Of a DNA stretch of 64,000 nt, positions 1 to 64,000 are shown piece by piece. The stretch lies in the NCBI RefSeq assembly GCF_000328525.1, contig NC_019964.1, positions 186,001-250,000 of the forward strand, written 5' to 3'. The notes under the pieces are model-generated. The model was not told the DNA's origin, ran no database searches, and saw nothing but the letters and a program-made list of their open reading frames with translations. The DNA comes from Halovivax ruber XH-70. Lineage in GTDB: Archaea; Halobacteriota; Halobacteria; Halobacteriales; Natrialbaceae. How positions within the stretch are numbered: the first letter of the stretch is position 1; each line of letters starts with the position of its first letter. The position numbers were made by a program, and so were the translations under genes.

Positions 1-26
1 TCACCATCGCCCCCGACGCTCTCCGT

Positions 27-995
27 ATGAGCAGTGCCCGGAAGCCCGACTGGCTGAAGATGCAACCGCCGTCGGGACGGGAGTTCGCGGGGATCCGCGA
101 GACGCTCCGCGAGCACGATCTCCACACCGTCTGCGAGGAGGCCAACTGCCCGAACCTTGGTGAGTGCTGGTCCGGCGGCGCCGGCACGGGCTCCGGCGAC
201 GGCGGGACGGCCACGTTCATGCTGATGGGCGAGAAGTGCTCGCGCGCCTGCAACTTCTGTGACGTCCAGACGGGCGGGATGGACCCGCTCGATCCAGACG
301 AACCCGAAAACGTCGCGGACGCGATCGCCGAGATCGGACTCGACTACGTCGTCCTCACCTCCGTCGACCGCGACGACCTCCCGGATCAGGGCGCCGGCCA
401 CTTCGCCGAGACGATCCGCGAGATCAAGCGGCGCCACCCCGGCATCCTCGTCGAGGTGTTGATTCCCGACTTCCAGGGCGAGGAGCGTCTCGTCCGGAAG
501 ATCATCGACGCGGATCCGGACGTCATCGCCCACAACGTCGAGACCGTCGAGCGCCTGCAGTTCCCGGTGCGGGATCGCCGCGCCGGCTACGAGCAGAGCC
601 TGGGCGTTCTGGAACAGGTCGACCGCGAGTCGGACATCTACACGAAGACCTCCATCATGCTCGGCCACGGCGAGTACGACCACGAGGTCTACCAGACGCT
701 GGCGGATTGTCGCGAGCGCGGCGTCGACATCGTCACGCTGGGCCAGTACCTCCAGCCCTCGCGGAATCACCTGGACGTGAAACGGTACGATCATCCCGAC
801 AAGTACGAGACCTGGCGCCGCGTCGCCGAGGACGAACTCGACTTCCTCTACTGCGCCAGCGGCCCGATGGTCCGCTCGTCGTACAAGGCCGGCGAACTCT
901 TCGTCGACGCCGTCCTCCGGGAGGGAAAGACGGTCGAGCAGGCTCGCGCCGACGCTCGGGCGAGCGGGCAACCGTCACCGGCCGGAGGCGACTGA
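27..995 (+). CDS. lipA: Lipoyl synthase (radical SAM)
   Basis: The enzyme inserts two sulfurs into protein-bound octanoyl groups to make the lipoyl cofactor used by 2-oxoacid dehydrogenase E2 subunits. The 322-residue length is normal for the family. Both iron-sulfur cluster motifs are visible: the auxiliary cluster cysteines C36, C41 and C47, and the radical SAM triad C71-x3-C75-x2-C78 (KCSRACNFC). The start at 27 is the first ATG and leaves a normal N-terminus (MSSARKPDWLKMQ). It lies about 410 nt upstream of the E1/E2 operon on the same strand, so the modifying enzyme sits beside its probable substrate. Sequence before position 27 is too short to judge its promoter. Confidence 0.96.
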   Translation: MSSARKPDWLKMQPPSGREFAGIRETLREHDLHTVCEEANCPNLGECWSGGAGTGSGDGGTATFMLMGEKCSRACNFCDVQTGGMDPLDPDEPENVADAIAEIGLDYVVLTSVDRDDLPDQGAGHFAETIREIKRRHPGILVEVLIPDFQGEERLVRKIIDADPDVIAHNVETVERLQFPVRDRRAGYEQSLGVLEQVDRESDIYTKTSIMLGHGEYDHEVYQTLADCRERGVDIVTLGQYLQPSRNHLDVKRYDHPDKYETWRRVAEDELDFLYCASGPMVRSSYKAGELFVDAVLREGKTVEQARADARASGQPSPAGGD

Positions 996-1335
996 GTACA
1001 CTAGGGTGACTGAGCACCCACTGTCGACTGATGCTGACGGCGACCGAGTGCCCACCGCCACCCTGCCGAGGCACGCGAGTGAGGGACGCTTCTCCGATTA
1101 GTTGTTGGACGCGTGACTGTGTGCCGGTGCACTCGACACACCCGTTCGACCACGAGCCGAATGCGGTGTGGTCTCCGTCACCAGTGAACGGCTATCCACG
1201 CACGTCCAGTTCCTCCCGAAAAATCTTGCAGAAATGGCCGCATACGCTCACCACACGAGATAAGAATACAAACGTCCAGTGCAATACTACATCGCCGCCG
1301 TCCTGTGGGACGCTGTCGCAATAATTCCGCTGTTA

Positions 1336-1361
1336 GTAAACTATTTACGAAAATTCTATAC
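1336..1361 (+). promoter_or_regulatory. Promoter with overlapping inverted repeat for the E1/E2 operon
   Basis: The 410-nt gap 996-1405 shows no convincing gene. Near its 3' end is a perfect inverted repeat GTAAA-CTA-TTTAC (1336-1348), followed by an AT-rich TATA-like stretch (AATTCTATACC, 1351-1361). A start site about 25 nt downstream would give a short leader carrying the Shine-Dalgarno sequence seen at 1391. The repeat directly upstream of the TATA box is placed like a regulator site, but no regulator can be named. Confidence 0.4.
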
Positions 1362-1390
1362 CGGGCGCGGTCCAATCGGACGGATATGCG

Positions 1391-1398
1391 AAGGTGGG
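1391..1398 (+). promoter_or_regulatory. Shine-Dalgarno site that decides the E1-alpha start
   Basis: AAGGTGGG matches the anti-Shine-Dalgarno end of the 16S rRNA in this window (GGATCACCTCC). It lies 7 nt before GTG 1406 but overlaps the in-frame GTG at 1394. This favours 1406 as the start. Confidence 0.6.
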
Positions 1399-1405
1399 TC
1401 TACCC

Positions 1406-2515
1406 GTGAGTACGTTACAGCGTGAACCAGACGAACGCGTCCAGATTCTCGACGAAGACGGTCGAGTCCGTGAGGGCGCGACGGTACCGGATCTGGACGA
1501 GGACGCCCTCGTCCGGATGTACGAACAGATGCGACTGGTCCGCCACTTCGACCAGCGCGCGGTCAGCCTCCAGCGCCAGGGGCGGATGGGAACCTATCCG
1601 CCGCTGTCCGGCCAGGAGGCCGCCCAGATCGGCAGCGCGACGGCGCTATCGGAGGACGACTGGCTCTTCCCGAGCTACCGCGAGCACGGGGCTGGCCTCG
1701 TCCGCGGCCTCTCGCTGAAGCGCACCCTGCTGTACTGGATGGGCCACGAGCACGGGAACTACATCCCGGAGGACGTCAACATGTTCACGGTCGCGGTGCC
1801 CATCGCGACGCAGATCCCCCACGCCGCGGGGGCCGCATGGGCCTCCCGGCTCAAGGGCGAGGAGAAAGCGTTCCTCTGTTACTTCGGTGACGGCGCCACC
1901 TCGGAAGGCGACTTCCACGAAGGGCTGAACTTCGCCGGCGTCTTCGACGCGCCGTCGGTGTTCTTCTGTAACAACAACCAGTGGGCGATCTCGGTGCCCC
2001 GGGAGCGCCAGACTGCGAGCGAGACCATCGCCCAGAAGGCGACGGCCTACGGCTTCGAGGGCGTCCAGGTCGACGGCATGGACCCACTGGCCGTCTACCA
2101 GGTGACCCGCGACGCCGTCGCGAAGGCCAAGAACCCGGGCGAGGACGAACTCCGCCCGACGCTGATCGAGGCGGTCCAGTACCGCTTCGGCGCTCACACC
2201 ACCGCCGACGACCCCTCGGTCTATCGCGACGAGGAGGAAGTCGAGCGCTGGAAGGCGAAGGATCCGATTCCGCGCATGGAGACGTTCCTGCGTAACTACG
2301 GCATGTTAGACGACGAGCGCGTCGATACCATCGAATCGCGTATCGAGGACGAGGTCGCCGACGCGATCTCGGCGGCCGAGGAGTTCGCGGACGCCGAGCC
2401 CGAAGAGATCTTCGCCCACGTCTACGACGGCATGCCGAAACGACTGCAAGAACAGCTCGAGTGGCTCGAAACGCTTCGTGAACGCCACGGTGACGAGGCG
2501 CTTCTGGAGGACTGA
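1406..2515 (+). CDS. pdhA: 2-oxoacid (pyruvate-type) dehydrogenase E1 component, alpha subunit
   Basis: This is the thiamine-diphosphate half of the decarboxylating E1 component of a 2-oxoacid dehydrogenase complex. The 369-residue protein carries the ThDP/Mg motif from GDG (about residue 161) to the NNN around residue 190 ([12 protein letters not shown]), and the E1-alpha substrate region. The GTG at 1406 is preferred over the in-frame GTG at 1394 because of the Shine-Dalgarno site. The stop is 2 nt before the E1-beta start, so the two are translationally linked. Haloarchaea normally oxidise pyruvate with a ferredoxin oxidoreductase, so the real substrate may be a branched-chain or other 2-oxoacid; sequence alone does not settle this. 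Confidence 0.92.
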
Positions 2516-2517
2516 CA

Positions 2518-3534
2518 ATGACGGCTCAACAAACACACCAACCGGCCGACGACGCAGAAACCGAGAGCCTCACGCTCGTTCAGGCGGTCCAGGACGGCCT
2601 CGAGACGGAGATGGCTCGCGACGACGACGTGCTCGTCATGGGCGAGGACGTCGGGGAGAACGGTGGCGTCTTCCGCGCCACAGACGGCCTCTACGAACAG
2701 TTCGGCGGGGACCGCGTCATCGACACGCCGCTCGCGGAGTCGGGAATCGTCGGGACGGCCGTCGGCATGGCCGCCTACGGCATGCGCCCGGTCGCCGAGA
2801 TGCAGTTCCTCGGCTTCATCTACCCGGCGTTCGACCAGATCGTTTCCCACGCCGCGCGCTTGCGGACGCGTTCGCGCGGGCGATTCGAATGTCCACTCGT
2901 CGTCCGCGCACCCTACGGCGGCGGCATCCGTGCGCCGGAGCACCACTCCGAGTCCTCGGAGGCCTTCTTCGCCCACCAGCCCGGTCTCAAGGTCGTCGTC
3001 CCATCGACGCCGTACGACACGAAGGGGCTGCTGACGAGCGCGATCCGCAGTCAGGATCCCGTAATGTTCCTCGAACCGAAGCTGATCTACCGGGCGTTCC
3101 GCGAGGACGTTCCCACGGAGTCCTACGAGATTCCCCTCGGCGAGGCCGCCGTCCGCCGCGAGGGGGCGGACATCTCGGTGTTCACCTGGGGGGCGATGAC
3201 GCGGCCGACGATGGAGGCGGCCGACGAACTCGCCGGCGACATCGACGTCGAGGTCGTCGACCTCCGGACGCTCTCGCCGCTCGACGAGGAGACGATCGTC
3301 GAGTCCTTCAAGAAGACCGGCCGCGCCGCGGTCGTCCACGAGGCGCCCAAGACGGGTGGCCTCGCCGGCGAGATCACGGCGACGCTCCAGGAGGAGGCGT
3401 TGCTCTATCAGGAGGCGCCGGTCGAGCGCATCACCGGGTTCGACACGCCGTTCCCACTGTACGCGCTGGAGGACTACTACCTGCCGGAAGCGGAACGAAT
3501 CGTCGACGGTATCCGTAACGCGGTGGAGTTCTAA
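2518..3534 (+). CDS. pdhB: 2-oxoacid dehydrogenase E1 component, beta subunit
   Basis: This is the second subunit of the E1 heterotetramer, a transketolase-like protein of 338 residues, the usual length. Typical landmarks are MGEDVGENGGVFRAT near residue 41, the pyrimidine-domain block with HHSES after residue 140, and the C-terminal transketolase domain with VVDLRTLSPLD. It follows E1-alpha by 2 nt and precedes E2 by 2 nt, giving a compact E1a-E1b-E2 operon. The N-terminus (MTAQQTHQPADDAETESLTL) is a short polar extension before the first strand. Substrate assignment carries the same uncertainty as for E1-alpha. Confidence 0.93.
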   Translation: MTAQQTHQPADDAETESLTLVQAVQDGLETEMARDDDVLVMGEDVGENGGVFRATDGLYEQFGGDRVIDTPLAESGIVGTAVGMAAYGMRPVAEMQFLGFIYPAFDQIVSHAARLRTRSRGRFECPLVVRAPYGGGIRAPEHHSESSEAFFAHQPGLKVVVPSTPYDTKGLLTSAIRSQDPVMFLEPKLIYRAFREDVPTESYEIPLGEAAVRREGADISVFTWGAMTRPTMEAADELAGDIDVEVVDLRTLSPLDEETIVESFKKTGRAAVVHEAPKTGGLAGEITATLQEEALLYQEAPVERITGFDTPFPLYALEDYYLPEAERIVDGIRNAVEF

Positions 3535-3536
3535 CC

Positions 3537-5099
3537 ATGACGATGGAATTCACCCTCCCCGACGTCGGCGAAGGCGTCGCCGAAGGCGAACTCGTCTCCT
3601 GGCTCGTCGAACCCGGCGACACGGTCAGCGAGGACCAGCCGGTCGCGGAAGTCGAGACCGACAAGGCCCTCGTCGAGGTCCCCTCACCGACGAACGGCAC
3701 CGTCCGCGAACTCCACTGGGCGGAAGGCGACGTCGTCCCCGTCGGCGACCTCTTCATCACGTACAACGTCGAGGGCGAGGACGATCAGGACGTAACGGAA
3801 CAGGGCGCCGATACCGCCTCCGCGGAGCAGGGTGGTGCGGACGCGGCCGACGATGCTGACGCGACCCCCAGCACCGAGTCCGAAGCGGGTGGCGAGGCCG
3901 ACGAATCGGGCGAGACCGACACGCCGTCCGGGCGCGTCTTCGCACCGCCGTCGGTCCGACGGCTCGCTCGCGAACTGGGCGTCGACATCGAGACGGTCGA
4001 GGGCACCGGCCCGAGCGGGCGACTGACCGAGGGCGACGTCCGTGCGGCAGCGGAGAGCGACGAATCGGCACCGGCCGGTACTGGTGACGAGCAGCCCACG
4101 GAGACGGGTGCCGACGCGTCGACCGCGCCGGAATCGACCCAGTCGGCCGCCACGCGCGGCGGCGCGACGGCACAGGTCGAATCGGCCGATCGCGAGCGGA
4201 CGCTGGCAGCACCCGCGACGCGCAAACTCGCCGAGGAGGAGGGCGTCGACCTGAACACCGTCCCGACCGACGAGGAGCGCGACGGCGAGGCGTTCGTCAC
4301 GCCCGAAGCGGTGACGGAGTACGCCCAGGCCCAGCGCCAGGCCCAGGAGGCAGACGCCGCGGCCGTCGCGACCGGCGAGACCGGTCCGCGAGAGCGGCGT
4401 GAGCCGTTCAAAGGCGTTCGCAAGACCATCGCCGACGCGATGGTCGAGTCGAAGTTCTCCGCGCCCCACGTCACCCACCACGACGAGGTCGACGTGACGA
4501 AGCTCGTCGAGACCCGCGAGCGACTGAAGCCGATCGCCGAGGAGCAGGGTATTCGCCTGACCTTCATGCCGTTCATCATGAAGGCCGTCGTCGCGGCGCT
4601 GGAGGAGTACCCCGAGATGAACGCGGTGATCGACGAGGACAACGAAGAGGTCGTCTACCGCAACTACCACAACATCGGTGTCGCGGCGGCGACCGACGTC
4701 GGCCTGATGGTGCCGGTCGTCGACGACGCGGACCACAAGGGTATGCTCCAACTCTCCTCGGAGATGAACGAACTGGTCCAGAAGGCTCGCGAGCGCACCA
4801 TCTCGCCCGACGAACTGCAGGGGTCGACGTTCACCATCACGAACATCGGCGGCATCGGCGGCGAGTACGCCACGCCGATCCTGAACTACCCCGAATCGGG
4901 CATCCTGGCCGTCGGCGAGATCAAGCGCAAGCCCCGCGTCGTCACCGACGAGAACGGCGAGGAGTCGATCGAGCCACGCTCGGTCATGACTCTCTCGCTG
5001 TCGTTCGACCACCGCCTCATCGACGGCGCCGTCGGCGCCCAGTTCACCAACGAGGTCATGAAGTACCTCGAAGAGCCGGAGCGGCTGCTGCTGGAGTAA
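3537..5099 (+). CDS. pdhC: Dihydrolipoamide acyltransferase (E2) with two subunit-binding-like domains
   Basis: This is the E2 core of the 2-oxoacid dehydrogenase complex. The N-terminal lipoyl domain (residues 1-80) has the lipoylated lysine at K43 in ETDKALVEV. An acidic Ala/Asp/Glu linker follows. A first peripheral subunit-binding domain spans about 133-172 (VFAPPSVRRLARELGVDI), and a second similar segment spans about 222-264 (TLAAPATRKLAEEEGVDL). The catalytic acyltransferase domain ends with the DHRLIDG motif (catalytic His) near residue 490. ATG 3537 follows the E1-beta stop by 2 nt; ATG 3543 is an alternative. The 520-residue length is on the long side because of the duplicated domain and linkers. 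Confidence 0.94.
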   Translation: MTMEFTLPDVGEGVAEGELVSWLVEPGDTVSEDQPVAEVETDKALVEVPSPTNGTVRELHWAEGDVVPVGDLFITYNVEGEDDQDVTEQGADTASAEQGGADAADDADATPSTESEAGGEADESGETDTPSGRVFAPPSVRRLARELGVDIETVEGTGPSGRLTEGDVRAAAESDESAPAGTGDEQPTETGADASTAPESTQSAATRGGATAQVESADRERTLAAPATRKLAEEEGVDLNTVPTDEERDGEAFVTPEAVTEYAQAQRQAQEADAAAVATGETGPRERREPFKGVRKTIADAMVESKFSAPHVTHHDEVDVTKLVETRERLKPIAEEQGIRLTFMPFIMKAVVAALEEYPEMNAVIDEDNEEVVYRNYHNIGVAAATDVGLMVPVVDDADHKGMLQLSSEMNELVQKARERTISPDELQGSTFTITNIGGIGGEYATPILNYPESGILAVGEIKRKPRVVTDENGEESIEPRSVMTLSLSFDHRLIDGAVGAQFTNEVMKYLEEPERLLLE

Positions 5100-5256
5100 C
5101 GCGGTAACTCATCTCGTCTGGTTTTTCGTCGTTCTTGTTCGGTGTGTGCCGAGGGACGAGCCTCTCTTTTCCGCTTCGCACCTATCCAGATTCAGGTCCG
5201 TTTACGAAACGTCGAAACCGAAGAAGGGTTCATCCCCGCCCGCGAAGCCCGCCGGT

Positions 5257-6477
5257 ATGGGAGACGTTGGGTTAGCTGACGTACGGCAGGCCCGCGAGCG
5301 GTTCGACGACGAGTCGGTGGTCAGAGAGACTCCGCTCGAACTGAACCGCTCGCTGTCGGCCATGGCAGACGCGACGGTCCACATGAAGATGGAGCACCTC
5401 CAGCGGACGGGCTCGTTCAAGACGCGGGGTGCGTACAACAAGCTGGTCCAGCTGGCCGAACGCGGTGACGTCTCGCGTGTCGTCGCGGCGAGTGCGGGCA
5501 ACCACGCCCAGGGTGTCGCCATCGCGGCGACGAAGAACGATATCGACTCGACGATCGTGATGCCGCGACACGCCCCGCAGGCGAAGGTCGACGCGACGCG
5601 CAGTTACGGCGGCGACGTCGAACTCGAGGGGACGGACTTCCAGGCGGCGATGGCCCACGCCCAGACCCTCACGGACGGCGACGACGTCGAGTTCGTCCAC
5701 GCCTACGACGACCCGGCGATCGTCGCCGGGCAGGGCACGCTCGGGCTGGAGATCTACGAGGCCCTGCCCGAGGTCGACACGGTTATCGTCCCGATCGGGG
5801 GCGGCGGGCTCATCGGCGGGATCAGCGCCGCACTCGCAGAGCTAGATCCCGAAATCCGGGTCGTTGGCGTGCAGGCCGAGGCGGCCGCGACGGTCCCCGA
5901 CAGTCTCGACAAGGGGATCCCCCAGTCGATCGACGACGCGAAGACCATCGCGGACGGCATCGCGACCGGCGGCATCTCCGAGCTGACGTTCGGCCTCATT
6001 CAGGAACACGTCGACGAGGTCGTCACCGTCTCCGACGACGAGATCGCCAGCGCAACGCTTCTGTTGCTCGAACGGGCCAAGCAACTCGTCGAAGGCGCCG
6101 GCGCGGCGTCGGTCGCGGCACTGCTCTCCGACGACCTCGACGTGGCGGACGAGACGGTCGTCCCGGTGCTCGGCGGCGGGAACATCGACATCTCGATGCT
6201 CCAGACGGTCCTCGACCACGCGCTGACGGACCGGGACCAGTTGCTCCGTCTTCGCGTGCGCATCGAGGACCAGCCGGGCAAGATGGAGGCCGTTTCGGGA
6301 CTCATCTCGGACCGGGGCGCGAACATCCGGACCGTCAGGCACGATCGCGCCGTCGGCGACCTCCAGGTCGGCGAGGCGTACCTCGTCTTCCAGGTCGTCA
6401 CCAGCGGGTCAGAGCACGCCCGGACGATCATCGAGGCGATCGAAGCCGCGGGCTACGAGGTTTCTCGGGTCAACTGA
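5257..6477 (+). CDS. ilvA: Threonine ammonia-lyase, PLP-dependent, with one ACT domain
   Basis: It deaminates threonine to 2-oxobutyrate, the entry to isoleucine synthesis or threonine breakdown. The PLP lysine is K55 in TGSFKTRGAYNK, the phosphate-binding SAGNHAQG follows, and a glycine-rich loop (PIGGGGLIGG) is present. A single C-terminal ACT domain (about 330-406; LRLRVRIEDQPGKMEAVSG) suggests allosteric control by an amino acid. The frame stays open upstream to 5146, but that stretch is basic and unlike the family, so ATG 5257 (MGDVGLADVRQA) is chosen, giving 406 residues. It sits between E2 and E3; its product 2-oxobutyrate is a potential 2-oxoacid dehydrogenase substrate, an inference from position only. 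Confidence 0.93.
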   Translation: MGDVGLADVRQARERFDDESVVRETPLELNRSLSAMADATVHMKMEHLQRTGSFKTRGAYNKLVQLAERGDVSRVVAASAGNHAQGVAIAATKNDIDSTIVMPRHAPQAKVDATRSYGGDVELEGTDFQAAMAHAQTLTDGDDVEFVHAYDDPAIVAGQGTLGLEIYEALPEVDTVIVPIGGGGLIGGISAALAELDPEIRVVGVQAEAAATVPDSLDKGIPQSIDDAKTIADGIATGGISELTFGLIQEHVDEVVTVSDDEIASATLLLLERAKQLVEGAGAASVAALLSDDLDVADETVVPVLGGGNIDISMLQTVLDHALTDRDQLLRLRVRIEDQPGKMEAVSGLISDRGANIRTVRHDRAVGDLQVGEAYLVFQVVTSGSEHARTIIEAIEAAGYEVSRVN

Positions 6478-6701
6478 TAGCAGGGCTGCGAATCGAATTT
6501 CTCGGCTGTGCGCTGGCGAGGGTCCAGTCTCTCGTTTCACTGGTCGTCGTTGGCGAGTGCGTGGGCCACTCACGTGTCGCGAATCCACACGCTGATTGCC
6601 GCCATCTGTGTGGTTCTGGCGGTAAATATGGCCTTTCGATGGACGGATGGGCACTAAATCTACAACCCGTTTCGAGTAACACAGGCGCGATACCTGCCCG
6701 T

Positions 6702-6709
6702 TTTTATAT
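6702..6709 (+). promoter_or_regulatory. TATA box of lpdA
   Basis: TTTTATAT lies about 26-33 nt before the lpdA ATG at 6735, the spacing expected for a leaderless archaeal transcript. E3 therefore appears to have a promoter separate from the E1/E2 operon. Confidence 0.6.
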
Positions 6710-6734
6710 CTCGACTGGATTTGTCTACGTAGCA

Positions 6735-8195
6735 ATGGTCGTCGGAGACGTAACTACTGGAACGGACGTGCTCGTGATCGGCGGCGGACCGGCGGGCTAC
6801 GCGGCTGCGATTCGCGCCGGACAACTCGACCTCGACGTAACGCTCGTCGAGAAGGACGCCTACGGCGGGACCTGCCTGAACCACGGCTGCATCCCGTCGA
6901 AGGCGCTGATTACGGCGACCGACGTGGCCCACGAGGCCCGTCACGCCGAGGAGATGGGGATCCACGCCGACCCGGCGGTCGACATGGCCGGCATGGTCGA
7001 CTGGAAGGACGGCGTGGTCGACCAGCTCACGAGCGGTGTCGAGAAACTCTGCAAGGCAAACGGCGTCTCCCTGATGGAGGGAACGGCGAAGTTCGCCGAC
7101 GAGAACTCGGTTCGTGTCTCCCACGGCGGGGAGGGCCAGGGCTCGGAATCCGTCGACTTCGAGCACGCGATCGTCGCCACGGGGTCGCGCCCGATCCAGA
7201 TCCCCGGCTTCGACTTCGCCGACGAACCCGTCCTCAGTTCGAAGGACGCCCTGTCACTCGAATCGGTCCCGGAATCGCTGGTCATCGTCGGTGCCGGCTA
7301 CATCGGGATGGAACTCGCCGGCGTCTACGCGAAGCTCGGCACCGACGTCACCATCGTCGAGATGCTAGACGAGATGCTCCCGGCGTACCCCGACGACCTC
7401 ACCCGACCGGTGGCCCAGCGTGCCGAGGAACTCGGCATCGACTTCCACTTCGGCTACAGCGCCGCCGAGTGGCAGGATCTGGGCGACGGGATCCGCGTCG
7501 TCGCCGAACCCGCGGACGCCGTCGCTAGCGACGGTGGTGCCGAAGCGGTCGAAGCCGACCCGATCGAACTCGATACGGAGAAGGTCCTCGTCGCGGTCGG
7601 CCGGCAACCGGTCTCCGACACGCTGGACATCGAGGCGGCCGGCGTCGAGACCGACGATCGTGGCTTCATCCCCACGGACGACCGCGGGCGGACGAACGTC
7701 GACCACATCCACGCGGTCGGCGACGTCGCGGGCGAGCCGATGCTCGCCCACAAGGGCATGTACGAGGGCGAGACCGTCGCAGAAGTCATCGCCGGCGAAC
7801 CCGCAGCGATCGACTACCAGGCGATGCCCGCCGTCGTCTTCACCGACCCGGAGATCGCGACCGTCGGGATGACCGAGGACGAGGTCACCGACGCTGGCTT
7901 CGAACCGCTCGTCGGGAAGTTCCCGTTCCGTGCCAGCGGACGCGCGCTGACGACCGGCCACGCGGACGGCTTCGTGAAAGTCGTCGCCGACGAAGAGAGT
8001 GGATTCTTGCTCGGTGCGTCCGTCGTCGGGCCCGAAGCCTCAGAGTTGCTCGGCGAACTCGGCCTCGCGGTCGAACTCGGCGCGACGCTCGAAGACGTCT
8101 CGGGTACGATCCACGCACACCCGACGCTCTCCGAGTCCGTGATGGAGGCCGCCGCGAACGCGCTCGACCAGGCGATCCACACGCTGAACCGGTAG
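6735..8195 (+). CDS. lpdA: Dihydrolipoamide dehydrogenase (E3)
   Basis: The flavoprotein reoxidises the E2 dihydrolipoyl group with NAD+. FAD binding is shown by VLVIGGGPAGYAAA (about residues 13-26), and the redox disulfide by C47 and C52 in GGTCLNHGCIPSK. NAD binding is seen in IVGAGYIGMELAG, and the C-terminal catalytic base region reads HAHPTLSE. An upstream in-frame extension to 6561 is unlike the family, and the TATA box at 6702 points to ATG 6735 with essentially no leader, giving 486 residues. It closes the oxoacid dehydrogenase gene set after ilvA. The same E3 may also serve a glycine cleavage system, which is family knowledge and not visible here. Confidence 0.95.
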   Translation: MVVGDVTTGTDVLVIGGGPAGYAAAIRAGQLDLDVTLVEKDAYGGTCLNHGCIPSKALITATDVAHEARHAEEMGIHADPAVDMAGMVDWKDGVVDQLTSGVEKLCKANGVSLMEGTAKFADENSVRVSHGGEGQGSESVDFEHAIVATGSRPIQIPGFDFADEPVLSSKDALSLESVPESLVIVGAGYIGMELAGVYAKLGTDVTIVEMLDEMLPAYPDDLTRPVAQRAEELGIDFHFGYSAAEWQDLGDGIRVVAEPADAVASDGGAEAVEADPIELDTEKVLVAVGRQPVSDTLDIEAAGVETDDRGFIPTDDRGRTNVDHIHAVGDVAGEPMLAHKGMYEGETVAEVIAGEPAAIDYQAMPAVVFTDPEIATVGMTEDEVTDAGFEPLVGKFPFRASGRALTTGHADGFVKVVADEESGFLLGASVVGPEASELLGELGLAVELGATLEDVSGTIHAHPTLSESVMEAAANALDQAIHTLNR

Positions 8196-8560
8196 GGAAC
8201 GCATCTTTTACCACAGATATTAGCCGACGTCATTGGTGCCTGCTACCCCGGAATACCCGTTCCTGCCACGATTCGCCTGCACGGACTCCGCCCGCGCGGA
8301 GGTTAGACTCCTCGCGTCTAGCGGCGCCTGCTGCGGCATTTTGTGACTGACCTACTACTCCAGATGGCTGCCGGAGCAGGCGAATACATTCACCAGCTCG
8401 GTTGCTGCTCTCGCCGGGGGAATTCGCTACACCCCTTGATACCACAGGCTTCAAACCGGGCCTGTTTGGGAAATCACCGGCTACGCTCGATCGACGTATG
8501 CTCTTCAAGACGATCTGCACTAACGCGCTGGTAGCCTTCCTACTGCCTCGGGTTCGGCGA

Positions 8561-8605
8561 CGAGGAACCCGCTACCCCCACCGCCGCAAGCGGCGGCGGT
8601 GATGA
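8561..8605 (+). repeat. GC-rich hairpin, possible IS200/IS605-type end
   Basis: GAGGAACCC is followed by a 9-bp perfect hairpin (CACCGCCGC 8579-8587 pairing with GCGGCGGTG 8593-8601) and GATGACC. This order recalls from memory the right ends of haloarchaeal IS200/IS605 elements (GAGGAA, hairpin, GATGTCA). No tnpA or tnpB gene is readable beside it, so at best it is a remnant. Confidence 0.3.
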
Positions 8606-8785
8606 CCAACCAGACGGTTCTCCCAACCACGAGTACACGCGGCAGTTGCCCATAATCGATGTTCACGGCTAGGACCCCTAATGTAGGATCCGGTTGGCTA
8701 TCTTCCACCCATCGTCCTTGGAAACACGATATATCCAACCAAAACCAAAGAAGGTCTAATAACATACAATAAATCTACACGTCTC

Positions 8786-8795
8786 TTTATATAAT
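8786..8795 (+). promoter_or_regulatory. Candidate TATA box for the halocin-like gene
   Basis: TTTATATAAT is the best TATA box upstream of the GTG at 8870. It would place the transcript start near 8820, giving a leader of about 50 nt. A weaker AT-rich block at about 8824-8836 is an alternative. Confidence 0.4.
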
Positions 8796-8869
8796 AATAC
8801 AAGATATTAGCTTCAAATAGTAAGTATTATGTATTTGCACAATAATGGCTATTTAGTGGTAGAGAAACT

Positions 8870-9817
8870 GTGAGTTCAGAGAACGTGAACAGACGAAATG
8901 TGCTAAAGGCAATAGCGGCCTCTGGAACGGGTACCGCTGTTGGGGGTAATGTCGCTGGTAAAAATAACCCAGAGGACAAATACACCCAGCCCTGGCCATT
9001 AACCGGGTCTGAAGGGCGTAAAACACTACGAAAGGCATTATCTGATCCTGATTTCGAAATGCTCACAAATGAATTCCAAGAAAATGGGTGGAGGGTCAGG
9101 TCATCTGACGCAATTCTTCTTCATGTACCGTTTACCGATCCGCCGGAGGACCCCAGTTTGGATTTCACGGGAATCAGCGATATGAGACTTGTAGTTTTAC
9201 CGGCCGAACCACGTGAAGGTGCCGATCAAGGGGCACTCGTTTGGACTTCTGAACAGTGGAACAACAATTTGACAACGTCTGTTGCCTATAAGGCAGAAAT
9301 AAATCTTCCACGGAACAATAAGTCTGTAGAATATCCTGACCACGAATTTGGCGCCTTAGACGCAAACTCTCTCAAGATATACAAGGTAAATGATGGAAAA
9401 ATCGACACGGGTGTTCGCAATGTCGACCCGCAAGAATTCAATTCTCCCTCTTCCCCCTCTTCAGCTAATAGTGGAGAGGCTGAATCATCTTGTGATTGTA
9501 AGATGCACACCCAAAACAATATCCCGCTTTCATGTTTGGTAGCTCTGAGCGTTGGCTTCTCAAGCATGTTCACTTCTTGCGGGGCGTGTACCATGCTCAA
9601 CCCTGTGGCATGTTGGGGGTGCTTCGCTTCTGTATCGGCCTCGGGAGCATCTTTGCCTTCGTGTGCTGAGGGCTCATCAGGGGTTGAATGCCGTGACTTT
9701 GATGATTTACCCGGTCGACAGTATGCTCATAGATGCCATATGTGTATAAACTTAGAACAAGAAGACTGCGAAGAGGATTTTGACGGTCCCCATTGTCGCT
9801 GCCGTGGAATGGGATAA
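8870..9817 (+). CDS. Halocin C8-like precursor: Tat signal plus 14-cysteine C-terminal domain
   Basis: This 315-residue protein starts with a Tat-type signal (R8-R9 in NRRNVLKAIAASGTG). The first 207 residues contain no cysteine. The last 108 contain fourteen (208, 210, 222, 237, 240, 248, 251, 265, 274, 289, 292, 300, 309, 311). The core C237-x2-C240-x7-C248-x2-C251, followed by a Gly/Ser/Ala-rich hydrophobic stretch, closely resembles the CxxC-x7-C pattern of halocin C8. That microhalocin is cut from the C-terminus of a Tat-exported precursor whose N-terminal part gives immunity. The GC content is clearly below the surrounding genes, a sign of transfer. A small membrane protein gene follows. 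Function is inferred from architecture; it could instead be another secreted Cys-rich protein. GTG 8870 is chosen; GTG 8885 is possible. Confidence 0.6.
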   Translation: MSSENVNRRNVLKAIAASGTGTAVGGNVAGKNNPEDKYTQPWPLTGSEGRKTLRKALSDPDFEMLTNEFQENGWRVRSSDAILLHVPFTDPPEDPSLDFTGISDMRLVVLPAEPREGADQGALVWTSEQWNNNLTTSVAYKAEINLPRNNKSVEYPDHEFGALDANSLKIYKVNDGKIDTGVRNVDPQEFNSPSSPSSANSGEAESSCDCKMHTQNNIPLSCLVALSVGFSSMFTSCGACTMLNPVACWGCFASVSASGASLPSCAEGSSGVECRDFDDLPGRQYAHRCHMCINLEQEDCEEDFDGPHCRCRGMG

Positions 9818-9881
9818 AGCGTAGGGATCCAATCACATAATAAATCATCTAAACAAAGGATTGAGTCAATATAACTATAGT

Positions 9882-10262
9882 ATGTTCCCAGCATTTTTCC
9901 TGCGCGAATTCCCTGATCCGATAACAGTATTTATTTATGCCCTCATGCTTCTCGGTTTTGGGCCTCTGGTACTACAGTCCGGAATCGTCTGGCCGTGGTT
10001 CATGGCCGGTACTATTTCAGCGATTCTCTTTCTCGGTCCTCTTGACAACTCGCGATTCGGAACCTGGGTGCGAGAGGGTGGAATCCTCGGATTCGCCGGC
10101 ATGATTGCGATCCTGTCACTCGTATTTGTAACACCAGTCCTGTACTTCGGTGCCTCCACGGGGGAGCTGCTTAATCTAGCGTCTGGCGGAATCCTGGGTG
10201 TACTTTTCCTCATCATAGCGACCGTTCTATACACACGTGTATCCACGGGTGAGCTTCCGTAA
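9882..10262 (+). CDS. Small multi-pass membrane protein next to the halocin-like gene
   Basis: A 126-residue, very hydrophobic protein with about four predicted membrane segments (starting near FIYALMLLGFGPLVL and VWPWFMAGTISAILF, with further ones around GILGFAGMIAILSL and GGILGVLFLIIATVL). No family is recognised. It lies 64 nt after the halocin-like gene on the same strand and is similarly AT-rich, so the two probably form one transferred unit. A role in export or self-protection is plausible by position only. ATG 9882 is chosen over the in-frame TTG at 9861, which directly abuts an AAAGGA stretch. Confidence 0.6.
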   Translation: MFPAFFLREFPDPITVFIYALMLLGFGPLVLQSGIVWPWFMAGTISAILFLGPLDNSRFGTWVREGGILGFAGMIAILSLVFVTPVLYFGASTGELLNLASGGILGVLFLIIATVLYTRVSTGELP

Positions 10263-10570
10263 CTACTCTCCTCGCCAAATATTGGTAGCAATCGGCCTTG
10301 GAACCGTTAATTTCCTACCCGCGCCGATGCAGGTGGTTCTAATCGACGGTATAGTGACGTACTGAACGCTCGCAACGGCTGGCTGTGCTGATCGTTATCG
10401 TGGTAAAATGGCGCCGGGCGAACAAATCGGCCTGGGTCACCCTTCGGCGCTGACGGGGTGGAACTAGGATCTCCACTAACGACTTGGTTTTGCGTTCCCG
10501 AGAACTCGAGATTGATGTCGCCGGTCCGACGATCTGCGGCCGATATCTGTTTTATCCACCAACCGTACGC
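10263..10570. other. Intergenic gap
   Basis: This 308-nt gap between convergent genes shows no gene, RNA or strong hairpin that can be supported. It marks the return from AT-rich to typical composition. Confidence 0.4.
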
Positions 10571-10864
10571 TCACTGCACGTACAGCGAGTACGCGATGAC
10601 GGTGAATCCGGCCAGAACGAGGACACTCTCGGCGAGCACACCGAGTTCGAGACTCACGTTGAGGATTTCGTGCAACAACCCGGCGAAGGCCAGCCCTAGC
10701 GTGACCAGGCCGAAGCCGCCAGCCAGGAGGCCGAGTGCACGCTGTCTCGTTCGCCGATACGCCTTCAACGCGAAGAAGGTGACGAGGCCGCCGACGATGA
10801 GGACCAGCGTCTTCACGACGGCGAGGGCGATCGTTACCTCCATGGTAGCTGTGTATAGACTCAT
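10571..10864 (-). CDS. Small membrane protein (DUF7521-like) coupled to an HTH regulator
   Basis: A 97-residue protein with three hydrophobic segments (IALAVVKTLVLIVGGLVTFF, LGLLAGGFGLVTLGLAFAGL, VLAESVLVLAGFTVIAYSLY). It resembles the haloarchaeal DUF7521 group, which habitually sits behind a winged-helix gene; this comes from recall of the family. The start ATG at 10864 overlaps the regulator's stop in a 4-nt ATGA, so both are translated from one message. Longer in-frame starts exist, but the overlap makes this one convincing. A membrane partner of the regulator, for example a sensor, is only a guess from the coupling. Confidence 0.7.
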   Translation of the reverse strand: MSLYTATMEVTIALAVVKTLVLIVGGLVTFFALKAYRRTRQRALGLLAGGFGLVTLGLAFAGLLHEILNVSLELGVLAESVLVLAGFTVIAYSLYVQ

Positions 10865-11247
10865 GTTTCTCTCCTGACTTCCGACCACAGATCGGCGAGG
10901 CGCTCGTCCGCCGTCCGGGCGGGACGGTCGAGGGCGACCTCGAGCTCGTGGTCCGGTCCGAGACTGATCCTGACCTCGTCGAACGCGACGATGTACTTAC
11001 TCGCGTGGTGGCCGTCTCGTCGTATCTCCGTCGTCTCCTCCAACAACGTGGCGTCAGTCAACTGCTCCAGCTTCCGATAGAGTGTCGACTGGGGGATCTC
11101 ACAGCGCGTCTGTATCTCCGACGCGGTCAGCGGCTCGTCTAACGCGGTAATGATCTCCCGACAGTCCGGATCGTCGAGAGCGGCACAGATGTCCGCGGTC
11201 GAGGGGCCATCCTCGGACCCGAACGGGTTCCGGACCATTCGCCCCAT
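10861..11247 (-). CDS. Winged-helix transcriptional regulator
   Basis: A 128-residue DNA-binding protein with an N-terminal winged helix-turn-helix. Residues about 20-80 read DPDCREIITALDEPLTASEIQTRC, then IPQSTLYRKLEQLTDATLLEE, a typical ArsR-like helix, turn, recognition helix and wing. The C-terminal half (RISLGPDHELEVALDRP) has a strand-rich look and no recognised domain. ATG 11247 is chosen over GTG 11256 because a GGGGGTGA Shine-Dalgarno stretch sits just upstream. It is coupled to the membrane protein gene through an ATGA overlap, and diverges from the rRNA operon across the rRNA promoter region. Targets are unknown. Confidence 0.8.
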   Translation of the reverse strand: MGRMVRNPFGSEDGPSTADICAALDDPDCREIITALDEPLTASEIQTRCEIPQSTLYRKLEQLTDATLLEETTEIRRDGHHASKYIVAFDEVRISLGPDHELEVALDRPARTADERLADLWSEVRRET

Positions 11248-11657
11248 GCTACTCACCCCCTGCCCATAGTCGCGTCGGTTACTGCCCGCTGGATACGTTC
11301 GCTCGGCCTGTCACCCGTGATATCTGGGGATCCCTCTCGTCGGGTCGATCTCACGGACTCCGTGTGAGTCTTTCCTCCTGGACCACACCGAACCATCTCG
11401 CATAACGAAGGGGCCTTACGCACGTGCGCCCCCGTTGTACACGCGCGGGTATCATCCGATCAGACCGTACCTGCGAGGGAGGGATGACCGATCGACCTCC
11501 GCCCGCGCGATATGCGTTCTCCGACACACTCTCTTCGACTACCGGCCACTGTCCGCTACAATTGCAACCCGACCAGCTGGCCTCTCAGTGGAGCCCCTCT
11601 CGATCGCCTCGCCGTTGAACCCGGTTCGGCATCCATAGTCGTCATGCACACCCACAT

Positions 11658-11666
11658 TCATATACT
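11658..11666 (+). promoter_or_regulatory. Possible most-upstream rRNA promoter
   Basis: TCATATACT resembles a TATA box, but it lacks the GC-rich context shared by the stronger promoters downstream. Confidence 0.3.
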
Positions 11667-11738
11667 GCTGAATGACTCGGGTTTCGTGTCCAACCGTACC
11701 ACGGTAGCGGGACCCGGAGCGCGATTCGTTCGACGGCC

Positions 11739-11745
11739 TTATATA
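11739..11745 (+). promoter_or_regulatory. rRNA promoter 1
   Basis: TTATATA is preceded by TTCGACGGCC, the TTCGA-TTATA arrangement typical of haloarchaeal rRNA promoters. The start site is expected around 11768. Confidence 0.7.
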
Positions 11746-11907
11746 GGCACCCGGGCTTCCAAATGAATGCGAAGGACGTGGCGCACCGCGCCACTCCCTC
11801 CGGCCGCGTTCCGGCACGGAGGCAGGAACCATCCGCCCTCGATCGACGGCTCGGCCGTCGCTCGGTAACGGAGTCCGACCCGGTCACGGCGACCGGGCAT
11901 CGATCCC

Positions 11908-11916
11908 CTTATATGC
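11908..11916 (+). promoter_or_regulatory. rRNA promoter 2
   Basis: CCTTATATG preceded by GGCATCGATC repeats the layout of promoter 1 about 170 nt downstream. Confidence 0.65.
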
Positions 11917-11987
11917 AACCGGGGTCAAGGATCGGATCCACGATGGCGTCGCCGGCTGCGAAATCCGGCGCGCCTCGATCCGTTGCC

Positions 11988-11995
11988 CTTAAGTG
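11988..11995 (+). promoter_or_regulatory. rRNA promoter 3
   Basis: CCTTAAGT preceded by CGATCCGTTG. The TTAAGT core is shared with promoter 4 and with the internal promoter before 23S. Confidence 0.6.
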
Positions 11996-12078
11996 TTCGA
12001 GAGGGCTCGGATGGAATGCAAACGGATGATCGCCGGCGCGTTGGATGTGCCGGTGATTGGACGGCTCGGGTCCGAAGG

Positions 12079-12087
12079 GGTTAAGTA
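12079..12087 (+). promoter_or_regulatory. rRNA promoter 4
   Basis: GGTTAAGTA preceded by GGTCCGAAG is the promoter nearest the 16S gene and would give a leader of about 180 nt. Confidence 0.6.
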
Positions 12088-12191
12088 CCTCTCACGGATT
12101 ACGAATACGTCCGAAGGAGATGAGGATTCCACCCCTGCGGTCCGCCGTTAAGATGGGATCTGATGTTAGCCTCGACAGTTCGGTGACGCTC

Positions 12192-12227
12192 GATCGGTCG
12201 GTTCCGATCTGGTCGCCGAACGGACCA
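12192..12227 (+). other. 16S processing stem, 5' strand
   Basis: This stretch pairs with 13798-13834 beyond the 16S 3' end: CGGACCA (12221-12227) with TGGTCCG (13798-13804), and GATCGG at the far end with its complement. The archaeal splicing endonuclease cuts bulge-helix-bulge motifs in such stems to release pre-16S. Confidence 0.7.
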
Positions 12228-12264
12228 CGCAATGTGTGAGTGTGCGATACCATTCACCGCCAGA

Positions 12265-12284
12265 CCCCGACAGTTTTGTCGGGG
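12265..12284 (+). other. Perfect leader hairpin just before 16S
   Basis: CCCCGACA and TGTCGGGG form an 8-bp perfect stem around a GTTT loop, ending 6 nt before the 16S 5' end. A role in 16S 5' maturation or folding is likely but unproven. Confidence 0.7.
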
Positions 12285-12290
12285 AATAGC

Positions 12291-13764
<1,474 letters not shown>

Positions 13765-13774
13765 CAGACCGGGA

Positions 13775-13834
13775 CTGGGGCGACGCCCCAGCCCACTTGG
13801 TCCGCTTTCGCGCGATCGCCGTTCTCGGCCGATC
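13775..13834 (+). other. 16S 3' flank: hairpin and processing stem 3' strand
   Basis: CTGGGGC-GAC-GCCCCAG (13775-13791) forms a tight hairpin. TGGTCCG and the following bases (13798-13834) pair back to 12192-12227 to close the 16S processing stem. Confidence 0.65.
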
Positions 13835-13881
13835 GGGCACCTTAGAACTGTCGAGGCTAGAGCCCCTCGTGATCGAGGGGT

Positions 13882-13953
13882 GGGCCCATAGCTCAGTGGG
13901 AGAGTGCCTCCTTTGCAAGGAGGATGCCCTGGGTTCGAATCCCAGTGGGTCCA
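13882..13953 (+). tRNA. tRNA-Ala (anticodon TGC)
   Basis: The 72-nt gene folds as a standard cloverleaf. The acceptor GGGCCCA pairs with TGGGTCC, the anticodon loop is CTTTGCAAG with anticodon TGC, and the T-arm is TGGGTTCGAATCCCA. The discriminator is A and CCA is not encoded. Its place in the 16S-23S spacer is the classic euryarchaeal arrangement, and it is co-transcribed with the rRNAs. Unlike tRNA-Cys and tRNA-Lys in this window, no copy of its 3' end recurs downstream. Confidence 0.98.
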
Positions 13954-13979
13954 TGACTCGGACGATCGCGGATCGTGCC

Positions 13980-13988
13980 CCTTAAGTG
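13980..13988 (+). promoter_or_regulatory. Internal rRNA promoter before 23S
   Basis: CCTTAAGTG in a GC-rich setting matches the TTAAGT core of promoters 3 and 4. Haloarchaeal rRNA operons are known to have an internal promoter in the spacer between tRNA-Ala and 23S. Confidence 0.55.
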
Positions 13989-14094
13989 GGGGACGGCCCG
14001 ATGATCGAATCCGAAGAACCGATGCACCACTCCGCGCAAGCGTGAGTGGGAAGGGTTAATGCACGCCTGCAGTCACAGGCGTTTGCAGATGAGA

Positions 14095-14114
14095 CCGTGT
14101 GTACGTGTAGTCCA
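14095..14114 (+). other. 23S processing stem, 5' strand
   Basis: Twenty bases (14095-14114, starting CCGTGTGTACG) pair with 17147-17166, with one G-U wobble. This closes the long 23S stem where the splicing endonuclease acts on a bulge-helix-bulge. Confidence 0.85.
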
Positions 14115-14186
14115 GGCGTCCACTGGACCCGTTCTCCGGGTTACTGATCGCTGTCTTCGGACAGCGTGATTTCCGATCCGACGAAC

Positions 14187-17104
<2,918 letters not shown>

Positions 17105-17146
17105 ATTCGCATGGATCGGACCCGGAGTTCGGGTCCAGGCGCGAAC

Positions 17147-17166
17147 TGGACTACACGTATACACGG
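17147..17166 (+). other. 23S processing stem, 3' strand
   Basis: TGGACTACACGTATACACGG is complementary to 14095-14114 with a single G-U pair. It defines the 3' side of the 23S precursor. Confidence 0.85.
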
Positions 17167-17170
17167 TTTT

Positions 17171-17217
17171 GCCACCGATCTCGGAGGTAGGTCGTGGTTC
17201 GATTCCACGAGTCGGCG
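17171..17217 (+). other. tRNA-like element directly before 5S rRNA
   Basis: CGTGG-TTCGATT-CCACG (17193-17209) is a perfect T-arm with a 5-bp stem and 7-nt loop. It is followed by a 7-nt acceptor-like strand AGTCGGC and a discriminator-like G that ends exactly at the 5S start. The 5' side beginning GCC at 17171 pairs imperfectly. In Haloferax volcanii the 5S 5' end is cut by tRNase Z at such a tRNA-like structure, which fits here. Confidence 0.65.
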
Positions 17218-17339
17218 TTAAGGCGGCCAGAGCGGTGGGGCAACACCCGTACCCATTCCGAACACGGAAGTTAAGCCCACCTGCGTATCGGCAAGTACTG
17301 GCGTGGGAGACCCGCTGGGACCCCCGATTCGCCGCCTCC
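17218..17339 (+). rRNA. rrf: 5S ribosomal RNA
   Basis: The 122-nt gene begins TTAAGGCGGCCAGAGCGGTG and ends GCCGCCTCC, whose ends pair. The conserved internal block CCGAACACGGAAGTTAAGC is present. It is the last rRNA of the operon and is followed at once by a strong terminator. Confidence 0.97.
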
Positions 17340-17350
17340 ACTCATATTCA

Positions 17351-17383
17351 GCCTCACACAGCACCTGCTGTGTGGGGCTTTTT
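17351..17383 (+). terminator. Intrinsic terminator of the rRNA operon
   Basis: GCCTCACACAGCA (17351-17363) pairs with TGCTGTGTGGGGC (17366-17378) as a 13-bp stem with one G-T pair and a CC loop. It is followed by TTTTT. This separates the rRNA operon from tRNA-Cys, which has its own TATA box. Confidence 0.8.
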
Positions 17384-17506
17384 GCATTTCGGGCTCGCTG
17401 CTGGCGGGCCCTGGTTCGCTCGGGGTGAGTGGTCATGCTGCCCCCGCTCGATGAGCTCGTTCCCGACGAGGTGGTTCGGTCGGGTAGATCGACGCGGACC
17501 AGAACC

Positions 17507-17513
17507 CATAAAT
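17507..17513 (+). promoter_or_regulatory. TATA box of tRNA-Cys
   Basis: CATAAAT lies about 26-32 nt before the tRNA-Cys 5' end, giving it a promoter after the rRNA terminator. Confidence 0.5.
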
Positions 17514-17538
17514 CGATGCCCGACAGAGGTACTGATGC

Positions 17539-17614
17539 GCCAAGGTGGCAGAGTCCGGCCGAACGCAGCGGCCTGCAGAGCCGCCCATCGCCGGTTCAAA
17601 TCCGGCCCTTGGCT
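17539..17614 (+). tRNA. tRNA-Cys (anticodon GCA)
   Basis: The gene folds as a cloverleaf. The acceptor GCCAAGG pairs with CCTTGGC, the anticodon loop is CTGCAGA between GCGGC and GCCGC, and the T-arm is GCCGG-TTCAAAT-CCGGC. The discriminator is T and CCA is not encoded. A distal tRNA-Cys after 5S is common in haloarchaeal rRNA operons. Its last 22 nt recur three times in the next 340 nt. Confidence 0.97.
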
Positions 17615-17948
17615 TCTTGCGACGAACGGACGTGAGGAGTAGATGCAAAACGAGGTTTTGAACCACATCAGTCGCGCGCAACGAAGCGAGCACGTCTGAT
17701 CTCGGTTCAAATCCGGCCCTTGGCTTTCTGTGACGAACGGACGTGAGGAGCGAACGCCACACGGACGGTTTGGACCCTGGAAGTCGCAACCGCGAGCGGA
17801 GCGAGCGGTCCGTCTTCCTCCGGTTCAAATCCGGCCCGTGGCTTCTTGCGCCGTGAGCAAACTCGCGAGCGGCGCGAATCAGACGTGGTGTTGAACCAGG
17901 GAGTGGAGCGGAGCGGAACGACTGTGGTTCAAATCCGGCCCGTGACTA
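17593..17948 (+). repeat. Tandem array of tRNA-Cys 3'-end copies with hairpin units
   Basis: GGTTCAAATCCGGCCC of tRNA-Cys (17593) recurs at 17704, 17822 and 17926, spaced 111, 118 and 104 nt. The following acceptor part drifts with distance: CTTGGCT, CTTGGCT, CGTGGCT, CGTGACT. After copies 1 and 2 comes the block GACGAACGGACGTGAGGAG; after copy 3 comes the variant GTGAGCAAACTCGCGAGCGG. Each unit also has an inverted repeat just before the next copy: ATCAG/CTGAT (17667/17696), GGAAG/CTTCC (17779/17814), AACCA/TGGTT (17894/17925). The arms differ between units but pair within each. The spacing, inverted repeats and tRNA core distinguish this from CRISPR. No coding potential is seen. Confidence 0.85.
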
Positions 17949-17996
17949 TTCACGAACCACTGATCCAGGTGGGCTTGCACTCTCGCGTTGTCCGGG

Positions 17997-18698
17997 TCAG
18001 CTCGGCTCGGCCTCGATCGTGGTAATCACGCCGAGCATCGCGGTTGAGGCGTCGGTGACCGACAGCTCCGCCCGAGAGACGTGCTCGAGTGGGTCCTGAT
18101 TCCAGCGACAGCGGTGTTTTTCGAAGTGGGCGGCAGCCCGCCAGTCTTGCAGTCGTCCGAGCATTTCGACGCTGCTGCGACCGTGCTCTACGAGCAGCAC
18201 TCGCCCGTCGGGGGCACAGACGCGATTCATCTCCCGGAGTGCAGCGACTGGATCGGGAACGGTACACGTCGAGAGCGAGGAGATGACCGTGTCGAAACTG
18301 TCGTCTGGAAACGCGAGCGCCTCCGCATCCATCTCCGCTACCTCGTGGTCATCGTCGAACTGCTTCACGCGTTCGCGAGCCCGTCGAACCATCGCGGGGC
18401 TGACGTCGATTCCGACGTACTCGACCGTCTCCGGGAGGTATCGGACGTTCGTCCCCGTCCCGCAGGCGACGTCCAGCACGCGACCGTGGGCCGTCTCGAA
18501 GTGGCGGCGATACCGGCCCAGGAGCAGCCGATCTACCCACTCCATCCGGTCGAGCGCGTCGGCCTGCTCGTCGTAGGTCTCCCGGATCGCTGCGAGCGCC
18601 CCAGCGCGGTCCTGCCGGATGTCGGCCGCGTCTTCGTCGCCGGCCATCGCCGTACCGGCGTCTGACGTGGGTTCGGTGTCGGGGCCCGTTCCGTTCAT
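17997..18698 (-). CDS. Class I SAM-dependent methyltransferase
   Basis: A 233-residue methyltransferase of the UbiE/type-11 fold. Motif I is VLDVACGTGTNVRYL (about residues 73-87), the acidic residue after strand 2 is in VEYVGIDVSPAMV, and motif II/III regions are AEMDAEALAFPDDSFDTVISS and GRVLLVEHG. The N-terminal 35 residues are acidic and probably disordered. The C-terminal RCRWNQDPLEHVSRAEL recalls small-molecule or phospholipid-type methyltransferases, but no substrate can be named. It stands alone, convergent with the tRNA-Cys array, with its 3' end about 50 nt from the last tRNA-tail copy. Confidence 0.85.
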   Translation of the reverse strand: MNGTGPDTEPTSDAGTAMAGDEDAADIRQDRAGALAAIRETYDEQADALDRMEWVDRLLLGRYRRHFETAHGRVLDVACGTGTNVRYLPETVEYVGIDVSPAMVRRARERVKQFDDDHEVAEMDAEALAFPDDSFDTVISSLSTCTVPDPVAALREMNRVCAPDGRVLLVEHGRSSVEMLGRLQDWRAAAHFEKHRCRWNQDPLEHVSRAELSVTDASTAMLGVITTIEAEPS

Positions 18699-18888
18699 AT
18701 GCGAAATTCGGGTCGCTCCTCCATAGATTCAGTGCTGGCTACGGTGGCGGAGCCGTCCTCGCGGTGTTGCCGGGTCACCTCGGTTCTCTTTTGAACGGGC
18801 CGTTCGAGCGCTCACGGAGTCGCAATAATAAACCGGCCACCCCATGGCGGTGTTTCGTATAAGTTGTTTGGTACCACACCACTGCCGC

Positions 18889-20352
18889 ATGTTCGACGAA
18901 CGTGTCTGGTCGAGTGAGGGGGAAACGACGGAATCCGCCGAAACGGCCCTGAAAACGAAAACGATCGGTGACGTCGACCTGTCAGTTATTCAGAGGAGGC
19001 CGGTTGCCAAGTTCCTTCTCGCGTTTCTGGTTGGATTCGTCTTCTTCCTGGTTCCTGTCCCGTGGGACGGGCAGGTAACCGTCCCGTTCGACATCGTGGT
19101 CAGCTGGATCACGGAGTCGTTCCCGTCGGCAGCTGGCGTGTACGCCCTCGCGCTCATCATAGCGGGCGGGATCTTGACGACGCTCGCGGAGCTTGATAAA
19201 CGCGGTCTCGTATCCATGGGCGATGCGGTCGCCGACCGACTGGCACTCTCGTACTGGGAGACGTCGATCCCGTTTTGGTTCTTCCGCGTCGTGGGCGCCG
19301 CGCTCGCGCCGGTCCTGTTCCTCGATGTGGGGCCAGCCTGGCTCGTCGGACCGGCGACGGGTGGGCTCGTCTGGGGGACGCTCATTCTGAGCGTCGCCGT
19401 GATCATCCCGATCGGTGCGGTGTTCATCAATCTCTTCGTCGAACTCGGTGGGCTGGAGTTTGTCGGCACCCTCTCCCGCCCGATCATGCGGCCGCTGTTC
19501 AAGATTCCAGGCCGCGCGGCACTGGATAGCGTCGCATCTTGGGTCGGTTCCTACAGTGTCGGGCTCTACGTCACGCGAAACGTCTTCGACCGCGGTGAGT
19601 ACTCGAAGCGGGACGTGTTCGTCATCTGCACGTGCTTCGCGACGGTGTCGATCGGATTCGTCGGGGTCGTCGCCTCGACGCTCGACCTGCTCGATCTCTT
19701 TCCGGTCATCTTCCTCGCGTACCTCGTCTGTATCGCGATATCGGCGTTCATCCTCGTTCGAATCCCGCCGCTGAGTAACGTCCCCGACGCGTACATCGCT
19801 ACGCCGAACCCCGAGACGCCGTTCCACGGATCGCCGGGGGACTACGTCCGATTTGGCCTGTCCGAAGCGGTCGAGAAGGCTGAGGAAGGCGGTTCTATCG
19901 TCGGCGCGCTGGTTCGCGGGTTCGTCGACGGACTCAAACTGGCCGTATTGATCCTCGGCACGATCCTCTCGATCGGACTCGCCGCGGTCGTGATCGCCGA
20001 AAACACGCCCGTCTTCGACATTATCTCGACCCCTCTCGTGCCGATCATCGACCTCCTCGGAATTCCCGACGCCGACCTCGTCGCCCCGGCGACGATCATC
20101 GGCATCACCGAGATGTTCATTCCCGCGTTGCTGGTGACCGAGGCCGCCGCGAAGGCCCGGTTCTTCATTGCCGTTCTCTCGATCTCGCAGCTCATCTTCT
20201 TCTCGGCCGTCGGGCCGATGATGATGGACATGTTCAGCGACATCCCGATTCGCTTTCGCGACCTCGTGACGCTCTTCGTCATGCGAACGATCATTCTCGT
20301 CCCGCTCGTCGCGGCGATCACCCACCTCGTTGCGGCGCTCGGGTTGCTCTGA
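18889..20352 (+). CDS. YjiH-family membrane protein with nucleoside-recognition (Gate) domains
   Basis: A 487-residue polytopic membrane protein with about ten hydrophobic segments. The N-terminal region (VAKFLLAFLVGFVFFLVPVP) and the two Gate-like blocks (PIMRPLFKIPGRAALDSV, and LVAPATIIGITEMFIPALL) match YjiH/YtvI-type transporters. The family probably transports a small solute, but substrates are not established. A CGTATAAG TATA box at 18856 lies about 27-33 nt before ATG 18889, indicating a leaderless transcript and ruling out the longer frame from 18844. Neighbours give no operon context. Confidence 0.85.
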   Translation: MFDERVWSSEGETTESAETALKTKTIGDVDLSVIQRRPVAKFLLAFLVGFVFFLVPVPWDGQVTVPFDIVVSWITESFPSAAGVYALALIIAGGILTTLAELDKRGLVSMGDAVADRLALSYWETSIPFWFFRVVGAALAPVLFLDVGPAWLVGPATGGLVWGTLILSVAVIIPIGAVFINLFVELGGLEFVGTLSRPIMRPLFKIPGRAALDSVASWVGSYSVGLYVTRNVFDRGEYSKRDVFVICTCFATVSIGFVGVVASTLDLLDLFPVIFLAYLVCIAISAFILVRIPPLSNVPDAYIATPNPETPFHGSPGDYVRFGLSEAVEKAEEGGSIVGALVRGFVDGLKLAVLILGTILSIGLAAVVIAENTPVFDIISTPLVPIIDLLGIPDADLVAPATIIGITEMFIPALLVTEAAAKARFFIAVLSISQLIFFSAVGPMMMDMFSDIPIRFRDLVTLFVMRTIILVPLVAAITHLVAALGLL

Positions 20353-20501
20353 GTCGCTCCCCGATGTCGCGGCCGTATTGGGTCGTTTTCCGGACACTTT
20401 CGATTCTATATCGATAGCCAGCGGCTCATCCCCTTTTGGAACGGCCGCAAACCCAGTTCACCCAGTCACCGCAGCCACAGCGACGAGCGTCGAGCCGTCG
20501 G

Positions 20502-21068
20502 TCAATCGAGCGAATCGTCGCGTCGGTTGGTCCTCCGTGCGATCACTCGCGTTCGGATCGCGTCGAGTCCTGGCTGTCCGTGCCCGTGCCAGAGCACGAG
20601 GGCGATGGCCGCGAGGACGAACTCGAGCAGGAAGTACGGGTCGCCGAGCGACCCCGCGAGGAGGTCGGCGATCGTCGGCGCTCCTTCTTCGTACGGTTCG
20701 ACGGCCGTCACCGGCCACAGGAGCATGCCGACCGACGTCTCTCGCCAGAGCACGGGGACGATGTCCATAATCGGGTGAGAGAGCATTCCGAGAACGAACG
20801 CGAATCCGACCTCCCGACGGCCGACGTGCCGGGCGAGTAGCAGCGCTCCGATGGCCAGGGGGACGAGAAAGAGAAACGAGTGGCCGAGCGATCGTCCCGT
20901 CGGTAACATCCCCAGGTACCACGACAGTGGTTTGTCGAGCAGGTCCGGTACCTGACTCCCGACGAGCACGGCGACCACCGGCGCTGCGGCTGGTGGCTGG
21001 AGCGCCCGCCCCCGACGGGACAGTGTATAGCAGAGGTACGCGACGGCGGCGTGTCCGAGTGGCCACAT
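20502..21068 (-). CDS. Membrane-bound metal-dependent hydrolase-like protein (DUF457/YdjM)
   Basis: A 188-residue membrane protein starting MWPLGHAAVAYLCYTL, with the N-terminal GHA and an internal HSFLFLVP plus LSHPIMDIVP. These conserved histidines define the DUF457/YdjM group of inner-membrane putative metal-dependent hydrolases. Four to five membrane segments are visible. ATG 21068 is chosen because the longer frame adds a non-family N-terminus. The C-terminus (QPGLDAIRTRVIARRTNRRD) is basic and cytoplasmic-looking. The gene's promoter side abuts the distal end of the tRNA-Lys tail array. Biochemical role unknown. Confidence 0.8.
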   Translation of the reverse strand: MWPLGHAAVAYLCYTLSRRGRALQPPAAAPVVAVLVGSQVPDLLDKPLSWYLGMLPTGRSLGHSFLFLVPLAIGALLLARHVGRREVGFAFVLGMLSHPIMDIVPVLWRETSVGMLLWPVTAVEPYEEGAPTIADLLAGSLGDPYFLLEFVLAAIALVLWHGHGQPGLDAIRTRVIARRTNRRDDSLD

Positions 21069-21187
21069 TCTGTCTGGGCCGACGGGCGACGCGTACTTAA
21101 CCGACGTGACTCGGCTCACCAGCCGCCGCGGGTCAGCGACGCCAGATTCGATACACGTCGCTCGCGAGATTGCTCACGACGTGAAAA

Positions 21188-21489
21188 CGGGCCGGGCGCG
21201 ATTGTGAACAACGTCCAGAAATGCTCGCTTCGCTGCGCCTTTCTGGCCTCCTTCAAATCGCTCGTGTCGTTTTCACTGCTCACGTCCGTTCGCAGGAAAA
21301 CGGGCCGGGCGCGATTGTGAACTACGCCGAGACGGTCCTGCTCGCCTCGCTTCACTCACGGTTTCACCGTTCGTATCGCGGTTCTCACTTCGTTCCGAAC
21401 CGCGCTTCGCTCGGCTGTGCGGGCTGCGACTCGTCTCCTTCAAATCGCTTATGGTCGCTTCGCTCCTCGCGTTTCGCTCGGAGCAGAAG

Positions 21490-21512
<23 letters not shown>
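21188..21512 (-). repeat. Tandem array of tRNA-Lys 3'-end copies with hairpin units
   Basis: On the minus strand the tRNA-Lys tail (21512-21490) recurs at 21322-21301 and 21209-21188, steps of 189 and 113 nt. Both downstream copies read GTTCACAATCGCGCCCGG instead of GTTCAAATCGCGCCCGG. The block after copy 2 is TGCGAACGGACGTGAGCAG and after copy 3 is GTGAGCAATCTCGCGAGCGA, nearly identical to the two block variants of the tRNA-Cys array and in the same order. Flanking arms pair: GTTTTCCTGC (plus-strand 21292-21301) with 21269-21279, and CCAGAAA (21215-21221) with TTTCTGG (21240-21246). The unit next to the tRNA is longer, with extra hairpins. No protein is supported here. Confidence 0.85.
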
Positions 21513-21563
<51 letters not shown>

Positions 21564-21590
21564 TCGAATTGGTATTCCGGTGAGTCGCGG

Positions 21591-22289
21591 TTAAACGTTT
21601 CTGTCCGTCCGGAGGGCGTCGGCCACGAGTTGGCCGGGGTCGACACCCTCGAGAGCGGCCCGCCGGCGAAGCTCTCGATAGCTATCGGGGGGTAAGTCGA
21701 GTTCGATCGTCCCGAGCGGGATGTCGCGCTCGGCGAGCGCCGTCTCGAGCGCTGTTCCGTCGGCGACGTCGCTCGTGATCCGTCGAACCTCACGGACTGA
21801 CAGCTCGGCGTCGATCGTCGTCCACGCCAGGAGAAAGCGGTCCGACCCCTGGATGCGGGCGAGGTGTTTGGCGGCGGACGGCGCGATCTCGCCGCGGGCG
21901 ACCTGGGTGCGGACCGCTCGGGGAAGGTCGTGGACGCGGGCCCATTTGCGGACGAACGAGACGGTTACGTCCCCACCGGCGCGGTCGGCAGCAGCGGTGT
22001 ACGAGCCGACGCCACGAACCAGTGCCGCGCAGGCGGCTGCGCCGCGGAGCATCCGAAGGTGGTCGACGCCGTCGGCCGTGGCGAACGCACGGACGACGTC
22101 GGCGGCTTCGTCGACACTCGCCGGGTCGTCGGGATCGAACTGGACGGCATCACTCGCGTGCTCGCCGGTGACCGTTTCGTCGCCCCTGATGACCGGCTCG
22201 CCGACCGGCGACTCGCGATCGGTTGGGAGCTGTGGAGTGCGACCTTCGGGAGCGTGCTCGCTTCCCTCGTCGCCTGGGCCGTCTGGCAT
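21591..22289 (-). CDS. Haloarchaeal protein with ParB-like HTH (DUF7119-like)
   Basis: A 232-residue protein. Residues 1-60 are acidic and low in complexity. The central part (SYTAAADRAGGDVTVSFVRK, then DLPRAVRTQVARGEIAPSAA followed by KHLARIQ) looks like a ParB/KorB helix-turn-helix with its characteristic helix after the recognition helix. The C-terminus (IELDLPPDSYRELRRRAALE) looks like a ribbon-helix-helix or coiled dimerisation tail. It is probably a DNA-binding protein restricted to haloarchaea; the DUF number is from memory. Its stop overlaps the tRNA-Lys promoter region, so its transcription may run into the tRNA and its tail array. Confidence 0.65.
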   Translation of the reverse strand: MPDGPGDEGSEHAPEGRTPQLPTDRESPVGEPVIRGDETVTGEHASDAVQFDPDDPASVDEAADVVRAFATADGVDHLRMLRGAAACAALVRGVGSYTAAADRAGGDVTVSFVRKWARVHDLPRAVRTQVARGEIAPSAAKHLARIQGSDRFLLAWTTIDAELSVREVRRITSDVADGTALETALAERDIPLGTIELDLPPDSYRELRRRAALEGVDPGQLVADALRTDRNV

Positions 22290-22386
22290 GTGTTACTTCG
22301 AACGAATAGCAGTCGGAAAAGGGATCCTATGGTGGCAGAACGTGTCTCGACTGGAGCGAGGCTGATCGTCTCGCACCGGGGTTTGT

Positions 22387-24012
22387 TTAGCCGCGTCGGG
22401 GCGATTCGAGTTCGATGTCGGCGGCGTCGAGCAGCTCTTCGACTTCGGCGCGCTTTTCCTGGTGCTCGGCTAGGAACTCCTTCATCAACTCGGCTGCTTG
22501 TTCCTTGCAGCCACCACAGAGCCGTTCACCGCCGACGCACTCCTCGTAGACGCGCGTCGCGAACTCGTCGTCGTCACCGGCGAGCAGGTAGGCGTAGAGT
22601 TCGTAGACGGGGCACTCGTCAGCCTCGCCGCCGAGTTCGCGCTGGAGTTCGGCCGTCTCCCGTCCGCCAGTCGTCGCGGCTTTCACCTTGTCGTAGCCGT
22701 CTTCGGGGTCGTCGAGCAGCGAGATGTGGCTCGCGGGGATCGAGGAGGACATCTTCCCGCCGGTGAGGCCGGTCATGAAGCGGTGGTAGATCGACGACGG
22801 GGCGAGGAAACCGTAGCCGCCCTGGTCGACCTCGACCTCGCGAGCGAGTTCCTCGGCGGTCTCGAGATTGAGGTCGAAGGCGTCGATGTGTTCCTCGAAG
22901 ACGCGTTTCTCGCCATCCACGGCGTCGATCAGCGCCTCGAATGCCTCGTCGTCGCCGCGTCGGTTGACGATTCGGGTTCGCGGGCGGAGCGGCTCCATGC
23001 CGGCGTTCTCGAGCGAGTCGGCCGCGCGTTCGAGTGCTCCTTCGGTCTCCGAGGCGTCGAGCCGGTCGCCGCCCTCGTTGCGAAGCCACTCGGCTGCCTC
23101 GGTACATCGTGGCTGGTCGGGATCCTCGGCGTACTCCTCGCGGGCGTCGTAGGCCTGGGAGAGAACCACGAGTTCCGCGTCGTCGGCCTCGAAGCTCGCG
23201 TACGCTTCCGTGACGCCGAAGTAGCGCATCCGGGAGGCGAGGTCTCGTGCGAGGCGGACGTGCGGATCCTGGTCGGGGCCGACGGGGATGACGGTCGGTT
23301 TCGGCCCGTCGAGTTGTGGATAGAGGATGTCGGCCATCTGCGTGACGACGCTCTGCATGTGCGAAACGTCGGTCTCGCCGTCGAAGCCGTAGATCGATCC
23401 CAGCTCGGAGAAGTTGGCCTCGATGCCGAGTTCGAAGGCCAGGTCCTGGACCGCGCGGTTGGTCGACTGCCGGTAGAGCTCCCCCTCGTCCGGGTCAAAT
23501 CCGAGTGCGAGCAGCGAGAGGAGGTAGTCGCGGGCGTGTTCGTCGATCTCGTCCCAGGAGAGGTCCCGCGCCGCGTGGGCCTCGAGGTCGGCGATCAGCC
23601 CGAACGCGTCGGCGCCCTGCTCCTGGTGCCAGATGATCTCGTCGAAGACGAGTTTGTGGCCGATGTGCGGGTCGCCGGTCGGCATGAATCCCGAGAGGAC
23701 GGCCGCCTCCTCGCCCTCACGGAGGGCGTCCATCACGGGACGGTACTCGCGTTGGCCGAAGATGACGCCCCGGCGCATCAGGTAGTGCGGGTTCGGCACG
23801 TCCGCGAGGACGTCGTCGAACTCCTCGATGCCGAACTCCTCGAAGAGCTTGCGGTAGTCGGAGACGCTCGCCGCACCCCAGGGATCGAGGACGACATCGT
23901 CGACGTCGTCGGTTTCGACACCGCCATCTGCGGCCAGTTCGACGTGGTCACTCGGCGCCCCACCGTCGGTGAGGCCGTCCCCACCGCGTCTCGACCGTTC
24001 GTCCTCGCTCAT
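22387..24012 (-). CDS. trpS: Tryptophanyl-tRNA synthetase
   Basis: A class I aminoacyl-tRNA synthetase charging tRNA-Trp. The ATP-binding HIGH motif is in PTGDPHIGHKL (HIGH at 116-119) and the second signature is GGKMSSSIPAS near the C-terminal third. The archaeal/eukaryal-type length is 541 residues, including an acidic disordered N-terminal extension of about 45 residues. A C-terminal cysteine group (YEECVGGERLCGGCKEQAAE) is present and typical of archaeal TrpRS. ATG 24012 is preferred; the upstream open frame to 24099 is basic and unlike the family. The gene is divergent from the DCC-family gene, with about 160 nt between the starts. Confidence 0.95.
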   Translation of the reverse strand: MSEDERSRRGGDGLTDGGAPSDHVELAADGGVETDDVDDVVLDPWGAASVSDYRKLFEEFGIEEFDDVLADVPNPHYLMRRGVIFGQREYRPVMDALREGEEAAVLSGFMPTGDPHIGHKLVFDEIIWHQEQGADAFGLIADLEAHAARDLSWDEIDEHARDYLLSLLALGFDPDEGELYRQSTNRAVQDLAFELGIEANFSELGSIYGFDGETDVSHMQSVVTQMADILYPQLDGPKPTVIPVGPDQDPHVRLARDLASRMRYFGVTEAYASFEADDAELVVLSQAYDAREEYAEDPDQPRCTEAAEWLRNEGGDRLDASETEGALERAADSLENAGMEPLRPRTRIVNRRGDDEAFEALIDAVDGEKRVFEEHIDAFDLNLETAEELAREVEVDQGGYGFLAPSSIYHRFMTGLTGGKMSSSIPASHISLLDDPEDGYDKVKAATTGGRETAELQRELGGEADECPVYELYAYLLAGDDDEFATRVYEECVGGERLCGGCKEQAAELMKEFLAEHQEKRAEVEELLDAADIELESPRRG

Positions 24013-24173
24013 TAGCTTTGTCCGCGTCCCGGCGGACGAAAAACCCTTCGTGTCGGGGGCTCCCCGGTGCCGCAATCGTCCCATATCAATCGCTCCCATC
24101 AGTCGCCATCCGGGAAGCGATCGCCTGTCTCCGACCGGAACGCCTTACTGGCGAGCGTCCCTACGTTCGAGTA

Positions 24174-24590
24174 ATGACGACAGAGGTTCCGGACGGCGCA
24201 CCGGTCGTCCTCTTCGACGGCGTCTGCAACCTCTGTAACGGCTTCGTCCAGTTCATCGCGCCGCGGGACGACGAGGGGGAGTTTTACTTCGCCTCGCTGC
24301 AGTCAGACGTCGGTCGCGAACTCCTCTCCAAACACGACCTCCCAACCGACGAACTCGAATCGATCGTGCTGGTCGAGGGCGAGGCGGCCTACGTCAAGTC
24401 CGGTGCCGTGCTCCGGATCGCCAGCCGACTCGGCGGCCTGTATCGTCTGCTCTCGCCGTTTCGGTACGTCCCCCGAGTGCTCCGGGACACCGTCTACGAC
24501 CTCGTCGCGAACAACCGCTATCGCCTCTTCGGGAAGAAAGACCGCTGTGAGATCCCCGAGGGCGACGTCGGTGCCCGATTTCTGGAATAA
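24174..24590 (+). CDS. DCC-family thiol-disulfide oxidoreductase-like protein (DUF393)
   Basis: A 138-residue thioredoxin-fold protein of the DUF393 family. The diagnostic DGVCNLCNGFVQF (DxxCxLC) is at about residues 15-27, and LYRLLSPFRYVPRVLRDTVY and NRYRLFGKKDRCEIP complete the family pattern. The two cysteines CNLC form a probable redox pair. Members are thought to act in thiol-disulfide exchange, but no specific partner is known. ATG 24174 is taken because upstream sequence in the same frame does not match the family and overlaps the divergent trpS promoter region. Confidence 0.9.
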   Translation: MTTEVPDGAPVVLFDGVCNLCNGFVQFIAPRDDEGEFYFASLQSDVGRELLSKHDLPTDELESIVLVEGEAAYVKSGAVLRIASRLGGLYRLLSPFRYVPRVLRDTVYDLVANNRYRLFGKKDRCEIPEGDVGARFLE

Positions 24591-24630
24591 GGTGGCGGTC
24601 TTCACACGCTAGTCGCCACTCAGGCGACGC

Positions 24631-25428
24631 TTACCGGTTCCAGACAGCGGCGTCCGGGTCGACCAGTCGTTCCTCGTGGTCGATGTCGTCGATGCGTGCC
24701 ACTTCCTCGTCGGAAAGGTCGATCTCGCTCGCTCCGAGGTTCGCCTCGACGTGGTCGCCGCTTCCCTTCGGGATGGCGACGACGCCGTCGCGCTGGTGGT
24801 GCCAGGCCAGGGCGATCTGGTGGGCCGTGGCGTCGTGGGCGTCGGCGATCTCGGTGAGCGTCTCGTCCTCGTCGGCGCGACCCTGCATGATCGGGCAGTA
24901 GGCGACGGTGGTGATGTCGTGATCGCGTCCGTACGCGACGAGTTCGTCCTGCTGGAGCCACGGGTGACACTCGACCTGGTGAGCGACGACCGGCGAGTCG
25001 AGAATGTCGCGGGCCTCGTCTAAGTGGGCAACGTCGAAGTTACTGAGTCCGACGTGACGCGCCCACCCGCGGTCGCGAACCTCGTCCATCGCGGGAAGAG
25101 TGTCTTGGGGCTCGTAGGCGTCGAGCGGCCAGTGGACGTACAGGAGGTCGACGGCGTCGACGCCGAGCCGGTCGAGGCTCTCCTGGGTCGACTCGACGAC
25201 GTCCTCGCCCCCGAGGTTCTCCGGTTTGACCTTCGTCGCGAGGAAGACGTCCTCGCGGTCGACGTCCGCCTGTGCGAGCGCGTCGCCGACGGCGTCCTCG
25301 TTGTCGTACATCTGTGCGGTGTCGACGTGGCGGTAGCCCGCTTCTAGCGCGCGAACGACGTTCTCGGTGCACTCGGCGCCTTCGTGGCCCGACGTGCCGA
25401 AGCCCGGCTGTGGAATTCGTGCGGTCAT
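24631..25428 (-). CDS. Aldo/keto reductase
   Basis: A 265-residue NADPH-dependent oxidoreductase of the AKR superfamily, in the 2,5-diketo-gluconate reductase-like group. The catalytic tetrad residues can be placed: Asp and Tyr in YRHVDTAQMYDNE, Lys in FLATKVKP, and His in LLYVHWPLD. The C-terminal cofactor-binding region contains VAIPKGSGDHVEANLGA. ATG 25428 (MTARIPQPGFGTSG) gives the family N-terminus. It is divergent from the VOC-family gene about 90 nt away. Substrate cannot be deduced. Confidence 0.92.
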   Translation of the reverse strand: MTARIPQPGFGTSGHEGAECTENVVRALEAGYRHVDTAQMYDNEDAVGDALAQADVDREDVFLATKVKPENLGGEDVVESTQESLDRLGVDAVDLLYVHWPLDAYEPQDTLPAMDEVRDRGWARHVGLSNFDVAHLDEARDILDSPVVAHQVECHPWLQQDELVAYGRDHDITTVAYCPIMQGRADEDETLTEIADAHDATAHQIALAWHHQRDGVVAIPKGSGDHVEANLGASEIDLSDEEVARIDDIDHEERLVDPDAAVWNR

Positions 25429-25520
25429 ACGCGGGTGGACGCGGTCCCGACACTCCCGTCTCGGGAAAGCGGCAATCGAGGCCGCGACAGGTTTTTGCGA
25501 CAACCGGCAGCATCGTTCGT

Positions 25521-25982
25521 ATGGCTCCCGACGGTTCCGACGCGCCCGATACGGCCACCGGGGACGGAGGACACGGCGATCCCGACCGCGCCGGCCAGTT
25601 GCATCACCTCGAACTCTACGCCTCGGATCTCGAGGCGTCGATCGACTTCTGGGGCTGGCTCCTGGGCGAACTCGGCTACGAGAGACAGAACGACTGGGCC
25701 GGCGGCCGGTCGTGGATCAACGGCCCGACCTACGTCGTGCTCGTCGCGGCCGACGACGCGGTTGCCGCCGACCACCCGTTCGATCGTCGGGCGGCCGGAC
25801 TCAATCACGTCGCCTTCCACGCGGCCTCGAACGAGCACGTCGACGCGATCACCGCCGGCGTTCGCGAGCGCGCCGACGCGACAGTGCTCTACGAGGATCG
25901 CCACCCGTACGCGGGCGGGTACTACGCGCTCTACTGCGAGGATCCGGAAGGGATCAAGGTCGAGGTCGTCGGGCCGGAGTGA
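25521..25982 (+). CDS. VOC-family (glyoxalase/dioxygenase-fold) protein
   Basis: A 153-residue protein with a vicinal-oxygen-chelate fold. QLHHLELYASDLEASIDFWG near residue 26 supplies the first metal-ligand histidine. LNHVAFHAASNEHVDAI gives another, and YYALYCEDPEGIKVEVVGPE is the standard C-terminal strand with the metal-ligand glutamate. The first 25 residues are an acidic tail. Possible roles include glyoxalase-type isomerisation, antibiotic binding or ring cleavage; none is distinguishable by eye. It lies 87 nt before ligA on the same strand and may be co-transcribed with it. Confidence 0.85.
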   Translation: MAPDGSDAPDTATGDGGHGDPDRAGQLHHLELYASDLEASIDFWGWLLGELGYERQNDWAGGRSWINGPTYVVLVAADDAVAADHPFDRRAAGLNHVAFHAASNEHVDAITAGVRERADATVLYEDRHPYAGGYYALYCEDPEGIKVEVVGPE

Positions 25983-26030
25983 ACGGGCCGTTCCGTGCCG
26001 ACGGTGATAGCGCCCGTCGAGCGTCCCTAA

Positions 26031-28301
<2,271 letters not shown>

Positions 28302-28363
28302 GTCGAGCTCGCGGGAGTCGACGGCGCGGCGTCGAAGGTGTGGCGCACGTTCGCCCCTGCTCG

Positions 28364-29005
28364 TCAGCCCGACATGTGTTCTTCGGCGAACCAGTGGATG
28401 ACGTGATCCTCCGCGCGGTGGAGCACGTCGCTGGCCGTCGAGCTGGCGACCCCGAGTCGGTCGGCGACGTCGCCGAGCGTCGCCTCGCGTGGCGTCCGGT
28501 AGTAGCCCGCTTCGACTGCCTCCCGGAGCACCGCCCGCTGGCGATCGGTGAGCAACCGGTCGGCCTGGCTCGTGTCGATCTCGCGGACGTGCTCGATGGT
28601 GAACCCGATGCCGAGGTTCTCCAGTTGGGTTCGGAGCGCCGAGAGCCGGCTCCGCGAGGTCGCCACCTCCCACGTCGCCTGTCCATCCTGGATGTCGAAC
28701 GGCATCTCGAGCGGCACGCCGGCGCGCCAGACGGGCAAGAGGGGCAGTGGATTCGTCGTTTCGACCTGGAGGAGCGCCTCGTCGTCGTGCTTCCAGAGGA
28801 GCTCGAGCCGTTCGACGGTCTCGCGGTCCTGTATGTCGGTGATGATCGGGAGCGGGTCGCTCGCGACGAGTCGGACGAGGCCGATCCCGACGTCGTCACC
28901 CGGAATGCCGGTGACGACCCGGAAGACGACGGCCGGGTGCTGTCTCGAGAGTTCACCGATCCAGGTGTGCGCGGGGAGGTCGATCGTCAGTTTCGCGTGA
29001 GGCAT
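28364..29005 (-). CDS. Bat-type helix-turn-helix regulator (HTH_10)
   Basis: A 213-residue regulator of the haloarchaeal bacterioopsin-activator-like group. The N-terminal two thirds form a ligand- or effector-sensing domain without a recognised motif. The C-terminal HTH_10 is clear: LTDRQRAVLREAVEAGYYRT, then PREATLGDVADRLGVASSTA followed by SDVLHRAE. The last segment HVIHWFAEEHMSG is typical of the shorter members. It is divergent from the MMPL exporter gene about 230 nt away and could control it, an inference from arrangement only. ATG 29005 is the family start (MPHAKLTIDLP). Confidence 0.88.
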   Translation of the reverse strand: MPHAKLTIDLPAHTWIGELSRQHPAVVFRVVTGIPGDDVGIGLVRLVASDPLPIITDIQDRETVERLELLWKHDDEALLQVETTNPLPLLPVWRAGVPLEMPFDIQDGQATWEVATSRSRLSALRTQLENLGIGFTIEHVREIDTSQADRLLTDRQRAVLREAVEAGYYRTPREATLGDVADRLGVASSTASDVLHRAEDHVIHWFAEEHMSG

Positions 29006-29237
29006 CGAGTGTCTGGGCGTACGATTCGCCGAAGAATAACGCCACCTTCGAATATGTTAGCAACACTCTCTGATATTCGCCCGTTCGACTACCCGGACGC
29101 CAGCCCTCTACAATCGTAATGAGCGCATTCGTTTCGCGTCCGGTCGGGACGGTACTGGGGCTGTGGCCCGAGAATGGGTTCGACCGTCCGAACCTATCGC
29201 GGCGGGGCCGTCTCACCGTTCGTCGGGTGGTCTGCAG

Positions 29238-31793
29238 ATGATGGCGGGGATTCCCCGTTTCGTCGCCGAGAACGCGCGCCTCGTCGTCGTGGGTATGCTG
29301 GTTGCATCGGCCGTGATCGGCGCCGGGGTGCCGATGGTCGAGCGCTCGCTGTCACTCGATCAGTTCCAGACGGACGACGAGGCCGCCGACGCCCTCGACT
29401 ACGTCGAGGCGAACTTCTCCACCGACGGGTCGGAAACCACCACCGCACAGGTCGTCGTCCGGGACGAGAACGTCCTCGATCGAGAGACGCTCGTCGCCAT
29501 GCTCGAGTACGAACGTTCCCTGCGGGACGACGAAACGGTCGACGAGACGCTCGTCGAGACCCGAAGCGTGGCAACCCTGGTCGCGACCGCGGCGATCAGT
29601 GAGGAACGTGATCCGGCGAACGCCACGCAGGACGGGACGGCGCCCTCCGATGCGAGTGCGTCGTCGGCGGACGGCGAGCGAGCGCCCGACATCGACGCTC
29701 GACTCGATGCGCTCCGGTCGCTCTCCGACGACGAGGTCGAACGGCTCGTGGGGGACGTCCTCGCCGGTGACGGGAATCGATCGTCGCAGGCGCTCACACT
29801 CCTGCCCGACTACTACGAGCCGGGAACGACCGAGACGAACGCGACGCTACTGGTGGTCACGCAGGAGACGCCTGGCGGTTCGTTCGCCCCAGGTGCTGCA
29901 CCGGACGAGCTCGAAGCGTCCCAGACGGCCATGCAGGACCTGGCTCCGACCGACGGCTCACTGACGGTTCTCGTCTACGGTGACGGGATCGTCTCCACGG
30001 AGATCACCGACTCGATGGTCGACAGCGTACTCCTCGTGGGGCCGCTGGCCGTCGCGTTCGTCCTGATCGTCCTCGTGGTCGTCTACCGCGACCTCCTCGA
30101 CATCCTGCTCGGGCTCACCGGGATCGGCCTCGTTCTCGTGTGGACGTTCGGTACGATGGGCTGGTTCGGTATCCCGTTCAGCCAGCCGTTTATCGTCGTC
30201 CTCGTCCTGCTGATCGGGCTTTCGATCGACTACGGCCTCCACGTCGTCATGCGCTACCGTGAGGCCCGTCCGTCCGGCGAGGTCGCCCCCAGTCGCGCGA
30301 TGGCCGCGGCGCTCGGGAGTGTCGGCGTCGCACTCGTCTACGTGACGGCCACGACCGTCATCGGCTTCCTCTCGAACCTCGCGAGCCCGCTCGCAATCTT
30401 CCGAAATCTCGGGCTCGTCAGCGCGATCGGTATCGTGGCCACGCTGGCAGTCTTCGGCCTCTTCGTTCCGGCACTGAAGGTCGAACTCGACGGCCTGCTC
30501 GAACGCCACGGCGTCGATCGAGTGAAACCGGCGGTCGGAACCGGTGGCGGGTCGATCAGTCGCCTTCTCGGTGTGGGTGCGACGCTCGCGACGCGGGCGC
30601 CCGCGGCCGTCATCGTCGTCGCGCTCGTCGTCAGCGGCGTTGGGGCCTACGGCGCGACGACGGTCGACGCCAGTTTCGAGCAGTCCGACTTCCTGGCGGA
30701 GGATCCCGACGACTGGGTGAAAGACCTGCCCGAGCCGATCGCACCGGGGACCTACACGGCCGAGCGGGCGATCGACACGCTCGAAGCGGATTTCGTCAGG
30801 CGGGATACGACGGCGTCGATTCTGCTCACCGGTGACGTCACCGATCCAGCGACGCTAGAGCGCCTCGATGCGGCACGCGCTACCGCTCGCGACGGGCCGG
30901 TGACCGCGACTTACGCCGACGGCGAACCCGCAGTCACCGACCCGATTACGGTGATGGACCGCGTCGCCGCCGCGAACGAATCGTTTGCCGCGACGTACTC
31001 GGCCGCAGACGTGGACGGGGATGGCATCCCCGATCGGAACGTCACTGCCGTCTACGACGCTCTCTACCGGGTCGCTCCCGACGATGCGTCGAACGTCGTT
31101 CACCGCGACGACGGGGACTACGAGGCACTCCGGATGGTGGTGACCGTCGACGGAAGTGCCGCCGACGTGGCCGTTCAGGACCTGCTGGACTCGATCGCTG
31201 CCGATGCCGACCGTGACGGCGTCGACGCGATCGCGACGGGTGATGGCGTCGTAAACCGGCTCACGGCTGATCAACTCGCGGAGACGGCGCTCACGAGCCT
31301 GTTCGTTGCCCTCGCGTCGGTACTCGTCGCCCTCGCAGTCGCCTACCGCGTTACCGAGGGGAGCGCCTCGCTCGGTGTCGTGACCATCGCCCCCGTCGCC
31401 GCCACGCTGACGTGGGTGCTCGGGACGATGGCGTTGCTCGACATCCCGTTCAACATCGTCACCGGCATGATCACCGGCCTCACGATCGGTCTCGGCGTGG
31501 ACTACAGCCTGCACGTCACCGAACGATTCGTTCAGGAACTCGCGAGTGCGAACTCGACCGCGTCGGCGCTGCGAGAAACCGTCACCGGGACTGGCGGCGC
31601 CTTGCTGTCGAGTGCTGCGACGACCGCGAGCGGGTTCGCGGTCTTGCTCGTCGCGATCTTGCCGTTCCTCCAGTCGTTCGGTCTCATCACGGCACTGACG
31701 ATCGGGTACGCGTTTCTGGCGAGCGTCTTCGTACTCCCGAGCCTGCTGGTCGTTTGGGTGCAGGTCGTCGGGAAAGGGGCGGATCCGAGCTAG
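29238..31793 (+). CDS. MMPL/RND-superfamily exporter
   Basis: An 851-residue membrane transporter with the two-fold RND layout. A first membrane segment (RLVVVGMLVASAVIGAGV) is followed by a large external loop rich in Asp. A first six-helix bundle (from about VDSVLLVGPLAVAFVLIVLV) carries the LSIDYGLHVVMRYRE signature. A second external loop and a second bundle with LGVDYSLHVTERFVQE follow. The charged residues in these signatures are the proton-relay positions of the family. It probably exports lipids, hydrophobic compounds or acts in envelope assembly. ATG 29238 or 29241 are both possible. Its TAG stop overlaps the TAG of the convergent ABC permease in a shared CTAG. Confidence 0.88.
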   Translation: MMAGIPRFVAENARLVVVGMLVASAVIGAGVPMVERSLSLDQFQTDDEAADALDYVEANFSTDGSETTTAQVVVRDENVLDRETLVAMLEYERSLRDDETVDETLVETRSVATLVATAAISEERDPANATQDGTAPSDASASSADGERAPDIDARLDALRSLSDDEVERLVGDVLAGDGNRSSQALTLLPDYYEPGTTETNATLLVVTQETPGGSFAPGAAPDELEASQTAMQDLAPTDGSLTVLVYGDGIVSTEITDSMVDSVLLVGPLAVAFVLIVLVVVYRDLLDILLGLTGIGLVLVWTFGTMGWFGIPFSQPFIVVLVLLIGLSIDYGLHVVMRYREARPSGEVAPSRAMAAALGSVGVALVYVTATTVIGFLSNLASPLAIFRNLGLVSAIGIVATLAVFGLFVPALKVELDGLLERHGVDRVKPAVGTGGGSISRLLGVGATLATRAPAAVIVVALVVSGVGAYGATTVDASFEQSDFLAEDPDDWVKDLPEPIAPGTYTAERAIDTLEADFVRRDTTASILLTGDVTDPATLERLDAARATARDGPVTATYADGEPAVTDPITVMDRVAAANESFAATYSAADVDGDGIPDRNVTAVYDALYRVAPDDASNVVHRDDGDYEALRMVVTVDGSAADVAVQDLLDSIAADADRDGVDAIATGDGVVNRLTADQLAETALTSLFVALASVLVALAVAYRVTEGSASLGVVTIAPVAATLTWVLGTMALLDIPFNIVTGMITGLTIGLGVDYSLHVTERFVQELASANSTASALRETVTGTGGALLSSAATTASGFAVLLVAILPFLQSFGLITALTIGYAFLASVFVLPSLLVVWVQVVGKGADPS

Positions 31794-32674
31794 AGATCGG
31801 CGCGCTGGAAGCGCCAGTAGCCGATCGCGACCGGGACCGCGACCCAGAGCGCGAGGATGACGAAGGCGAACCAGTGCTGGAGGAAGAACGGCTGTTCGAG
31901 CCCCTGGTACTGGTCGGGGTTCGAGAGGACGTTCTGGCCTTCGCCGACGACCGACGTATTCGGCAGCTCCTCGTATCGCAGCGAGAAGACGGCGAGCAGC
32001 ATGTCCATGAAGACGTTGAACAGATCGAACCGATAGACGAATGCTGCGGCATCGCCACTGAGTAGTTCTAGCCGGCTGTTGACGTACGAGAAGATGGCCT
32101 GCCAGGCGTAAAACAGGATGAAGATCGTGATGCCGACCAGGGTCGCGCGCGACTCCGTGCTGACGAGCGCGGAGGCGCCGATGCCGACGGCGACGAATGC
32201 GATGCCGAACAGGATCGTCAGCCCCGTCACCACTGACAGTTCGAACAGCGGGAATGCGTCGAACTGTACCATCAGGAGGATCGCGCTCGGAACGAAGCTG
32301 GCGAGGATCGCGATCGTTAGCAGGCCCGACCGACCGATCAATTTGCCGACGAGGACCTCCAGGCGGCTGTGAGGCAGCGAGAGAAGGATCTTGATGCTTC
32401 CGAGGTCGCGCTCGCGGGAGATCGACTTGATACTGACGACGAGACCGGTCAACGGCACCAGGAAGGCGATCGCCGGCATCGCCGAGATGACGAACAGTAG
32501 CCCCACGGCGAGTTTGCGCTCGACGCCGGTGCCGAACTCCGCCGCGCCGGCCGAATCGACGAACAGGTAGGTGATCCCACCGACGGCGAGCAGGAACAGC
32601 GCCATCAGGCCCCACAACATGCGCGAGCGGATGCCGTCCGAGAAGTCCTTCCGGGCGACGGCAGCGTAGCTCAT
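31790..32674 (-). CDS. ABC-2-type transporter permease
   Basis: A 294-residue membrane subunit of an ABC-2 exporter. It has a cytoplasmic start (YAAVARKDFSDGIRSRMLWG), six membrane spans, and LVVSIKSISRERDLGSIKIL between the second and third, typical of NosY-like permeases. Its ATG overlaps the stop of the ATPase gene in ATGA (32671-32674), so the two are coupled. The substrate is unknown. A second, paralogous ATPase-permease pair lies 3.5 kb away on the same strand. The stop shares CTAG with the convergent MMPL gene. Confidence 0.88.
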   Translation of the reverse strand: MSYAAVARKDFSDGIRSRMLWGLMALFLLAVGGITYLFVDSAGAAEFGTGVERKLAVGLLFVISAMPAIAFLVPLTGLVVSIKSISRERDLGSIKILLSLPHSRLEVLVGKLIGRSGLLTIAILASFVPSAILLMVQFDAFPLFELSVVTGLTILFGIAFVAVGIGASALVSTESRATLVGITIFILFYAWQAIFSYVNSRLELLSGDAAAFVYRFDLFNVFMDMLLAVFSLRYEELPNTSVVGEGQNVLSNPDQYQGLEQPFFLQHWFAFVILALWVAVPVAIGYWRFQRADL

Positions 32675-33603
32675 GCCGTCACCTCCGCTTTGTCGGTCGT
32701 GTAGGCATGGAAGACCTCCTCGAGCGAGGCCTCCTCCGTCGAGAAGTCCTCGACGACGAAGCCCTCGTCCTCGAGCGCAGAGAGGATGGCTGTCTTCGAA
32801 CCGCTCGTCGAGACGACGAGTGCGGAGGTCGAGGCGTCGCGATCGATCGAGGCCGACGTCACACCGTCGACCCGCTGGGCCGTCTGGACTGCCTCGTCCG
32901 TTGCGCGGTCGAGTTCGATCCGGAGCGTCTCACCCCCGCCGACCGAATCGCGCAGTCCCTCGATGGTGTCCTCGGCGACGAGCTGTCCCTCACGAACGAT
33001 GCCGACGCGGTCGCAGACCGCCTCGACCTGTTCGAGGATGTGACTCGAGAAGAAGACCGTCGCGCCGCGGTTGGCCTCCTCCAGGACGAGTTCGCGCATC
33101 TCCCGCGCGCCGTTGGGATCGAGCCCGGTCGTGGGTTCGTCGAGGATCAGGAGATCGGGGTCGCCCACCAGGGCCATCGCGAGGAGGAGGCGCTGGGCCA
33201 TCCCCTTCGAGTACCCGCCAGCCTTGCGGTCGGCGTCCGCGGGATCGAGGCCGACGCGGTCGAGGAGGGCATCGGGATCGTCGTTCACGCCTTTCGACCG
33301 GATGGCGAACTCGAGGTGCTGGTAGCCGGTCAGGCGATCGTAGGTCTGATAGCCCTCGGGCAGGACGCCGATACGCTTTCGAATCTGCTTACTCTCGCGC
33401 TGGGCATCCATTCCGAGGACGGAGATCGACCCGCTCGTCGGCTTGACGAAGTCGAGGACCATGTTGATCGTCGTCGACTTTCCGGCGCCGTTCGGCCCCA
33501 GAAAGCCAAAGACCTCGCCCGATTCGACCGACAGGGAGAGGTCGTCGACGGCGACGACGTCACCGAACCGTTTCGAGACGCCGTCGATTGCTATCGTTGC
33601 CAT
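32671..33603 (-). CDS. ABC transporter ATP-binding protein
   Basis: A 310-residue ATPase pairing with the downstream ABC-2 permease. Motifs are the Walker A GPNGAGKST (about 36-44), the signature YSKGMAQRLLLAMAL, the Walker B LLILDEPTTGLDP, and the switch histidine in FFSSHILEQVEAV. A C-terminal domain of about 90 residues ends FSTEEASLEEVFHAYT, common in ABC-2 export ATPases. ATG 33603 is preceded at about -30 by a GAACAAAAGTATTGTCAC element that is nearly the same as the one before the second ABC operon, which suggests common control. Confidence 0.92.
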   Translation of the reverse strand: MATIAIDGVSKRFGDVVAVDDLSLSVESGEVFGFLGPNGAGKSTTINMVLDFVKPTSGSISVLGMDAQRESKQIRKRIGVLPEGYQTYDRLTGYQHLEFAIRSKGVNDDPDALLDRVGLDPADADRKAGGYSKGMAQRLLLAMALVGDPDLLILDEPTTGLDPNGAREMRELVLEEANRGATVFFSSHILEQVEAVCDRVGIVREGQLVAEDTIEGLRDSVGGGETLRIELDRATDEAVQTAQRVDGVTSASIDRDASTSALVVSTSGSKTAILSALEDEGFVVEDFSTEEASLEEVFHAYTTDKAEVTA

Positions 33604-33624
33604 ATCTCACAGATAGTAACCGTC

Positions 33625-33642
33625 GAACAAAAGTATTGTCAC
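33625..33642 (-). promoter_or_regulatory. Shared TATA/operator element, ABC operon 1
   Basis: On the coding strand this reads GTGACAATACTTTTGTTC and is centred about 30 nt before the ATPase start, so it includes the TATA box. It aligns with GTGACAAAATATTTTGTTC at the same distance from the start of ABC operon 2. A further half-like GTGACAAAA (plus strand TTTTGTCAC, about 33679-33687) lies upstream. Confidence 0.5.
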
Positions 33643-33695
33643 TCGTGTGTAATTCTCACGGGGTACCAACAGGATGGCTTTTGTCACGTGCCGTA

Positions 33696-34019
33696 CTAGA
33701 TCAGTTCGTCCGGATCCGTCGATTCGGCGACGCGACTCGCCTCTGTCGCGTATCGCTCTCGCGTCTCGGGGTCGGGGACGGGTTCGAGATCGGCCACCTC
33801 GATATCGACCGCTGCCGTCGCCGCATTGTCGCCCTGCAAACTGGTTGCACTGCGCTCCTTGCGCTGGTAGCGTTCCCCATCGGGCGTCGCGTAGACGAGC
33901 GTCACGAGATTTCGATCGTCGAACGTTCGTTCGACCAGCCAGCAGCGGACGGTCTCGTCGTCGGCTTCGGTCATGACCGGCGGTTGGCCAGCCATCGTGG
34001 TGAGTCTGTCGGCGAGCAT
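33696..34019 (-). CDS. Haloarchaeal protein of unknown function
   Basis: A 107-residue soluble, acidic protein beginning MLADRLTTMAGQPPVMTEAD. The middle shows a strand-rich segment (CWLVERTFDDRNLVTLVYAT, then GERYQRKERSATS) and an acidic C-terminus (VADLEPVPDPETRERYATEA). No family is recognised. The frame is longer upstream, but that part is Arg/Pro-rich and antisense to the next gene. ATG 34019 is chosen; internal ATGs nearby are possible. It lies upstream of and in the same direction as ABC operon 1, separated by about 90 nt that contain that operon's promoter, so it is probably an independent unit. Confidence 0.6.
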   Translation of the reverse strand: MLADRLTTMAGQPPVMTEADDETVRCWLVERTFDDRNLVTLVYATPDGERYQRKERSATSLQGDNAATAAVDIEVADLEPVPDPETRERYATEASRVAESTDPDELI

Positions 34020-34099
34020 TGGCGAGGGCGCGCGGTAGTCCGTCCCTAGTCGGGTGTACGGCCGGGACGTTATTCCCCCGGGGTGTCGAATCCATCCGC

Positions 34100-34855
34100 A
34101 TGGTGAGACGCGATCGAGCACCGGTCGACCCTGATTCCGACGGGCATCCCTCGCAGCGCGATGCCTGGCGCGATCGCGTCGCGGAACTCCTGCTGGCAGG
34201 CGAGCGCGTTCGAGAGCGCGTGGATGCCGACGAACACGCACTCGTCGTGACGAGTCACCGTGTGCTCGCGTTCCACCCGAAATCGGCCGACGGGCCCCAA
34301 TTTCGGGCCGTCGACCGACCGAACGCCGTCGACGTCCGTACGGAGACGCAGGAGTCGCTTCGCCTGCTTGGCTGGGCGTTTCTGCTGAGCGCCGTCGGGA
34401 CACTCGTCGCGCTCGTCGGGGTCTCGGTGGACTTTGCGGGCCTCGTTCCGACCGTCGAGAGTCCCGGGCCGATGGCGGGGACCGTCCAGGGGACACTCGA
34501 CACGCTCACGACCGTTCTCGACACGCTCGGCCACCTCCTCGTTCTGCTCGGTCTCGTCGGCCTCCTCGGCGGTCTCGCCGCGTTCGCCCGGTACCTCAAC
34601 AGTCGCCGCGAACGCCTCGTCGTCGCCGTGTCGGGAGCGCCCGATCTCTCGATCCCACCGCCAGCTACCCCGGACCGGTCCGTTGCCGTCCTCACGCGGG
34701 CGATCGAGGCCGGGCCGGATTCGGGGGCGGTCAAGGCCAAGCCGGATTCAGGACTGGTCGAATCGGAATCGCCCGGCGGCGAACACGGCACCGGCCCGTC
34801 CGTCACCACGTCGAAGGGTGGTGCCAGCACTGACGCGGGATCGGACCAGGGTTGA
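34100..34855 (+). CDS. Membrane protein with PH-like N-terminal domain
   Basis: A 251-residue protein. Residues about 20-75 (AELLLAGERVRERVDADEHA, then LVVTSHRVLAFHP) have the look of a bacterial/archaeal PH-like domain, where LVVTSHRVL is characteristic. Two membrane helices follow (LGWAFLLSAVGTLVALVGVS, and HLLVLLGLVGLLGGLAAF), then another short domain and a Gly/Ser/Asp-rich tail of about 50 residues. No specific function is known. It is divergent from the unknown gene at 33696-34019 and lies about 70 nt before uvrC on the same strand. ATG 34100 follows a GTTATTCC TATA-like box by about 30 nt, so it is probably leaderless. Confidence 0.65.
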   Translation: MVRRDRAPVDPDSDGHPSQRDAWRDRVAELLLAGERVRERVDADEHALVVTSHRVLAFHPKSADGPQFRAVDRPNAVDVRTETQESLRLLGWAFLLSAVGTLVALVGVSVDFAGLVPTVESPGPMAGTVQGTLDTLTTVLDTLGHLLVLLGLVGLLGGLAAFARYLNSRRERLVVAVSGAPDLSIPPPATPDRSVAVLTRAIEAGPDSGAVKAKPDSGLVESESPGGEHGTGPSVTTSKGGASTDAGSDQG

Positions 34856-34923
34856 TCCGCCGTGGTCACGACGCTCGGTCGAACGCGTCACGCTGATACC
34901 GCTCGACGCCCTATCCGGGTTCG

Positions 34924-36660
34924 ATGCAGCCGCAGTCGGTTCGTGAGCGAGCCGGCGATCTCCCGACCGAGCCCGGCGTCTACCAGTTTCTCGACGGGGA
35001 GACGACGCTGTACGTCGGGAAGGCCGTCGACGTTCGATCGCGGGTGCGCTCGTACGCCGACCCCCGGAGCGCGCGGATCGCGCGGATGGTTCGCGAGGCC
35101 GACGCGATCGACGTTGCCGTCACGGACACGGAGACGCAGGCGCTGTTGCTCGAGGCGAACCTCATCAAGCGCCACCAGCCGCGGTACAACGTCCGACTCA
35201 AGGACGACAAGTCCTACCCGATGGTCCAGCTGACGGATCACGACGTGCCGCGGATCGAAATAACGAGAGATCCCGACGAATCGGCCACGGTGTTCGGCCC
35301 GTATACCAAGAAGACGCGGGTCGAGACGGTCGTGAAGGCCTTGCGCGAGACGTATGGAATTCGTGGCTGTTCCGATCACAAGTACAGCGGCCGCGACCGG
35401 CCCTGCCTGGACTTCGAGATGGGGCTGTGCACGGCGCCGTGTACCGGTGAGATCAGTGTGGACGCATACAGCGAGGACGTCGACCCGGTCCGCCGATTTC
35501 TCGAGGGCGAGACGGGCATCCTCGCTGATCCGCTCGAGTCGGGGATGCAGGAGGCAGCTGCGGCGAAGGACTTCGAGCGTGCAGCCAACCTGCGCGACCG
35601 CCTGGCCGCCGTCGAGCGCTTTCACGGCGAGGGCGGCGAGGCCGTCCAGGCCTACGACGACGCGAACACCGTCGACGTCCTCGGCGTCGCCATCGAGGGC
35701 GAAGAGGCGACCGTCGCCAGACTGCGCTCGGAGGGCGGCAAGCTCGTCGATCGGGACCGCTTCACCCTGGCGGCACCCTACGGCGCGGACGAAGGTGTCC
35801 CGACCGTGATCGCCGCGTTTGTCGTCCAGCACTACGCCGAGCGCGACCTGCCCGACGCCCTTCTGCTTCCCGAGCGCCACGACGACGAGGAGGTCGCCGC
35901 CTGGCTCGACGCGGAAGGCGTCGCCGTCCGGGTGCCCGGCGCCGGTCGGGAGGCGAAGCTGATCGATCTCGCGCTCAAGAACGCCCGGCGCAACGTCGGC
36001 GGCCGAGACGAGTGTGGCATGCTGGCCGACGCGCTCGAGATCGACGCCGCGCGCCGGATCGAGGGCTTCGACGTGAGCCACGCCCAGGGGAAGTCGGCCG
36101 TCGGGAGCGACGTCACGTTCGTCGGCGGCAGCGCCGAGAAGGCCGACTACCGGCGCAAAAAGTTAGACGACGAAAACGACGACTACGCGAACATGCGCCG
36201 ACTGATCACCTGGCGGGCAGCCCGCGCTGTCGAGGGCCGGGACGACCGCCCAGATCCTGACCTCCTCCTGATCGACGGCGGAAAGGGCCAACTGGAAGCG
36301 GCGCGCGAGGCCCTTGAGGCGGAAGGCTGGGACGTCCCCGCGGTCGGTCTCGCGAAATCCGAAGAGCGCGTGATCACGCCGGACCGCGAGCACGCCTGGC
36401 CCAGCGACGCGCCGCACCTCCACCTCCTCCAGCGGGTGCGCGACGAGGCCCACCGCTTCGCGGTGCAGTACCACCAGACGATTCGCGACGACGTCCGGAC
36501 GGTGCTCGACGACGTCCCCGGGATCGGCCCCGAGACACGCAAGCGCCTGCTCGGTCGGTTCGGAAGCGTCGAGAACGTTCGCGAGGCGACCCTCGACGAC
36601 CTGACCAGCGTCGACGGCGTCGGCCAGAAGACCGCGGAGACGGTCAAGTCGCGGCTGTAG
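34924..36660 (+). CDS. uvrC: Excinuclease ABC subunit C
   Basis: The nuclease of the UvrABC nucleotide-excision repair system makes both incisions around a lesion. The 578-residue protein has a GIY-YIG domain at the N-terminus ([20 protein letters not shown]). A cysteine cluster follows (GCSDHKYSG with [14 protein letters not shown]), then a UVR domain ([20 protein letters not shown]). The RNase H-like endonuclease domain starts [20 protein letters not shown], and two C-terminal HhH motifs ([14 protein letters not shown] and [15 protein letters not shown]) close the protein. uvrB is also in this window but 9 kb away. Bacterial-type Uvr genes in haloarchaea are considered transferred. Confidence 0.96.
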
Positions 36661-36753
36661 TGTCGGACCACTTGATAGGCCCTGCACAGACGTCATCGAC
36701 TCTCTCTTCGGCTCGTGACGTTTTGCCCCGCGCCTGGCCCGACCCTCGCTGTT

Positions 36754-37611
36754 TCAGATGTCCGTTGCCCGGAATCGCCACGCGGCGATCCCGGTAGATG
36801 CGACGATCCAGCCGAGGAGTATCGCACCCGCGACGGCCGGCTCCTCCCAGAGCTCGGGGTTCTCGGCCGCGCTCGCGACCGACGCGTCGGCGAGCGAGGG
36901 GGAGATACCGGCCACCAGGTTTGCAAATGCCGTCATCGGGCTCGTCGCCGCCACGACTTCGGCCCACGTCGCCGTCGTCTCGGGCCGTTCGAAGCCGTGG
37001 ATGACGTACCGGACGACTGCCGGAAGCTGCGACCAGCCGTCGAAGACGAAGACGACGTAGGCGCCGAACGCCGTCACCGTCGCCAGCATCGTCGAGCGCG
37101 CGAGGGTAGAGATCGCGACCGCGATCGAGACGAATGTGGTCGCGAGCAGCGAGAGGGTGACCGCGGCGGCGATCAGGTGTCCGGGGTCGACGGCGACGTC
37201 TGTCACGAGCGCGACCGGAAGCGCCGCCAGCAGCGCGACCAGCGGGGCCGAGGCGATCACCGCACTCCTGCCGAGGAGCGTGCCGAGGACGACCGTTCGA
37301 CGGGCGAACGGGAGCCCGAGCAGGACGGTCAGTGCCCCGGATCGACGCTTCTCCACGATGGTCGTGGCGACGAATCCGAGCGCGACGAGCGGTACGAGCA
37401 TCACGAGCGCTCCGAACAGCGATGCAACCATCCCGACCGGCTCGCTGCGGACGCCCGCTCCCGTACCCTGACTCGCGCTGTAGGTGATCACCAGCCCGAC
37501 GAGCCCGAACAGTCCCCAGAGGGTGTGTAGCTGGCGCTCCCGTCGTGCGTCGAGAGCGTCCTCGCGCGCGTACAGGAGCAACCGTCGCGGCGTCCCGACG
37601 AGTCGATTCAC
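36754..37611 (-). CDS. ABC-2-type transporter permease (second system)
   Basis: A 285-residue permease with about six membrane spans, a cytoplasmic start (VNRLVGTPRRLLLYARED) and the ABC-2 loop (FVATTIVEKRRSGALTVLLG). The GTG start at 37611 overlaps the ATPase stop in GTGA (37608-37611), the same coupling seen in the first ABC operon but with GTG. The longer open frame is ruled out by this overlap. It is a paralogue in layout of the permease at 31790-32674, with limited sequence likeness by eye. Substrate unknown. Confidence 0.86.
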   Translation of the reverse strand: MNRLVGTPRRLLLYAREDALDARRERQLHTLWGLFGLVGLVITYSASQGTGAGVRSEPVGMVASLFGALVMLVPLVALGFVATTIVEKRRSGALTVLLGLPFARRTVVLGTLLGRSAVIASAPLVALLAALPVALVTDVAVDPGHLIAAAVTLSLLATTFVSIAVAISTLARSTMLATVTAFGAYVVFVFDGWSQLPAVVRYVIHGFERPETTATWAEVVAATSPMTAFANLVAGISPSLADASVASAAENPELWEEPAVAGAILLGWIVASTGIAAWRFRATDI

Positions 37612-38708
37612 GCGACCCCCTCCGTGAACACGGCGAACAGGTCCTCGAGGGGCGTCTCCTCGACTGCGACATCCGTGACGGGAACGCATTCGTGCATCGT
37701 CGCGATCGCCGCGGCCTTGGCTCGCGCTTCGCAGGTGACGACGACCGTCGCGGCTGCGTCCGGGTCGCCGTCGAACCCTTTTGCACCGTCGCCTAGTCCC
37801 GCGCCGTCGATGGGTTCTGCCGACTCGGCACGCTGGGGACTGCTCGTCCGTTGCTCGTCTCCTCCGCCTGACCGGTGGCCTGCTGTCGCCGTGACCTGCC
37901 TGGGCGACGCATCATCGGCAGCGGACTCGACGCGGACCGAGACGACGCCGTCGACGGCCCGAACGCGCTCGATCGCCGCCTCGTCGTGGTTCGCGAGCGC
38001 GAGGGTCACCGTGGCGGTGCCGCCGGCGCGCTCGCGGAGGTTCTCGATGCTGTCGACCGTGACGATCTCGCCGCGATCGAGGATGGCGACGCGGTCGCAG
38101 ACAGCTTCGACCTGCTCCAAAATGTGACTCGAGAAGAAGACGGTCGCGCCGCGGGCGTTCTCCTCGCGGATGATCTCGCGCATCTCGCGGGCACCGTTGG
38201 GATCGAGCCCGGTCGTGGGTTCGTCGAGGATTAGCAGGTCCGGCTCGCCCACCAGAGCCATCGCGAGCAGGAGCCGCTGGGTCATCCCTTTCGAGTACTG
38301 TGCGACCGGGTACTCCTCCGGACCCAGCATTCCGACGCGGCCCAGCAACTCGTCCGGATCGTCGTCGGCGCCTTTGGCTTCGATGGCAAACTCGACGTGT
38401 TCACGACCGGTACGCTCGCCGACCGGTCCGTGACCGTCTGGCAGGACCCCCGTCCATTCTCTGACTCGCACGCTCTCGTCGGGGACGTCGTGACCGAGGA
38501 CGCGGACCGATCCGGCGGTCGGTTCGAGGTAATCGAGCATGATGTCGATCGTCGTCGACTTGCCGGCGCCGTTCGGCCCCAAAAAGCCGAAGATTTCCCC
38601 GTCTTCGACGCGAAGGTCCACGTCGCGGAGGGCGGTCACATCGTTCGATTTGCGGAGTCCGCTGGCGCCGTACCGTTTCGTGACGCCGCGGAGTTCGATG
38701 GCGGCCAT
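37608..38708 (-). CDS. ABC transporter ATP-binding protein (second system)
   Basis: A 366-residue ATPase with Walker A GPNGAGKST, signature YSKGMTQRLLLAMALVGE, Walker B LLILDEPTTGLDP and switch FFSSHILEQVEAV, nearly identical in these stretches to the first ABC ATPase. It is about 56 residues longer because of a low-complexity insert in the C-terminal domain (around SAADDASPRQVTATAGHRSG). The C-terminus VTDVAVEETPLEDLFAVFTE matches the export-ATPase ending. ATG 38708 is chosen over the upstream frame because of the conserved MAAIELRGVTKRYG start. A palindromic element centred at about -30 is shared with the first operon. Confidence 0.91.
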   Translation of the reverse strand: MAAIELRGVTKRYGASGLRKSNDVTALRDVDLRVEDGEIFGFLGPNGAGKSTTIDIMLDYLEPTAGSVRVLGHDVPDESVRVREWTGVLPDGHGPVGERTGREHVEFAIEAKGADDDPDELLGRVGMLGPEEYPVAQYSKGMTQRLLLAMALVGEPDLLILDEPTTGLDPNGAREMREIIREENARGATVFFSSHILEQVEAVCDRVAILDRGEIVTVDSIENLRERAGGTATVTLALANHDEAAIERVRAVDGVVSVRVESAADDASPRQVTATAGHRSGGGDEQRTSSPQRAESAEPIDGAGLGDGAKGFDGDPDAAATVVVTCEARAKAAAIATMHECVPVTDVAVEETPLEDLFAVFTEGVA

Positions 38709-38728
38709 ACTTCGACAATTCCTTCCAA

Positions 38729-38747
38729 GAACAAAATATTTTGTCAC
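38729..38747 (-). promoter_or_regulatory. Shared TATA/operator palindrome, ABC operon 2
   Basis: ACAAAATATTTTGT (38731-38744) is a perfect 14-bp palindrome centred 30 nt before the ATPase ATG, overlapping the TATA position. With flanks it reads GTGACAAAATATTTTGTTC on the coding strand, matching the element of ABC operon 1. Confidence 0.55.
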
Positions 38748-38946
38748 GAGAGGTACGATGTGCAACTAAATTCTGCGTTCGGAGAGCGACCATACCCCTT
38801 CGGACAGCGTTCGGTAGCCCGGGAGTAGCGATACGGAGTGGGATGTACTACATGATGCACTCGCTGATCGATCCGGACTCGGCGACGTCGGGTCGCGAAT
38901 CCGACGAGTGCATACCTCTTTGCCGGCTCGGCACCTACGATCACAC

Positions 38947-39243
38947 GTGGCAAACGACGAGGACATCGACGACCTGTTAGACGAGCTCGATACGCACGGC
39001 GACCTGGATGCGGCGGAGCAAGTGTTGCGGCTCCGCACGGAGAGCAGACGGTACGACAAGCCGGTGACGATCGTCGAGGGATTCGACCTTTCCAAGTCGG
39101 AAATCGAGTCGCTCGCCTCCGACCTGAAGAGTGCGATGGGGACCGGCGGGACCGTGGACGAGGGCCGTATCGAACTACAGGGCGACCATCGCGATCGAGT
39201 GCCGGACCTGCTTCGCGATCGAGGTTTTCAGGTCCAGGCGTAA
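38947..39243 (+). CDS. SUI1/eIF1-family translation factor homologue
   Basis: A 98-residue protein. The first 45 residues are helical and acidic (ANDEDIDDLLDELDTHGDLD), followed by a SUI1 domain. The family hallmark is TIVEGFDLSKSEIESLASDL, then KSAMGTGGTVDEGRIELQGD and RVPDLLRDRGFQV. SUI1 proteins act in start-codon selection on the small ribosomal subunit. GTG 38947 is chosen since the open frame before it is short and not family-like; the transcript is probably leaderless or nearly so. It is divergent from ABC operon 2. Confidence 0.85.
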   Translation: MANDEDIDDLLDELDTHGDLDAAEQVLRLRTESRRYDKPVTIVEGFDLSKSEIESLASDLKSAMGTGGTVDEGRIELQGDHRDRVPDLLRDRGFQVQA

Positions 39244-39345
39244 CGTCGCATCGCTTTCTCCGGCGCTGTCTCGCTCAACTGCAGCTGAATCCGTCCAAAT
39301 ACGCTTGAGAGAACTACTTTATCTCTCGTCGGTGGAGCCGTTCCT

Positions 39346-39843
39346 ATGGGACAACGTACCATAGCCATCAGGCCGGCGACGACGGCCGACCGCGAGGCGA
39401 TTCGCGAGGTCGCCAGGGACACCTGGCACGACACCTACGACGAGCTCGATTCGGCAACGATCGACGAGACGATCGCGGAGTGGTACGACGACGAATCGTT
39501 TTCAGCGGCGCTCGAGAAGCCGGGAACCGCGGTTCTAGTGGCCGAATCCGACGGCGAGATCGTCGGCTTCACCCACGGCGTCGTCTCCGAGGACGAGGGC
39601 GACGTCCTCCGAATGTACGTGCATCCGGACCATCAGCGGGAGGGCATCGGGACGGCGCTACACGAGCGACTTCGGTCGTCTCTCGAGGACTTCCACATGA
39701 ATCGCATGCGGGCGATCGACCTCGCGTCGAACGAGGGTGGCCGGCGGTTCTACGAGCGCCTCGGCTTCGAGGAGAGCGGCGAAGGCGAGGTCGAGATAGG
39801 CGGTGAGACTCGAACAGAGGTCGTCTACACGCTAGAATTGTAG
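39346..39843 (+). CDS. GNAT-family N-acetyltransferase
   Basis: A 165-residue acetyltransferase. The acetyl-CoA binding motif A is MYVHPDHQREGIGTALHERL (Q/RxxGxG/A), preceded by the strand IVGFTHGVVSEDEGDVL. The C-terminal IDLASNEGGRRFYERLGFEE is the usual RimI-like ending. The acceptor could be a protein N-terminus, an amine or an antibiotic; it cannot be read off the sequence. ATG 39346 follows a CTTTATCTC TATA-like box by about 27 nt, consistent with a leaderless transcript. It is convergent with the PQQ-propeller lipoprotein gene. Confidence 0.9.
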   Translation: MGQRTIAIRPATTADREAIREVARDTWHDTYDELDSATIDETIAEWYDDESFSAALEKPGTAVLVAESDGEIVGFTHGVVSEDEGDVLRMYVHPDHQREGIGTALHERLRSSLEDFHMNRMRAIDLASNEGGRRFYERLGFEESGEGEVEIGGETRTEVVYTLEL

Positions 39844-39880
39844 GGTCAGGTGTGGGGCCTGTGGCGCCCCGTTTCCCTGC

Positions 39881-41017
39881 TCACTCGAACGCGTACAGGG
39901 CCCCGTCGCTCGTCCCGACGAAGAGCGCGTCGTCGGCGACGGCTGGTCGCCGGCCGAACTCGCCGTCGAGGGGTCGTCGCCACTGCACTTCTCCCTGCTG
40001 GTAGTCGATGCCGACGAGGACGGCCTCGTCGCCGACGAGATACACGCGATCCTCGGCGACAACCGGGCCCGAGTGTGGTCGCCCCTCGAGTTCGAGGATC
40101 CAGTCGGGCCCGTCGTCTCGGGATTTCGTGGCGAGAATGCCGCCCGTTCCGATCACGACGGACGTCCCGTCTGTCACGGCCGGCGTCCAGAGGATGTGTC
40201 CGGAGACGGATTGGACCCCGGATCGAAAGCCGGAGGGCTCGTACACTTCCATGGTGAGCGACGGGGCGTAGATGGTCTCGTCGGCGACCGCCGGCGACTG
40301 CATTCGCGACCCCTCTCTCGTCCAGGTGACGTCGCCTGACTCGCGATTGACGCGGTGAATCCAGCCCTGCAGCATGGCGGTGTTCTCCGTGCCGACGTAG
40401 ACGGCGTCGTCCGTCACGGCGGGGTAGTCGACGACCGGTGCGTCGACGGGAGCGTTCCACTCGATTTCGCCGTCCGTCGCCCCGAGCGCGTAAACTCGGG
40501 GCGATTCCGTCGTCCCGACGTAAAGTTCGTCCCCGGCTGGCGTGGGTCCGGCGACGGGACCCGATAGTTCGGTCGTCCACGCCTCGCTCCCGTCCGTCCG
40601 GTCGAGCGCGACGATGTCCCCAGTCTCCGTTCCGAAGACGACCTGTCCGTCGACCACGCACGGACAGTGTGCCTTCGCGCCGTAGCCGTGTTCCGCCCAC
40701 TCTTCGTCGCCCGATTTTGCGTCGAGCGCGTGGACGGACCCCGCCTCGGTGCAGACGTAGACGGTTCCGTCGACGACTGCGACCTGCTCACCGACGCCAC
40801 CCGGAAGGTCGACGCGCCATCGTTCTGTCGGCTCGTCGCCCGGGCCGCCCGCTTCGGTGTACCCGTGGTTCCGGGCCGTCCGCTGGAAGCTCGGCCAGTC
40901 CGTTGGGCCGATCGCTGGCTCCGTCTCCTCGGCTGCGAGGAAGTCGATACACCCGGCCGTCGAGACGAGTGTCGACCCGGCGAGCATCGCCGATACCTCC
41001 CGTCGCGAGACGTTCAT
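39881..41017 (-). CDS. Tat lipoprotein with PQQ-type beta-propeller
   Basis: A 378-residue secreted lipoprotein. The N-terminus MNVSRREVSAMLAGSTLVST with AGC just after is a twin-arginine signal ending in a lipobox (cysteine at 23), typical of haloarchaeal surface lipoproteins. The rest is a series of PQQ-like propeller blades (VAVVDGTVYVCTEAGSVHAL with DAKSGDEEW; VVDGQVVFGTETGDIVALD; DDALFVGTSDGALYAFE), about seven repeats of roughly 40 residues. Such propellers act as scaffolds or, with PQQ, as alcohol dehydrogenases; no enzyme-specific residues are evident, so a binding or assembly role on the cell surface is more likely. Confidence 0.88.
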   Translation of the reverse strand: MNVSRREVSAMLAGSTLVSTAGCIDFLAAEETEPAIGPTDWPSFQRTARNHGYTEAGGPGDEPTERWRVDLPGGVGEQVAVVDGTVYVCTEAGSVHALDAKSGDEEWAEHGYGAKAHCPCVVDGQVVFGTETGDIVALDRTDGSEAWTTELSGPVAGPTPAGDELYVGTTESPRVYALGATDGEIEWNAPVDAPVVDYPAVTDDAVYVGTENTAMLQGWIHRVNRESGDVTWTREGSRMQSPAVADETIYAPSLTMEVYEPSGFRSGVQSVSGHILWTPAVTDGTSVVIGTGGILATKSRDDGPDWILELEGRPHSGPVVAEDRVYLVGDEAVLVGIDYQQGEVQWRRPLDGEFGRRPAVADDALFVGTSDGALYAFE

Positions 41018-41232
41018 ACACCATCTGATAAACTACTGTGAGTTATCGGTTCCGTTGCAGGTGCTGGTGGACAGAACGTGCCGTTCGGTCGACGTCTGGT
41101 CGAGAGTGATTCCTGCCGTTGTTCCGGGCTGTGAGGCGCCTGGCTCGGTGTTCGACGCCGGCGGGAATCTGGCGAGTACCGTCTCGGATAACTGAAGTTA
41201 ATATAACACACACGCCAGATTACTGAAATATG

Positions 41233-41253
41233 CACACGATTCATATCCGTGTG
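41233..41253 (+). promoter_or_regulatory. TATA box inside an inverted repeat, before the PLP enzyme gene
   Basis: CACACG-ATTCATATC-CGTGTG is a perfect 6-bp inverted repeat whose spacer holds the TATA-like TTCATATC, about 20-30 nt before ATG 41270. A regulator bound here would block the basal machinery directly. Confidence 0.45.
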
Positions 41254-41269
41254 GCTGTGAGGCTATCGC

Positions 41270-42511
41270 ATGCACGAACCCGAGCGGTCGACCGCGTTCG
41301 ACACTCGCGCCGTGACGGCGGGGGAGAAGGCACTCGCCCACGAGGGCGGGTACGGCGATGCGGTGTCGCCAATCCACCTCGCCTCGACGTACGGTCTGGA
41401 GGCGCTGGATCCGTCGATGGGGCTCGACGACGTCGATCCCGACGCGGGCCAGTACCTCTACGGACGCCTCTCGAATCCGACGCGGCGAGCACTGGAGAAC
41501 CGACTCGCCTCGCTCGAAGGCGGCGAGCACGCGATGGCGTTCGCCTCCGGAACGGCCGCGATCGCGGCGGTGGGGCTGTCGATTCTGGAACCCGGCGACC
41601 GACTCGTCGCGTTCGAGGATCTCTACGCGGGCACGAAGCGGATGTTCACGGAACTGTTCGCCCGCCGGTTCGACGTCGAGGTGACGTTCGTCGACGCGAC
41701 GGACGTAGACGCGGTCGACGCGGCCATCGACGAGCGCACGAAACTCGTCTGGTTGGAGACGCCGACGAACCCCCTGCTCCGACTCTGTGATATCGAGGCG
41801 ATCGCCGAGCTGGCACACGATCGCGACGCGCTGGTCGGCGTGGACAACACCTTCCTCAGCCCCTATTTCCAGCAACCGCTCGACCTCGGAGCCGACCTCG
41901 TCGCCCACAGCACGACGAAGTACATCAACGGTCACAGCGACTCGATCGGCGGCGCCGTGATCACGGACGACGCGGCCCTCGCGGAGGAACTCGAACTCAC
42001 CCAGCAGATCACCGCCGGCGGCGTCCTCTCGCCGTTCGACAGCTACCTCACCCTCCGCGGTGTGAAGACCCTCCCGCTGCGCATGCGCCAGCACGAGTCG
42101 AACGCGATGGCGCTCGCCGAGTTTCTGGACGACCACCCCGCCGTCCGGGCTGTTCACTATCCCGGCCTCGAATCACACCCGCAACACGACCTCGCGACCC
42201 GTCAGCAGTCGGGCTACGGCGGCGTCCTCTCGTTCGAACTGGCGGGCACGCAGGACGACGCGATCGCCTTCCTCGACGAACTGTCCGAGATCACTCTCGC
42301 GGTGAGCCTCGGCGGCGTGGAGTCGCTGATCGAGCTCCCCGCGGCGATGACCCACGAACCGCTCGACCCCGCACAGCGGGACGCCATCGGTATCACGGAC
42401 ACGCTCTGTCGCCTCTCCGTCGGCGTCGAGGATGTCGACGATCTCCGGGCCGACCTGGAGCGCGGACTGGAACGGGTATCCGCGGTGGAATCGGTTGCGG
42501 GCGGGGAGTGA
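41270..42511 (+). CDS. Cystathionine gamma-synthase/lyase-family PLP enzyme
   Basis: A 413-residue fold-type I PLP enzyme of Cys/Met metabolism. The cofactor lysine is K217 in AHSTTKYINGHSDSIGGAVI. The phosphate-binding GTAAIAA (about 94-100) and YLYGRLSNPTRRALE near residue 63 are family marks. The C-terminal LAVSLGGVESLIELPAAMTH is also diagnostic. The family includes cystathionine gamma-synthase, gamma-lyase, O-acetylhomoserine sulfhydrylase and methionine gamma-lyase; eye inspection cannot separate them. ATG 41270 fits a leaderless start below the TATA box at 41242. It stands alone. Confidence 0.88.
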   Translation: MHEPERSTAFDTRAVTAGEKALAHEGGYGDAVSPIHLASTYGLEALDPSMGLDDVDPDAGQYLYGRLSNPTRRALENRLASLEGGEHAMAFASGTAAIAAVGLSILEPGDRLVAFEDLYAGTKRMFTELFARRFDVEVTFVDATDVDAVDAAIDERTKLVWLETPTNPLLRLCDIEAIAELAHDRDALVGVDNTFLSPYFQQPLDLGADLVAHSTTKYINGHSDSIGGAVITDDAALAEELELTQQITAGGVLSPFDSYLTLRGVKTLPLRMRQHESNAMALAEFLDDHPAVRAVHYPGLESHPQHDLATRQQSGYGGVLSFELAGTQDDAIAFLDELSEITLAVSLGGVESLIELPAAMTHEPLDPAQRDAIGITDTLCRLSVGVEDVDDLRADLERGLERVSAVESVAGGE

Positions 42512-42699
42512 CGGACTTCGCCATCTGACACCCGTAAACGGCCGAGAGCGGGACTCGTCGTTCTGAAGAGCCTTCCGAGCAAATCGTCGTCCATGGGGCT
42601 ACGGCTGTACGAACTCCTTTTCCGGCGTCCTCATCGCCGAGCATCGCAGCCGGAACTGTCTCGCCGAAAGCTATTTAGCACCTTCTCCTAAAGATAGAA

Positions 42700-42713
42700 T
42701 TAGATGCGTCTAA
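42700..42713 (+). promoter_or_regulatory. DtxR/SirR-like metal-regulator box
   Basis: TTAGATGCGTCTAA is an inverted repeat (TTAGA-TGCG-TCTAA) extended by ATAGA and CTAT flanks. TTAG...CTAA palindromes are typical of DtxR/MntR/SirR operators. It lies about 30-45 nt before the start of the predicted metal exporter, which makes metal-dependent control likely. Confidence 0.5.
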
Positions 42714-42743
42714 TCTATCCACGTCACTCGCGAGGTGGCCGGC

Positions 42744-43973
42744 GTGGCTGATCCGCTCTCGATTCTGCTCGCGTCGCTGCGGGACGGCTACGTCCAGGTG
42801 AGCGTCTTCGTCGCGGTGACGGTGCTCGCGTTCGGATTCGTCCAGTATCGAACCGACGGCGCACTGCTCCGCGCCATCGAGGACAACGAGCGTCTCCAGC
42901 CGCTCATCGGCGGCCTCCTTGGCCTCACGCCCGGTTGCGGTGGTGCGATCGTCGTCATGCCGCTGTACGTCCGTGGGTCGGTCAGCTTCGGCACCGTCGT
43001 GGCCACGTTGGGTGCGACGGCCGGTGACTCGGCGTTCGTCATCCTCGCGCTGGCTCCAGAGGCCGCCCTCTACGCCTACGCCATCGCACTCGTCGCCTCG
43101 GTGGCGACGGGATATCTCGTCGACACTGCGGGACTCGGCGTCACACGCGTCGACGCGGCCGTCTCGCGCCTCGCGCCCGGGACGACCGCCACCGACGGCG
43201 GTACCGTCGTGAACAACCGGGTCGGGCCGAACCCCACCCACGATTATCCGACCTGTTCACCGACCCACTCTCACGAGGCCGGCCCCGATCGCACGTCGCG
43301 GATTCTCACACCGCTGTCGCACGCCGCGCACGTCGCCTGGTGGATCGCGGCCGTCGGTGGCCTCATTCTCGGCACCATCTACCTCCTTCGCGGCGGCCCC
43401 GAGATTGCGCTGTCGGTCGGTGTCGACTTCGCCGGCGCGTTCACCGTCTTCGGCCTCGTGGGCGGCGTCCTCTCGCTGTACCTCTACGCGATCGGGCGCC
43501 ACTACGTCGGTGAGGGCGAGATCGCCCGCGCCCGCGACTCGTTTGGCTCCATCTACGACACGCTGACCCACGCAGCGATGGAGACGAGCTTCGTCACCGT
43601 CTGGGTGATCGTCGCACTGGCCGGGTACGAGTACGTGGTGGTCCTCTCCGGGCTGGACGTCGCCGCGGTCGCCGCGACGGCGGGCGTGCTCGCCCCGATC
43701 GGCGGCGTCGCGGTCGGCCTGATCCCCGGCTGCGGCCCCCAGATCCTGCTCGCCGGCGTCTACGCAGAGGGTGCGCTGCCATTCTCCGCCCTCGCGGCCA
43801 ACGCCATCGCCCAGGACGGTGACGCCCTGTTCCCGCTGCTCGCGATCGACCCGAAGGCCGCCGTCGTGGCGACGATCTACAACGCGCTCCCGGCGCTCGT
43901 CGTCGGCGTGGCGCTGTTCTTCCTCTGGGAACCCGTCTTCGGCATGCCGGAGTTCGGCTTCGGGGTTGCGTGA
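42744..43973 (+). CDS. Putative heavy-metal/manganese exporter (10-TM, DUF2899/ArsP_2-like)
   Basis: A 409-residue membrane protein with about ten spans arranged as two related halves. Each half carries a glycine-cysteine signature: GLLGLTPGCGGAIVVMPLYV (about residue 65) and VGLIPGCGPQILLAGVY near the C-terminus. The central loop is His/Pro-rich (CSPTHSHEAGPDRTS) and could bind metal. This matches the putative manganese or heavy-metal exporter family. A GAGGTGG Shine-Dalgarno stretch 5 nt before GTG 42744 favours it over GTG 42735. The DtxR-like box just upstream fits control by intracellular metal. Confidence 0.82.
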   Translation: MADPLSILLASLRDGYVQVSVFVAVTVLAFGFVQYRTDGALLRAIEDNERLQPLIGGLLGLTPGCGGAIVVMPLYVRGSVSFGTVVATLGATAGDSAFVILALAPEAALYAYAIALVASVATGYLVDTAGLGVTRVDAAVSRLAPGTTATDGGTVVNNRVGPNPTHDYPTCSPTHSHEAGPDRTSRILTPLSHAAHVAWWIAAVGGLILGTIYLLRGGPEIALSVGVDFAGAFTVFGLVGGVLSLYLYAIGRHYVGEGEIARARDSFGSIYDTLTHAAMETSFVTVWVIVALAGYEYVVVLSGLDVAAVAATAGVLAPIGGVAVGLIPGCGPQILLAGVYAEGALPFSALAANAIAQDGDALFPLLAIDPKAAVVATIYNALPALVVGVALFFLWEPVFGMPEFGFGVA

Positions 43974-44405
43974 AGGCGGGCTCGGTCACGCTGGAATTGT
44001 GCGTTCGGTCTCGACCGGGACAACAAGAAACGATGGACAAGATCCTGGAGTCGATCGGCCGTCTGGACGGTGTGGCCCTCGGCGAGGCGTAAAATGATCG
44101 GCTGCCGATTTCTTCTCGGCGAGAATATCGACGACGTCGAGGAGATATGAGCGCCTCGTCTGCCTCCTCGACGTGTCGGCCGGCACCGTCGCTCAAGCGA
44201 GCGGACGATATTCTAGTGCATGTGTCCGTTCTCCGTACCGCGCGGGCGGAGGCCGAGTCAATTGCTATCGTGAGGTGATATGCCGCCTTCTCGACCAGCT
44301 TCCACGCCATCGTTTCCGGATCGGTCTCGAACAGCTGTGGGCGCTGATATTGGCTTATGGACATGACCAAAAGATATAATACAGTTTGTTGGTAATTCGT
44401 GATCG
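43974..44405. other. Intergenic gap, possible gene remnant
   Basis: No intact gene is convincing in this 432-nt gap. On the plus strand, 44033-44092 reads MDKILESIGRLDGVALGEA and stops; it looks like the C-terminus of a protein whose upstream part is missing, preceded in frame by VTLELCVRSRPGQQET. At the 3' side GATATAAT (about 44371) is the TATA box for the secreted protein at 44406. Confidence 0.35.
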
Positions 44406-45170
44406 ATGTCTCGATACGATCGCATCGGCAGGCGGACCGTCCTGAAAGCAGTGCCGCTCTCGCTCGGTGCCGTCGGAACTGTGTCCGCCGACGGCGATGA
44501 GGATCAATTCGACAAGGATCAGGTCGTGAGTCCATGCTGTGGCGGTGGCGGCGGTGGGACGGTAACGCTTGCCAACGCCATCGATACGAAGGAAGACTAT
44601 AACGACGAGGAAGAAGCGAGAATCGAATTGACGGTCTCTGGTCCGTCGTCCACGTCCGTCCAGACCAACACCCTAGGGTTGACGTGGGCCATGAACCACG
44701 ACGGGATGTGGTATCACTTTGAAAACACGACTCTGGAGTTCCAGATGAACGAGGCCACCAATCCGGCCGACAGCACCGTCGACTGGGTCGACGGATATTC
44801 TCAAGGAACCGGAGGTATCTCGTCGGACCAGGTGCAGTACGCCCTAGACACGCTCTGGGGATCGACACCTATCCCCGCGCCGAATCCGCTTGATGTCGAA
44901 CGAGACACCGGTCTCGACATCAACGAAGCTGATAGCCACTTCAGCCACGATTACGGCGACTATTTCGGCAAGATCGACGAAGACGCCTGCGGAGGCGCCG
45001 AGTTCAACGTCAGCCTCGGAACCGACGGCAGTCTCGAGGACGGGTCGTACGAGTTCGACGTCAGTTTTTCGACCGAACTGTGGCTCACGAACCCCGATGG
45101 CGGTCCCGATTCGCACGTCAAAGATCTCGATATCGACGCAAGCGGAACCATCTTCGTCGATACGAGTTGA
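44406..45170 (+). CDS. Tat-secreted protein of unknown function
   Basis: A 254-residue protein with a twin-arginine signal (R9-R10 in GRRTVLKAVPLSLGAVG) and a predicted cut after VSADG. The mature part starts with an acidic stretch, then an unusual PCCGGGGGG motif. It continues with a strand-rich domain containing SSTSVQTNTLGLTWAMNHDG, a Trp/Tyr-rich segment (MWYHFENTTLEFQMNE) and an acidic C-terminus (DVSFSTELWLTNPDGG). No family is recognised. The acidic, Asn/Thr-rich composition fits an extracellular halophilic protein. A GATATAAT box about 30 nt upstream of ATG 44406 suggests a leaderless transcript. Its 3' end faces uvrB. Confidence 0.75.
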   Translation: MSRYDRIGRRTVLKAVPLSLGAVGTVSADGDEDQFDKDQVVSPCCGGGGGGTVTLANAIDTKEDYNDEEEARIELTVSGPSSTSVQTNTLGLTWAMNHDGMWYHFENTTLEFQMNEATNPADSTVDWVDGYSQGTGGISSDQVQYALDTLWGSTPIPAPNPLDVERDTGLDINEADSHFSHDYGDYFGKIDEDACGGAEFNVSLGTDGSLEDGSYEFDVSFSTELWLTNPDGGPDSHVKDLDIDASGTIFVDTS

Positions 45171-45209
45171 GATCGAGGACTCCTCAGTCGCGCACCGCCG
45201 ATCCGTCGC

Positions 45210-47276
45210 TCAGAACTCCTCGGCCGGTGGGGCGATGCCTTCCTCGTCGTCGCCGTGGCCCGCCAGGCCGAACTCTTCGCGGACCTCGAGGATGCGGTCG
45301 CGGATGTCTGCGGCCAGTTCGAACTCCAGGTTGCTGGCGGCCTCGTCCATCCGGTCTTCCAGCTCTTCGACGTAGCGGGCGGCCTCCTCGTCGTCCGAGA
45401 GTTCGCGGCCGGAGACCGTCGTCGTGTCCGTCTTGCTGCCGGGGAGGTTGGTCTCGCCGACCTCCTTCTCGATCGTCGTGGGCTCGAAGCCGTGTTCCTC
45501 GTTGTACTCCTGCTGGATCTCACGGCGGCGCTGGGTCTCCTCGATCGCCGACTCCATGGCGTTCGAGGGTTCGTCTGCGTAGAGGACGACCTCGCCGTTG
45601 ACGTTCCGGGCGGCCCGGCCCATCGTCTGGACGAGGGTCGTCTCGCTGCGGAGGAAACCCTCTTGATCGGCGTCCAGGATCGCCACGAGGGAGACTTCCG
45701 GGATGTCCAGCCCTTCACGGAGGAGGTTGATGCCGACGAGGACGTCGATCTCGCCCAGGCGCAGGGAGCGGATGATCTCGTGGCGCTCTAAGGTGTCTGT
45801 CTCGTCGTGCATGTAGGCGACGTCGACGCCGGCTTCCTCCAGATACTCGGTGAGGTCCTCCGCCATGCGTTTGGTGAGCGTCGTGACGAGGGTCCGCTCG
45901 CCCCTGTCGATGCGGTCGTCGATGCGGTCCATCAGGTCGTCGACCTGGCCGGTGGCGTCGGCGACCTCGACTAGCGGGTCGACCAGGTGGGTCGGGCGAA
46001 CGATCTGCTCGACGATCTGATCGGAGTGTTCGCGCTCGTAATCGCTCGGCGTCGCGGAGACGTACAGGGTACGGTCGGTCTTTTCCTCGAACTCCTCGAA
46101 GGTGAGCGGGCGGTTGTCGTAGGCCGTCGGGAGACGGAAACCGTTCTCGACGAGGGAGTCCTTGCGGGACTTGTCGCCGGCGTACTGGCCCTTGATCTGC
46201 GGGATCGTCTGGTGGGACTCGTCGATGACGGTGAGGAAGTCGTCGGGGAAGTAGTCGAGCAGGGTGTGGGGTGCGTCGCCGGATTCGCGTTCCGAGAGGT
46301 GAACGGAGTAGTTCTCGATGCCCGAGCAGTAACCCGTCTCCGCCATCATCTCCAGATCGAACGTGGTGCGTTCCTCGATGCGCTGGGCGGCGACGAGGTC
46401 GCCCTGGCGCTCGAAGTACGAGATGCGCGAGTCCAGATCGTCCCGGATCTCGTCCATCGCCCGCTCCAGGCGGGTCTCGGGGATGGAGTAGTGCTCCGCC
46501 GGGTGGACGAGGACGGCCTCTTGTTCACCCTTCGCCTCGCCCTCAAGCGGATCCACCTTGATCATGCGGTCGATCTCGTCGCCCCAGAGTTCGACGCGGA
46601 CGGCGTAGCGGCCGTACATCGGGAAGATTTCGAGGGTGTCGCCCCGGACGCGGAACGTGCCCTGCGTGAAATCGACGTCGTTGCGCTCGTAGTTCAGGTC
46701 GACCAGCCCCTTCAGGAGGTCGTCGCGGCCCATCTCGTCGCCGACCTCCAGCCGCATCGCCATGTTCTCGTAGTTCTGCGGATCACCGAGGCCGTAGATG
46801 GCCGAGACGGAGGCGATCACGATGACGTCGTCGCGGGTCAGCAGCGAGCGCGTCGCGGAGTGGCGCAGCCGGTCGATCTCGTCGTTGATCGAGGCGTCCT
46901 TGTCGATGTAGGTGTCGGTCTGCTCGACGTAGGCCTCGGGCTGGTAGTAGTCGTAGTACGAGACGAAGTACTCGACGGCGTTGTTTGGAAAGAGATTCCG
47001 GAACTCCTCGTAGAGCTGGGCGGCGAGGGTCTTGTTGTGGGCGATGATCAGGGTGGGCTGTTCTAACTGTTCGACCGCCCAGGAGACCGTGTTGGTCTTG
47101 CCAGACCCGGTCACGCCGAGCAGGGTCTGTTTCTCCGCGCCCGACTCGAACCCCTCGACCAGCTGGTCGATGGCTTCCGGCTGGTCGCCCGCGGGGTCGA
47201 ACGGGGCGTCGACCCGGAACGGCGCGTCGGCGTCCGGTCGGTCGGGCTGGAGGGGTCCCGAGTGCGTCTCGCTCAT
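45210..47276 (-). CDS. uvrB: Excinuclease ABC subunit B
   Basis: The damage-verifying helicase-like subunit of UvrABC. The 688-residue protein carries Walker [13 protein letters not shown], motif Ia [17 protein letters not shown], and the beta-hairpin [11 protein letters not shown] that clamps the strand. The DEAD-like box is VIDESHQT, and motif VI contains [11 protein letters not shown]-terminal UVR domain ([20 protein letters not shown]) recruits UvrC. ATG 47276 ([14 protein letters not shown]) is chosen because the longer frame is basic and runs into the divergent gene. uvrC lies 9 kb away; uvrA is not in the window. Confidence 0.96.
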
Positions 47277-47394
47277 GGTAGCACCTATTCGGACTGGACG
47301 ACCTTGACCCGTACGGTCTGGGACGTTCTGCCCGCCGGGACTGTCTGTTTCGACGAGGCCGACACCCTTCCGTTTCGCCGTCGTATTCGAACCC

Positions 47395-47667
47395 ATGCCA
47401 GACGACCAGTCCCTCCAGCAGGCTCGCCGCGAACTGGAAGCGACCGTTCCGCACGCCGACGACGCCGTTCGCGACGACCTGCGCGAGGTGGCCGGCGAAC
47501 TCGCCGCGATCGAGCAGGACGACCAGCAGGCCGATCACGCCGTCGTCGACGGCTACCTGAACCAGCTTCGCCAGGCGAAACAGGAGACCGACGCCGACGT
47601 CGAGGACGACATCGACGACGTGATCGAGGCACTCTCGGCGTATCGGGACGGGCTCGAAGGAGCGTAG
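47395..47667 (+). CDS. Small acidic helical haloarchaeal protein
   Basis: A 90-residue, strongly acidic and almost entirely helical protein ([20 protein letters not shown], then [20 protein letters not shown] and [13 protein letters not shown]), with heptad-like spacing suggesting a helical bundle or coiled coil. It resembles small DUF7553-type haloarchaeal proteins, from memory. No function is known. It is divergent from uvrB with about 118 nt between the starts and may share its promoter region. There is no signal peptide or membrane segment. Confidence 0.7.
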
Positions 47668-47729
47668 TCAGCGGGTGCGCCACGGGCCGGGTTGCGGTTG
47701 CGGACGTCGGCGGAGTGAGTGTGCTCTGG

Positions 47730-48368
47730 TCACTCCGAACCGTCCAGTAACGACTCGGCGATCGTCCCGTAGACGTCGGCAGTCGCGTTGAGCAGATGGA
47801 TTCCGAGCACGCCGACGACAGCCCCGATCGGCACGACGAGGATGGCTTCGAGGAGCGTATCGATCTCCCACCCGACGAGCTGGATCGTCGAGTACTGGTA
47901 GTGGGCGGGTGCCGTCAGGAACGCGGCCGGAACGACGATGAAGACGACCAGCAACGTGAACGCGACCGTTCCGAGCGCCAGTTTCAGGTAGCAAAACGCC
48001 ACGCCGTGCCAGGTGGAGTCGGCGTGAAGATACGCGTCGACCGTCTCCGTCAGGGTTCGATTCTGCGCCGTGGAGACATCCGTTGGAGCGGCGATATCGA
48101 GATCGAGCAACTCGTTCGCGAGCGTCCGTTCGAACGCAGCGAGCCACCGGGCGGCGAACAGGACGCCCACGAGCAGCGGGATGCCGATCACCAGTACCGC
48201 CAGCCCGACCCCGAGGGAGAGACCGACCGTGAGTCCGACGAAATACGCGAGCCCGAGCGGGAACGCGAGCGCGAGGTAGGCGAGATTTTTGTACGTCTGG
48301 CGGTCGGTGAGGCTCGTGAGACCGCTGGTCGACCGACTGGAACCGAGACGGTGATGGGCGTCTGACAT
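47730..48368 (-). CDS. Sensor-domain-type membrane protein
   Basis: A 212-residue polytopic membrane protein. The first pair of helices (NLAYLALAFPLGLAYFVGLT, then LSLGVGLAVLVIGIPLLVGV) and the ALFAARWLAAFERTLANELL-like region match the putative sensor domain found in haloarchaeal and actinobacterial envelope proteins. A second pair of helices follows (LKLALGTVAFTLLVVFIVVP and ILVVPIGAVVGVLGIHLL). No kinase or effector domain is attached, so any signalling would need a partner. ATG 48368 is the first in frame. It lies near the bactofilin-like gene, both oriented the same way, but over 110 nt apart. Confidence 0.75.
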   Translation of the reverse strand: MSDAHHRLGSSRSTSGLTSLTDRQTYKNLAYLALAFPLGLAYFVGLTVGLSLGVGLAVLVIGIPLLVGVLFAARWLAAFERTLANELLDLDIAAPTDVSTAQNRTLTETVDAYLHADSTWHGVAFCYLKLALGTVAFTLLVVFIVVPAAFLTAPAHYQYSTIQLVGWEIDTLLEAILVVPIGAVVGVLGIHLLNATADVYGTIAESLLDGSE

Positions 48369-48481
48369 GCGTTCTATGCGCTACCTTCTATCGAGGTGGA
48401 ATTAAGCGTTACTCGACAGTAACGCCACACTCGATCGAACGCGTCGGCTCTGCTGACTTGCGGTCGATACGGATCGGGTCC

Positions 48482-49591
48482 TCACTCACCTCCTGCCCAC
48501 GTCGTCTGTCTCGCCTCCGAATCTCGTTCTCGTCGCCGATTCCCGTAGATTCCCATCGAGAGCGCCCCGAGGCCCAGCAGCAGGACCAGGAACGTGAGGA
48601 GCGCCCCGACGAAGGGCAGTTGCGAGAGCAGTGCGCCGCCGACGAGCCCGACGACGAGTGCGAGCCAGGCGCTCTCGACGCCGCCGGCAGAGAGGACCCA
48701 CGCACCGATGGTGAACCAGCCGTAGACGAGCGAGATCCAGCAGACGATCGCGAAGACCAAGAACCCGAGGATCGTGATCGGGATGCCGACGACCGTGATC
48801 GCGATGGCGACGAGCAGGATCGGTACGACGATCAGGACGCCGAGGCCGATAAGGCCGGCTCTGAGTGGTGACGAGCCCCCACGGCCGGCGACGCGACGCG
48901 AGAAGTACGGGAAGAGCGCGAGCAGGATCGCTCCCAGAATGAGGTTCAGGATGAGTCCGTAGAGCGCCACGAACCAGGACGCCAGCGGTCCCAGGTTTGG
49001 CCCAACATCGGGGCCGAGGTTTGCGTCCTCGGTGATCGTGCCCGAGACGGCGTCCTGATTGCCCTGCAGGTCGCCCGAGTACGCGAGGTCGCCGCCGATG
49101 CTGGCAGTCTCGCCGAGTGTGATGGTGTCTGCCGAGATCTCGGCGTCGCCATCGATCTCACCGTCGATCATCGCCGTTCCGGCGCCGGCCTCGAGATCGC
49201 CCGCGATCGACGCTGACTCGGCGATCTGGAGGTTGCCGCCGGCGGCCATGACGTCGCCTTCGACGGTCCCCGCGATTTCGACGTTTCCGGCGAACGCGCT
49301 CACGTCGCCTTCGACGGATCCGCTCTCGGCGATTCGGACGTTCCCCGCCAACGCCATGACGTCGCCCTCGACGGTTCCGCGGACGACGACGTGGCCGGCG
49401 AACGCGTTCACAGTGTCGACCGTTTCGCCCTCCTCGACGACGACCGAGCCGCCGGCGTCGCCGTCCGTCTGGGCTGTCACTGCCAGCGGCATAGAGCCGA
49501 CAAGCAGGAGGGTGACGAGTACGACTGCGCCGATCTGACGAAGTCGGTGCCGATTCGTCTGCTGTCTGGACCCGCTCGATTTCGCGCCCAT
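48482..49591 (-). CDS. Bactofilin-like beta-helix protein with membrane domain
   Basis: A 369-residue protein. A Sec-type signal (VVLVTLLLVGSMPLAVTAQT) precedes a repetitive beta-helix with units such as GHVVVRGTVEGDVMALAGNV and GNVEIAGTVEGDVMAAGGNL, the polymer-forming bactofilin/cytoskeletal pattern with a period of about 18-20 residues. It is followed by four hydrophobic segments (LYGLILNLILGAILLALFPY onward). The repeat region would lie outside the cell with the C-terminal helices in the membrane. A structural or stress role at the envelope is plausible; similar proteins are common in haloarchaea but uncharacterised. Confidence 0.82.
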   Translation of the reverse strand: MGAKSSGSRQQTNRHRLRQIGAVVLVTLLLVGSMPLAVTAQTDGDAGGSVVVEEGETVDTVNAFAGHVVVRGTVEGDVMALAGNVRIAESGSVEGDVSAFAGNVEIAGTVEGDVMAAGGNLQIAESASIAGDLEAGAGTAMIDGEIDGDAEISADTITLGETASIGGDLAYSGDLQGNQDAVSGTITEDANLGPDVGPNLGPLASWFVALYGLILNLILGAILLALFPYFSRRVAGRGGSSPLRAGLIGLGVLIVVPILLVAIAITVVGIPITILGFLVFAIVCWISLVYGWFTIGAWVLSAGGVESAWLALVVGLVGGALLSQLPFVGALLTFLVLLLGLGALSMGIYGNRRRERDSEARQTTWAGGE

Positions 49592-49709
49592 ACCCCACGT
49601 ACGGCGTCCGTCGTGGTATAGGTGTATGTAGAATGAAAGGAATTGTGACGGTCATCAGGTCCGATCCGATATCGATCGACGGGGGTCGCGTGGGGTGTCC
49701 GGAGCGGCC

Positions 49710-50459
49710 CTAGCAGTCGCCAGCCATCGGTCCGTCGACCGCGAACTCCACCGCGAAGTCCCGCCCGTCGGCGTCACTCGGCGGTTCGAGGTAGCCGATC
49801 GCGAACGCGGAGTAGGCCGTTCCCAGTTCGACCGCCGCCGTGGCCGTCGCGACGACCGATTCCGCCTCTCCGGCTGGCGTAATACTGAGCTCGTACTCAC
49901 CTGCCGGGACGGCGACGTAGTTCGACGCCTCCCCGAACGCGACGTTCTGGAAGAGCGCACTGTCGCCGGCGTAGACGTCGACGGCTGGCGCGTCGGGAGC
50001 GGTGTGGACGAGACGGACCAGTGCCGACCCGGCGTCGGTCAGGATCAGCGGCTGGAAGGTATCTGCGCCGAGTTCGCCGATCGCCGCTATTGTGTAGTAG
50101 GCGGAATTGACCGCCACCTCGTCGTCGAAGACCACCGTTTCGGGGTCGCCCGCAGCCGTAATGCGGACGTTGTAGCTTCCGGTGTCGACCTCCAGGTAGT
50201 GCGAGATCGTCCCGTAGGCGACGTCCGAGAGGACCTTGTCGCCCGCGAGGTAGACGTCGACGTTCGGCGCGTCGGGCGAGAGGTGAGCGACGCGAACGGC
50301 GGCTTCGGGTGCCATCGAACCTCCCGTTCCATCGTGGTCGTCGTCCGATTTTCGATCGTCGTCATCGTGCTCGCCGGTGGCGTAGACGGTACCTGGAATA
50401 GCTGCGAGTCCGCCGGCGACGGCGGCCCCTTTGATCGTGGTACGTCTGGTTGGAGACAT
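49710..50459 (-). CDS. Tat-secreted protein with two DUF4397 domains
   Basis: A 249-residue protein beginning MSPTRRTTIKGAAVAGGLAA, a twin-arginine signal that ends near VYATG. After an Asp/His/Lys-rich linker come two tandem DUF4397 repeats, each opening with the family motif: VRVAHLSPDAPNVDVYLAGD (about 60) and VRLVHTAPDAPAVDVYAGDS (about 155). Both carry a conserved SHY/SNY-type strand (GTISHYLEVDTGSYNVRI; GEASNYVAVPAGEYELSI). DUF4397 proteins are secreted beta-sandwich proteins of unknown role, probably in adhesion or surface structure. ATG 50459 matches the signal; the longer frame does not. Confidence 0.9.
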   Translation of the reverse strand: MSPTRRTTIKGAAVAGGLAAIPGTVYATGEHDDDDRKSDDDHDGTGGSMAPEAAVRVAHLSPDAPNVDVYLAGDKVLSDVAYGTISHYLEVDTGSYNVRITAAGDPETVVFDDEVAVNSAYYTIAAIGELGADTFQPLILTDAGSALVRLVHTAPDAPAVDVYAGDSALFQNVAFGEASNYVAVPAGEYELSITPAGEAESVVATATAAVELGTAYSAFAIGYLEPPSDADGRDFAVEFAVDGPMAGDC

Positions 50460-50616
50460 TGCACACTCGGCGACGGCGACCCCTGTGAAGTAGCGACTGG
50501 AAAGTACGGTGTACAATTCGCCGAACGTGGGTGTCGACCGATCTCGTATCGGTGGCCTACCGATCGAATGGACGGCCTACAGCCCGATTTACGTGACCCT
50601 ACGGGGCGGTCGACGG

Positions 50617-51747
50617 CTACTCGAGTCGATCGAGCACGGCGTCCGTCTCGTAGGACAGCGAGAGCGAACGCGAGCGGCCGCGACCCTCGATCTCGGCGTA
50701 GTCGGCGTCGATGAGGTCGAGCTGATCTAACTTGTTGACGATCTCCGAGTACCGTGTGTAGCCGAGGTCGGTCTCGTCGTGGAAGGCCTCGTAAACGTCG
50801 CCGGCCTGGTCGCCGTCGTGTTCGGCGATGACCCGGACGAGCGCGGCTTCGGAGTCCGATAGTCCCTGCAGGCTACGCGAGAGGCTGATGTACTTCGAGG
50901 TCTCGTAGGCCGATTCGACGTCTTCGACGGAGATCGTCTTCGAGCCGCGCATCTCGGCGTTTAGCCCCGCGCGTTTGAAGAGGTCGATCCCCACCCGGAG
51001 GTCGCCGCTCTGGGCGGTGAGTTCCGCGACACGATCCAGGATCGGCGCGGTGACGACGCCTTCGTTGAACCCGCGCTCGACGCGCTCACGGAGGATGTCG
51101 ACGACCTCGCGCTCGTCGTAGACGGGGAAGTAGACGTCCTCCGGCCTGAAGACGCTCTGGACGCGCGGATCGAGTTCGTCGACGACGTCGAGCGTCGGAT
51201 CGGAGGAGACGAGGATCACGCCTATCTTCGCGCCGGTGTGTTCCTCGTGGGCGCGAAGCAGCGAGTACAGCGTGTCGGATGCTTCGTTCTCGTAGAAGAG
51301 GTAGTTGACGTCGTCCAGTGCGACGACGAGCACGCGGTCGTCCTCGACGAGTTGTTCGGCGATCTGCCCGAAGAGTTTCTTAAAGGAGATGCCCGAGGAG
51401 GGTGGTTCGTAGTCGAATGTGCCCTCGAACAGCCGTGAGAAGACGGAGTAGCGCGTCGAGTTGACCTGGCAGTTGACCCGGATCGTCCGCACGTCCCGGG
51501 TCTCGGCGCCGATCTCGTCGTAGAGGCGCTGGATCGCCGTCGTCTTCCCCGTTCCCGGTGGGCCCCGGACGAGGACGTTCAGCGGGCGGGACCCGCGGAC
51601 CGCGGGACGCAGGGCGTAGGTGAGACTCTGCATCTGCGAGTCCCGGTGCCTGAAGGTCTCCGGGACGAAGTCGATCTCGAAGACGGATTCGTTGCGAAAC
51701 ACCGTCTCGTCCCAGCCCAGCATCCCCTCGTCGGGGTCCCGTTCCAT
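50617..51747 (-). CDS. Orc1/Cdc6-family replication initiator paralogue
   Basis: A 376-residue AAA+ protein of the archaeal origin-recognition family. Walker A is RGPPGTGKTT (about 61-70), Walker B is VLVVALDDVNYLFYEN, and sensor I lies in KIGVILVSSDPTLD. The C-terminal winged helix reads SDSEAALVRVIAEHDGDQAG onward. A GAGGTGA Shine-Dalgarno stretch 6 nt upstream selects ATG 51747. Haloarchaea have many Orc1/Cdc6 paralogues; only those next to ORB repeats mark origins. No ORB-like repeat was found in the 300 nt upstream, so this copy may act away from an adjacent origin. Confidence 0.9.
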   Translation of the reverse strand: MERDPDEGMLGWDETVFRNESVFEIDFVPETFRHRDSQMQSLTYALRPAVRGSRPLNVLVRGPPGTGKTTAIQRLYDEIGAETRDVRTIRVNCQVNSTRYSVFSRLFEGTFDYEPPSSGISFKKLFGQIAEQLVEDDRVLVVALDDVNYLFYENEASDTLYSLLRAHEEHTGAKIGVILVSSDPTLDVVDELDPRVQSVFRPEDVYFPVYDEREVVDILRERVERGFNEGVVTAPILDRVAELTAQSGDLRVGIDLFKRAGLNAEMRGSKTISVEDVESAYETSKYISLSRSLQGLSDSEAALVRVIAEHDGDQAGDVYEAFHDETDLGYTRYSEIVNKLDQLDLIDADYAEIEGRGRSRSLSLSYETDAVLDRLE

Positions 51748-52048
51748 CACTTTCACCTCGCTCTCGTAGGTACGTATGTGTTTCGGCGAGCGGCGAATCC
51801 GGGCCGCTATCCCGTTTTCGCACGGCTCTCGGAGATTCTTGGGTAATTTTATCAAATACGATCGTGAATATACGGGCAGTTGAGCCATATGACGGACGAA
51901 ACCCGGGTTGAGTCGGCCAGTGGGGATACCCGCTCGCGGCGCTGGGATTGCTGGCGTTCGACTCAGCACCGTCCCAGTGACGGTCGGCCGTTATCACCCG
52001 TAACGGGCCGGTCAGTCGGCGGATTGTGACCGTCCCCGCCCGACACAC
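51748..52048. other. Gap upstream of the Orc1/Cdc6 gene
   Basis: The gap contains AT-rich stretches (about 51840-51875) likely to hold the promoter for the Orc1/Cdc6 gene. No ORB repeats, long palindrome or gene is seen. Confidence 0.4.
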
Positions 52049-53260
52049 TCAGTCCGTCGCCGGCTCCGTCGACGTCGGTCCGGTCTGCTCAGACTCAGGC
52101 GACTCCGTCCTCGTCTGGCCGTCGTCGGGTGCTGGAACCTTTGGCAGTTCCACGGTGAATTTGCTCCCGTCGGGACCCGTCTCCGCGAGGCTGACGTCCC
52201 CGCCGTAGGTCGTCACCAGCTTGTCGACGAGGTAGAGCCCGAGTCCGTGCGTGTTCGCGTGTCCTCGTTCCCGATCGAAGATGGAGTCGTGTTCGGCCGG
52301 CGAAACCCCGGGGCCGTTGTCGGCGATGTCGACACGAACCGTCTCGTCGTCGACGGTTACGGTGATTCCGACCCACGGATCCGGCCCGTCGTTGTGCTCG
52401 ACGGCGTTCCCGAGGATGTTTCCGAAGACGCGGGACAACAGGCTGTCGCCACGGACGTAAACCGACGCGGGCAGGTTGGTCTCGACCGTGGCGTCCGTCG
52501 CCCGTTCGAGCGAGGCCACCTCGTCCTCCAGGACCGACGTGAGGTCGACCGGGTGGAGTTCGTGGTCGCCCGAGGCCGTCCGCAGGAGCACGCGAACGTC
52601 GTCGATCACGGTCGAGAGGTCGTCCGCCTCCTCGTGGATCACCTGCGCCCACTCCTGTTCGTCCGCGTCGAGCGTCTCCCCGTCGTCAAGCAACCGCGTC
52701 GCGTAGCCGTCGACGATCGCCGCCGTGTTCAGGACCTCGTGTCTGAGGATGCTGTTCAGGTAATCGAGCAAGTCGCGTTGCTTCTCTAGCTGTTCGGCGC
52801 GAACCGCATTCCGCTCGGCCGTTCTCGCTCGCTCGATCGCTCGCGCCTCGATGATGCCGATCAACAGGCCGACGCTCGCACCGATGACGATCGACCAGCG
52901 GAGCCATCCGACGACGACCGTCCACGGCTCCGATGGCATCGCCAGGATCAACATCGCATTGATGAGCAAAAATACGACGACGCCGCCGACCCACCAGCGC
53001 GCGATCCGCGGGTACCGGACTGACGAGATATTCGACCGTTCGAGCCAGTACGGCGCGTACAACAGTCCGCCAAGGAAGGGCAGCATCGAGAGCATCCCGG
53101 AGATGTAGAGCTTGTTGGACAGGATGTCGGGTTCGCTGAGTGCGAAGGTAAGAACCTCGAGGAGTACCACGGCTGCCAGCACGGTGCCCAGGGAGCGCGT
53201 CGCCGTGACCGCCACGGTCCGAGAGGGGGGCCATCGTCGCGTGGCTCCGTTCACACACAT
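52049..53260 (-). CDS. Membrane-bound sensor histidine kinase
   Basis: A 403-residue kinase. Four to five membrane helices at the N-terminus (SLGTVLAAVVLLEVLTFALS; LSMLPFLGGLLYAP; GGVVVFLLINAMLILAMP; WSIVIGASVGLLIGII) are followed by a short coiled linker. The HisKA region has the phospho-acceptor H-box ILRHEVLNTAAIVDGYATRL. The ATPase domain has N-box VFGNILGNAVEHND, G1 DIADNGPGV and G2 THGLGLYLVDKLV. The C-terminal 30 residues are an acidic Thr/Ser/Glu tail. No response regulator lies nearby, as is usual in haloarchaea. ATG 53260 is preferred to GTG 53269. Ligand unknown. Confidence 0.9.
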   Translation of the reverse strand: MCVNGATRRWPPSRTVAVTATRSLGTVLAAVVLLEVLTFALSEPDILSNKLYISGMLSMLPFLGGLLYAPYWLERSNISSVRYPRIARWWVGGVVVFLLINAMLILAMPSEPWTVVVGWLRWSIVIGASVGLLIGIIEARAIERARTAERNAVRAEQLEKQRDLLDYLNSILRHEVLNTAAIVDGYATRLLDDGETLDADEQEWAQVIHEEADDLSTVIDDVRVLLRTASGDHELHPVDLTSVLEDEVASLERATDATVETNLPASVYVRGDSLLSRVFGNILGNAVEHNDGPDPWVGITVTVDDETVRVDIADNGPGVSPAEHDSIFDRERGHANTHGLGLYLVDKLVTTYGGDVSLAETGPDGSKFTVELPKVPAPDDGQTRTESPESEQTGPTSTEPATD

Positions 53261-53311
53261 CGATGACACTGCGTGGATTTATCGTTTCTGGCCTCTGACC
53301 CGCTGGAACTG

Positions 53312-53367
53312 GTCCGTCACTCGGACTTTGCCAGCAGCCGTTCGTCGAAGTCCGTGGCGTCGGCGCC
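53312..53367 (-). repeat. Direct repeat A: displaced copy of the mutS-like gene 3' end
   Basis: These 56 bp match 54157-54212 with five mismatches. On the minus strand they would encode the last residues GADATDF...ERLLAK and a conserved TGA stop, like the true end of the MutS-like gene. No gene body is attached, so this is an orphan tail about 845 bp from the original. The vapBC pair lies between the two copies. Confidence 0.85.
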
Positions 53368-53477
53368 CTAGTGCGTCGTTCGACCCACCTGGCCGGTATC
53401 AGTTGAACACAGGTACAGCCGTTCCGGCAGGTTTGATCACCAGCAGGCTTTTTGCGACCCGCATCTACTGATCTGAC

Positions 53478-53630
53478 ATGAGTCTCACGACCGAAGACTT
53501 TGCCGAGTTCGTGGGTGGCGATCCGGAGGACGATCCGGATCGCCCGCTTGGCGATGCGCTTGCGGAACTCGCCGTCGATATCGAAGTCGATTCTGTCGAG
53601 GCCGTTCGCGACGTTCGTGAACGTCTATGA
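53478..53630 (+). CDS. vapB: VapB-type antitoxin
   Basis: A 50-residue acidic protein (MSLTTEDFAEFVGGDPEDDP onward, ending VEAVRDVRERL). It is tiny but positioned and coupled exactly like an antitoxin: its TGA stop overlaps the ATG of the PIN-domain toxin in ATGA (53627-53630). No classic DNA-binding fold is obvious in so short a chain; the C-terminal VEAVRDVRERL helix probably neutralises the toxin. A TTTTTGCG TATA-like stretch lies about 25 nt upstream (about 53450), giving a leaderless pair. Confidence 0.7.
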   Translation: MSLTTEDFAEFVGGDPEDDPDRPLGDALAELAVDIEVDSVEAVRDVRERL

Positions 53631-54016
53631 GTTATCTTCTCGACACTAACGTCATTGTTGCCGCTGTGACGAGTGATACGGACCGATCGGCGGCTGCCGT
53701 TCACGCGCTCAATGGTCTCGAAGAGACGTACGTGTCGATCCTGACCCTCATGGAGTTGCGGACGGTGCTGGCCAAAAAGAAGCGAATCGATAGGGACCGC
53801 GTCACACAGATCGAACAGCGGGTCCGATCCCGGGTAGAAGTGACGTTTCCGGACTCGACAGATATGTTCGAAGCAAATCGACTCCAGGAGGAGACACTCC
53901 TGTATCCGATGGATGCGCTTATCCTCGCATCCGCGGCGGCAGTCGATGCGACACTCGTCTCTTTCGACGGTGAATTGCGCGAGCATGGTGCGATCTCACC
54001 GACTGCACTCGAGTGA
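53627..54016 (+). CDS. vapC: VapC-type PIN-domain toxin ribonuclease
   Basis: A 129-residue PIN-domain RNase. The acidic active-site residues are in place: D6 (YLLDTN), E43 (TLMELRTVL), D96 (YPMDALILASA) and D114 (VSFDGEL). VapC toxins cleave initiator tRNA, other tRNAs or rRNA until bound by their antitoxin. It is translationally coupled to the 50-residue antitoxin. The pair sits between two copies of the MutS-like gene's 3' end, so it appears to be an inserted module. Several tRNA genes and tRNA-derived arrays are elsewhere in the window, but a target cannot be inferred. Confidence 0.9.
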   Translation: MSYLLDTNVIVAAVTSDTDRSAAAVHALNGLEETYVSILTLMELRTVLAKKKRIDRDRVTQIEQRVRSRVEVTFPDSTDMFEANRLQEETLLYPMDALILASAAAVDATLVSFDGELREHGAISPTALE

Positions 54017-54156
54017 CCGCTTGCCTACGGTGAGCCGCGTTCAGTGTGAGACTGATCTGTGAATGTCTGCCGAACCGGTCGTCCGGGACTTCTCGGCTGT
54101 TGCCCTCGGGGCGAGCGTTGGCTCCTATCGGTTGTTCATCGAATGCCGTGCTCTCC

Positions 54157-54212
54157 GTCCGTCACTCGAACTTTGCCAGCAATCGCTCGTAGAAGTCCGT
54201 GGCGTCGGCGCC
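54157..54212 (-). repeat. Direct repeat B: 3' end of the mutS-like gene
   Basis: This is the original copy, containing the last 16 codons and stop of the MutS-like gene. It forms a direct repeat with 53312-53367, bracketing the vapBC module. Confidence 0.85.
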
Positions 54213-56279
54213 GCCGTCGGCACTCGCGCCAGTCGTCCCGCTCGCATCTGACGTCCCACCGCCACTGTCCGCGTTCGCATCTGGCTCCCGCGCGCCATCG
54301 GCTGCCTCGTCGGCCAGCTTTTCGACGATCAACTCCGGCGTCGAGCGAGCGAGATGTTCTGGGACGGGCGAGCGCTCGACTTGCAGTTCGCCGTCGACCA
54401 GCCCGGTTGCCTCGATACCGTCGACGGGGACGTCGTAGCCCGCGGTCTCGCGGATCTCGTCGGCGAGGTGGGAGACGAAGACGCCCGTCGCATCTCGTTC
54501 GGCGAGCGCCTCCAGGATGCCGGCGATGATCTTCGCGCTGGCGCCGGGTTCGGTGATACTCTCGAGTTCGTCGACGAGCACCAGGCCGCCGTCGGCGCCC
54601 GTCGCGAGGTCGGCGAAGCCGCGGACGGTGGATTCGAACGCGCCCGCGTCGAGGGTGCCCTGGGTTTTGGCGTGGTAGTGCACCCCGTCGAAACGCCGGA
54701 GACTGACCGAGTCGGCGGGGACGGGCAGCCCCATGTGTGCGAGGACGACCACCGCAGCCACGAGGTCGAGCGTCGAGGTCTTCCCGCCGCTGTTGACGCC
54801 CGAGAGCAGGCGGACGCCCGCGATCTCGTAGTCGACGGGATCGATTCGCTCGGGGGGCTCGTCCAGCAACGGCGAGCGTCCGCCCGTGATGGCGACGTCG
54901 GGGGCTGCATCGGCTCCCCTCGCGTTTGCAGCCTGCTCCTCGTCGTCCCAGAGGAAGTCCGCCATCGTGCAGTCGTAGTCGGCGGCGAAGCGGGCGATCG
55001 CGAGTTCGACGTCGAGTTCGAGCGCCCGGCGGACGAGCGTCTCGGCGTCCTCGCGCATGTCCGCGAGATCGTTCGCGAGTTCGCGTTTGCGCTCTCCTGC
55101 GCGGCGGTCCATCGCACTCTGGAGGTCCTCACGCAGTCGTGCGACCACGTCCGCCTCGTGGGAGACCGGGAAGGTGGGCTCGTCGGGGAACGCCCGGGCG
55201 GCCACCTCACCCTCTGCGTCGTCCAGGTTCAGCGTCTCGACGAGGTGTTCGCGTGCCGCAGTGACGGCGTCGTCGTACTCGTCTGCCAGCTCGCGCGAGA
55301 GCAGCGAGTCGGCGCCGGCACCGCGTTCGACCAGCGAGAGCAGGTCCGACCCCTCGATGGTGACGTCCTGCTCGGCGATGGCGTCTTTCAACCGCGCGCT
55401 CGCCAGGTCTTCGGCGGCCGCGACCGCGTCGTCGAGGTCGTCGAGGGCGTCTTCCAGCCGGTCGAGTTCGTCGTCGCCGGCGACGGCGCCGTCCGCGTCG
55501 AGTCGATCCAGTCCCGACGCCAGCGCATCGAGGTCGCAGGGCGCGTCGAGGTCGCTCTGGCGGTGGACGGCGACGGCCGCGCGGAGCCGGTCGCGGTTGC
55601 GCGAGAAGAACGCCAGTGGCCGCTCGGGGACGATCTCGACCGGCTCGTCGAACGCGTCGGGGCGGACGCGGACGTCGCCCTCGACGTCGACACCCGCGAA
55701 TTTCTCGTCGAGCGCGACCACGGTCGCGTAGCCGCGGGCCAGTTCGGCCAGCCCGCGGGCGTCCTCGACGACCTCGACCGAGAGTTCCCGGAACGCCTCG
55801 CGGGCCGCCGAGTAGCGCTCGGCGTCGGTCGTCGCGAGACAGCGCTCGCGCACGCGGACGTCGCCCGGCTCTGTCACGGGTTCGACGTCCGAAAGCGCCG
55901 CCAACACAGCCTCCGTCGGCTCGCGTTCGAGCGCATCGCTGGCCATCTCGCGGGCCTCTTCGATTCGAGAGCGGCGCGCACTCGGATAGAACGTCTCCAG
56001 CCGGCTGGCCGCGTAGTCGGTGACCGCCCGTGCCTGCAGTAGAGCGCACACCTCCCGGTAAATCTCTCGCGCACGGTCCGTTCCCAGAAATCCGCCGGGG
56101 TCGTCGTGCGTGGCGCGGATCGCCGCGCGGGCGATGCGGGCGGCCCGACCCGGCGTGACGCCCGGTGCGCTCGCGAGTGCGGCCACGTCTCCCTCTCGGA
56201 GCGCCCGTTCGGGATCCTCGAGTTCGGCCAGCGACGCGGCCGTCTTCGCGCCGACGCCCGGGATCGCCTCCAGTTCCAT
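54162..56279 (-). CDS. MutS-family ATPase with N-terminal helix-hairpin-helix
   Basis: A 705-residue MutS-related protein. The N-terminus is a helix-hairpin-helix DNA-binding unit (MELEAIPGVGAKTAASLAEL; SAPGVTPGRAARIARA). The middle is helical like MutS lever and clamp domains. The C-terminal ATPase has Walker A LLSGVNSGGKTSTLDLV, Walker B GGLVLVDELESITEPG and the dimerisation part GVFVSHLADEIRETAG. It lacks the mismatch-recognition domain I and, apparently, a Smr nuclease, so it belongs to the MutS2/MutS5-like haloarchaeal group. The function may be recombination control or repair. The C-terminal linker is Asp/Gly/Ser-rich. ATG 56279 fits the HhH start. Confidence 0.88.
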   Translation of the reverse strand: MELEAIPGVGAKTAASLAELEDPERALREGDVAALASAPGVTPGRAARIARAAIRATHDDPGGFLGTDRAREIYREVCALLQARAVTDYAASRLETFYPSARRSRIEEAREMASDALEREPTEAVLAALSDVEPVTEPGDVRVRERCLATTDAERYSAAREAFRELSVEVVEDARGLAELARGYATVVALDEKFAGVDVEGDVRVRPDAFDEPVEIVPERPLAFFSRNRDRLRAAVAVHRQSDLDAPCDLDALASGLDRLDADGAVAGDDELDRLEDALDDLDDAVAAAEDLASARLKDAIAEQDVTIEGSDLLSLVERGAGADSLLSRELADEYDDAVTAAREHLVETLNLDDAEGEVAARAFPDEPTFPVSHEADVVARLREDLQSAMDRRAGERKRELANDLADMREDAETLVRRALELDVELAIARFAADYDCTMADFLWDDEEQAANARGADAAPDVAITGGRSPLLDEPPERIDPVDYEIAGVRLLSGVNSGGKTSTLDLVAAVVVLAHMGLPVPADSVSLRRFDGVHYHAKTQGTLDAGAFESTVRGFADLATGADGGLVLVDELESITEPGASAKIIAGILEALAERDATGVFVSHLADEIRETAGYDVPVDGIEATGLVDGELQVERSPVPEHLARSTPELIVEKLADEAADGAREPDANADSGGGTSDASGTTGASADGGADATDFYERLLAKFE

Positions 56280-56433
56280 TGGACGGCCATACGCACGGGT
56301 CCGGAAAAACGTATAGGGTCGTGACTGTCGCCCAGTACTCGCCACGCCGGTACTCAGTTCGTCCGCGAGTGGTCACGACGACCCTTGCACCTCCCGGGTG
56401 ACACGGTATCCCGCTCCCACTACTCCATCGGGT

Positions 56434-56652
56434 ATGGTACTCACGAAACTCCTCGGCTCGAAGACGGCGCGCTCGCTGACGGTCCTCTCGGTTCTCAACG
56501 AGGCCCGGCGGGCACACTCGCGCGGTAATCGACTTCGAACGGTCGCCTTCCTGGGCCTGGCCGTCCTCGCCTACCAGTGGACGATCGCCGGCCTCGCCGC
56601 ACAGGGCGCCCTGCGACTGTTCCGCGGCGGGTCAGACCCGACACCCGCCTGA
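56434..56652 (+). CDS. Small haloarchaeal membrane-anchored protein
   Basis: A 72-residue protein with a basic N-terminal half (MVLTKLLGSKTARSLTVLSV, then EARRAHSRGNRLRTVA) and a single membrane segment (FLGLAVLAYQWTIAGLAAQG), ending in a short polar tail. Small proteins of this shape are common in haloarchaea and have no assigned role. It is divergent from the MutS-like gene. ATG 56434 is preferred since the open frame before it is short and Pro-rich. Confidence rests on composition and the clean membrane segment. Confidence 0.55.
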   Translation: MVLTKLLGSKTARSLTVLSVLNEARRAHSRGNRLRTVAFLGLAVLAYQWTIAGLAAQGALRLFRGGSDPTPA

Positions 56653-56748
56653 GGGCACACGGACGAGGGAGTCTGACGGTCTGTGAACGGGCCGACACTC
56701 GCCATCAGCGGCACAGGTGCGAACACGGTTCTGTTCCCTTCGAACGGT

Positions 56749-58170
56749 CTACACACCATCCTCAGTTGCAGGTGAAAGAAGGTCGTCTATTTCGGCGAGG
56801 GAAAACAGCGACCAGTTCTGATCGAGTTCGTCTTCGAGACCGTCGACGAACCCACTTTTCGAGAACAGGGCGTAGTGTTCGTCACGATCACTTGGTCCCC
56901 ATCGAACGTTCTCTGCCTTCGCCAACAGGTCATCAACGAGTGCGCTCCCGACGGGATCGGACGTCCATTTACACTCCGCAAGCAGGATTCGGTCGTCGTT
57001 GGGTGCGAGCCCGACGATGTCGATTTCATCTTCTCCGTACCACCAGCGACCGACTTCGGAATATGGCTCGACGGCTCCGCGTCGAATCCCTTCCCACACG
57101 ACTTCCTGACAGATCTCTTCGAACGTGGTCGCGACGTGCGTCGGCAGATCGGGGGCGATCGTCCCGTCGTATACGATATCAGGTGCTTCTTCGATACTGG
57201 AACGATTCGGCTCGACGTACCGGAACCAGAACCGAAGGAACTCGTCCGCGATGCGGTATCGTGACCGCTTCGACTTCTTGCTCGATGCGGTCACAGGTAC
57301 GTCGCGATCGATGAGTCGGAGTCGGCGAAGCGTCTGGAGGTATTTCGAGAGCGGGCCCGAATCGATACCGGTCGCCCCAGAGATCTCGTTTGGCGTCGTA
57401 TGGCCCAGCGCGACGGATTCGAGAATACTCATATATCGGGCGGGATTTCTGAGCTCGGTCCGAAGTAAGAACTCCGGTTCGTTGTACAACACCGCCGACG
57501 GTGACAGTATCTGGGACTTTACGTTCTCCGCGAGTGTCGTCTCGTAATCGAACATCGTGAGATACATCGGCGTCCCACCGGTGATCGCGTAGGACCGGAT
57601 TGCGTCGGCCGTATCGTACGAGATTACCGTTTGTGCCTGTCGGAACGAAAACGGTTGCACGTCGAGTTGTGCTGTACGACGACCGTACAATGGGCTTTCG
57701 TGGCCGAGTACCTCGGATTCCATCGTACTTACGCTCGACCCGCAAAGAACCAGCATCGACTCGCTCTCTCGGAGTTGTTCGTCGACGAATCCCTGTACGT
57801 AGGAGGGGACAGAGTCGTTTTCGTCGACGAGGTACGGAAACTCGTCGATAACGACAACCACTTCCTCAGTCTGGAGTTTCTCCCCGAGGTAGTCGAACGC
57901 CTCGTCCCATCCGTCGGTTCGCGGGACGCGCTCGTCGAAATGCGCTGCGACCTGATCGACGAGTTTCTCTCGCTGGCGCGTTTCGGCCTCCTGCGCCGCG
58001 AGGAAGTAGATGTGCGGCCGATCACTGCAGAACTCTTTCAGCAGTTCCGTTTTCCCCACTCGTCGACGGCCGTAGACGACGAATACATCGGATCCGGGCG
58101 ACTCGAACGCGGATCGGAGCGCACCGAGCTCTGCCTCCCGGTCGTAAAAGGTCATACTCTGGGTAATCAT
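56749..58170 (-). CDS. Archaeal-type ATPase with C-terminal DUF234 nuclease-like domain
   Basis: A 473-residue STAND-like ATPase of the family found mainly in archaea (PF01637). Walker A is YGRRRVGKTELLKEF (about 33-47) and Walker B is VVVVIDEFPYLVDEN. A winged-helix middle (GATGIDSGPLSKYLQTLRRL) follows. The C-terminal DUF234 part carries a restriction-endonuclease-like core: EDEIDIVGLAP then ILLAECKW (D...ExK). Such proteins are frequent in accessory regions and may act in defence or stress. The composition is less GC-rich than its neighbours. The start at 58170 or 58155 is undecided because an inverted repeat covers this region. Confidence 0.85.
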   Translation of the reverse strand: MITQSMTFYDREAELGALRSAFESPGSDVFVVYGRRRVGKTELLKEFCSDRPHIYFLAAQEAETRQREKLVDQVAAHFDERVPRTDGWDEAFDYLGEKLQTEEVVVVIDEFPYLVDENDSVPSYVQGFVDEQLRESESMLVLCGSSVSTMESEVLGHESPLYGRRTAQLDVQPFSFRQAQTVISYDTADAIRSYAITGGTPMYLTMFDYETTLAENVKSQILSPSAVLYNEPEFLLRTELRNPARYMSILESVALGHTTPNEISGATGIDSGPLSKYLQTLRRLRLIDRDVPVTASSKKSKRSRYRIADEFLRFWFRYVEPNRSSIEEAPDIVYDGTIAPDLPTHVATTFEEICQEVVWEGIRRGAVEPYSEVGRWWYGEDEIDIVGLAPNDDRILLAECKWTSDPVGSALVDDLLAKAENVRWGPSDRDEHYALFSKSGFVDGLEDELDQNWSLFSLAEIDDLLSPATEDGV

Positions 58171-58183
58171 TATCGAGATAATG
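58168..58183 (-). promoter_or_regulatory. Inverted repeat at the ATPase start
   Basis: CATTATC-GA-GATAATG is a perfect 7-bp inverted repeat that includes the start codon at 58170. If translation starts at 58155, the repeat lies at the TATA position. Either way it could let the protein or a partner shut off its own promoter. Confidence 0.4.
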
Positions 58184-58327
58184 GCTTATGTGTTTCGGGA
58201 CGATCAGGAATATGCGTCACCGACCTTGAACGACGGCGTTCGTCTTCTCGACGAACAACGACTGAGAAAAACACACTCTCACCAAGCCGTCGCAGTTTCT
58301 GGGGCCTGTGGTCGCCTTGGTCACGTG

Positions 58328-59713
58328 CTATCGGTCAGTGTCGCGGATCGCGTCGACATCGTAGTGACCGTCGGGACCGCGTCCGTGTTGTCCACGGGCG
58401 TCCGCCGCGGACACCTCGAACGTGTAGGCGCCGGTGAGGCTGTCGCTGACGAAGACGAAGCCGCGATCGGCGGCGTGAGTCGCCTCCCAGGCGAACGGGG
58501 GTGAGTCGAGCCCGACCCGGTTGGGATCCGGGTCGAGCGAGTCGGCGCCCGCGACGGTGGCGAATCGTTCCGTCGGTGTCGGTTCGCGCGGCTCGGTGAG
58601 GTTGCAGACCCAGGCGCCCTGCCGGTAGCCGCCGTCGGTGAGCAGTGTCTCGTCGCCGATCGTGACGACGTCGTGGAAGTGCGTCGTCCACCAATACTGT
58701 TCGTCTTCGCCCATCTCCCTGGCGTCGGGTGCGTGCGTGAAGCCGATCGGCTCCGGCGCTTCGAGCGATCCCTGGTCCCAGCCGACGTCGAAGACGTGCT
58801 TCCCACCCGGAACGCCCGTCTGGCACTCGTCGCCGACGACGAGGAGGTCGCGGTTCGGATCGTAGTCCACCTGGTGACAGGTCTCGAAGCCGGGCTCGCC
58901 GAGCGCGGTGTAGGCCGGCTGTGACGCGTACGCGAACCGGCCGTACTCGACGGGCGCGTACGGATCGGACGCGTCGTAGACGACGACCCCCTCGTCGGGA
59001 CCCATCGCGTACGCCGCGTAGAGCGTCTCCCGACCCGGATCGTACGTCAGGTCGTGCGTCCCGCCGCTTATCCCGGCCCGACCGACGAGCTCTGGCGACT
59101 CCGGCGTACCCACGTCTACTACCAGCACGCCGCCGTCGGCCGCCGGGTGGTGATCGACGAGGTAGAGCACTGGCTCGCCGGGATGGCTGACGAACCGATG
59201 GACGCCCACGTTCGGCGTCTCGAACGCCGTGACGACCCGCGGGTCGGTCGGGGTGCCGTCGCGCCACCCGCAGTCGACGACCTCGATCCCCTGACGCTCG
59301 CCCTCCAGCGATCGGTAGTACAGGCCCGCGCGATGGGCGTCGAAGCCGACCGCGTTCGTCCGGGTCCTGGCCGCGGTGGCGTCCAGTTCGTGCGCGATGG
59401 TCGGCGAGCGCGGCTCCGTGAGATCGACGAGTGTACTCGCGACGGCGCTCGTCTCCGTCGGAAAGCTCCCCAGAAGGCCCCATTCGGCGTCGGGCGAGAG
59501 TGCGGCCGCGGTGTAGAACGACGGCCTGTCGCCGATCGCGTGACCGAGCGGGTCGATTCGGCCGGGGACGCCCGCCCCGGATCTGGCGTGCGACGCGTGG
59601 CGGGGCGACCGCTCGTCAGTTGCAGGCTCATTGGGGTCGCTGTCACCGGTACAGCCGGCGACCGACAGCGAGAACAGGGCGCCCCCGGTGGCGAGCAACT
59701 GGCGGCGATCCAT
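58328..59713 (-). CDS. Secreted lipoprotein with LVIVD/propeller-type repeats
   Basis: A 461-residue lipoprotein. The start MDRRQLLATGGALFSLSVAG followed by C is a twin-arginine signal with a lipobox (Cys21). After a Pro/Asp linker come repeated propeller blades with phrases like STLVDLTEPRSPTIAHEL, VVDVGTPESPELVGRAGI and VVVYDASDPYAPVEYGRFAY, typical of LVIVD repeat proteins on archaeal and bacterial surfaces. His-rich spots (YLVDHHPA; WWTTHFHDVV) might bind metal. Enzymatic activity is not evident. The longer open frame before ATG 59713 lacks signal features and covers the divergent thiolase promoter. Confidence 0.82.
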   Translation of the reverse strand: MDRRQLLATGGALFSLSVAGCTGDSDPNEPATDERSPRHASHARSGAGVPGRIDPLGHAIGDRPSFYTAAALSPDAEWGLLGSFPTETSAVASTLVDLTEPRSPTIAHELDATAARTRTNAVGFDAHRAGLYYRSLEGERQGIEVVDCGWRDGTPTDPRVVTAFETPNVGVHRFVSHPGEPVLYLVDHHPAADGGVLVVDVGTPESPELVGRAGISGGTHDLTYDPGRETLYAAYAMGPDEGVVVYDASDPYAPVEYGRFAYASQPAYTALGEPGFETCHQVDYDPNRDLLVVGDECQTGVPGGKHVFDVGWDQGSLEAPEPIGFTHAPDAREMGEDEQYWWTTHFHDVVTIGDETLLTDGGYRQGAWVCNLTEPREPTPTERFATVAGADSLDPDPNRVGLDSPPFAWEATHAADRGFVFVSDSLTGAYTFEVSAADARGQHGRGPDGHYDVDAIRDTDR

Positions 59714-59810
59714 GCCGGCCGTTCGGCGCCATTGCGGATAAACGTACGCGCCCGCACCTCCGCGTGCGCCGAGCGGTGTACTTATCTCGATTTGGCGTGC
59801 AGGAGACGGT

Positions 59811-60989
59811 GTGCGAGACGCGTATCTCATCGGCGCGGGCCAGTCGGCGTACGGGTCGTTCCCCGGGGAGAGCTACCGGTCGCTGTTCGAGACGGCCTTC
59901 GAGCGGGCCATCGACAGCGTCCCCGAGGGAGTCGAACCGGGCGACGTCGACGAGGCGGTCGTCGGCACGCTCGGCGTCGGCGGTCGCCAGCTCGGCCTCT
60001 CCGGGCCGGCGGTGACCGAACACGTGGGTCTCGACGGCGTTCCGACGACGCGCGTCGAGAACGCCTGCGCCGCGAGCGGCTACGCGGTCAGACAGGCCGT
60101 CCAGGCGGTCAAATCGGGGATGGCGGACGTCGTCCTCGCGGGCGGGTTCGAGATCATGACCGACACGAGCTCGGACGCGACGAAGTACTGGCTCGGCGTC
60201 TCCGGCGAGACGGAGTGGGAGCGCCTGTCGGGCACCACGTTCTCCGGCGTCTACGCCCAGATGGCGTCGGCCCACATGGACGCCTACGGTACGACGCGCG
60301 AACAGCTCTCGCGGGTCGCCGTGAAGAATCACGCGAACGGGGCGAAGAACCCGCACGCCCAGCTCGCTTTCGAGTGCTCGCTCGAAGACGCCCAGTCGGC
60401 ACCCGTCGTCGCCGACCCCCTGAACCTCTATCACTGCTGTCCGACCTCCGACGGGGCGGCCTGCGCCCTGATCGTCAGCGAGGACGTGGTGGGCGAGTAC
60501 ACGGACGACCCGATCCGCGTCGCCGGCGTCGGCGCCGGCAGCGACAGCGTCGGGCTCTTCCAGCGCGACACCTACACGGGGATCCCCGCGAGCCGGCGGG
60601 CGGCCGAGACGGCCTACGAGATGGCCGGCGTCGGCCCCGACGATCTCGACTTCGCGGAGGTGCACGACTGCTTCGCCATCGCCGAACTGCTTGCCTACGA
60701 AGATCTTGGCTTCTGCGACCCCGGCGAAGCCGGTGACCTGATCGAGTCCGGGCGGACCGAGATCGACGGCGACCTCCCGGTCAACACCTCCGGCGGCCTG
60801 AAATCCAAGGGTCACCCGATCGGCGCGACGGGTGCGGGACAGGTCGTCGAGGCGTTCAAGCAACTTTCGGGAAAAGCGGGCGACCGCCAGCTCGAGGACC
60901 CTGTTCGCGGCCTCACCCACAACGTCGGCGGGAGCGGCGGGGCTGCGGTGGTTCATATATTCGAGAAGGAATCGGGGGTGGCACGATGA
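59811..60989 (+). CDS. Thiolase-family acyl-CoA acetyltransferase (SCP2/archaeal type)
   Basis: A 392-residue thiolase. The nucleophile cysteine is in NACAASGYAVRQAV (about residues 84-97). The HDCF motif appears in EVHDCFAIAELLAYEDLGF, and the active-site histidine in GGLKSKGHPIGATGAG. The third motif reads HNVGGSGG without the second cysteine, as in SCP2-like archaeal thiolases. Its stop overlaps the ATG of the next gene (60986-60989). In many archaea a thiolase, HMG-CoA synthase and DUF35 protein form one complex. Here the partner is an HMG-CoA-synthase-like protein with fused DUF35, so the two proteins probably form such a complex. GTG 59811 follows a CTTATC box by about 30 nt. Confidence 0.9.
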   Translation: MRDAYLIGAGQSAYGSFPGESYRSLFETAFERAIDSVPEGVEPGDVDEAVVGTLGVGGRQLGLSGPAVTEHVGLDGVPTTRVENACAASGYAVRQAVQAVKSGMADVVLAGGFEIMTDTSSDATKYWLGVSGETEWERLSGTTFSGVYAQMASAHMDAYGTTREQLSRVAVKNHANGAKNPHAQLAFECSLEDAQSAPVVADPLNLYHCCPTSDGAACALIVSEDVVGEYTDDPIRVAGVGAGSDSVGLFQRDTYTGIPASRRAAETAYEMAGVGPDDLDFAEVHDCFAIAELLAYEDLGFCDPGEAGDLIESGRTEIDGDLPVNTSGGLKSKGHPIGATGAGQVVEAFKQLSGKAGDRQLEDPVRGLTHNVGGSGGAAVVHIFEKESGVAR

Positions 60990-62488
60990 CGGCGCCCGGC
61001 ACGACCGACGCGTCCATCGCAATCGCAGCCGCCGGCGCCTACGCGCCACGATTCCGGATCACGGCCGACGCGTTCCGTGAGGCCTGGGGCCAATTCCAGG
61101 CCGCCGGGGTCTCCGAGAAGGCGGTCCCCGCGGCCGACGAGGACGCCCTGACGATGGGATACGAGGCCGCTACCCGCGCGCTCGGCGCCGGGGACCTCGA
61201 CGGAACCGACGTCTCCTGGGTCGGCTTCGCGACGACGACGCCGCCGATCGAGGAGGGCGACCTGACCGCCAGACTGGGCGCGATGGTCGGCTTGCCTGAC
61301 GACGCGACCCGCCAGTTCTTCGGCGGGAGTACCCGGGCCGGTACCCGCGCCCTCTGGGCCGCGATGGACGCCGTCGCGGCCGAGGGCGGGCGGGCGCTGG
61401 TCGTCACGGCCGACGCGCCGCGCGGCGAGCCGGACGATGCGATCGATCACGCCGCCGGTGCGGGCGCCGCGGCGTTCGTCGTCTCGGCCGACGGCCGCGC
61501 TTCGATCGTCGACCGTGCGGAGTACGCCGCCCCCTACCCGGGGACCCGATTCCGAGAGCGTGGTGACGAGACAACCGACGGACTGGGCGTCACGACGTAC
61601 GACCGGCAGGCGTTTCGTGAGACCATCGGTGGCGCGGTCGACGGGCTGTCCGTCGAGCGAAAACCGGACGCCGCCGCGATCCAGGCGCCCGACGGCAAGC
61701 TCCCTTACCGCGTGGCCGACGCGGCGGGCGTGGGGACCGAGACGATCCAGACGGCCGCGACGGTGCACGATCTCGGCGACCTCGGGGCAGCGAGCGTCCC
61801 GGTCTCGCTGGCGAATGCACTCGCCGACGGCCACGAGTCCATCCTCGCGGTCTCCCATGGCAGCGGCGCCGGTGCGGACGCGCTGGCGATCGACTCCGCC
61901 GGGGACGTTCCGACGGTTCTCTCGCTCGACGGCGACGACCCGCTCTCCTACGCCGAGTATCTCCGCCAGCGCGGTGTCGTCACCTCGGGGCCGCCGTCGG
62001 GCGGCGGCGCCTACGTCAGCGTCCCGTCCTGGAAACGCTCGATCCCACAGCGTTACCGCCTCGAAGCCGGCCGCTGTGGCGAGTGCGGTGCCGTCGCCTT
62101 CCCTCCATCGGGCGCCTGCCGCGACTGCGGCGCTCGCGCCGACTACGACCGATTCGAACTCCCGGGAACGGGCACCATCGAGGCCGTGACGACGATCTCG
62201 CAGGGCGGCGCCCCGCCCGAGTTCGCCGCCCAGCAGGCCCGGTCGGGCGACTACGCGGCCGCGATCGTGGCGTTCGATGTGGACGGTGGCGATTCGTCGT
62301 CCGGGCGTGACGTCGAGGACTCACACGGTTCTGGCGCCGACAAATCTGTCAGCGCGCCGGCGATGGGTACCGATGCCGAGCCGGACGCCTTTGGCGTTGG
62401 CGACCGCGTCGAGGCGACGATCCGCCGGATCTACACGCAGGAGGGCGTCACCCGCTACGGATTCAAGGTCCGGCCCGTGGGGCGGTAG
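60986..62488 (+). CDS. HMG-CoA synthase-like protein fused to a DUF35 zinc-ribbon/OB domain
   Basis: A 500-residue protein. Residues 1-340 follow the HMG-CoA synthase fold (IAIAAAGAYAPRFRITADAF; VPAADEDALTMGYEAATRAL; GGSTRAGTRALWAAMDAV). Where true synthases have the catalytic cysteine (ACKAGT-like), this one reads STRAGT, and there is no cysteine at all before residue 360. A four-cysteine zinc ribbon (RCGECG ... CRDCGA) and an OB fold follow, the DUF35 acyl-CoA-binding module, with an Asp/Ser-rich insert (about 430-462). It is coupled to the thiolase gene by an ATGA overlap. It may support acyl transfer by the thiolase without making HMG-CoA itself. Confidence 0.85.
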   Translation: MTAPGTTDASIAIAAAGAYAPRFRITADAFREAWGQFQAAGVSEKAVPAADEDALTMGYEAATRALGAGDLDGTDVSWVGFATTTPPIEEGDLTARLGAMVGLPDDATRQFFGGSTRAGTRALWAAMDAVAAEGGRALVVTADAPRGEPDDAIDHAAGAGAAAFVVSADGRASIVDRAEYAAPYPGTRFRERGDETTDGLGVTTYDRQAFRETIGGAVDGLSVERKPDAAAIQAPDGKLPYRVADAAGVGTETIQTAATVHDLGDLGAASVPVSLANALADGHESILAVSHGSGAGADALAIDSAGDVPTVLSLDGDDPLSYAEYLRQRGVVTSGPPSGGGAYVSVPSWKRSIPQRYRLEAGRCGECGAVAFPPSGACRDCGARADYDRFELPGTGTIEAVTTISQGGAPPEFAAQQARSGDYAAAIVAFDVDGGDSSSGRDVEDSHGSGADKSVSAPAMGTDAEPDAFGVGDRVEATIRRIYTQEGVTRYGFKVRPVGR

Positions 62489-62582
62489 GACGCGTCGCTG
62501 GGAGGTGAAATCTGTCGCTGGCGGAGTGCGGGACTCCTTCCAAAACAGAAGTGGGATATTGATTCTCCGATTTGACTAGTAA

Positions 62583-62590
62583 CTATATTA
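62583..62590 (+). promoter_or_regulatory. TATA box before the candidate small RNA
   Basis: CTATATTA lies about 25-31 nt before position 62614, exactly where the folded region begins. The spacing is that of an archaeal promoter driving the small RNA. Confidence 0.5.
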
Positions 62591-62613
62591 CAATTCACGT
62601 CAATTATCAGCAC

Positions 62614-62679
62614 GGAAGCCACGACCTCCGTCGGGGGTAGAAATGCCCCGGGTGCACTAACACCCGAGACGTGGCTTCC
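62614..62679 (+). ncRNA. Candidate structured small RNA (three-way junction)
   Basis: The 66-nt stretch folds into a compact junction. P1 is a perfect 10-bp stem, GGAAGCCACG (62614-62623) with CGTGGCTTCC (62670-62679). P2 is ACCTCC-GTC-GGGGGT (62624-62638, one G-T pair). P3 is CGGGTG-CACTAA-CACCCG (62649-62666). The linker AGAAATGCCC joins P2 to P3, and AGA joins P3 to P1. A TATA box sits at the right distance upstream. There is no protein frame here. It could be a regulatory RNA, a leader of the zinc-finger gene 180 nt downstream, or a trace of an insertion-sequence end. It is too short for an RNase P or SRP RNA. Confidence 0.5.
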
Positions 62680-62843
62680 ATAACCCGCGGTAGGGCTAGG
62701 TTGCCATGTTCCGAAAGACACCTTCGAGACAAAAAGGTCTCGCACGCCCGTTGCCTAGAGAGTCGTATCGCTATCCGTCGTTCAACTTCGTTTCTCGGGA
62801 TGGGGGGGCCGAGTATCTTCGATCAACTCGAGCGGCAGAACTG

Positions 62844-62849
62844 CGAGGT
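62844..62849 (+). promoter_or_regulatory. Shine-Dalgarno site of the zinc-finger gene
   Basis: GAGGTG lies 6 nt before ATG 62856 and fixes that start. The message must therefore have a leader and could include the structured RNA at 62614-62679. Confidence 0.6.
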
Positions 62850-62855
62850 GCTCGG

Positions 62856-63110
62856 ATGAAATCCGTCGAGCGAACGAGCGATGGCGCTGGCGATGGGACT
62901 CCCGACTGGGAGTGCTACCGGTGCGATCGGGACGTGGCACCACAGCGGCTCTTTCGGATCACCACTGAGCCGCCGGCGTCGCTCTCGCAGGACTACCAGA
63001 CTGCGGAGCGTTTCTGCTGTCTGGACTGTGCAGCTGGCATGAACCTTTCCGAGTTCTCCGAGCAACTGAAAGCCCGCGCTCGTCGGGGTGAGAACTCGGC
63101 GACGAAGTGA
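62856..63110 (+). CDS. Small zinc-finger (two CxxC) protein
   Basis: An 84-residue haloarchaeal protein with two cysteine pairs that form a probable zinc finger: WECYRCDRD (about residue 18) and RFCCLDCAAG (about 55). The segment between them has alternating strand-like residues (RLFRITTEPPASLSQDYQTA). The C-terminal helix is basic (EQLKARARRG). Small two-CxxC proteins are abundant in haloarchaea, and some affect motility or biofilm. No specific role can be given here. ATG 62856 is chosen by its Shine-Dalgarno site; the frame upstream to 62706 is Arg-rich and non-family. Confidence 0.75.
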   Translation: MKSVERTSDGAGDGTPDWECYRCDRDVAPQRLFRITTEPPASLSQDYQTAERFCCLDCAAGMNLSEFSEQLKARARRGENSATK

Positions 63111-63358
63111 CCACGGCCCGCGGCGTGCGCCGTCGCGCCACGCCCCGTGTCGTGTCCGCTGCCGTTTGGTGCCCCGCCCTCAGCGTCAGTGTCCAACTCG
63201 TGGGCGTCCATGGTGTGCTGGAGTGGCACCAGGCGCTGGCGTGAATCGTCGTCCGGAGTCTCGTGTTTCGGATCCGGATCGGTTTCCAGATCGACAGCTG
63301 AGGGCACTCGTCGTGATCGTCGCACCACTCCAGACGAAGAGCCGAACCTATCGCCCAG

Positions 63359-64000
63359 TTATCCGAGTACGACGGAGTGATCGCCGTCGCGCAGGTGTAG
63401 TTGCGGGTACAGCTCGTAGTGGTCGTACCGACGGGCGTAGATGAATTTTCCAAAGCCAATCACGCGGAACGCCTCCGGCGGGAGCAGGCCCATTCCCACG
63501 AAGCAATCGCGCACCTGACACCGGAGGTGGTGATCGAGGTACGCACGGAACTCGTCGAGCGGGCCGGGTTCGGCGGGCATCAGTTCGAGCGTGGCGTCGG
63601 GTTGGCGATCGAGCGGCCGGTCGGCTCGCTGTACTTCGTGCTGGCCCTGCGCGTTCGGATAGCCGACGTGGATGCCCGAGACCGCGGCGACGTCGAGCTC
63701 GAGATCGTCGGGATTGGCGAGGTCGACGACGTGGTCGCCGAAGGCCTCCCACTCCGCCAGATCCGAATCGGAGATATCGGAGGGATTGGTGACCCTTGTC
63801 CCGGCGTCGTAGTCGAGGTCGTGGGCCTCCGCCAGTGCGCGGGCCTGCGCTTCGAGGCCGCTGCCCGGAACGTCGATACCAAGCCAGACGTCGAGCTCGT
63901 AAACGACCGCGTCGGGTGCCCGGACGCCCGCGGGAAGCTCCACGGGTCGGTCGACGTCCTCGTGGTGACTGCGCACCTGCTGGCGGAGCGCGCCGAAGTA
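63359..64000 (-). CDS. Uncharacterised haloarchaeal protein, N-terminus beyond the window
   Basis: At least 213 residues, open to the window edge and so missing its start. The readable N-terminal part is YFGALRQQVRSHHEDVDRPV, and the frame is not interrupted at 64000. An acidic domain follows, containing VYELDVWLGIDVPGSGLEAQ and DLANPDDLELDVAAVSGIHV. The C-terminal part (HHLRCQVRDCFVGMGLLPPE; GFGKFIYARRYDHYELYPQL) has conserved-looking aromatic residues and a Cys pair CQVRDC. No family is recognised. A GTG at 63976 could be an internal start but looks arbitrary. Confidence 0.6.
   Translation of the reverse strand, partial: YFGALRQQVRSHHEDVDRPVELPAGVRAPDAVVYELDVWLGIDVPGSGLEAQARALAEAHDLDYDAGTRVTNPSDISDSDLAEWEAFGDHVVDLANPDDLELDVAAVSGIHVGYPNAQGQHEVQRADRPLDRQPDATLELMPAEPGPLDEFRAYLDHHLRCQVRDCFVGMGLLPPEAFRVIGFGKFIYARRYDHYELYPQLHLRDGDHSVVLG

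What the first reader, a model, noticed from the sequence alone, without database searches (positions are those of the whole stretch)
8690..10262. Halocin C8-like antimicrobial precursor with a 14-cysteine tail in an AT-rich patch
The 315-residue Tat-exported protein has no cysteine in its first 207 residues and fourteen in the last 108. The core CxxC-x7-CxxC is close to halocin C8, but the Cys number is higher than halocin C8's ten and the tail after the core is longer, ending CxxC...C...CRC. A small multi-pass membrane protein follows. The low GC content indicates transfer. It could be a new branch of microhalocins, with the N-terminal part as immunity domain.
Basis: partly seen in the sequence, partly recalled or inferred. 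Interest (0 to 1): 0.75.

Follow-up and report, generated by a model that had tools for sequence, protein, structure and literature searches.

The report
Haloarchaeal secreted cysteine-rich peptide-toxin precursor
A salt-loving archaeon carries, in a small AT-rich stretch missing from its close relative, a gene for an exported cysteine-rich protein that looks like the precursor of a peptide weapon built like halocin C8 but with a different peptide, followed by a small membrane-protein gene that may protect the producer.

Summary
In detail: the ORF at 8870-9817 encodes 315 aa, with 14 cysteines all in the last 108 residues (p = 1.7e-7). The protein is not a halocin C8: it matches neither TIGR04449 (HalC8 peptide) nor PF22862 (HalC8 N-domain). 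It belongs to a related group of haloarchaeal Tat precursors without a Pfam or NCBIfam model. They share an N-domain, whose first 43-61 columns align weakly with the ProC8 N-domain; 13 of 35 precursors share a core C-x14-C-x2-C-x5..12-C-x2-C-x11..17-C, against 0 of 8 HalC8-type ones. The precursor and the following 133-aa membrane-protein gene lie in a 2.38-kb stretch absent from the sister genome. A small membrane-protein gene follows 11 of 15 precursors of the group (controls 2 of 73 and 8 of 126); three loci have a broken precursor beside an intact membrane gene. Most likely: an exported peptide-toxin precursor with the neighbour as immunity protein. Against this, later loci support the pairing less well, and the window's own membrane protein is of a widespread family not otherwise seen beside precursors. 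No activity was tested.

The parts
8197..10572 (.). Stretch present here and absent from sister genome G071, where only 130 bp lie between the same two flanking genes
   Evidence: blastn of window 5000-13000 against L120: window 8196 joins L120 5385, window 10573 joins 5516, flanks 94% identical
8408..8598 (+). Remnant of a resident gene (390-aa Tat-type ORF in G207) upstream of the precursor
   Evidence: 70.5% identity over 200 columns to L122 4438-4637; ORF
8786..8799 (+). TATA-box-like stretch TTTATATAATAATA upstream of the precursor
   Evidence: read by eye; not tested
8870..9817 (+). 315-aa cysteine-rich secreted precursor
   Evidence: homologues
8870..8950 (+). Tat-type signal (NRRNVLKAIAAS...)
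   Evidence: RR invariant in relatives; models sub-threshold
8993..9121 (+). Residues 42-84, segment weakly shared with the N-domain of ProC8
   Evidence: hhalign E 3.5e-4 over 43 columns, score 31 against decoys of 15.4 or less
9491..9814 (+). Cysteine-rich C-terminal domain, residues 208-315, 14 cysteines; proposed mature peptide
   Evidence: release site inferred, not shown
9533..9664 (+). Double-CxxC core, residues 222-265 (C-x14-C-x2-C-x7-C-x2-C-x13-C)
   Evidence: same type of core in 12 other precursors of 35 rows examined, window included
9861..10262 (+). 133-aa membrane protein, candidate immunity gene
   Evidence: position, same insert; family membership

Best explanation
A two-gene antagonism cassette. 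The precursor is exported by Tat as a folded protein, with the N-domain keeping the disulfide-rich C-terminal domain inactive; a protease then cuts in the Ser/Pro-rich linker before residue 208 and frees a peptide of about 108 residues that harms related haloarchaea. The downstream small membrane protein protects the producer. Shown here: architecture, shared N-domain, conserved double-CxxC core, gain or loss of the segment as one unit, recurrent membrane-gene neighbour in the group. Inferred: cleavage, disulfides, killing, immunity.
For: Leave-one-out N-domain profile (Tat removed) finds the window at E 3.8e-4, best decoy 0.12; leave-one-out C-domain profile finds it at 6.5e-6. Core spacing in 13 of 35 precursors, 0 of the 8 HalC8-type rows; strict core in 6 of 20000 shuffles of the window's own tail. 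Alignment of the N-domain with that of ProC8 beyond decoys. Small membrane gene on the same strand, -30 to +200 bp: 11 of 15 group loci plus 1 convergent; controls 2 of 73 and 8 of 126. Membrane gene intact beside a broken precursor in G202, G230:C30 and G106. Empty site in G071. Nine subtilase-family matches in the genome, so processing proteases are available.
Against: No activity data. In 7 group-like loci found later, only 1 of 7 has the membrane gene downstream on the same strand, 2 more convergent; any orientation within 350 bp gives 7 of 7, but that loose test also gives 16 of 57 controls. Among low-GC control genes the strict rate is 4 of 19. The window's membrane protein belongs to a widespread family (leave-one-out E 1.7e-14) that is unrelated to the other partners and was not seen beside precursors elsewhere. 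In G005/G202 the membrane gene shows only mild constraint (dN 0.056, dS 0.095). C-domain shuffles that keep the cysteine positions of the training sequences score close to the window.
Confidence: 0.64

Rival explanations
1. ProC8-like single-gene system: the N-domain is cut off and itself gives immunity, as reported for HalI; the membrane gene is a bystander.
For: Weak alignment of residues 42-84 with the start of the ProC8 N-domain; ProC8 loci L101 and L099 have no small membrane gene beside them; proteins of about 200 aa with a similar N-domain and no cysteine-rich part exist (L153, L160, L161, L162). The window's membrane protein is of a general family.
Against: The group profile reaches ProC8 N-domains only at E 0.035, near decoys; PF22862 does not match; the membrane-gene neighbour is enriched in this group.
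Confidence: 0.2
2. Secreted metal-binding or redox protein using the two CxxC pairs.
For: Two CxxC pairs plus a further CxxC and two CxC.
Against: No Pfam, NCBIfam or PDB sequence match; the core is hydrophobic and rich in Ala, Gly and Ser; tails vary freely; patchy distribution (35 of 391 genomes at 1e-6).
Confidence: 0.08
3. Secreted signal peptide or adhesion factor rather than a toxin, carried on a mobile segment.
For: The same architecture would serve; nothing here tests activity.
Against: Peptide diversity on one N-domain, and a neighbouring membrane gene kept beside broken precursors, fit toxin and immunity better.
Confidence: 0.08

Closest known systems
Halocin C8 / ProC8 (TIGR04449, PF22862)
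   Same: Tat-type signal, N-domain, linker, cysteine-rich C-terminal domain; weak similarity right after the signal; similar C-x2-C-x7-C spacing. ProC8 is 283 aa, Tat-exported, and gives HalI and the 76-aa HalC8 (PMC11509114, passages).
   Different: No match to either HalC8 model; 14 instead of 10 cysteines; double-CxxC core after a C-x14 arm; longer tail; low GC; membrane gene beside it.
HmHapP / HFX_0892 of Haloferax mediterranei (PMC12893001; abstract, outline and passages seen)
   Same: Secreted haloarchaeal precursor activated by an extracellular serine protease.
   Different: There the N-terminal helical fragment is active; here the C-terminal cysteine-rich domain is the proposed peptide. 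No sequence comparison was made.
Bacteriocins with a small membrane immunity protein encoded next to them (recalled, general knowledge)
   Same: Layout of secreted peptide plus small membrane protein.
   Different: A 300-aa Tat precursor; no dedicated exporter gene seen next to it.
Predicted archaeal antimicrobial peptide families of Makarova et al. 2019 (mBio.00715-19; not held; recalled only)
   Same: As recalled, it expands the halocin C8 family and predicts further archaeocins; it may already list members of this group.
   Different: Could not be checked.

Membership tests
Halocin C8 (ProC8) | C-terminal HalC8 domain, TIGR04449 | tested here: not met
   no match up to E 10; own HalC8 peptide profile does not list it; positive control L005 E 1.9e-15
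Halocin C8 (ProC8) | N-terminal domain PF22862 | tested here: not met
   no match up to E 10; control L005 E 1.7e-48; only a 43-61 column profile-profile alignment
Halocin C8 (ProC8) | Tat signal | tested here: inconclusive
   models below cut-off, RR invariant in relatives
Halocin C8 (ProC8) | ten cysteines in the mature peptide | tested here: not met
   fourteen
Halocin C8 (ProC8) | antimicrobial activity and N-domain immunity | not testable with these tools
   needs experiments
Double-CxxC precursor group (defined here) | core C-x14-C-x2-C-x5..12-C-x2-C-x11..17-C | tested here: met
Double-CxxC precursor group (defined here) | shared N-domain | tested here: met
   leave-one-out E 3.8e-4, best decoy 0.12
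Double-CxxC precursor group (defined here) | small membrane-protein gene next to it | tested here: met
   133 aa, 43 bp downstream; unrelated in sequence to the other partners
Zinc ribbon / rubredoxin-like metal binders | sequence match to a known metal-binding family | tested here: not met

The most novel reading that the evidence does not exclude
Haloarchaea hold a combinatorial secreted-peptide weapon system: one Tat-exported N-domain carries many unrelated cysteine frameworks, each paired with an exchangeable small membrane immunity protein, and the two-gene cassettes travel between species by homologous recombination inside a neighbouring gene, leaving a duplicated piece of that gene on either side.
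Probability: 0.3. Interest if true: 0.75.

Novelty: new variant of a known kind. Interest (0 to 1): 0.52.

Why it matters
Few archaeal peptide antibiotics are known at gene level. A group with its own cysteine framework, no Pfam or NCBIfam model, and a candidate two-gene immunity layout gives many testable candidates, and broken precursors next to intact membrane genes make the immunity idea directly testable.

Tried and rejected
Direct halocin C8 membership: rejected. A direct repeat flanking the window's own cassette, as seen at other loci: none found. A second copy of the upstream region 8190-8860 in the genome: none. Resident origin of the membrane gene, suggested by L050 lying about 3 kb from the HTH orthologue in G361: rejected, since the similarity is only 26% and both genes are absent from G071. 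Close relatives in viral contigs, plasmids and, for the window protein, genome contigs: none. PHROGs: nothing for the window proteins. Single-sequence AlphaFold model: pLDDT 31, unusable; no fold search was made. Sigma-70 type promoter scan: nothing, and not apt for archaea. Literature: Makarova 2019 and Mei 2008 are not held; searches for halocin C8, halocin C8-like families, haloarchaeal cysteine-rich precursors and Halovivax ruber with halocin (listings) showed no paper on this group in title or abstract.

Limits of the counts: the first 15 loci suggested the membrane-gene idea, so they are not an independent test; later loci are weaker. Several loci are close relatives (G032, G338, G162; G005, G202; G000b, G361) and are not independent. 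G308a lacks an ATG, GTG or TTG before its Tat motif and may itself be broken. Three further interrupted or stop-bearing precursors (L147, L150, L163) were not examined for an intact membrane gene. Membrane segments were called by a simple hydropathy window, and control genes by a home-made gene caller.

Full report
What is there. The ORF at 8870-9817 (+) encodes 315 residues from a GTG start. Fourteen cysteines all lie in residues 208-315 (p 1.7e-7 for a random spread). GC of the ORF is 0.48 in surroundings of about 0.65. A 133-aa ORF with three predicted membrane segments follows 43 bp after the stop. Upstream lies a gene that reads as a dihydrolipoamide dehydrogenase (named from its sequence by recall, no call), downstream a DUF7521 gene and a helix-turn-helix gene and a 16S-tRNA-23S-5S operon (12291-17340). 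The window lies in a 3,223,876-base single-contig genome; from memory this length fits Halovivax ruber XH-70, which no call confirmed.

Not a halocin C8. The window protein matches neither TIGR04449 nor PF22862 up to E 10. Real ProC8 among the loci fetched (L005, 283 aa) matches both strongly (E 1.9e-15 and 1.7e-48), so the models work. PMC11509114 (passages) gives ProC8 as 283 aa, Tat-exported, split into HalI and a 76-aa peptide.

A group of its own. A search of 391 genomes of the class with the window protein gave 70 genomes at E 0.1 or better, many of them over the Tat signal only. A profile of six relatives found 41 of 125 genomes of the family at 1e-3, of which 14 places in 13 genomes have E below 1e-16, including a second locus in this genome (G000:C1:2198730-2199668). 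A ten-member profile found 35 of 391 genomes of the class at 1e-6. With the Tat part removed and the window left out, the N-domain profile still finds the window at 3.8e-4, best decoy 0.12; the C-domain profile finds it at 6.5e-6, although shuffles that keep the cysteine positions of the training sequences come close. Thirteen of 35 precursors examined carry the core C-x14-C-x2-C-x5..12-C-x2-C-x11..17-C, against at most 0.43% of shuffles of any one protein; none of the eight HalC8-type rows carries it (of the eight, two were checked against TIGR04449, the rest are classed by similarity). None of the six other group members scanned has a Pfam match up to E 0.1.

Link to ProC8. Profile-profile alignment of the group N-domain with the ProC8 N-domain covers 43 to 61 columns (E 3.5e-4 and 1.7e-4, probability 37 and 50, scores 31 and 33; four reversed and ten column-shuffled decoys at most 15.4). 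Single profiles do not separate the two from decoys (0.035 and 0.23). The aligned piece lies at the start of the N-domain, where, by the title of Mei et al. 2008 (seen only in a reference list), a helix-loop-helix motif is essential for HalI immunity. The single-sequence fold puts helices at 46-57 and 60-71, but at pLDDT 31 that is no support.

A mobile segment. In sister genome G071 (flanks 94% identical) only 130 bp lie between the two flanking genes, so window 8197-10572, with both genes, is absent there. G043, G207 and G361 have other ORFs beside the DUF7521 gene, and none of the four has the precursor there. A remnant of the G207 gene lies at 8408-8598. Loss in G071 cannot be excluded, but low GC favours gain.

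The neighbour. In the 15 group loci a small (45-160 aa) ORF with two or more membrane segments lies -30 to +200 bp downstream on the same strand in 11, plus one convergent (G308a); in all 27 precursor loci listed, 15 have it on the same strand. Controls: 2 of 73 genes and 8 of 126 in a wider set, 4 of 19 among low-GC genes. In seven later group-like loci (L148, L149, L151, L152, L154, L157, L158) the strict test gives 1 of 7, with two convergent. Any orientation within 350 bp: 17 of 21 group loci, 3 of 6 with other cysteine frameworks, 2 of 7 HalC8-type, 16 of 57 controls. In G202 the precursor is a truncated remnant with two stops while its 97-aa membrane gene is intact; G230:C30 has a frameshift and G106 an in-frame stop, each with an intact membrane gene. 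Constraint on the membrane gene is mild. Exceptions: G064 has a 65-aa ORF with one predicted segment and G168 a 49-aa one; G118 has none that passes. In the convergent G308a locus the partner is related to that of G005 (29.5% identity, E 2.4e-11), which suggests a kept pair. The window's own membrane protein is different: it belongs to a widespread haloarchaeal family (leave-one-out E 1.7e-14) and is unrelated to the other partners. Of the 19 other loci brought in, the scan flagged two ORFs by its crude rule (L033, L040); neither reads as a precursor.

Reading. The best account is an exported precursor of a disulfide-rich peptide that acts on related haloarchaea, with the membrane protein as candidate immunity. 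Export, cleavage before residue 208, killing and immunity are inferred. Nine subtilase matches show that processing proteases exist in the genome.

A further pattern. Eight of 26 precursor loci are flanked by a direct repeat of 40 bits or more, against 10 of 638 left-right pairs from different loci and 0 of 42 shifted centres. In G106 (282 bp, 96%) and G361 (296 bp, 84%) the repeat is the 3' end of the neighbouring gene. In this genome's second locus the corresponding gene lies on the other side of the cassette than the full copy in G361, as expected if both copies once flanked it. This suggests movement by recombination in the neighbour gene; the window locus shows no such repeat.

Noticed in passing
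L085 3560-3840/5262-5540; L086 3238-3530/5072-5358; L092, L082, L084, L089, L093, L104: Precursor cassettes bracketed by a direct repeat, in several cases a duplicated 3' end of the neighbouring gene; 8 of 26 loci against 10 of 638 cross-locus pairs and 0 of 42 shifted centres.
   Followed up: partly
L087 4025-4969 (-), G000:C1:2198730-2199668: A second precursor of the same group in the window's genome, 10 cysteines, with its own 93-aa membrane-protein partner.
   Followed up: partly
L153, L160, L161, L162: About 200-aa Tat proteins with a similar N-domain and few cysteines (0 to 4): possible stand-alone N-domain proteins.
   Followed up: no
L092, L099, L101: Three HalC8-type genes lie close to a gene of a membrane protein ending in a similar C-terminus (RFDWYALE, CFDRYTLD, RFDRYTLE), perhaps a preferred insertion site.
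   Followed up: no
L147 (G113:C1:1277169-1280289): A precursor matching in two parts 2.4 kb apart, as if interrupted by an insertion.
   Followed up: no
window 8408-8598: Remnant of a Tat-type gene that is intact in G207 at the same site.
   Followed up: partly

Follow-up and report, generated by a model that had tools for sequence, protein, structure and literature searches.

The closest described counterpart of the haloarchaeal locus analyzed here is the 178-bp repeat of the Escherichia coli tyrT/tyrV loci, the source of the RtT/RttR RNA, in which, as here, tandem units lie behind a tRNA and each unit closes with a copy of the 3' end of that tRNA. RtT has been described as a small RNA that is released from the tyrT transcript and affects the stringent response (PMC4986893). 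At tyrTV of E. coli K-12 (L293), we found the 19-nt tail at +160, +338 and +516; the RtT unit contains an inverted tail that pairs over 12 bp with the tail, three C-GNA-G triloops, and the tandem-GA hairpin CTC-GA-GC-GCCA-GC-GA-GAG. The copy number of the tyrT repeat varies, with 1-9 places among E. coli genomes. Unlike the arrays described below, the E. coli repeat occupies one locus, consists of near-identical 178-nt units, has a tail with an encoded CCA, and is transcribed and processed. The Rfam model of RtT (RF00391) had no match in the genome of Halovivax ruber XH-70, where its best score was 15.4 bits against a cut-off of 45, and the haloarchaeal units are therefore not members of RF00391. 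The haloarchaeal units are thus built like E. coli RtT but have no detectable homology to it. The initial annotation of this DNA knew of no named system of the kind, which was not quite right, since the tyrT/RtT repeat is a precedent.

Integrative elements that target tRNAs resemble the arrays in that the tRNA is restored and the inserted DNA is bordered by direct repeats of the tRNA 3' end, but they are kilobases long and carry an integrase gene, whereas the units here are gene-less and ~110 nt long, with arrays at more than half of the tRNAs. Bacterial REP/BIME palindromes are short extragenic hairpin DNAs that occur in clusters near the 3' ends of genes; they differ from the haloarchaeal units in having no host-specific tail copies. 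The PATEs and other small mobile repeats of Haloquadratum are, like the units, gene-less palindromic or inverted-repeat haloarchaeal elements of unexplained mobility, with deletions at short direct repeats, but as described the PATEs have no tRNA link and carry no copy of the 3' end of their target (PMC3119063). In Methanopyrus kandleri, an archaeal palindrome lies 10 bp behind about half of the tRNAs, but it is a short, unrepeated motif of ~19 nt without a tail copy (PMC5217627). The arrays were undescribed in the open-access literature searched (subscription papers lay outside that search), and our results suggest a type of DNA element, widespread and quick to change, that has so far not been described as a class.

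The tRNA-Cys and tRNA-Lys arrays

The window, that is, the whole 64,000-nt stretch of DNA analyzed, is part of the 3,223,876-bp genome of H. ruber XH-70, which is one contig. In the window, three units lie behind tRNA-Cys, 111, 118 and 104 nt in length, and the 3' end of this tRNA is copied at the close of each. A standard unit runs from hairpin 1 through a linker, the anti-tail and hairpin 2 to a copy of the host tRNA tail; the anti-tail is the T-loop and the 3' strand of the T-stem of the tRNA in reverse complement (for example, GGGATTTGAA). The parts of the Cys array are given below, with identities to the units of the sister species Halovivax asiaticus (G003).

17539..17614, plus strand: tRNA-Cys (GCA), host of the array (ARAGORN and Rfam)
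17615..17725, plus strand: Cys unit 1, 111 nt, with a perfect tail
17654..17664, plus strand: anti-tail of unit 1, GGTTTTGAACC, which is GGTTCAAATCC reverse-complemented apart from one mismatch
17704..17725, plus strand: Cys tail copy 1, GGTTCAAATCCGGCCCTTGGCT
17726..17843, plus strand: Cys unit 2, 118 nt, 97% identity to the first unit of G003
17767..17776, plus strand: anti-tail of unit 2, GGTTTGGACC
17791..17807, plus strand: GNA triloop/tandem-GA minihairpin within hairpin 2 of unit 2, CGC-GA-GC-GGA-GC-GA-GCG
17822..17843, plus strand: Cys tail copy 2, one change
17844..17947, plus strand: Cys unit 3, 104 nt, 88% identity to the last unit of G003
17887..17897, plus strand: anti-tail of unit 3, GGTGTTGAACC
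17926..17947, plus strand: Cys tail copy 3, two changes

The core GGTTCAAATCCGGCCC occurs again at 17704, 17822 and 17926, with spacings of 111, 118 and 104, and the tails read CTTGGCT, CTTGGCT, CGTGGCT and CGTGACT from tRNA-Cys outward; the positions, spacings and letters reported in the initial annotation matched ours exactly. The array was not detected by TRF because its spacers are too divergent. Two features had gone unmentioned, namely the reverse complement of the tail within the spacer and a second array in the window, behind tRNA-Lys, whose parts are as follows.

21490..21563, minus strand: tRNA-Lys (TTT), host of the second array (ARAGORN and Rfam)
21301..21489, minus strand: Lys unit 1, 189 nt, hairpin 2 of which contains nested GA/GNA hairpins
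21301..21322, minus strand: tRNA-Lys tail copy with one added T-loop base, GTTCACAATCGCGCCCGGCCCG
21188..21300, minus strand: Lys unit 2, 113 nt
21188..21209, minus strand: second tRNA-Lys tail copy

Lys unit 1 corresponds to the second unit of the sister species, with 98% identity. An added T-loop base (TTCANAATC) was present in 16 of 151 tail copies, including the window at 21188-21322, and was found at various tRNAs and in various genera. The added base may prevent copies from passing as tRNA when read or recombined.

Unit anatomy and base pairing

The units are ~100-250 nt long and gene-less, as the initial annotation had noted for this locus, and they open with a T-rich sequence immediately after the tRNA or the tail. 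The tail copies share 17-22 bp of identity with the tRNA 3' end, and their T-arm portion pairs with the anti-tail. A common type of hairpin 2 has the form AGTCGC...ACGTCT. The anti-tail was complementary at 8/10 positions or better in 103 of 147 units, compared to none in the control, and it fitted its own tail (10.3/14) better than foreign tails (9.0/14). In alignment A1, 88% of the cells were paired, and 68 cells carried double changes compared to 22 in shuffled alignments (0/500) and 7 to 19 in slid controls, a covariation that is partly built in because the units were drawn from different tRNAs. Hairpin 1 is free of that built-in effect, and 9 of its 10 pairs covaried. Since the MFE z-scores of single units were modest (-0.6 to -1.8), the structure claim rests on covariation and not on energy.

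Pairing of the linker with the acceptor strand, which would form a tRNA-like minihelix for RNase Z, was good in single folds but overall at chance level, the acceptor-strand complement in the units scoring 3.15 versus 3.11 after shuffling. On inspection by eye, there was no support for BHB splice motifs, box C/D or H/ACA guides, or K-turns. CCA followed the tail in only 1 of 151 copies, which rules out a SINE-like retro-copy of mature tRNA; since the copies lack CCA, the source of the tail is the gene and not the mature tRNA.

Distribution in the genome, the order and the phylum

Using an ungapped test (20-mer, up to 4 mismatches, 1 kb range), we found own-tail copies on the same strand downstream of 22 of the 41 tRNAs of the genome, none upstream of the 41, and one weak copy on the opposite strand. 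The same-strand, downstream recurrence for which the initial annotation had proposed looking is therefore borne out, with that one weak copy as an exception. When indels were permitted, 23 of 41 tRNAs had own-tail units, compared to 0 of 30 tRNAs of two non-haloarchaeal archaea. The recurrence of tails behind tRNAs is far beyond chance. There was no clear array in any congeneric genome examined for tRNA-Ala(TGC) (13881-13954 in the window, a gene inside the rRNA operon), tRNA-His, Leu-CAG, Thr-GGT and initiator Met.

A covariance model made from 16 units gave 39 matches in its own genome, 38 of them directly behind tRNAs; one match exposed a tRNA-Arg that had been overlooked in the first tRNA scan, and the sole non-tRNA match was weak and lay within hairpins behind a protein gene. 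With this model, for which E-values are approximate, units were detected in 104 of 117 genomes of the order (93 of the 97 good genomes). In a sample of the phylum, units occurred in 41 of 43 genomes of the order and in 0 of ~204 others. A separate pattern search of named genomes had matches in Natrinema, Natronococcus, Haloferax, Halobaculum, Halobellus, Halosegnis and others. At the loci examined in the named haloarchaeal genera, 49 of 50 pattern matches lay behind a same-strand tRNA, and 46 of those 49 were then followed by the own tail of that tRNA. Assembly error as the source of the arrays, a possibility that the initial annotation had raised, is ruled out, since the arrays are non-identical and recur in finished genomes and in many genera.

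Turnover at orthologous tRNAs

We compared four congeneric genomes locus by locus. The number of units at orthologous tRNAs ranged from 0 to 4, so that the comparison of unit number between relatives suggested at the outset did reveal variation. In 19 locus comparisons, the difference was a clean whole-unit block that adjoins the 3' end of the tRNA and displaces the older units outward; these whole-unit differences represent gain or loss, the direction not being fixed by an outgroup. At tRNA-Arg(GCG), nt 1 of G000 aligned with nt 334 of G003 at 91% identity over 666 nt, the difference being two extra units of 158 and 175 nt. Other proximal offsets of this style were seen at Glu (nt 1 with nt 120) and Phe (nt 1 with nt 267). 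At tRNA-Cys, nt 112 of G000 aligned with nt 2 of G003, and therefore unit 1, which has the perfect tail, is the unit missing in H. asiaticus, where the first unit is Cys unit 2. The last tail was worse than the first in 27 arrays, equal to it in 20, and better in 1, indicating that the gradient first noticed at tRNA-Cys is real and tRNA-specific. The proximal bias could come solely from the proximal tails being more similar to the tRNA.

Differences were also found distally (Lys-ctt, Val-tac, and cases of [A][B] versus [C][A]), and the unit order was rotated at Val-cac, with [A][B] versus [B][A][part of B]. There were exact tandem duplicates at Asp (157x3), Arg (129x2), Met (114x2) and Gly ([A][B][A]), and chimeric units with breakpoints at the anti-tail at Gly-ccc, Lys-ctt and Thr-cgt. 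In 50 of 128 units, hairpin 2 matched, at 90% identity or more, a module behind another tRNA in another genome, compared to 4 of 128 for hairpin 1; because modules are common to different tRNAs in this way, hairpin 2 is the part that moves between loci. It is flanked by a T-loop palindrome that is common to nearly all tRNAs. On a Haloarcula halophila plasmid (NZ_CP119561.1; L292, ~1400-1560), a hairpin-2 module interrupts the T-arm of a tRNA-Cys-like gene, at a site that is a cluster of at least 15 tRNA genes.

Proposed mechanism

We hold, with about even confidence, that the arrays are gene-less tandem DNA repeat units attached to tRNAs and turned over via their tail copies, and that behind tRNAs they are probably tolerated as selfish or neutral passengers and do not encode RNA. 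The tail copies would serve as crossover sites for excision, duplication and capture of units: an exchange between the tail of the tRNA and that of a unit would delete, duplicate or insert whole units and would always leave a functional tRNA 3' end. The routes may be unequal exchange, re-integration of circles, or recombination with incoming DNA. New units would enter most easily beside the tRNA, restoring its 3' end and shifting older, decaying units outward, while the anti-tail could be refitted to each tRNA by template switching inside the palindrome. Haloarchaeal recombination at repeats of 10-20 bp is documented (PMC3119063); a dedicated recombinase, although possible, is unsupported. More tentatively, the haloarchaeal arrays and E. 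coli RtT may form one class of non-autonomous DNA-hairpin elements of archaea and bacteria that captures the 3' end of a host gene together with an inverted copy, spreads modules among tRNA loci, and adds gene-proximal units.

The tyrT repeat of E. coli, a decades-old puzzle, becomes one case of an architecture that recurs at hundreds of tRNA loci across an archaeal order, and the rapid turnover between sister species makes the mechanism directly testable. The units also provide natural GNA/tandem-GA DNA minihairpins that are apparently under constraint. That tRNA 3' ends can duplicate without integrases calls for caution in the annotation of att sites and tRNA fragments.

Hairpin motifs and alternative explanations

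The main rival to passenger DNA is a host function such as a terminator or a small RNA. The units would then be transcribed as the 3' trailer of the tRNA and act as a terminator, an RNase Z decoy, a sponge or an RtT-like small RNA, with the tails as processing sites. The T-rich start of units just after the tRNA or tail, the strongly covarying structure on the tRNA-sense strand, and the fact that the identically laid out RtT of E. coli is transcribed and processed as an RNA are all in favor of this explanation, and the structure conserved across the order could also signal a host function. The loop motifs, on the other hand, are indirect evidence against RNA. GNRA tetraloops were scarce in the units (5/67 versus 16/49 in 23S rRNA), and GNA triloops and tandem GA were found instead: 134 of 187 triloops were GNA, in the C-GNA-G form, compared to 6/57 in shuffled sequences and 1/17 in 23S rRNA, and 239 of 317 2x2 internal loops were 5'-GA/3'-AG, compared to 14/147 and 0/34, respectively. 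GNA triloops form extraordinarily stable DNA minihairpins, their combination with tandem G.A mismatches is a hallmark of highly stable hairpins of DNA and not of RNA, and the GNA/tandem-GA hairpins of the units lie on the tRNA-sense strand. G.U pairs were not in excess, the ratio of G.T to A.C mismatches being 68:52 in the units versus 34:5 in tRNA stems (Fisher p = 0.0005), although decaying copies alone would likewise cut the G.T excess and bring this ratio toward 1. From these motif statistics, obtained with RNA energy parameters, we infer that the unit hairpins behave as single-stranded DNA structures and not as RNA. In addition, the units lack, as described above, the acceptor-strand complement that a tRNA-like 3' end would require, and 0 to 4 units occur at the same tRNA inside one genus. 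We therefore consider a functional RNA unlikely.

It seems quite improbable to us that a site-specific recombinase supplied in trans has repeatedly inserted a tiny satellite at the 3' end of the tRNA. Such a satellite would account for the precise unit junctions at the tRNA end, the restored tRNA and the outward decay of tails. The initial annotation had proposed repeated site-specific insertion, and the part of this proposal that stood is that whole units differ at the tRNA 3' end with the older ones outward; site-specific insertion itself is only one possible reading, as tail recombination explains the gradient equally well. No recombinase was recognized by eye among the ORFs near the window arrays. 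Because the tail sequence differs for each tRNA, the only common core is ~9-11 nt of the T-loop. The rotations, the exact tandem duplications and the copying of protein-gene ends also speak against a satellite, and a virus-borne one was rejected, as a search of viral contigs and phages had no match. Very improbable, too, is a plain history in which an ancestral tRNA 3' flank was duplicated in tandem by unequal crossing-over and then diverged, without mobility or function: the exact duplicates and the chimeras with breakpoints at anti-tails fit it, but hairpin-2 modules are common to unrelated tRNAs, the anatomy and non-canonical motifs are conserved across the order, and, of the simple duplication without gradient or tRNA specificity that the initial annotation had set against its own reading, duplicates and protein-gene copies were found, yet the gradient is real.

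Copies behind protein genes

The genome contained 146 GNA/GA modules compared to 72 for a reversed control. Several GNA/GA clusters lay directly after the stop codons of protein genes, with the gene's own 3' end, including the stop codon, in tandem copies. The protein-gene clusters of the genome are as follows.

L240, 997-1381: cluster with GGCGAGAGCGACGACTGAG three times
L243, 898-1128: cluster in which an 88-nt stretch that takes in the final codons of an SDR-like gene is present twice
L239, 1050-1700: cluster behind a protein gene
L241: cluster behind a protein gene
L242: cluster behind a protein gene

Since the ends of protein genes are copied too, the copying of 3' ends is not strictly tRNA-specific. 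At 695.8 kb of the same genome (L115, 970-1210), deeply nested GA/GNA hairpins without a tRNA, a strong example of these modules at another site, lie behind a gene ending in RSFKHD.

Follow-up and report, generated by a model that had tools for sequence, protein, structure and literature searches.

Arrays of reassorting hairpin modules and tRNA-specific T-loop copies in the 3' flanks of haloarchaeal tRNA genes

At the tyrT locus of Escherichia coli, 178-bp repeats (rtT RNA) stand in tandem behind the tRNA, each with a copy of the tRNA 3' end. REP/BIME elements are palindromic units that alternate in orientation and have spacers of two kinds, and in integron arrays cassettes are gained, lost and reordered, attC sites act as folded single strands and the older, distal copies are the more decayed. 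In haloarchaea, the SMR-A elements of Haloquadratum walsbyi—the nearest known elements to the units described here—are non-coding, ~110 bp long, >95% identical to one another and bounded by palindromic ends; they are inserted without target duplication in palindromes (PATEs and IS605-type elements), and their mobiliser is unknown (PMC3119063). Haloarchaeal genomes also undergo precise deletions between short direct repeats, mostly <20 bp but up to 43 bp at tRNA duplications, and genome-wide deletion-coupled insertions, in which an unrelated sequence replaces another at one position (PMC3119063).

Here we describe arrays behind tRNA-Cys(GCA) and tRNA-Lys(TTT) in a 64,000-nt stretch of Halovivax DNA (hereafter, the window; Table 1). 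Each unit reads tail copy – H1 – inverted T-loop of its own tRNA – H2 – next tail copy, and H1 and H2 are two exchangeable modules. The tail copy comprises the 21 nt from T-arm G53 to the discriminator (i.e., T-loop to 3' end) and is directly followed by the T-rich start of H1, a hairpin with the cap C-GA-[AC or GC]-loop-[GT or GC]-GA-G. An inverted T-loop (e.g., GGGATTTGAAC) separates it from H2, a hairpin of the type (xxAG)TCGC..GC-GNA-GC..ACGT(CTxx). T-loop copies thus alternate between direct and inverted orientation along an array, the direct copy coming with the whole 21-nt tail. The bodies are ~100 nt long and gene-free in 289 units, and the arrays encode no protein.

Table 1. Features of the Cys and Lys arrays, numbered from the first letter of the window.
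Feature	Position	Strand	Remarks
tRNA-Cys(GCA)	17539..17614	+	ARAGORN; first tail is the last 21 nt, 17594-17614
Cys unit 1 H1	17615..17653	+	CGAACGGACGTGAG type
Cys unit 1 inverted T-loop	17654..17664	+	GGTTTTGAACC
Cys unit 1 H2	17665..17704	+	ATCAGTCGC...ACGTCTGAT; covariance model R1 72.1 bits
Cys tail copy 2	17705..17725	+	
Cys unit 2 H1	17726..17766	+	
Cys unit 2 inverted T-loop	17767..17776	+	GGTTTGGACC
Cys unit 2 H2	17777..17822	+	R1 63.6 bits
Cys tail copy 3	17823..17843	+	
Cys unit 3 H1	17844..17887	+	GAGCAAACTCGCGAGC type
Cys unit 3 inverted T-loop	17888..17897	+	GTGTTGAACC
Cys unit 3 H2	17898..17926	+	Short; R1 34.8 bits
Cys tail copy 4	17927..17947	+	Most decayed
tRNA-Lys(TTT)	21489..21563	-	ARAGORN; tail 21489-21510
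Lys unit 1 H1	21449..21488	-	Third variant (CTCCGAGCGAAACGCGAGGAG)
Lys unit 1 inverted T-loop	21439..21449	-	AGCGATTTGAA (CGAT is Lys-specific)
Lys unit 1 H2	21323..21438	-	Long, extra nested hairpins
Lys tail copy 2	21301..21322	-	GTTCACAATC form, extra C in T-loop
Lys unit 2 H1	21263..21300	-	
Lys unit 2 inverted T-loop	21252..21262	-	
Lys unit 2 H2	21210..21251	-	CCAGAAA...TTTCTGG; R1 69.4 bits
Lys tail copy 3	21188..21209	-	
Lys terminal H1, alone	21154..21187	-	GAGCAATCTCGCGAGC type

An initial annotation of this DNA had proposed a modular element with a tRNA-specific tail and a conserved body, which is right in outline and holds in a stronger form than proposed: there are two exchangeable modules, and the tail appears in alternating orientation. 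The tail copies it placed behind both tRNAs are present, as are its two blocks, ...CGAACGGACGTGAG(G/C)AG after Cys tails 1 and 2 and Lys tail 2, and GTGAGCAA(A/T)CTCGCGAGCG(G/A) after Cys tail 3 and Lys tail 3. These supposed body variants are two variants of H1, and a third, after Lys tail 1, had been overlooked. The GGTTTTGAA/GATTTGAA linker exists too and is the inverted copy of the T-loop of its own tRNA. The distal block is indeed the same in both arrays, but in the Lys array it is an H1 with no complete unit behind it. The claim that both arrays hold the same two units in the same order does not generalize, as the GAGCAA-type “distal” block is proximal at Gly-TCC, Leu-TAA, Val-CAC, Pro-TGG and Met-CAT; the agreement between the Cys and Lys arrays is fortuitous.

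At the variable positions, the inverted T-loop has the letters of its own tRNA (CGATTTGAA at Lys, GGGAATTGAA at Gly-CCC, CGGAGATTTGAG at Arg-GCG) and reads ATTCGAA where that tRNA reads TTCGAAT. Across 284 units, it matches its own tRNA at 6.63 of 8 positions versus 5.76 for other tRNAs (p=2.5e-39), whereas the same segments taken in direct orientation show no own-tRNA specificity (p=0.5). This specificity fades past ~position 13 of the tail, and the argument rests on the T-loop part, the acceptor-end part of the inverted tail being weakly tRNA-specific. Two further features recur among the units. Many tail copies—both of those in the Lys array, and others in the Thr-CGT, Phe, Pro-TGG and Lys-CTT arrays—have an identical additional C in the T-loop (GTTCACAATC), a form common to units of different tRNAs with no counterpart in the tRNA genes themselves. 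Some H2 modules (Lys unit 1 in the window, and Ser-GGA, Pro-TGG, Leu-TAG, Asn and Ser-CGA) contain additional hairpins nested within them (GCGCGGTTCGGAACGAAGTGAGAACCGCG...GCGAACGGTGTAACCGTGAGC), as would result from the insertion of small palindromes into the hairpin tip.

This anatomy recalls the tyrT repeats, in which each tandem repeat behind the tRNA likewise holds a copy of its 3' end; those repeats, however, are near-identical, confined to one locus, without an inverted T-loop and without exchange among tRNAs. It also recalls REP/BIME in its alternating direct and inverted palindromic repeats, but here the repeated unit is the tRNA's own T-loop or tail, and genomes with units do not all have a RAYT-type Y1 transposase.

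In the 3,223,876-bp single-contig Halovivax genome that contains the window, 23 of the 42 tRNA genes are followed by one to three units (at least one tail copy). A BLAST search of the Cys array against this genome gave 16 matches, all downstream of tRNA genes (Cys, Ser, Gly, Glu, Val, Thr, Ile, Asp, Lys, Pro and Met). A covariance model of the inverted T–H2–T segment (R1; strong matches at ≥30 bits) found 32 strong matches, 30 of them within 500 nt downstream of a tRNA and on its strand, where chance would place ~0.3%. Words of the GAGCGAAGCGAGC kind are common in haloarchaeal intergenic DNA, and the initial annotation had itself raised the alternative of generic, low-complexity haloarchaeal sequence matching by chance; the placement of the R1 matches and the tRNA specificity of the inverted T-loops rule it out. 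The other two R1 matches are an antisense image of a unit and a match behind an unlisted tRNA-like sequence. That sequence (GCGGAAGGGTCGCTCAGCGG...GTTCAAATCCCACCCCTTCCG; C1 ~2792130-2792212) was missed by both ARAGORN and the Rfam tRNA model, yet it precedes a complete unit whose tail copy matches it. The lone candidate for a unit away from tRNAs (C1:2792237) sits behind it and was rejected as such.

Beyond this genome, R1 is present in 38 of 41 genomes of relatives and, in a phylum-wide sample, in 23 of 24 Halobacteriales, versus a single marginal match in one of ~124 genomes outside the order. Two near-complete Halobacteriales genomes (G033 and G135) have no R1 match. In a multi-species set of 332 distinct tRNA flanks, in which loci with units are enriched, 245 tail copies lie downstream versus three upstream, and copies with ≤3 mismatches occur in 156 downstream but two upstream flanks. 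Occurrence at any single tRNA is sporadic, e.g., a close tail copy at 8 of ~113 haloarchaeal tRNA-Cys loci. Downstream of tRNA-Leu(GAG), two loci (L057 and L329) have repeats of another type, in which the acceptor-end copy is short (GATGCAGGTGGAGTCCCTTGGGACTGCACCCACGCA); these are perhaps a second family. An Rfam scan of five loci matched only rRNA and tRNA, and in the open-access literature we found no description of the repeat family or of its unit shuffling. Like SMR-A, the units are haloarchaeal, small, non-coding and palindromic. Unlike SMR-A, their modules are conserved in structure yet diverse in sequence, strong matches stand only at tRNA tails rather than dispersed in PATE/IS605 palindromes, and the inverted T-loops are tRNA-specific, in arrays of two alternating cassettes.

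The tail copy, a direct repeat of the 3' end, is also the classical att block of a tRNA gene, and mobile elements do integrate at these tRNAs, between tRNA and array (loci L287 and L288). The arrays might thus be remnants of integrative elements, with tail copies as att duplications left by T-loop-type integrases. We consider this very improbable: the elements seen beside arrays have longer identity blocks and ends without the H1/inverted-T/H2 anatomy, the unit bodies are mutually homologous as well as gene-free, and no integrase or other element gene lies between tail copies in the 289 units. The arrays had no match in phages, their exact word is absent from IMG/VR, and both plasmid matches lie beside plasmid tRNAs. 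One of the integrated elements (L288, 5138-13630) is ~8 kb long, encodes an integrase and a type I RM-like methylase, is integrated in tRNA-Gly(TCC) and splits this tRNA from its unit array. On a Haloarcula halophila plasmid (NZ_CP119561.1, 237157-243203), a 23-tRNA cluster adjoins a TROVE (Ro60-like) gene and holds one unit between tRNA-Asn and tRNA-Glu.

Sequence stretches around tRNAs were compared with those of Halovivax asiaticus JCM 14624, a draft assembly; array variation of this kind is also seen in two complete genomes, G001 and G004. Differences come in whole periods (Gly-CCC 118 nt, Lys-CTT 128 nt, Lys-TTT 113 nt, Ser-TGA 102 nt) between aligned flanks of 93-97% identity. The Cys array of H. 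asiaticus lacks the proximal unit and keeps units 2 and 3. At Lys-TTT the order x-y of the window's genome becomes y-x, unit 2 of the window being the proximal unit in H. asiaticus, and Val-CAC, Ser-TGA and Ser-CGA are likewise reversed, contrary to the conserved order first supposed. H. asiaticus Gly-CCC fuses the H1 of unit 1 to the H2 of unit 2, the second Gly-GCC unit is wholly different between the sister species, and at Lys-CTT the H2 is kept with an H1 of Ser-TGA type and a Lys inverted T-loop. In their precision, the losses between 21-nt repeats agree with the repeat-mediated deletions known from Haloquadratum, and the replacement of whole units is similar to the deletion-coupled insertions there, though these were described genome-wide and not as an array system (PMC3119063).

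H1 and H2 reassort independently. In same-tRNA comparisons across five Halovivax genomes (module clusters at one 82% cut-off), H1 alone was kept 29 times, H2 alone 30 times and both 14 times, and H2 modules crossed amino-acid boundaries more often than H1 modules (14 of 26 versus 4 of 25; p=0.008). For instance, the H2 of Cys unit 2 recurs in the Arg(tcg) array of another Halovivax, and that of Lys unit 2 at tRNA-Phe in H. asiaticus. In unit pairs that share H2 across amino acids (0.93 identity), H1 is at background (0.45 versus 0.47) and the tail near it (0.55 versus 0.50), which places the breakpoints at both T-loops. Arg/Asp examples show an A/G change in the T-loop that matches the recipient on both sides of the moved H2. 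Distal tail copies are the more decayed (44 versus 9 arrays; p=4e-7), and ABA and AAB arrays exist, as expected under unequal exchange.

Such arrays might also be a passive by-product, without any element: replication would stall at tRNA genes, templates switch at the palindromic T-arm and unequal crossing-over do the rest. Fold-back template switching would yield alternating direct and inverted copies, and haloarchaeal deletions mediated by short repeats are documented (PMC3119063). Yet homologous H1 and H2 recur across tRNAs, genera and families and are essentially absent outside Halobacteriales in the phylum sample, and this account leaves the strand bias described below without explanation, so that we regard it as improbable. 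The sequence comparisons suggest instead that new units, with their H1 and H2, may come from a distant donor array and not from local sequence.

The units fold, and the fold has a strand. Among 145 distinct sequences, 95.0% of alignment cells are paired versus 81.7% after shuffling, a figure inflated by fitting the alignment to the model; double-change cells number 268 versus 79 in shuffles, and the covariation score of 0.413 compares with ≤0.069 in slid controls, every one of which collapses. On the tRNA-sense strand, G·T cells outnumber A·C cells by 133 to 9, and by 16:1 when only helices that the tRNA tail leaves free are counted, an excess that the fitted alignment may also raise somewhat. 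As G·T lies far above A·C, the folding strand is the tRNA-sense one, be it RNA or single-stranded DNA. At the H2 apex, C-GNA-G occupies 77 of 102 triloops, which are nearly always closed by C-G; elsewhere in the window, GNA makes up about 8-13% of triloops. Sequences of the C-GNA-G class form extraordinarily stable DNA minihairpins (PMC4686876), and these apices lean towards DNA as the folding strand, short of proof.

The same data bear on a reading in which the units are functional structured RNA of the tRNA 3' trailer (e.g., signals for termination, trailer decay or processing), whose sense-strand fold is kept by selection and whose modules are shared through ectopic gene conversion between similar trailers. 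The sense-strand G·T bias with its compensatory changes, the T-rich start behind each tail, the invariable position directly downstream on the tRNA-sense strand and the presence in nearly all Halobacteriales would all fit it. Against it, about half of the tRNAs in the same genome and most tRNA-Cys loci in other species do without units, sister species swap or lose them, distal copies decay, and the H2 apices are DNA-type GNA triloops rather than GNRA or UNCG tetraloops. We judge a trailer RNA rather unlikely, though it is the main rival of the reading that follows.

From the module boundaries, the reassortment and the sense-strand fold, which the comparisons establish, we read the arrays as transposase-free, recombination-active strings of non-coding hairpin cassettes specific to haloarchaeal tRNA 3' flanks, and give this reading about an even chance. 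The T-loop copies would be the sites of exchange and H2 the mobile piece, its basal stem formed by the inverted-T/T duplex and the whole probably swapped as a folded single strand; a recombination activity, either the host's or a resident one, would mobilise it in trans. Whole units could in addition be lost or duplicated between direct tail copies via short-repeat-mediated deletion (PMC3119063), and the arrays need not serve the host. Several points temper this cassette reading, among them the outcome of the enzyme searches described below. Moved H2 modules are flanked by recipient-type T-loops on both sides, which a simple T-loop crossover would not give, and both the strand bias and the persistence across the order would suit an RNA function equally well.

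A Y1/HUH transposase is not needed, as PF01797 has no match in six unit-rich genomes (G003, G004, G011, G028, G172 and G177), and a RAYT-like mobiliser was rejected on the same absence. The window's genome has two PF00589 matches, at C1:1410172 and C1:869814; the Cys and Lys arrays lie at C1:203-207 kb, a long way from either match, and no integrase adjoins the arrays. H. asiaticus has one significant tyrosine-recombinase match, with a same-length counterpart in the window's genome, near C1:1410172-1410726, which is the best significant match there; it looks chromosomal and would rank first among candidates should a tyrosine recombinase take part.

More tentatively, at somewhat less than even chance, these would form a new archaeal cassette system in which T-loops are both landing and exchange sites for folded, single-stranded hairpin cassettes, with ends rewritten for each tRNA and combinatorial shuffling from one tRNA gene to another. 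With the same reserve, such a system could be called integron-like behaviour without an integron. As in integrons, units are gained or lost and reordered between relatives, and distal copies are the more decayed. The breakpoints lie at the arms of the covarying sense-strand hairpin, which may act as a folded single-strand site. Unlike integrons, the arrays have no integrase gene and no ORFs, exchange half-units (H2 alone) and use tRNA T-loops as sites.

These arrays make up a repeat family of order-wide occurrence; its units are fitted to the tRNA that they follow, and within a single genus they reassort among tRNA genes. They offer a natural assay for hairpin-based recombination in archaea, may account for the high variability of archaeal tRNA 3' flanks and could lead to the mobiliser of small haloarchaeal repeats; if the units are RNA instead, they would represent a large, undescribed class of tRNA-trailer structure.
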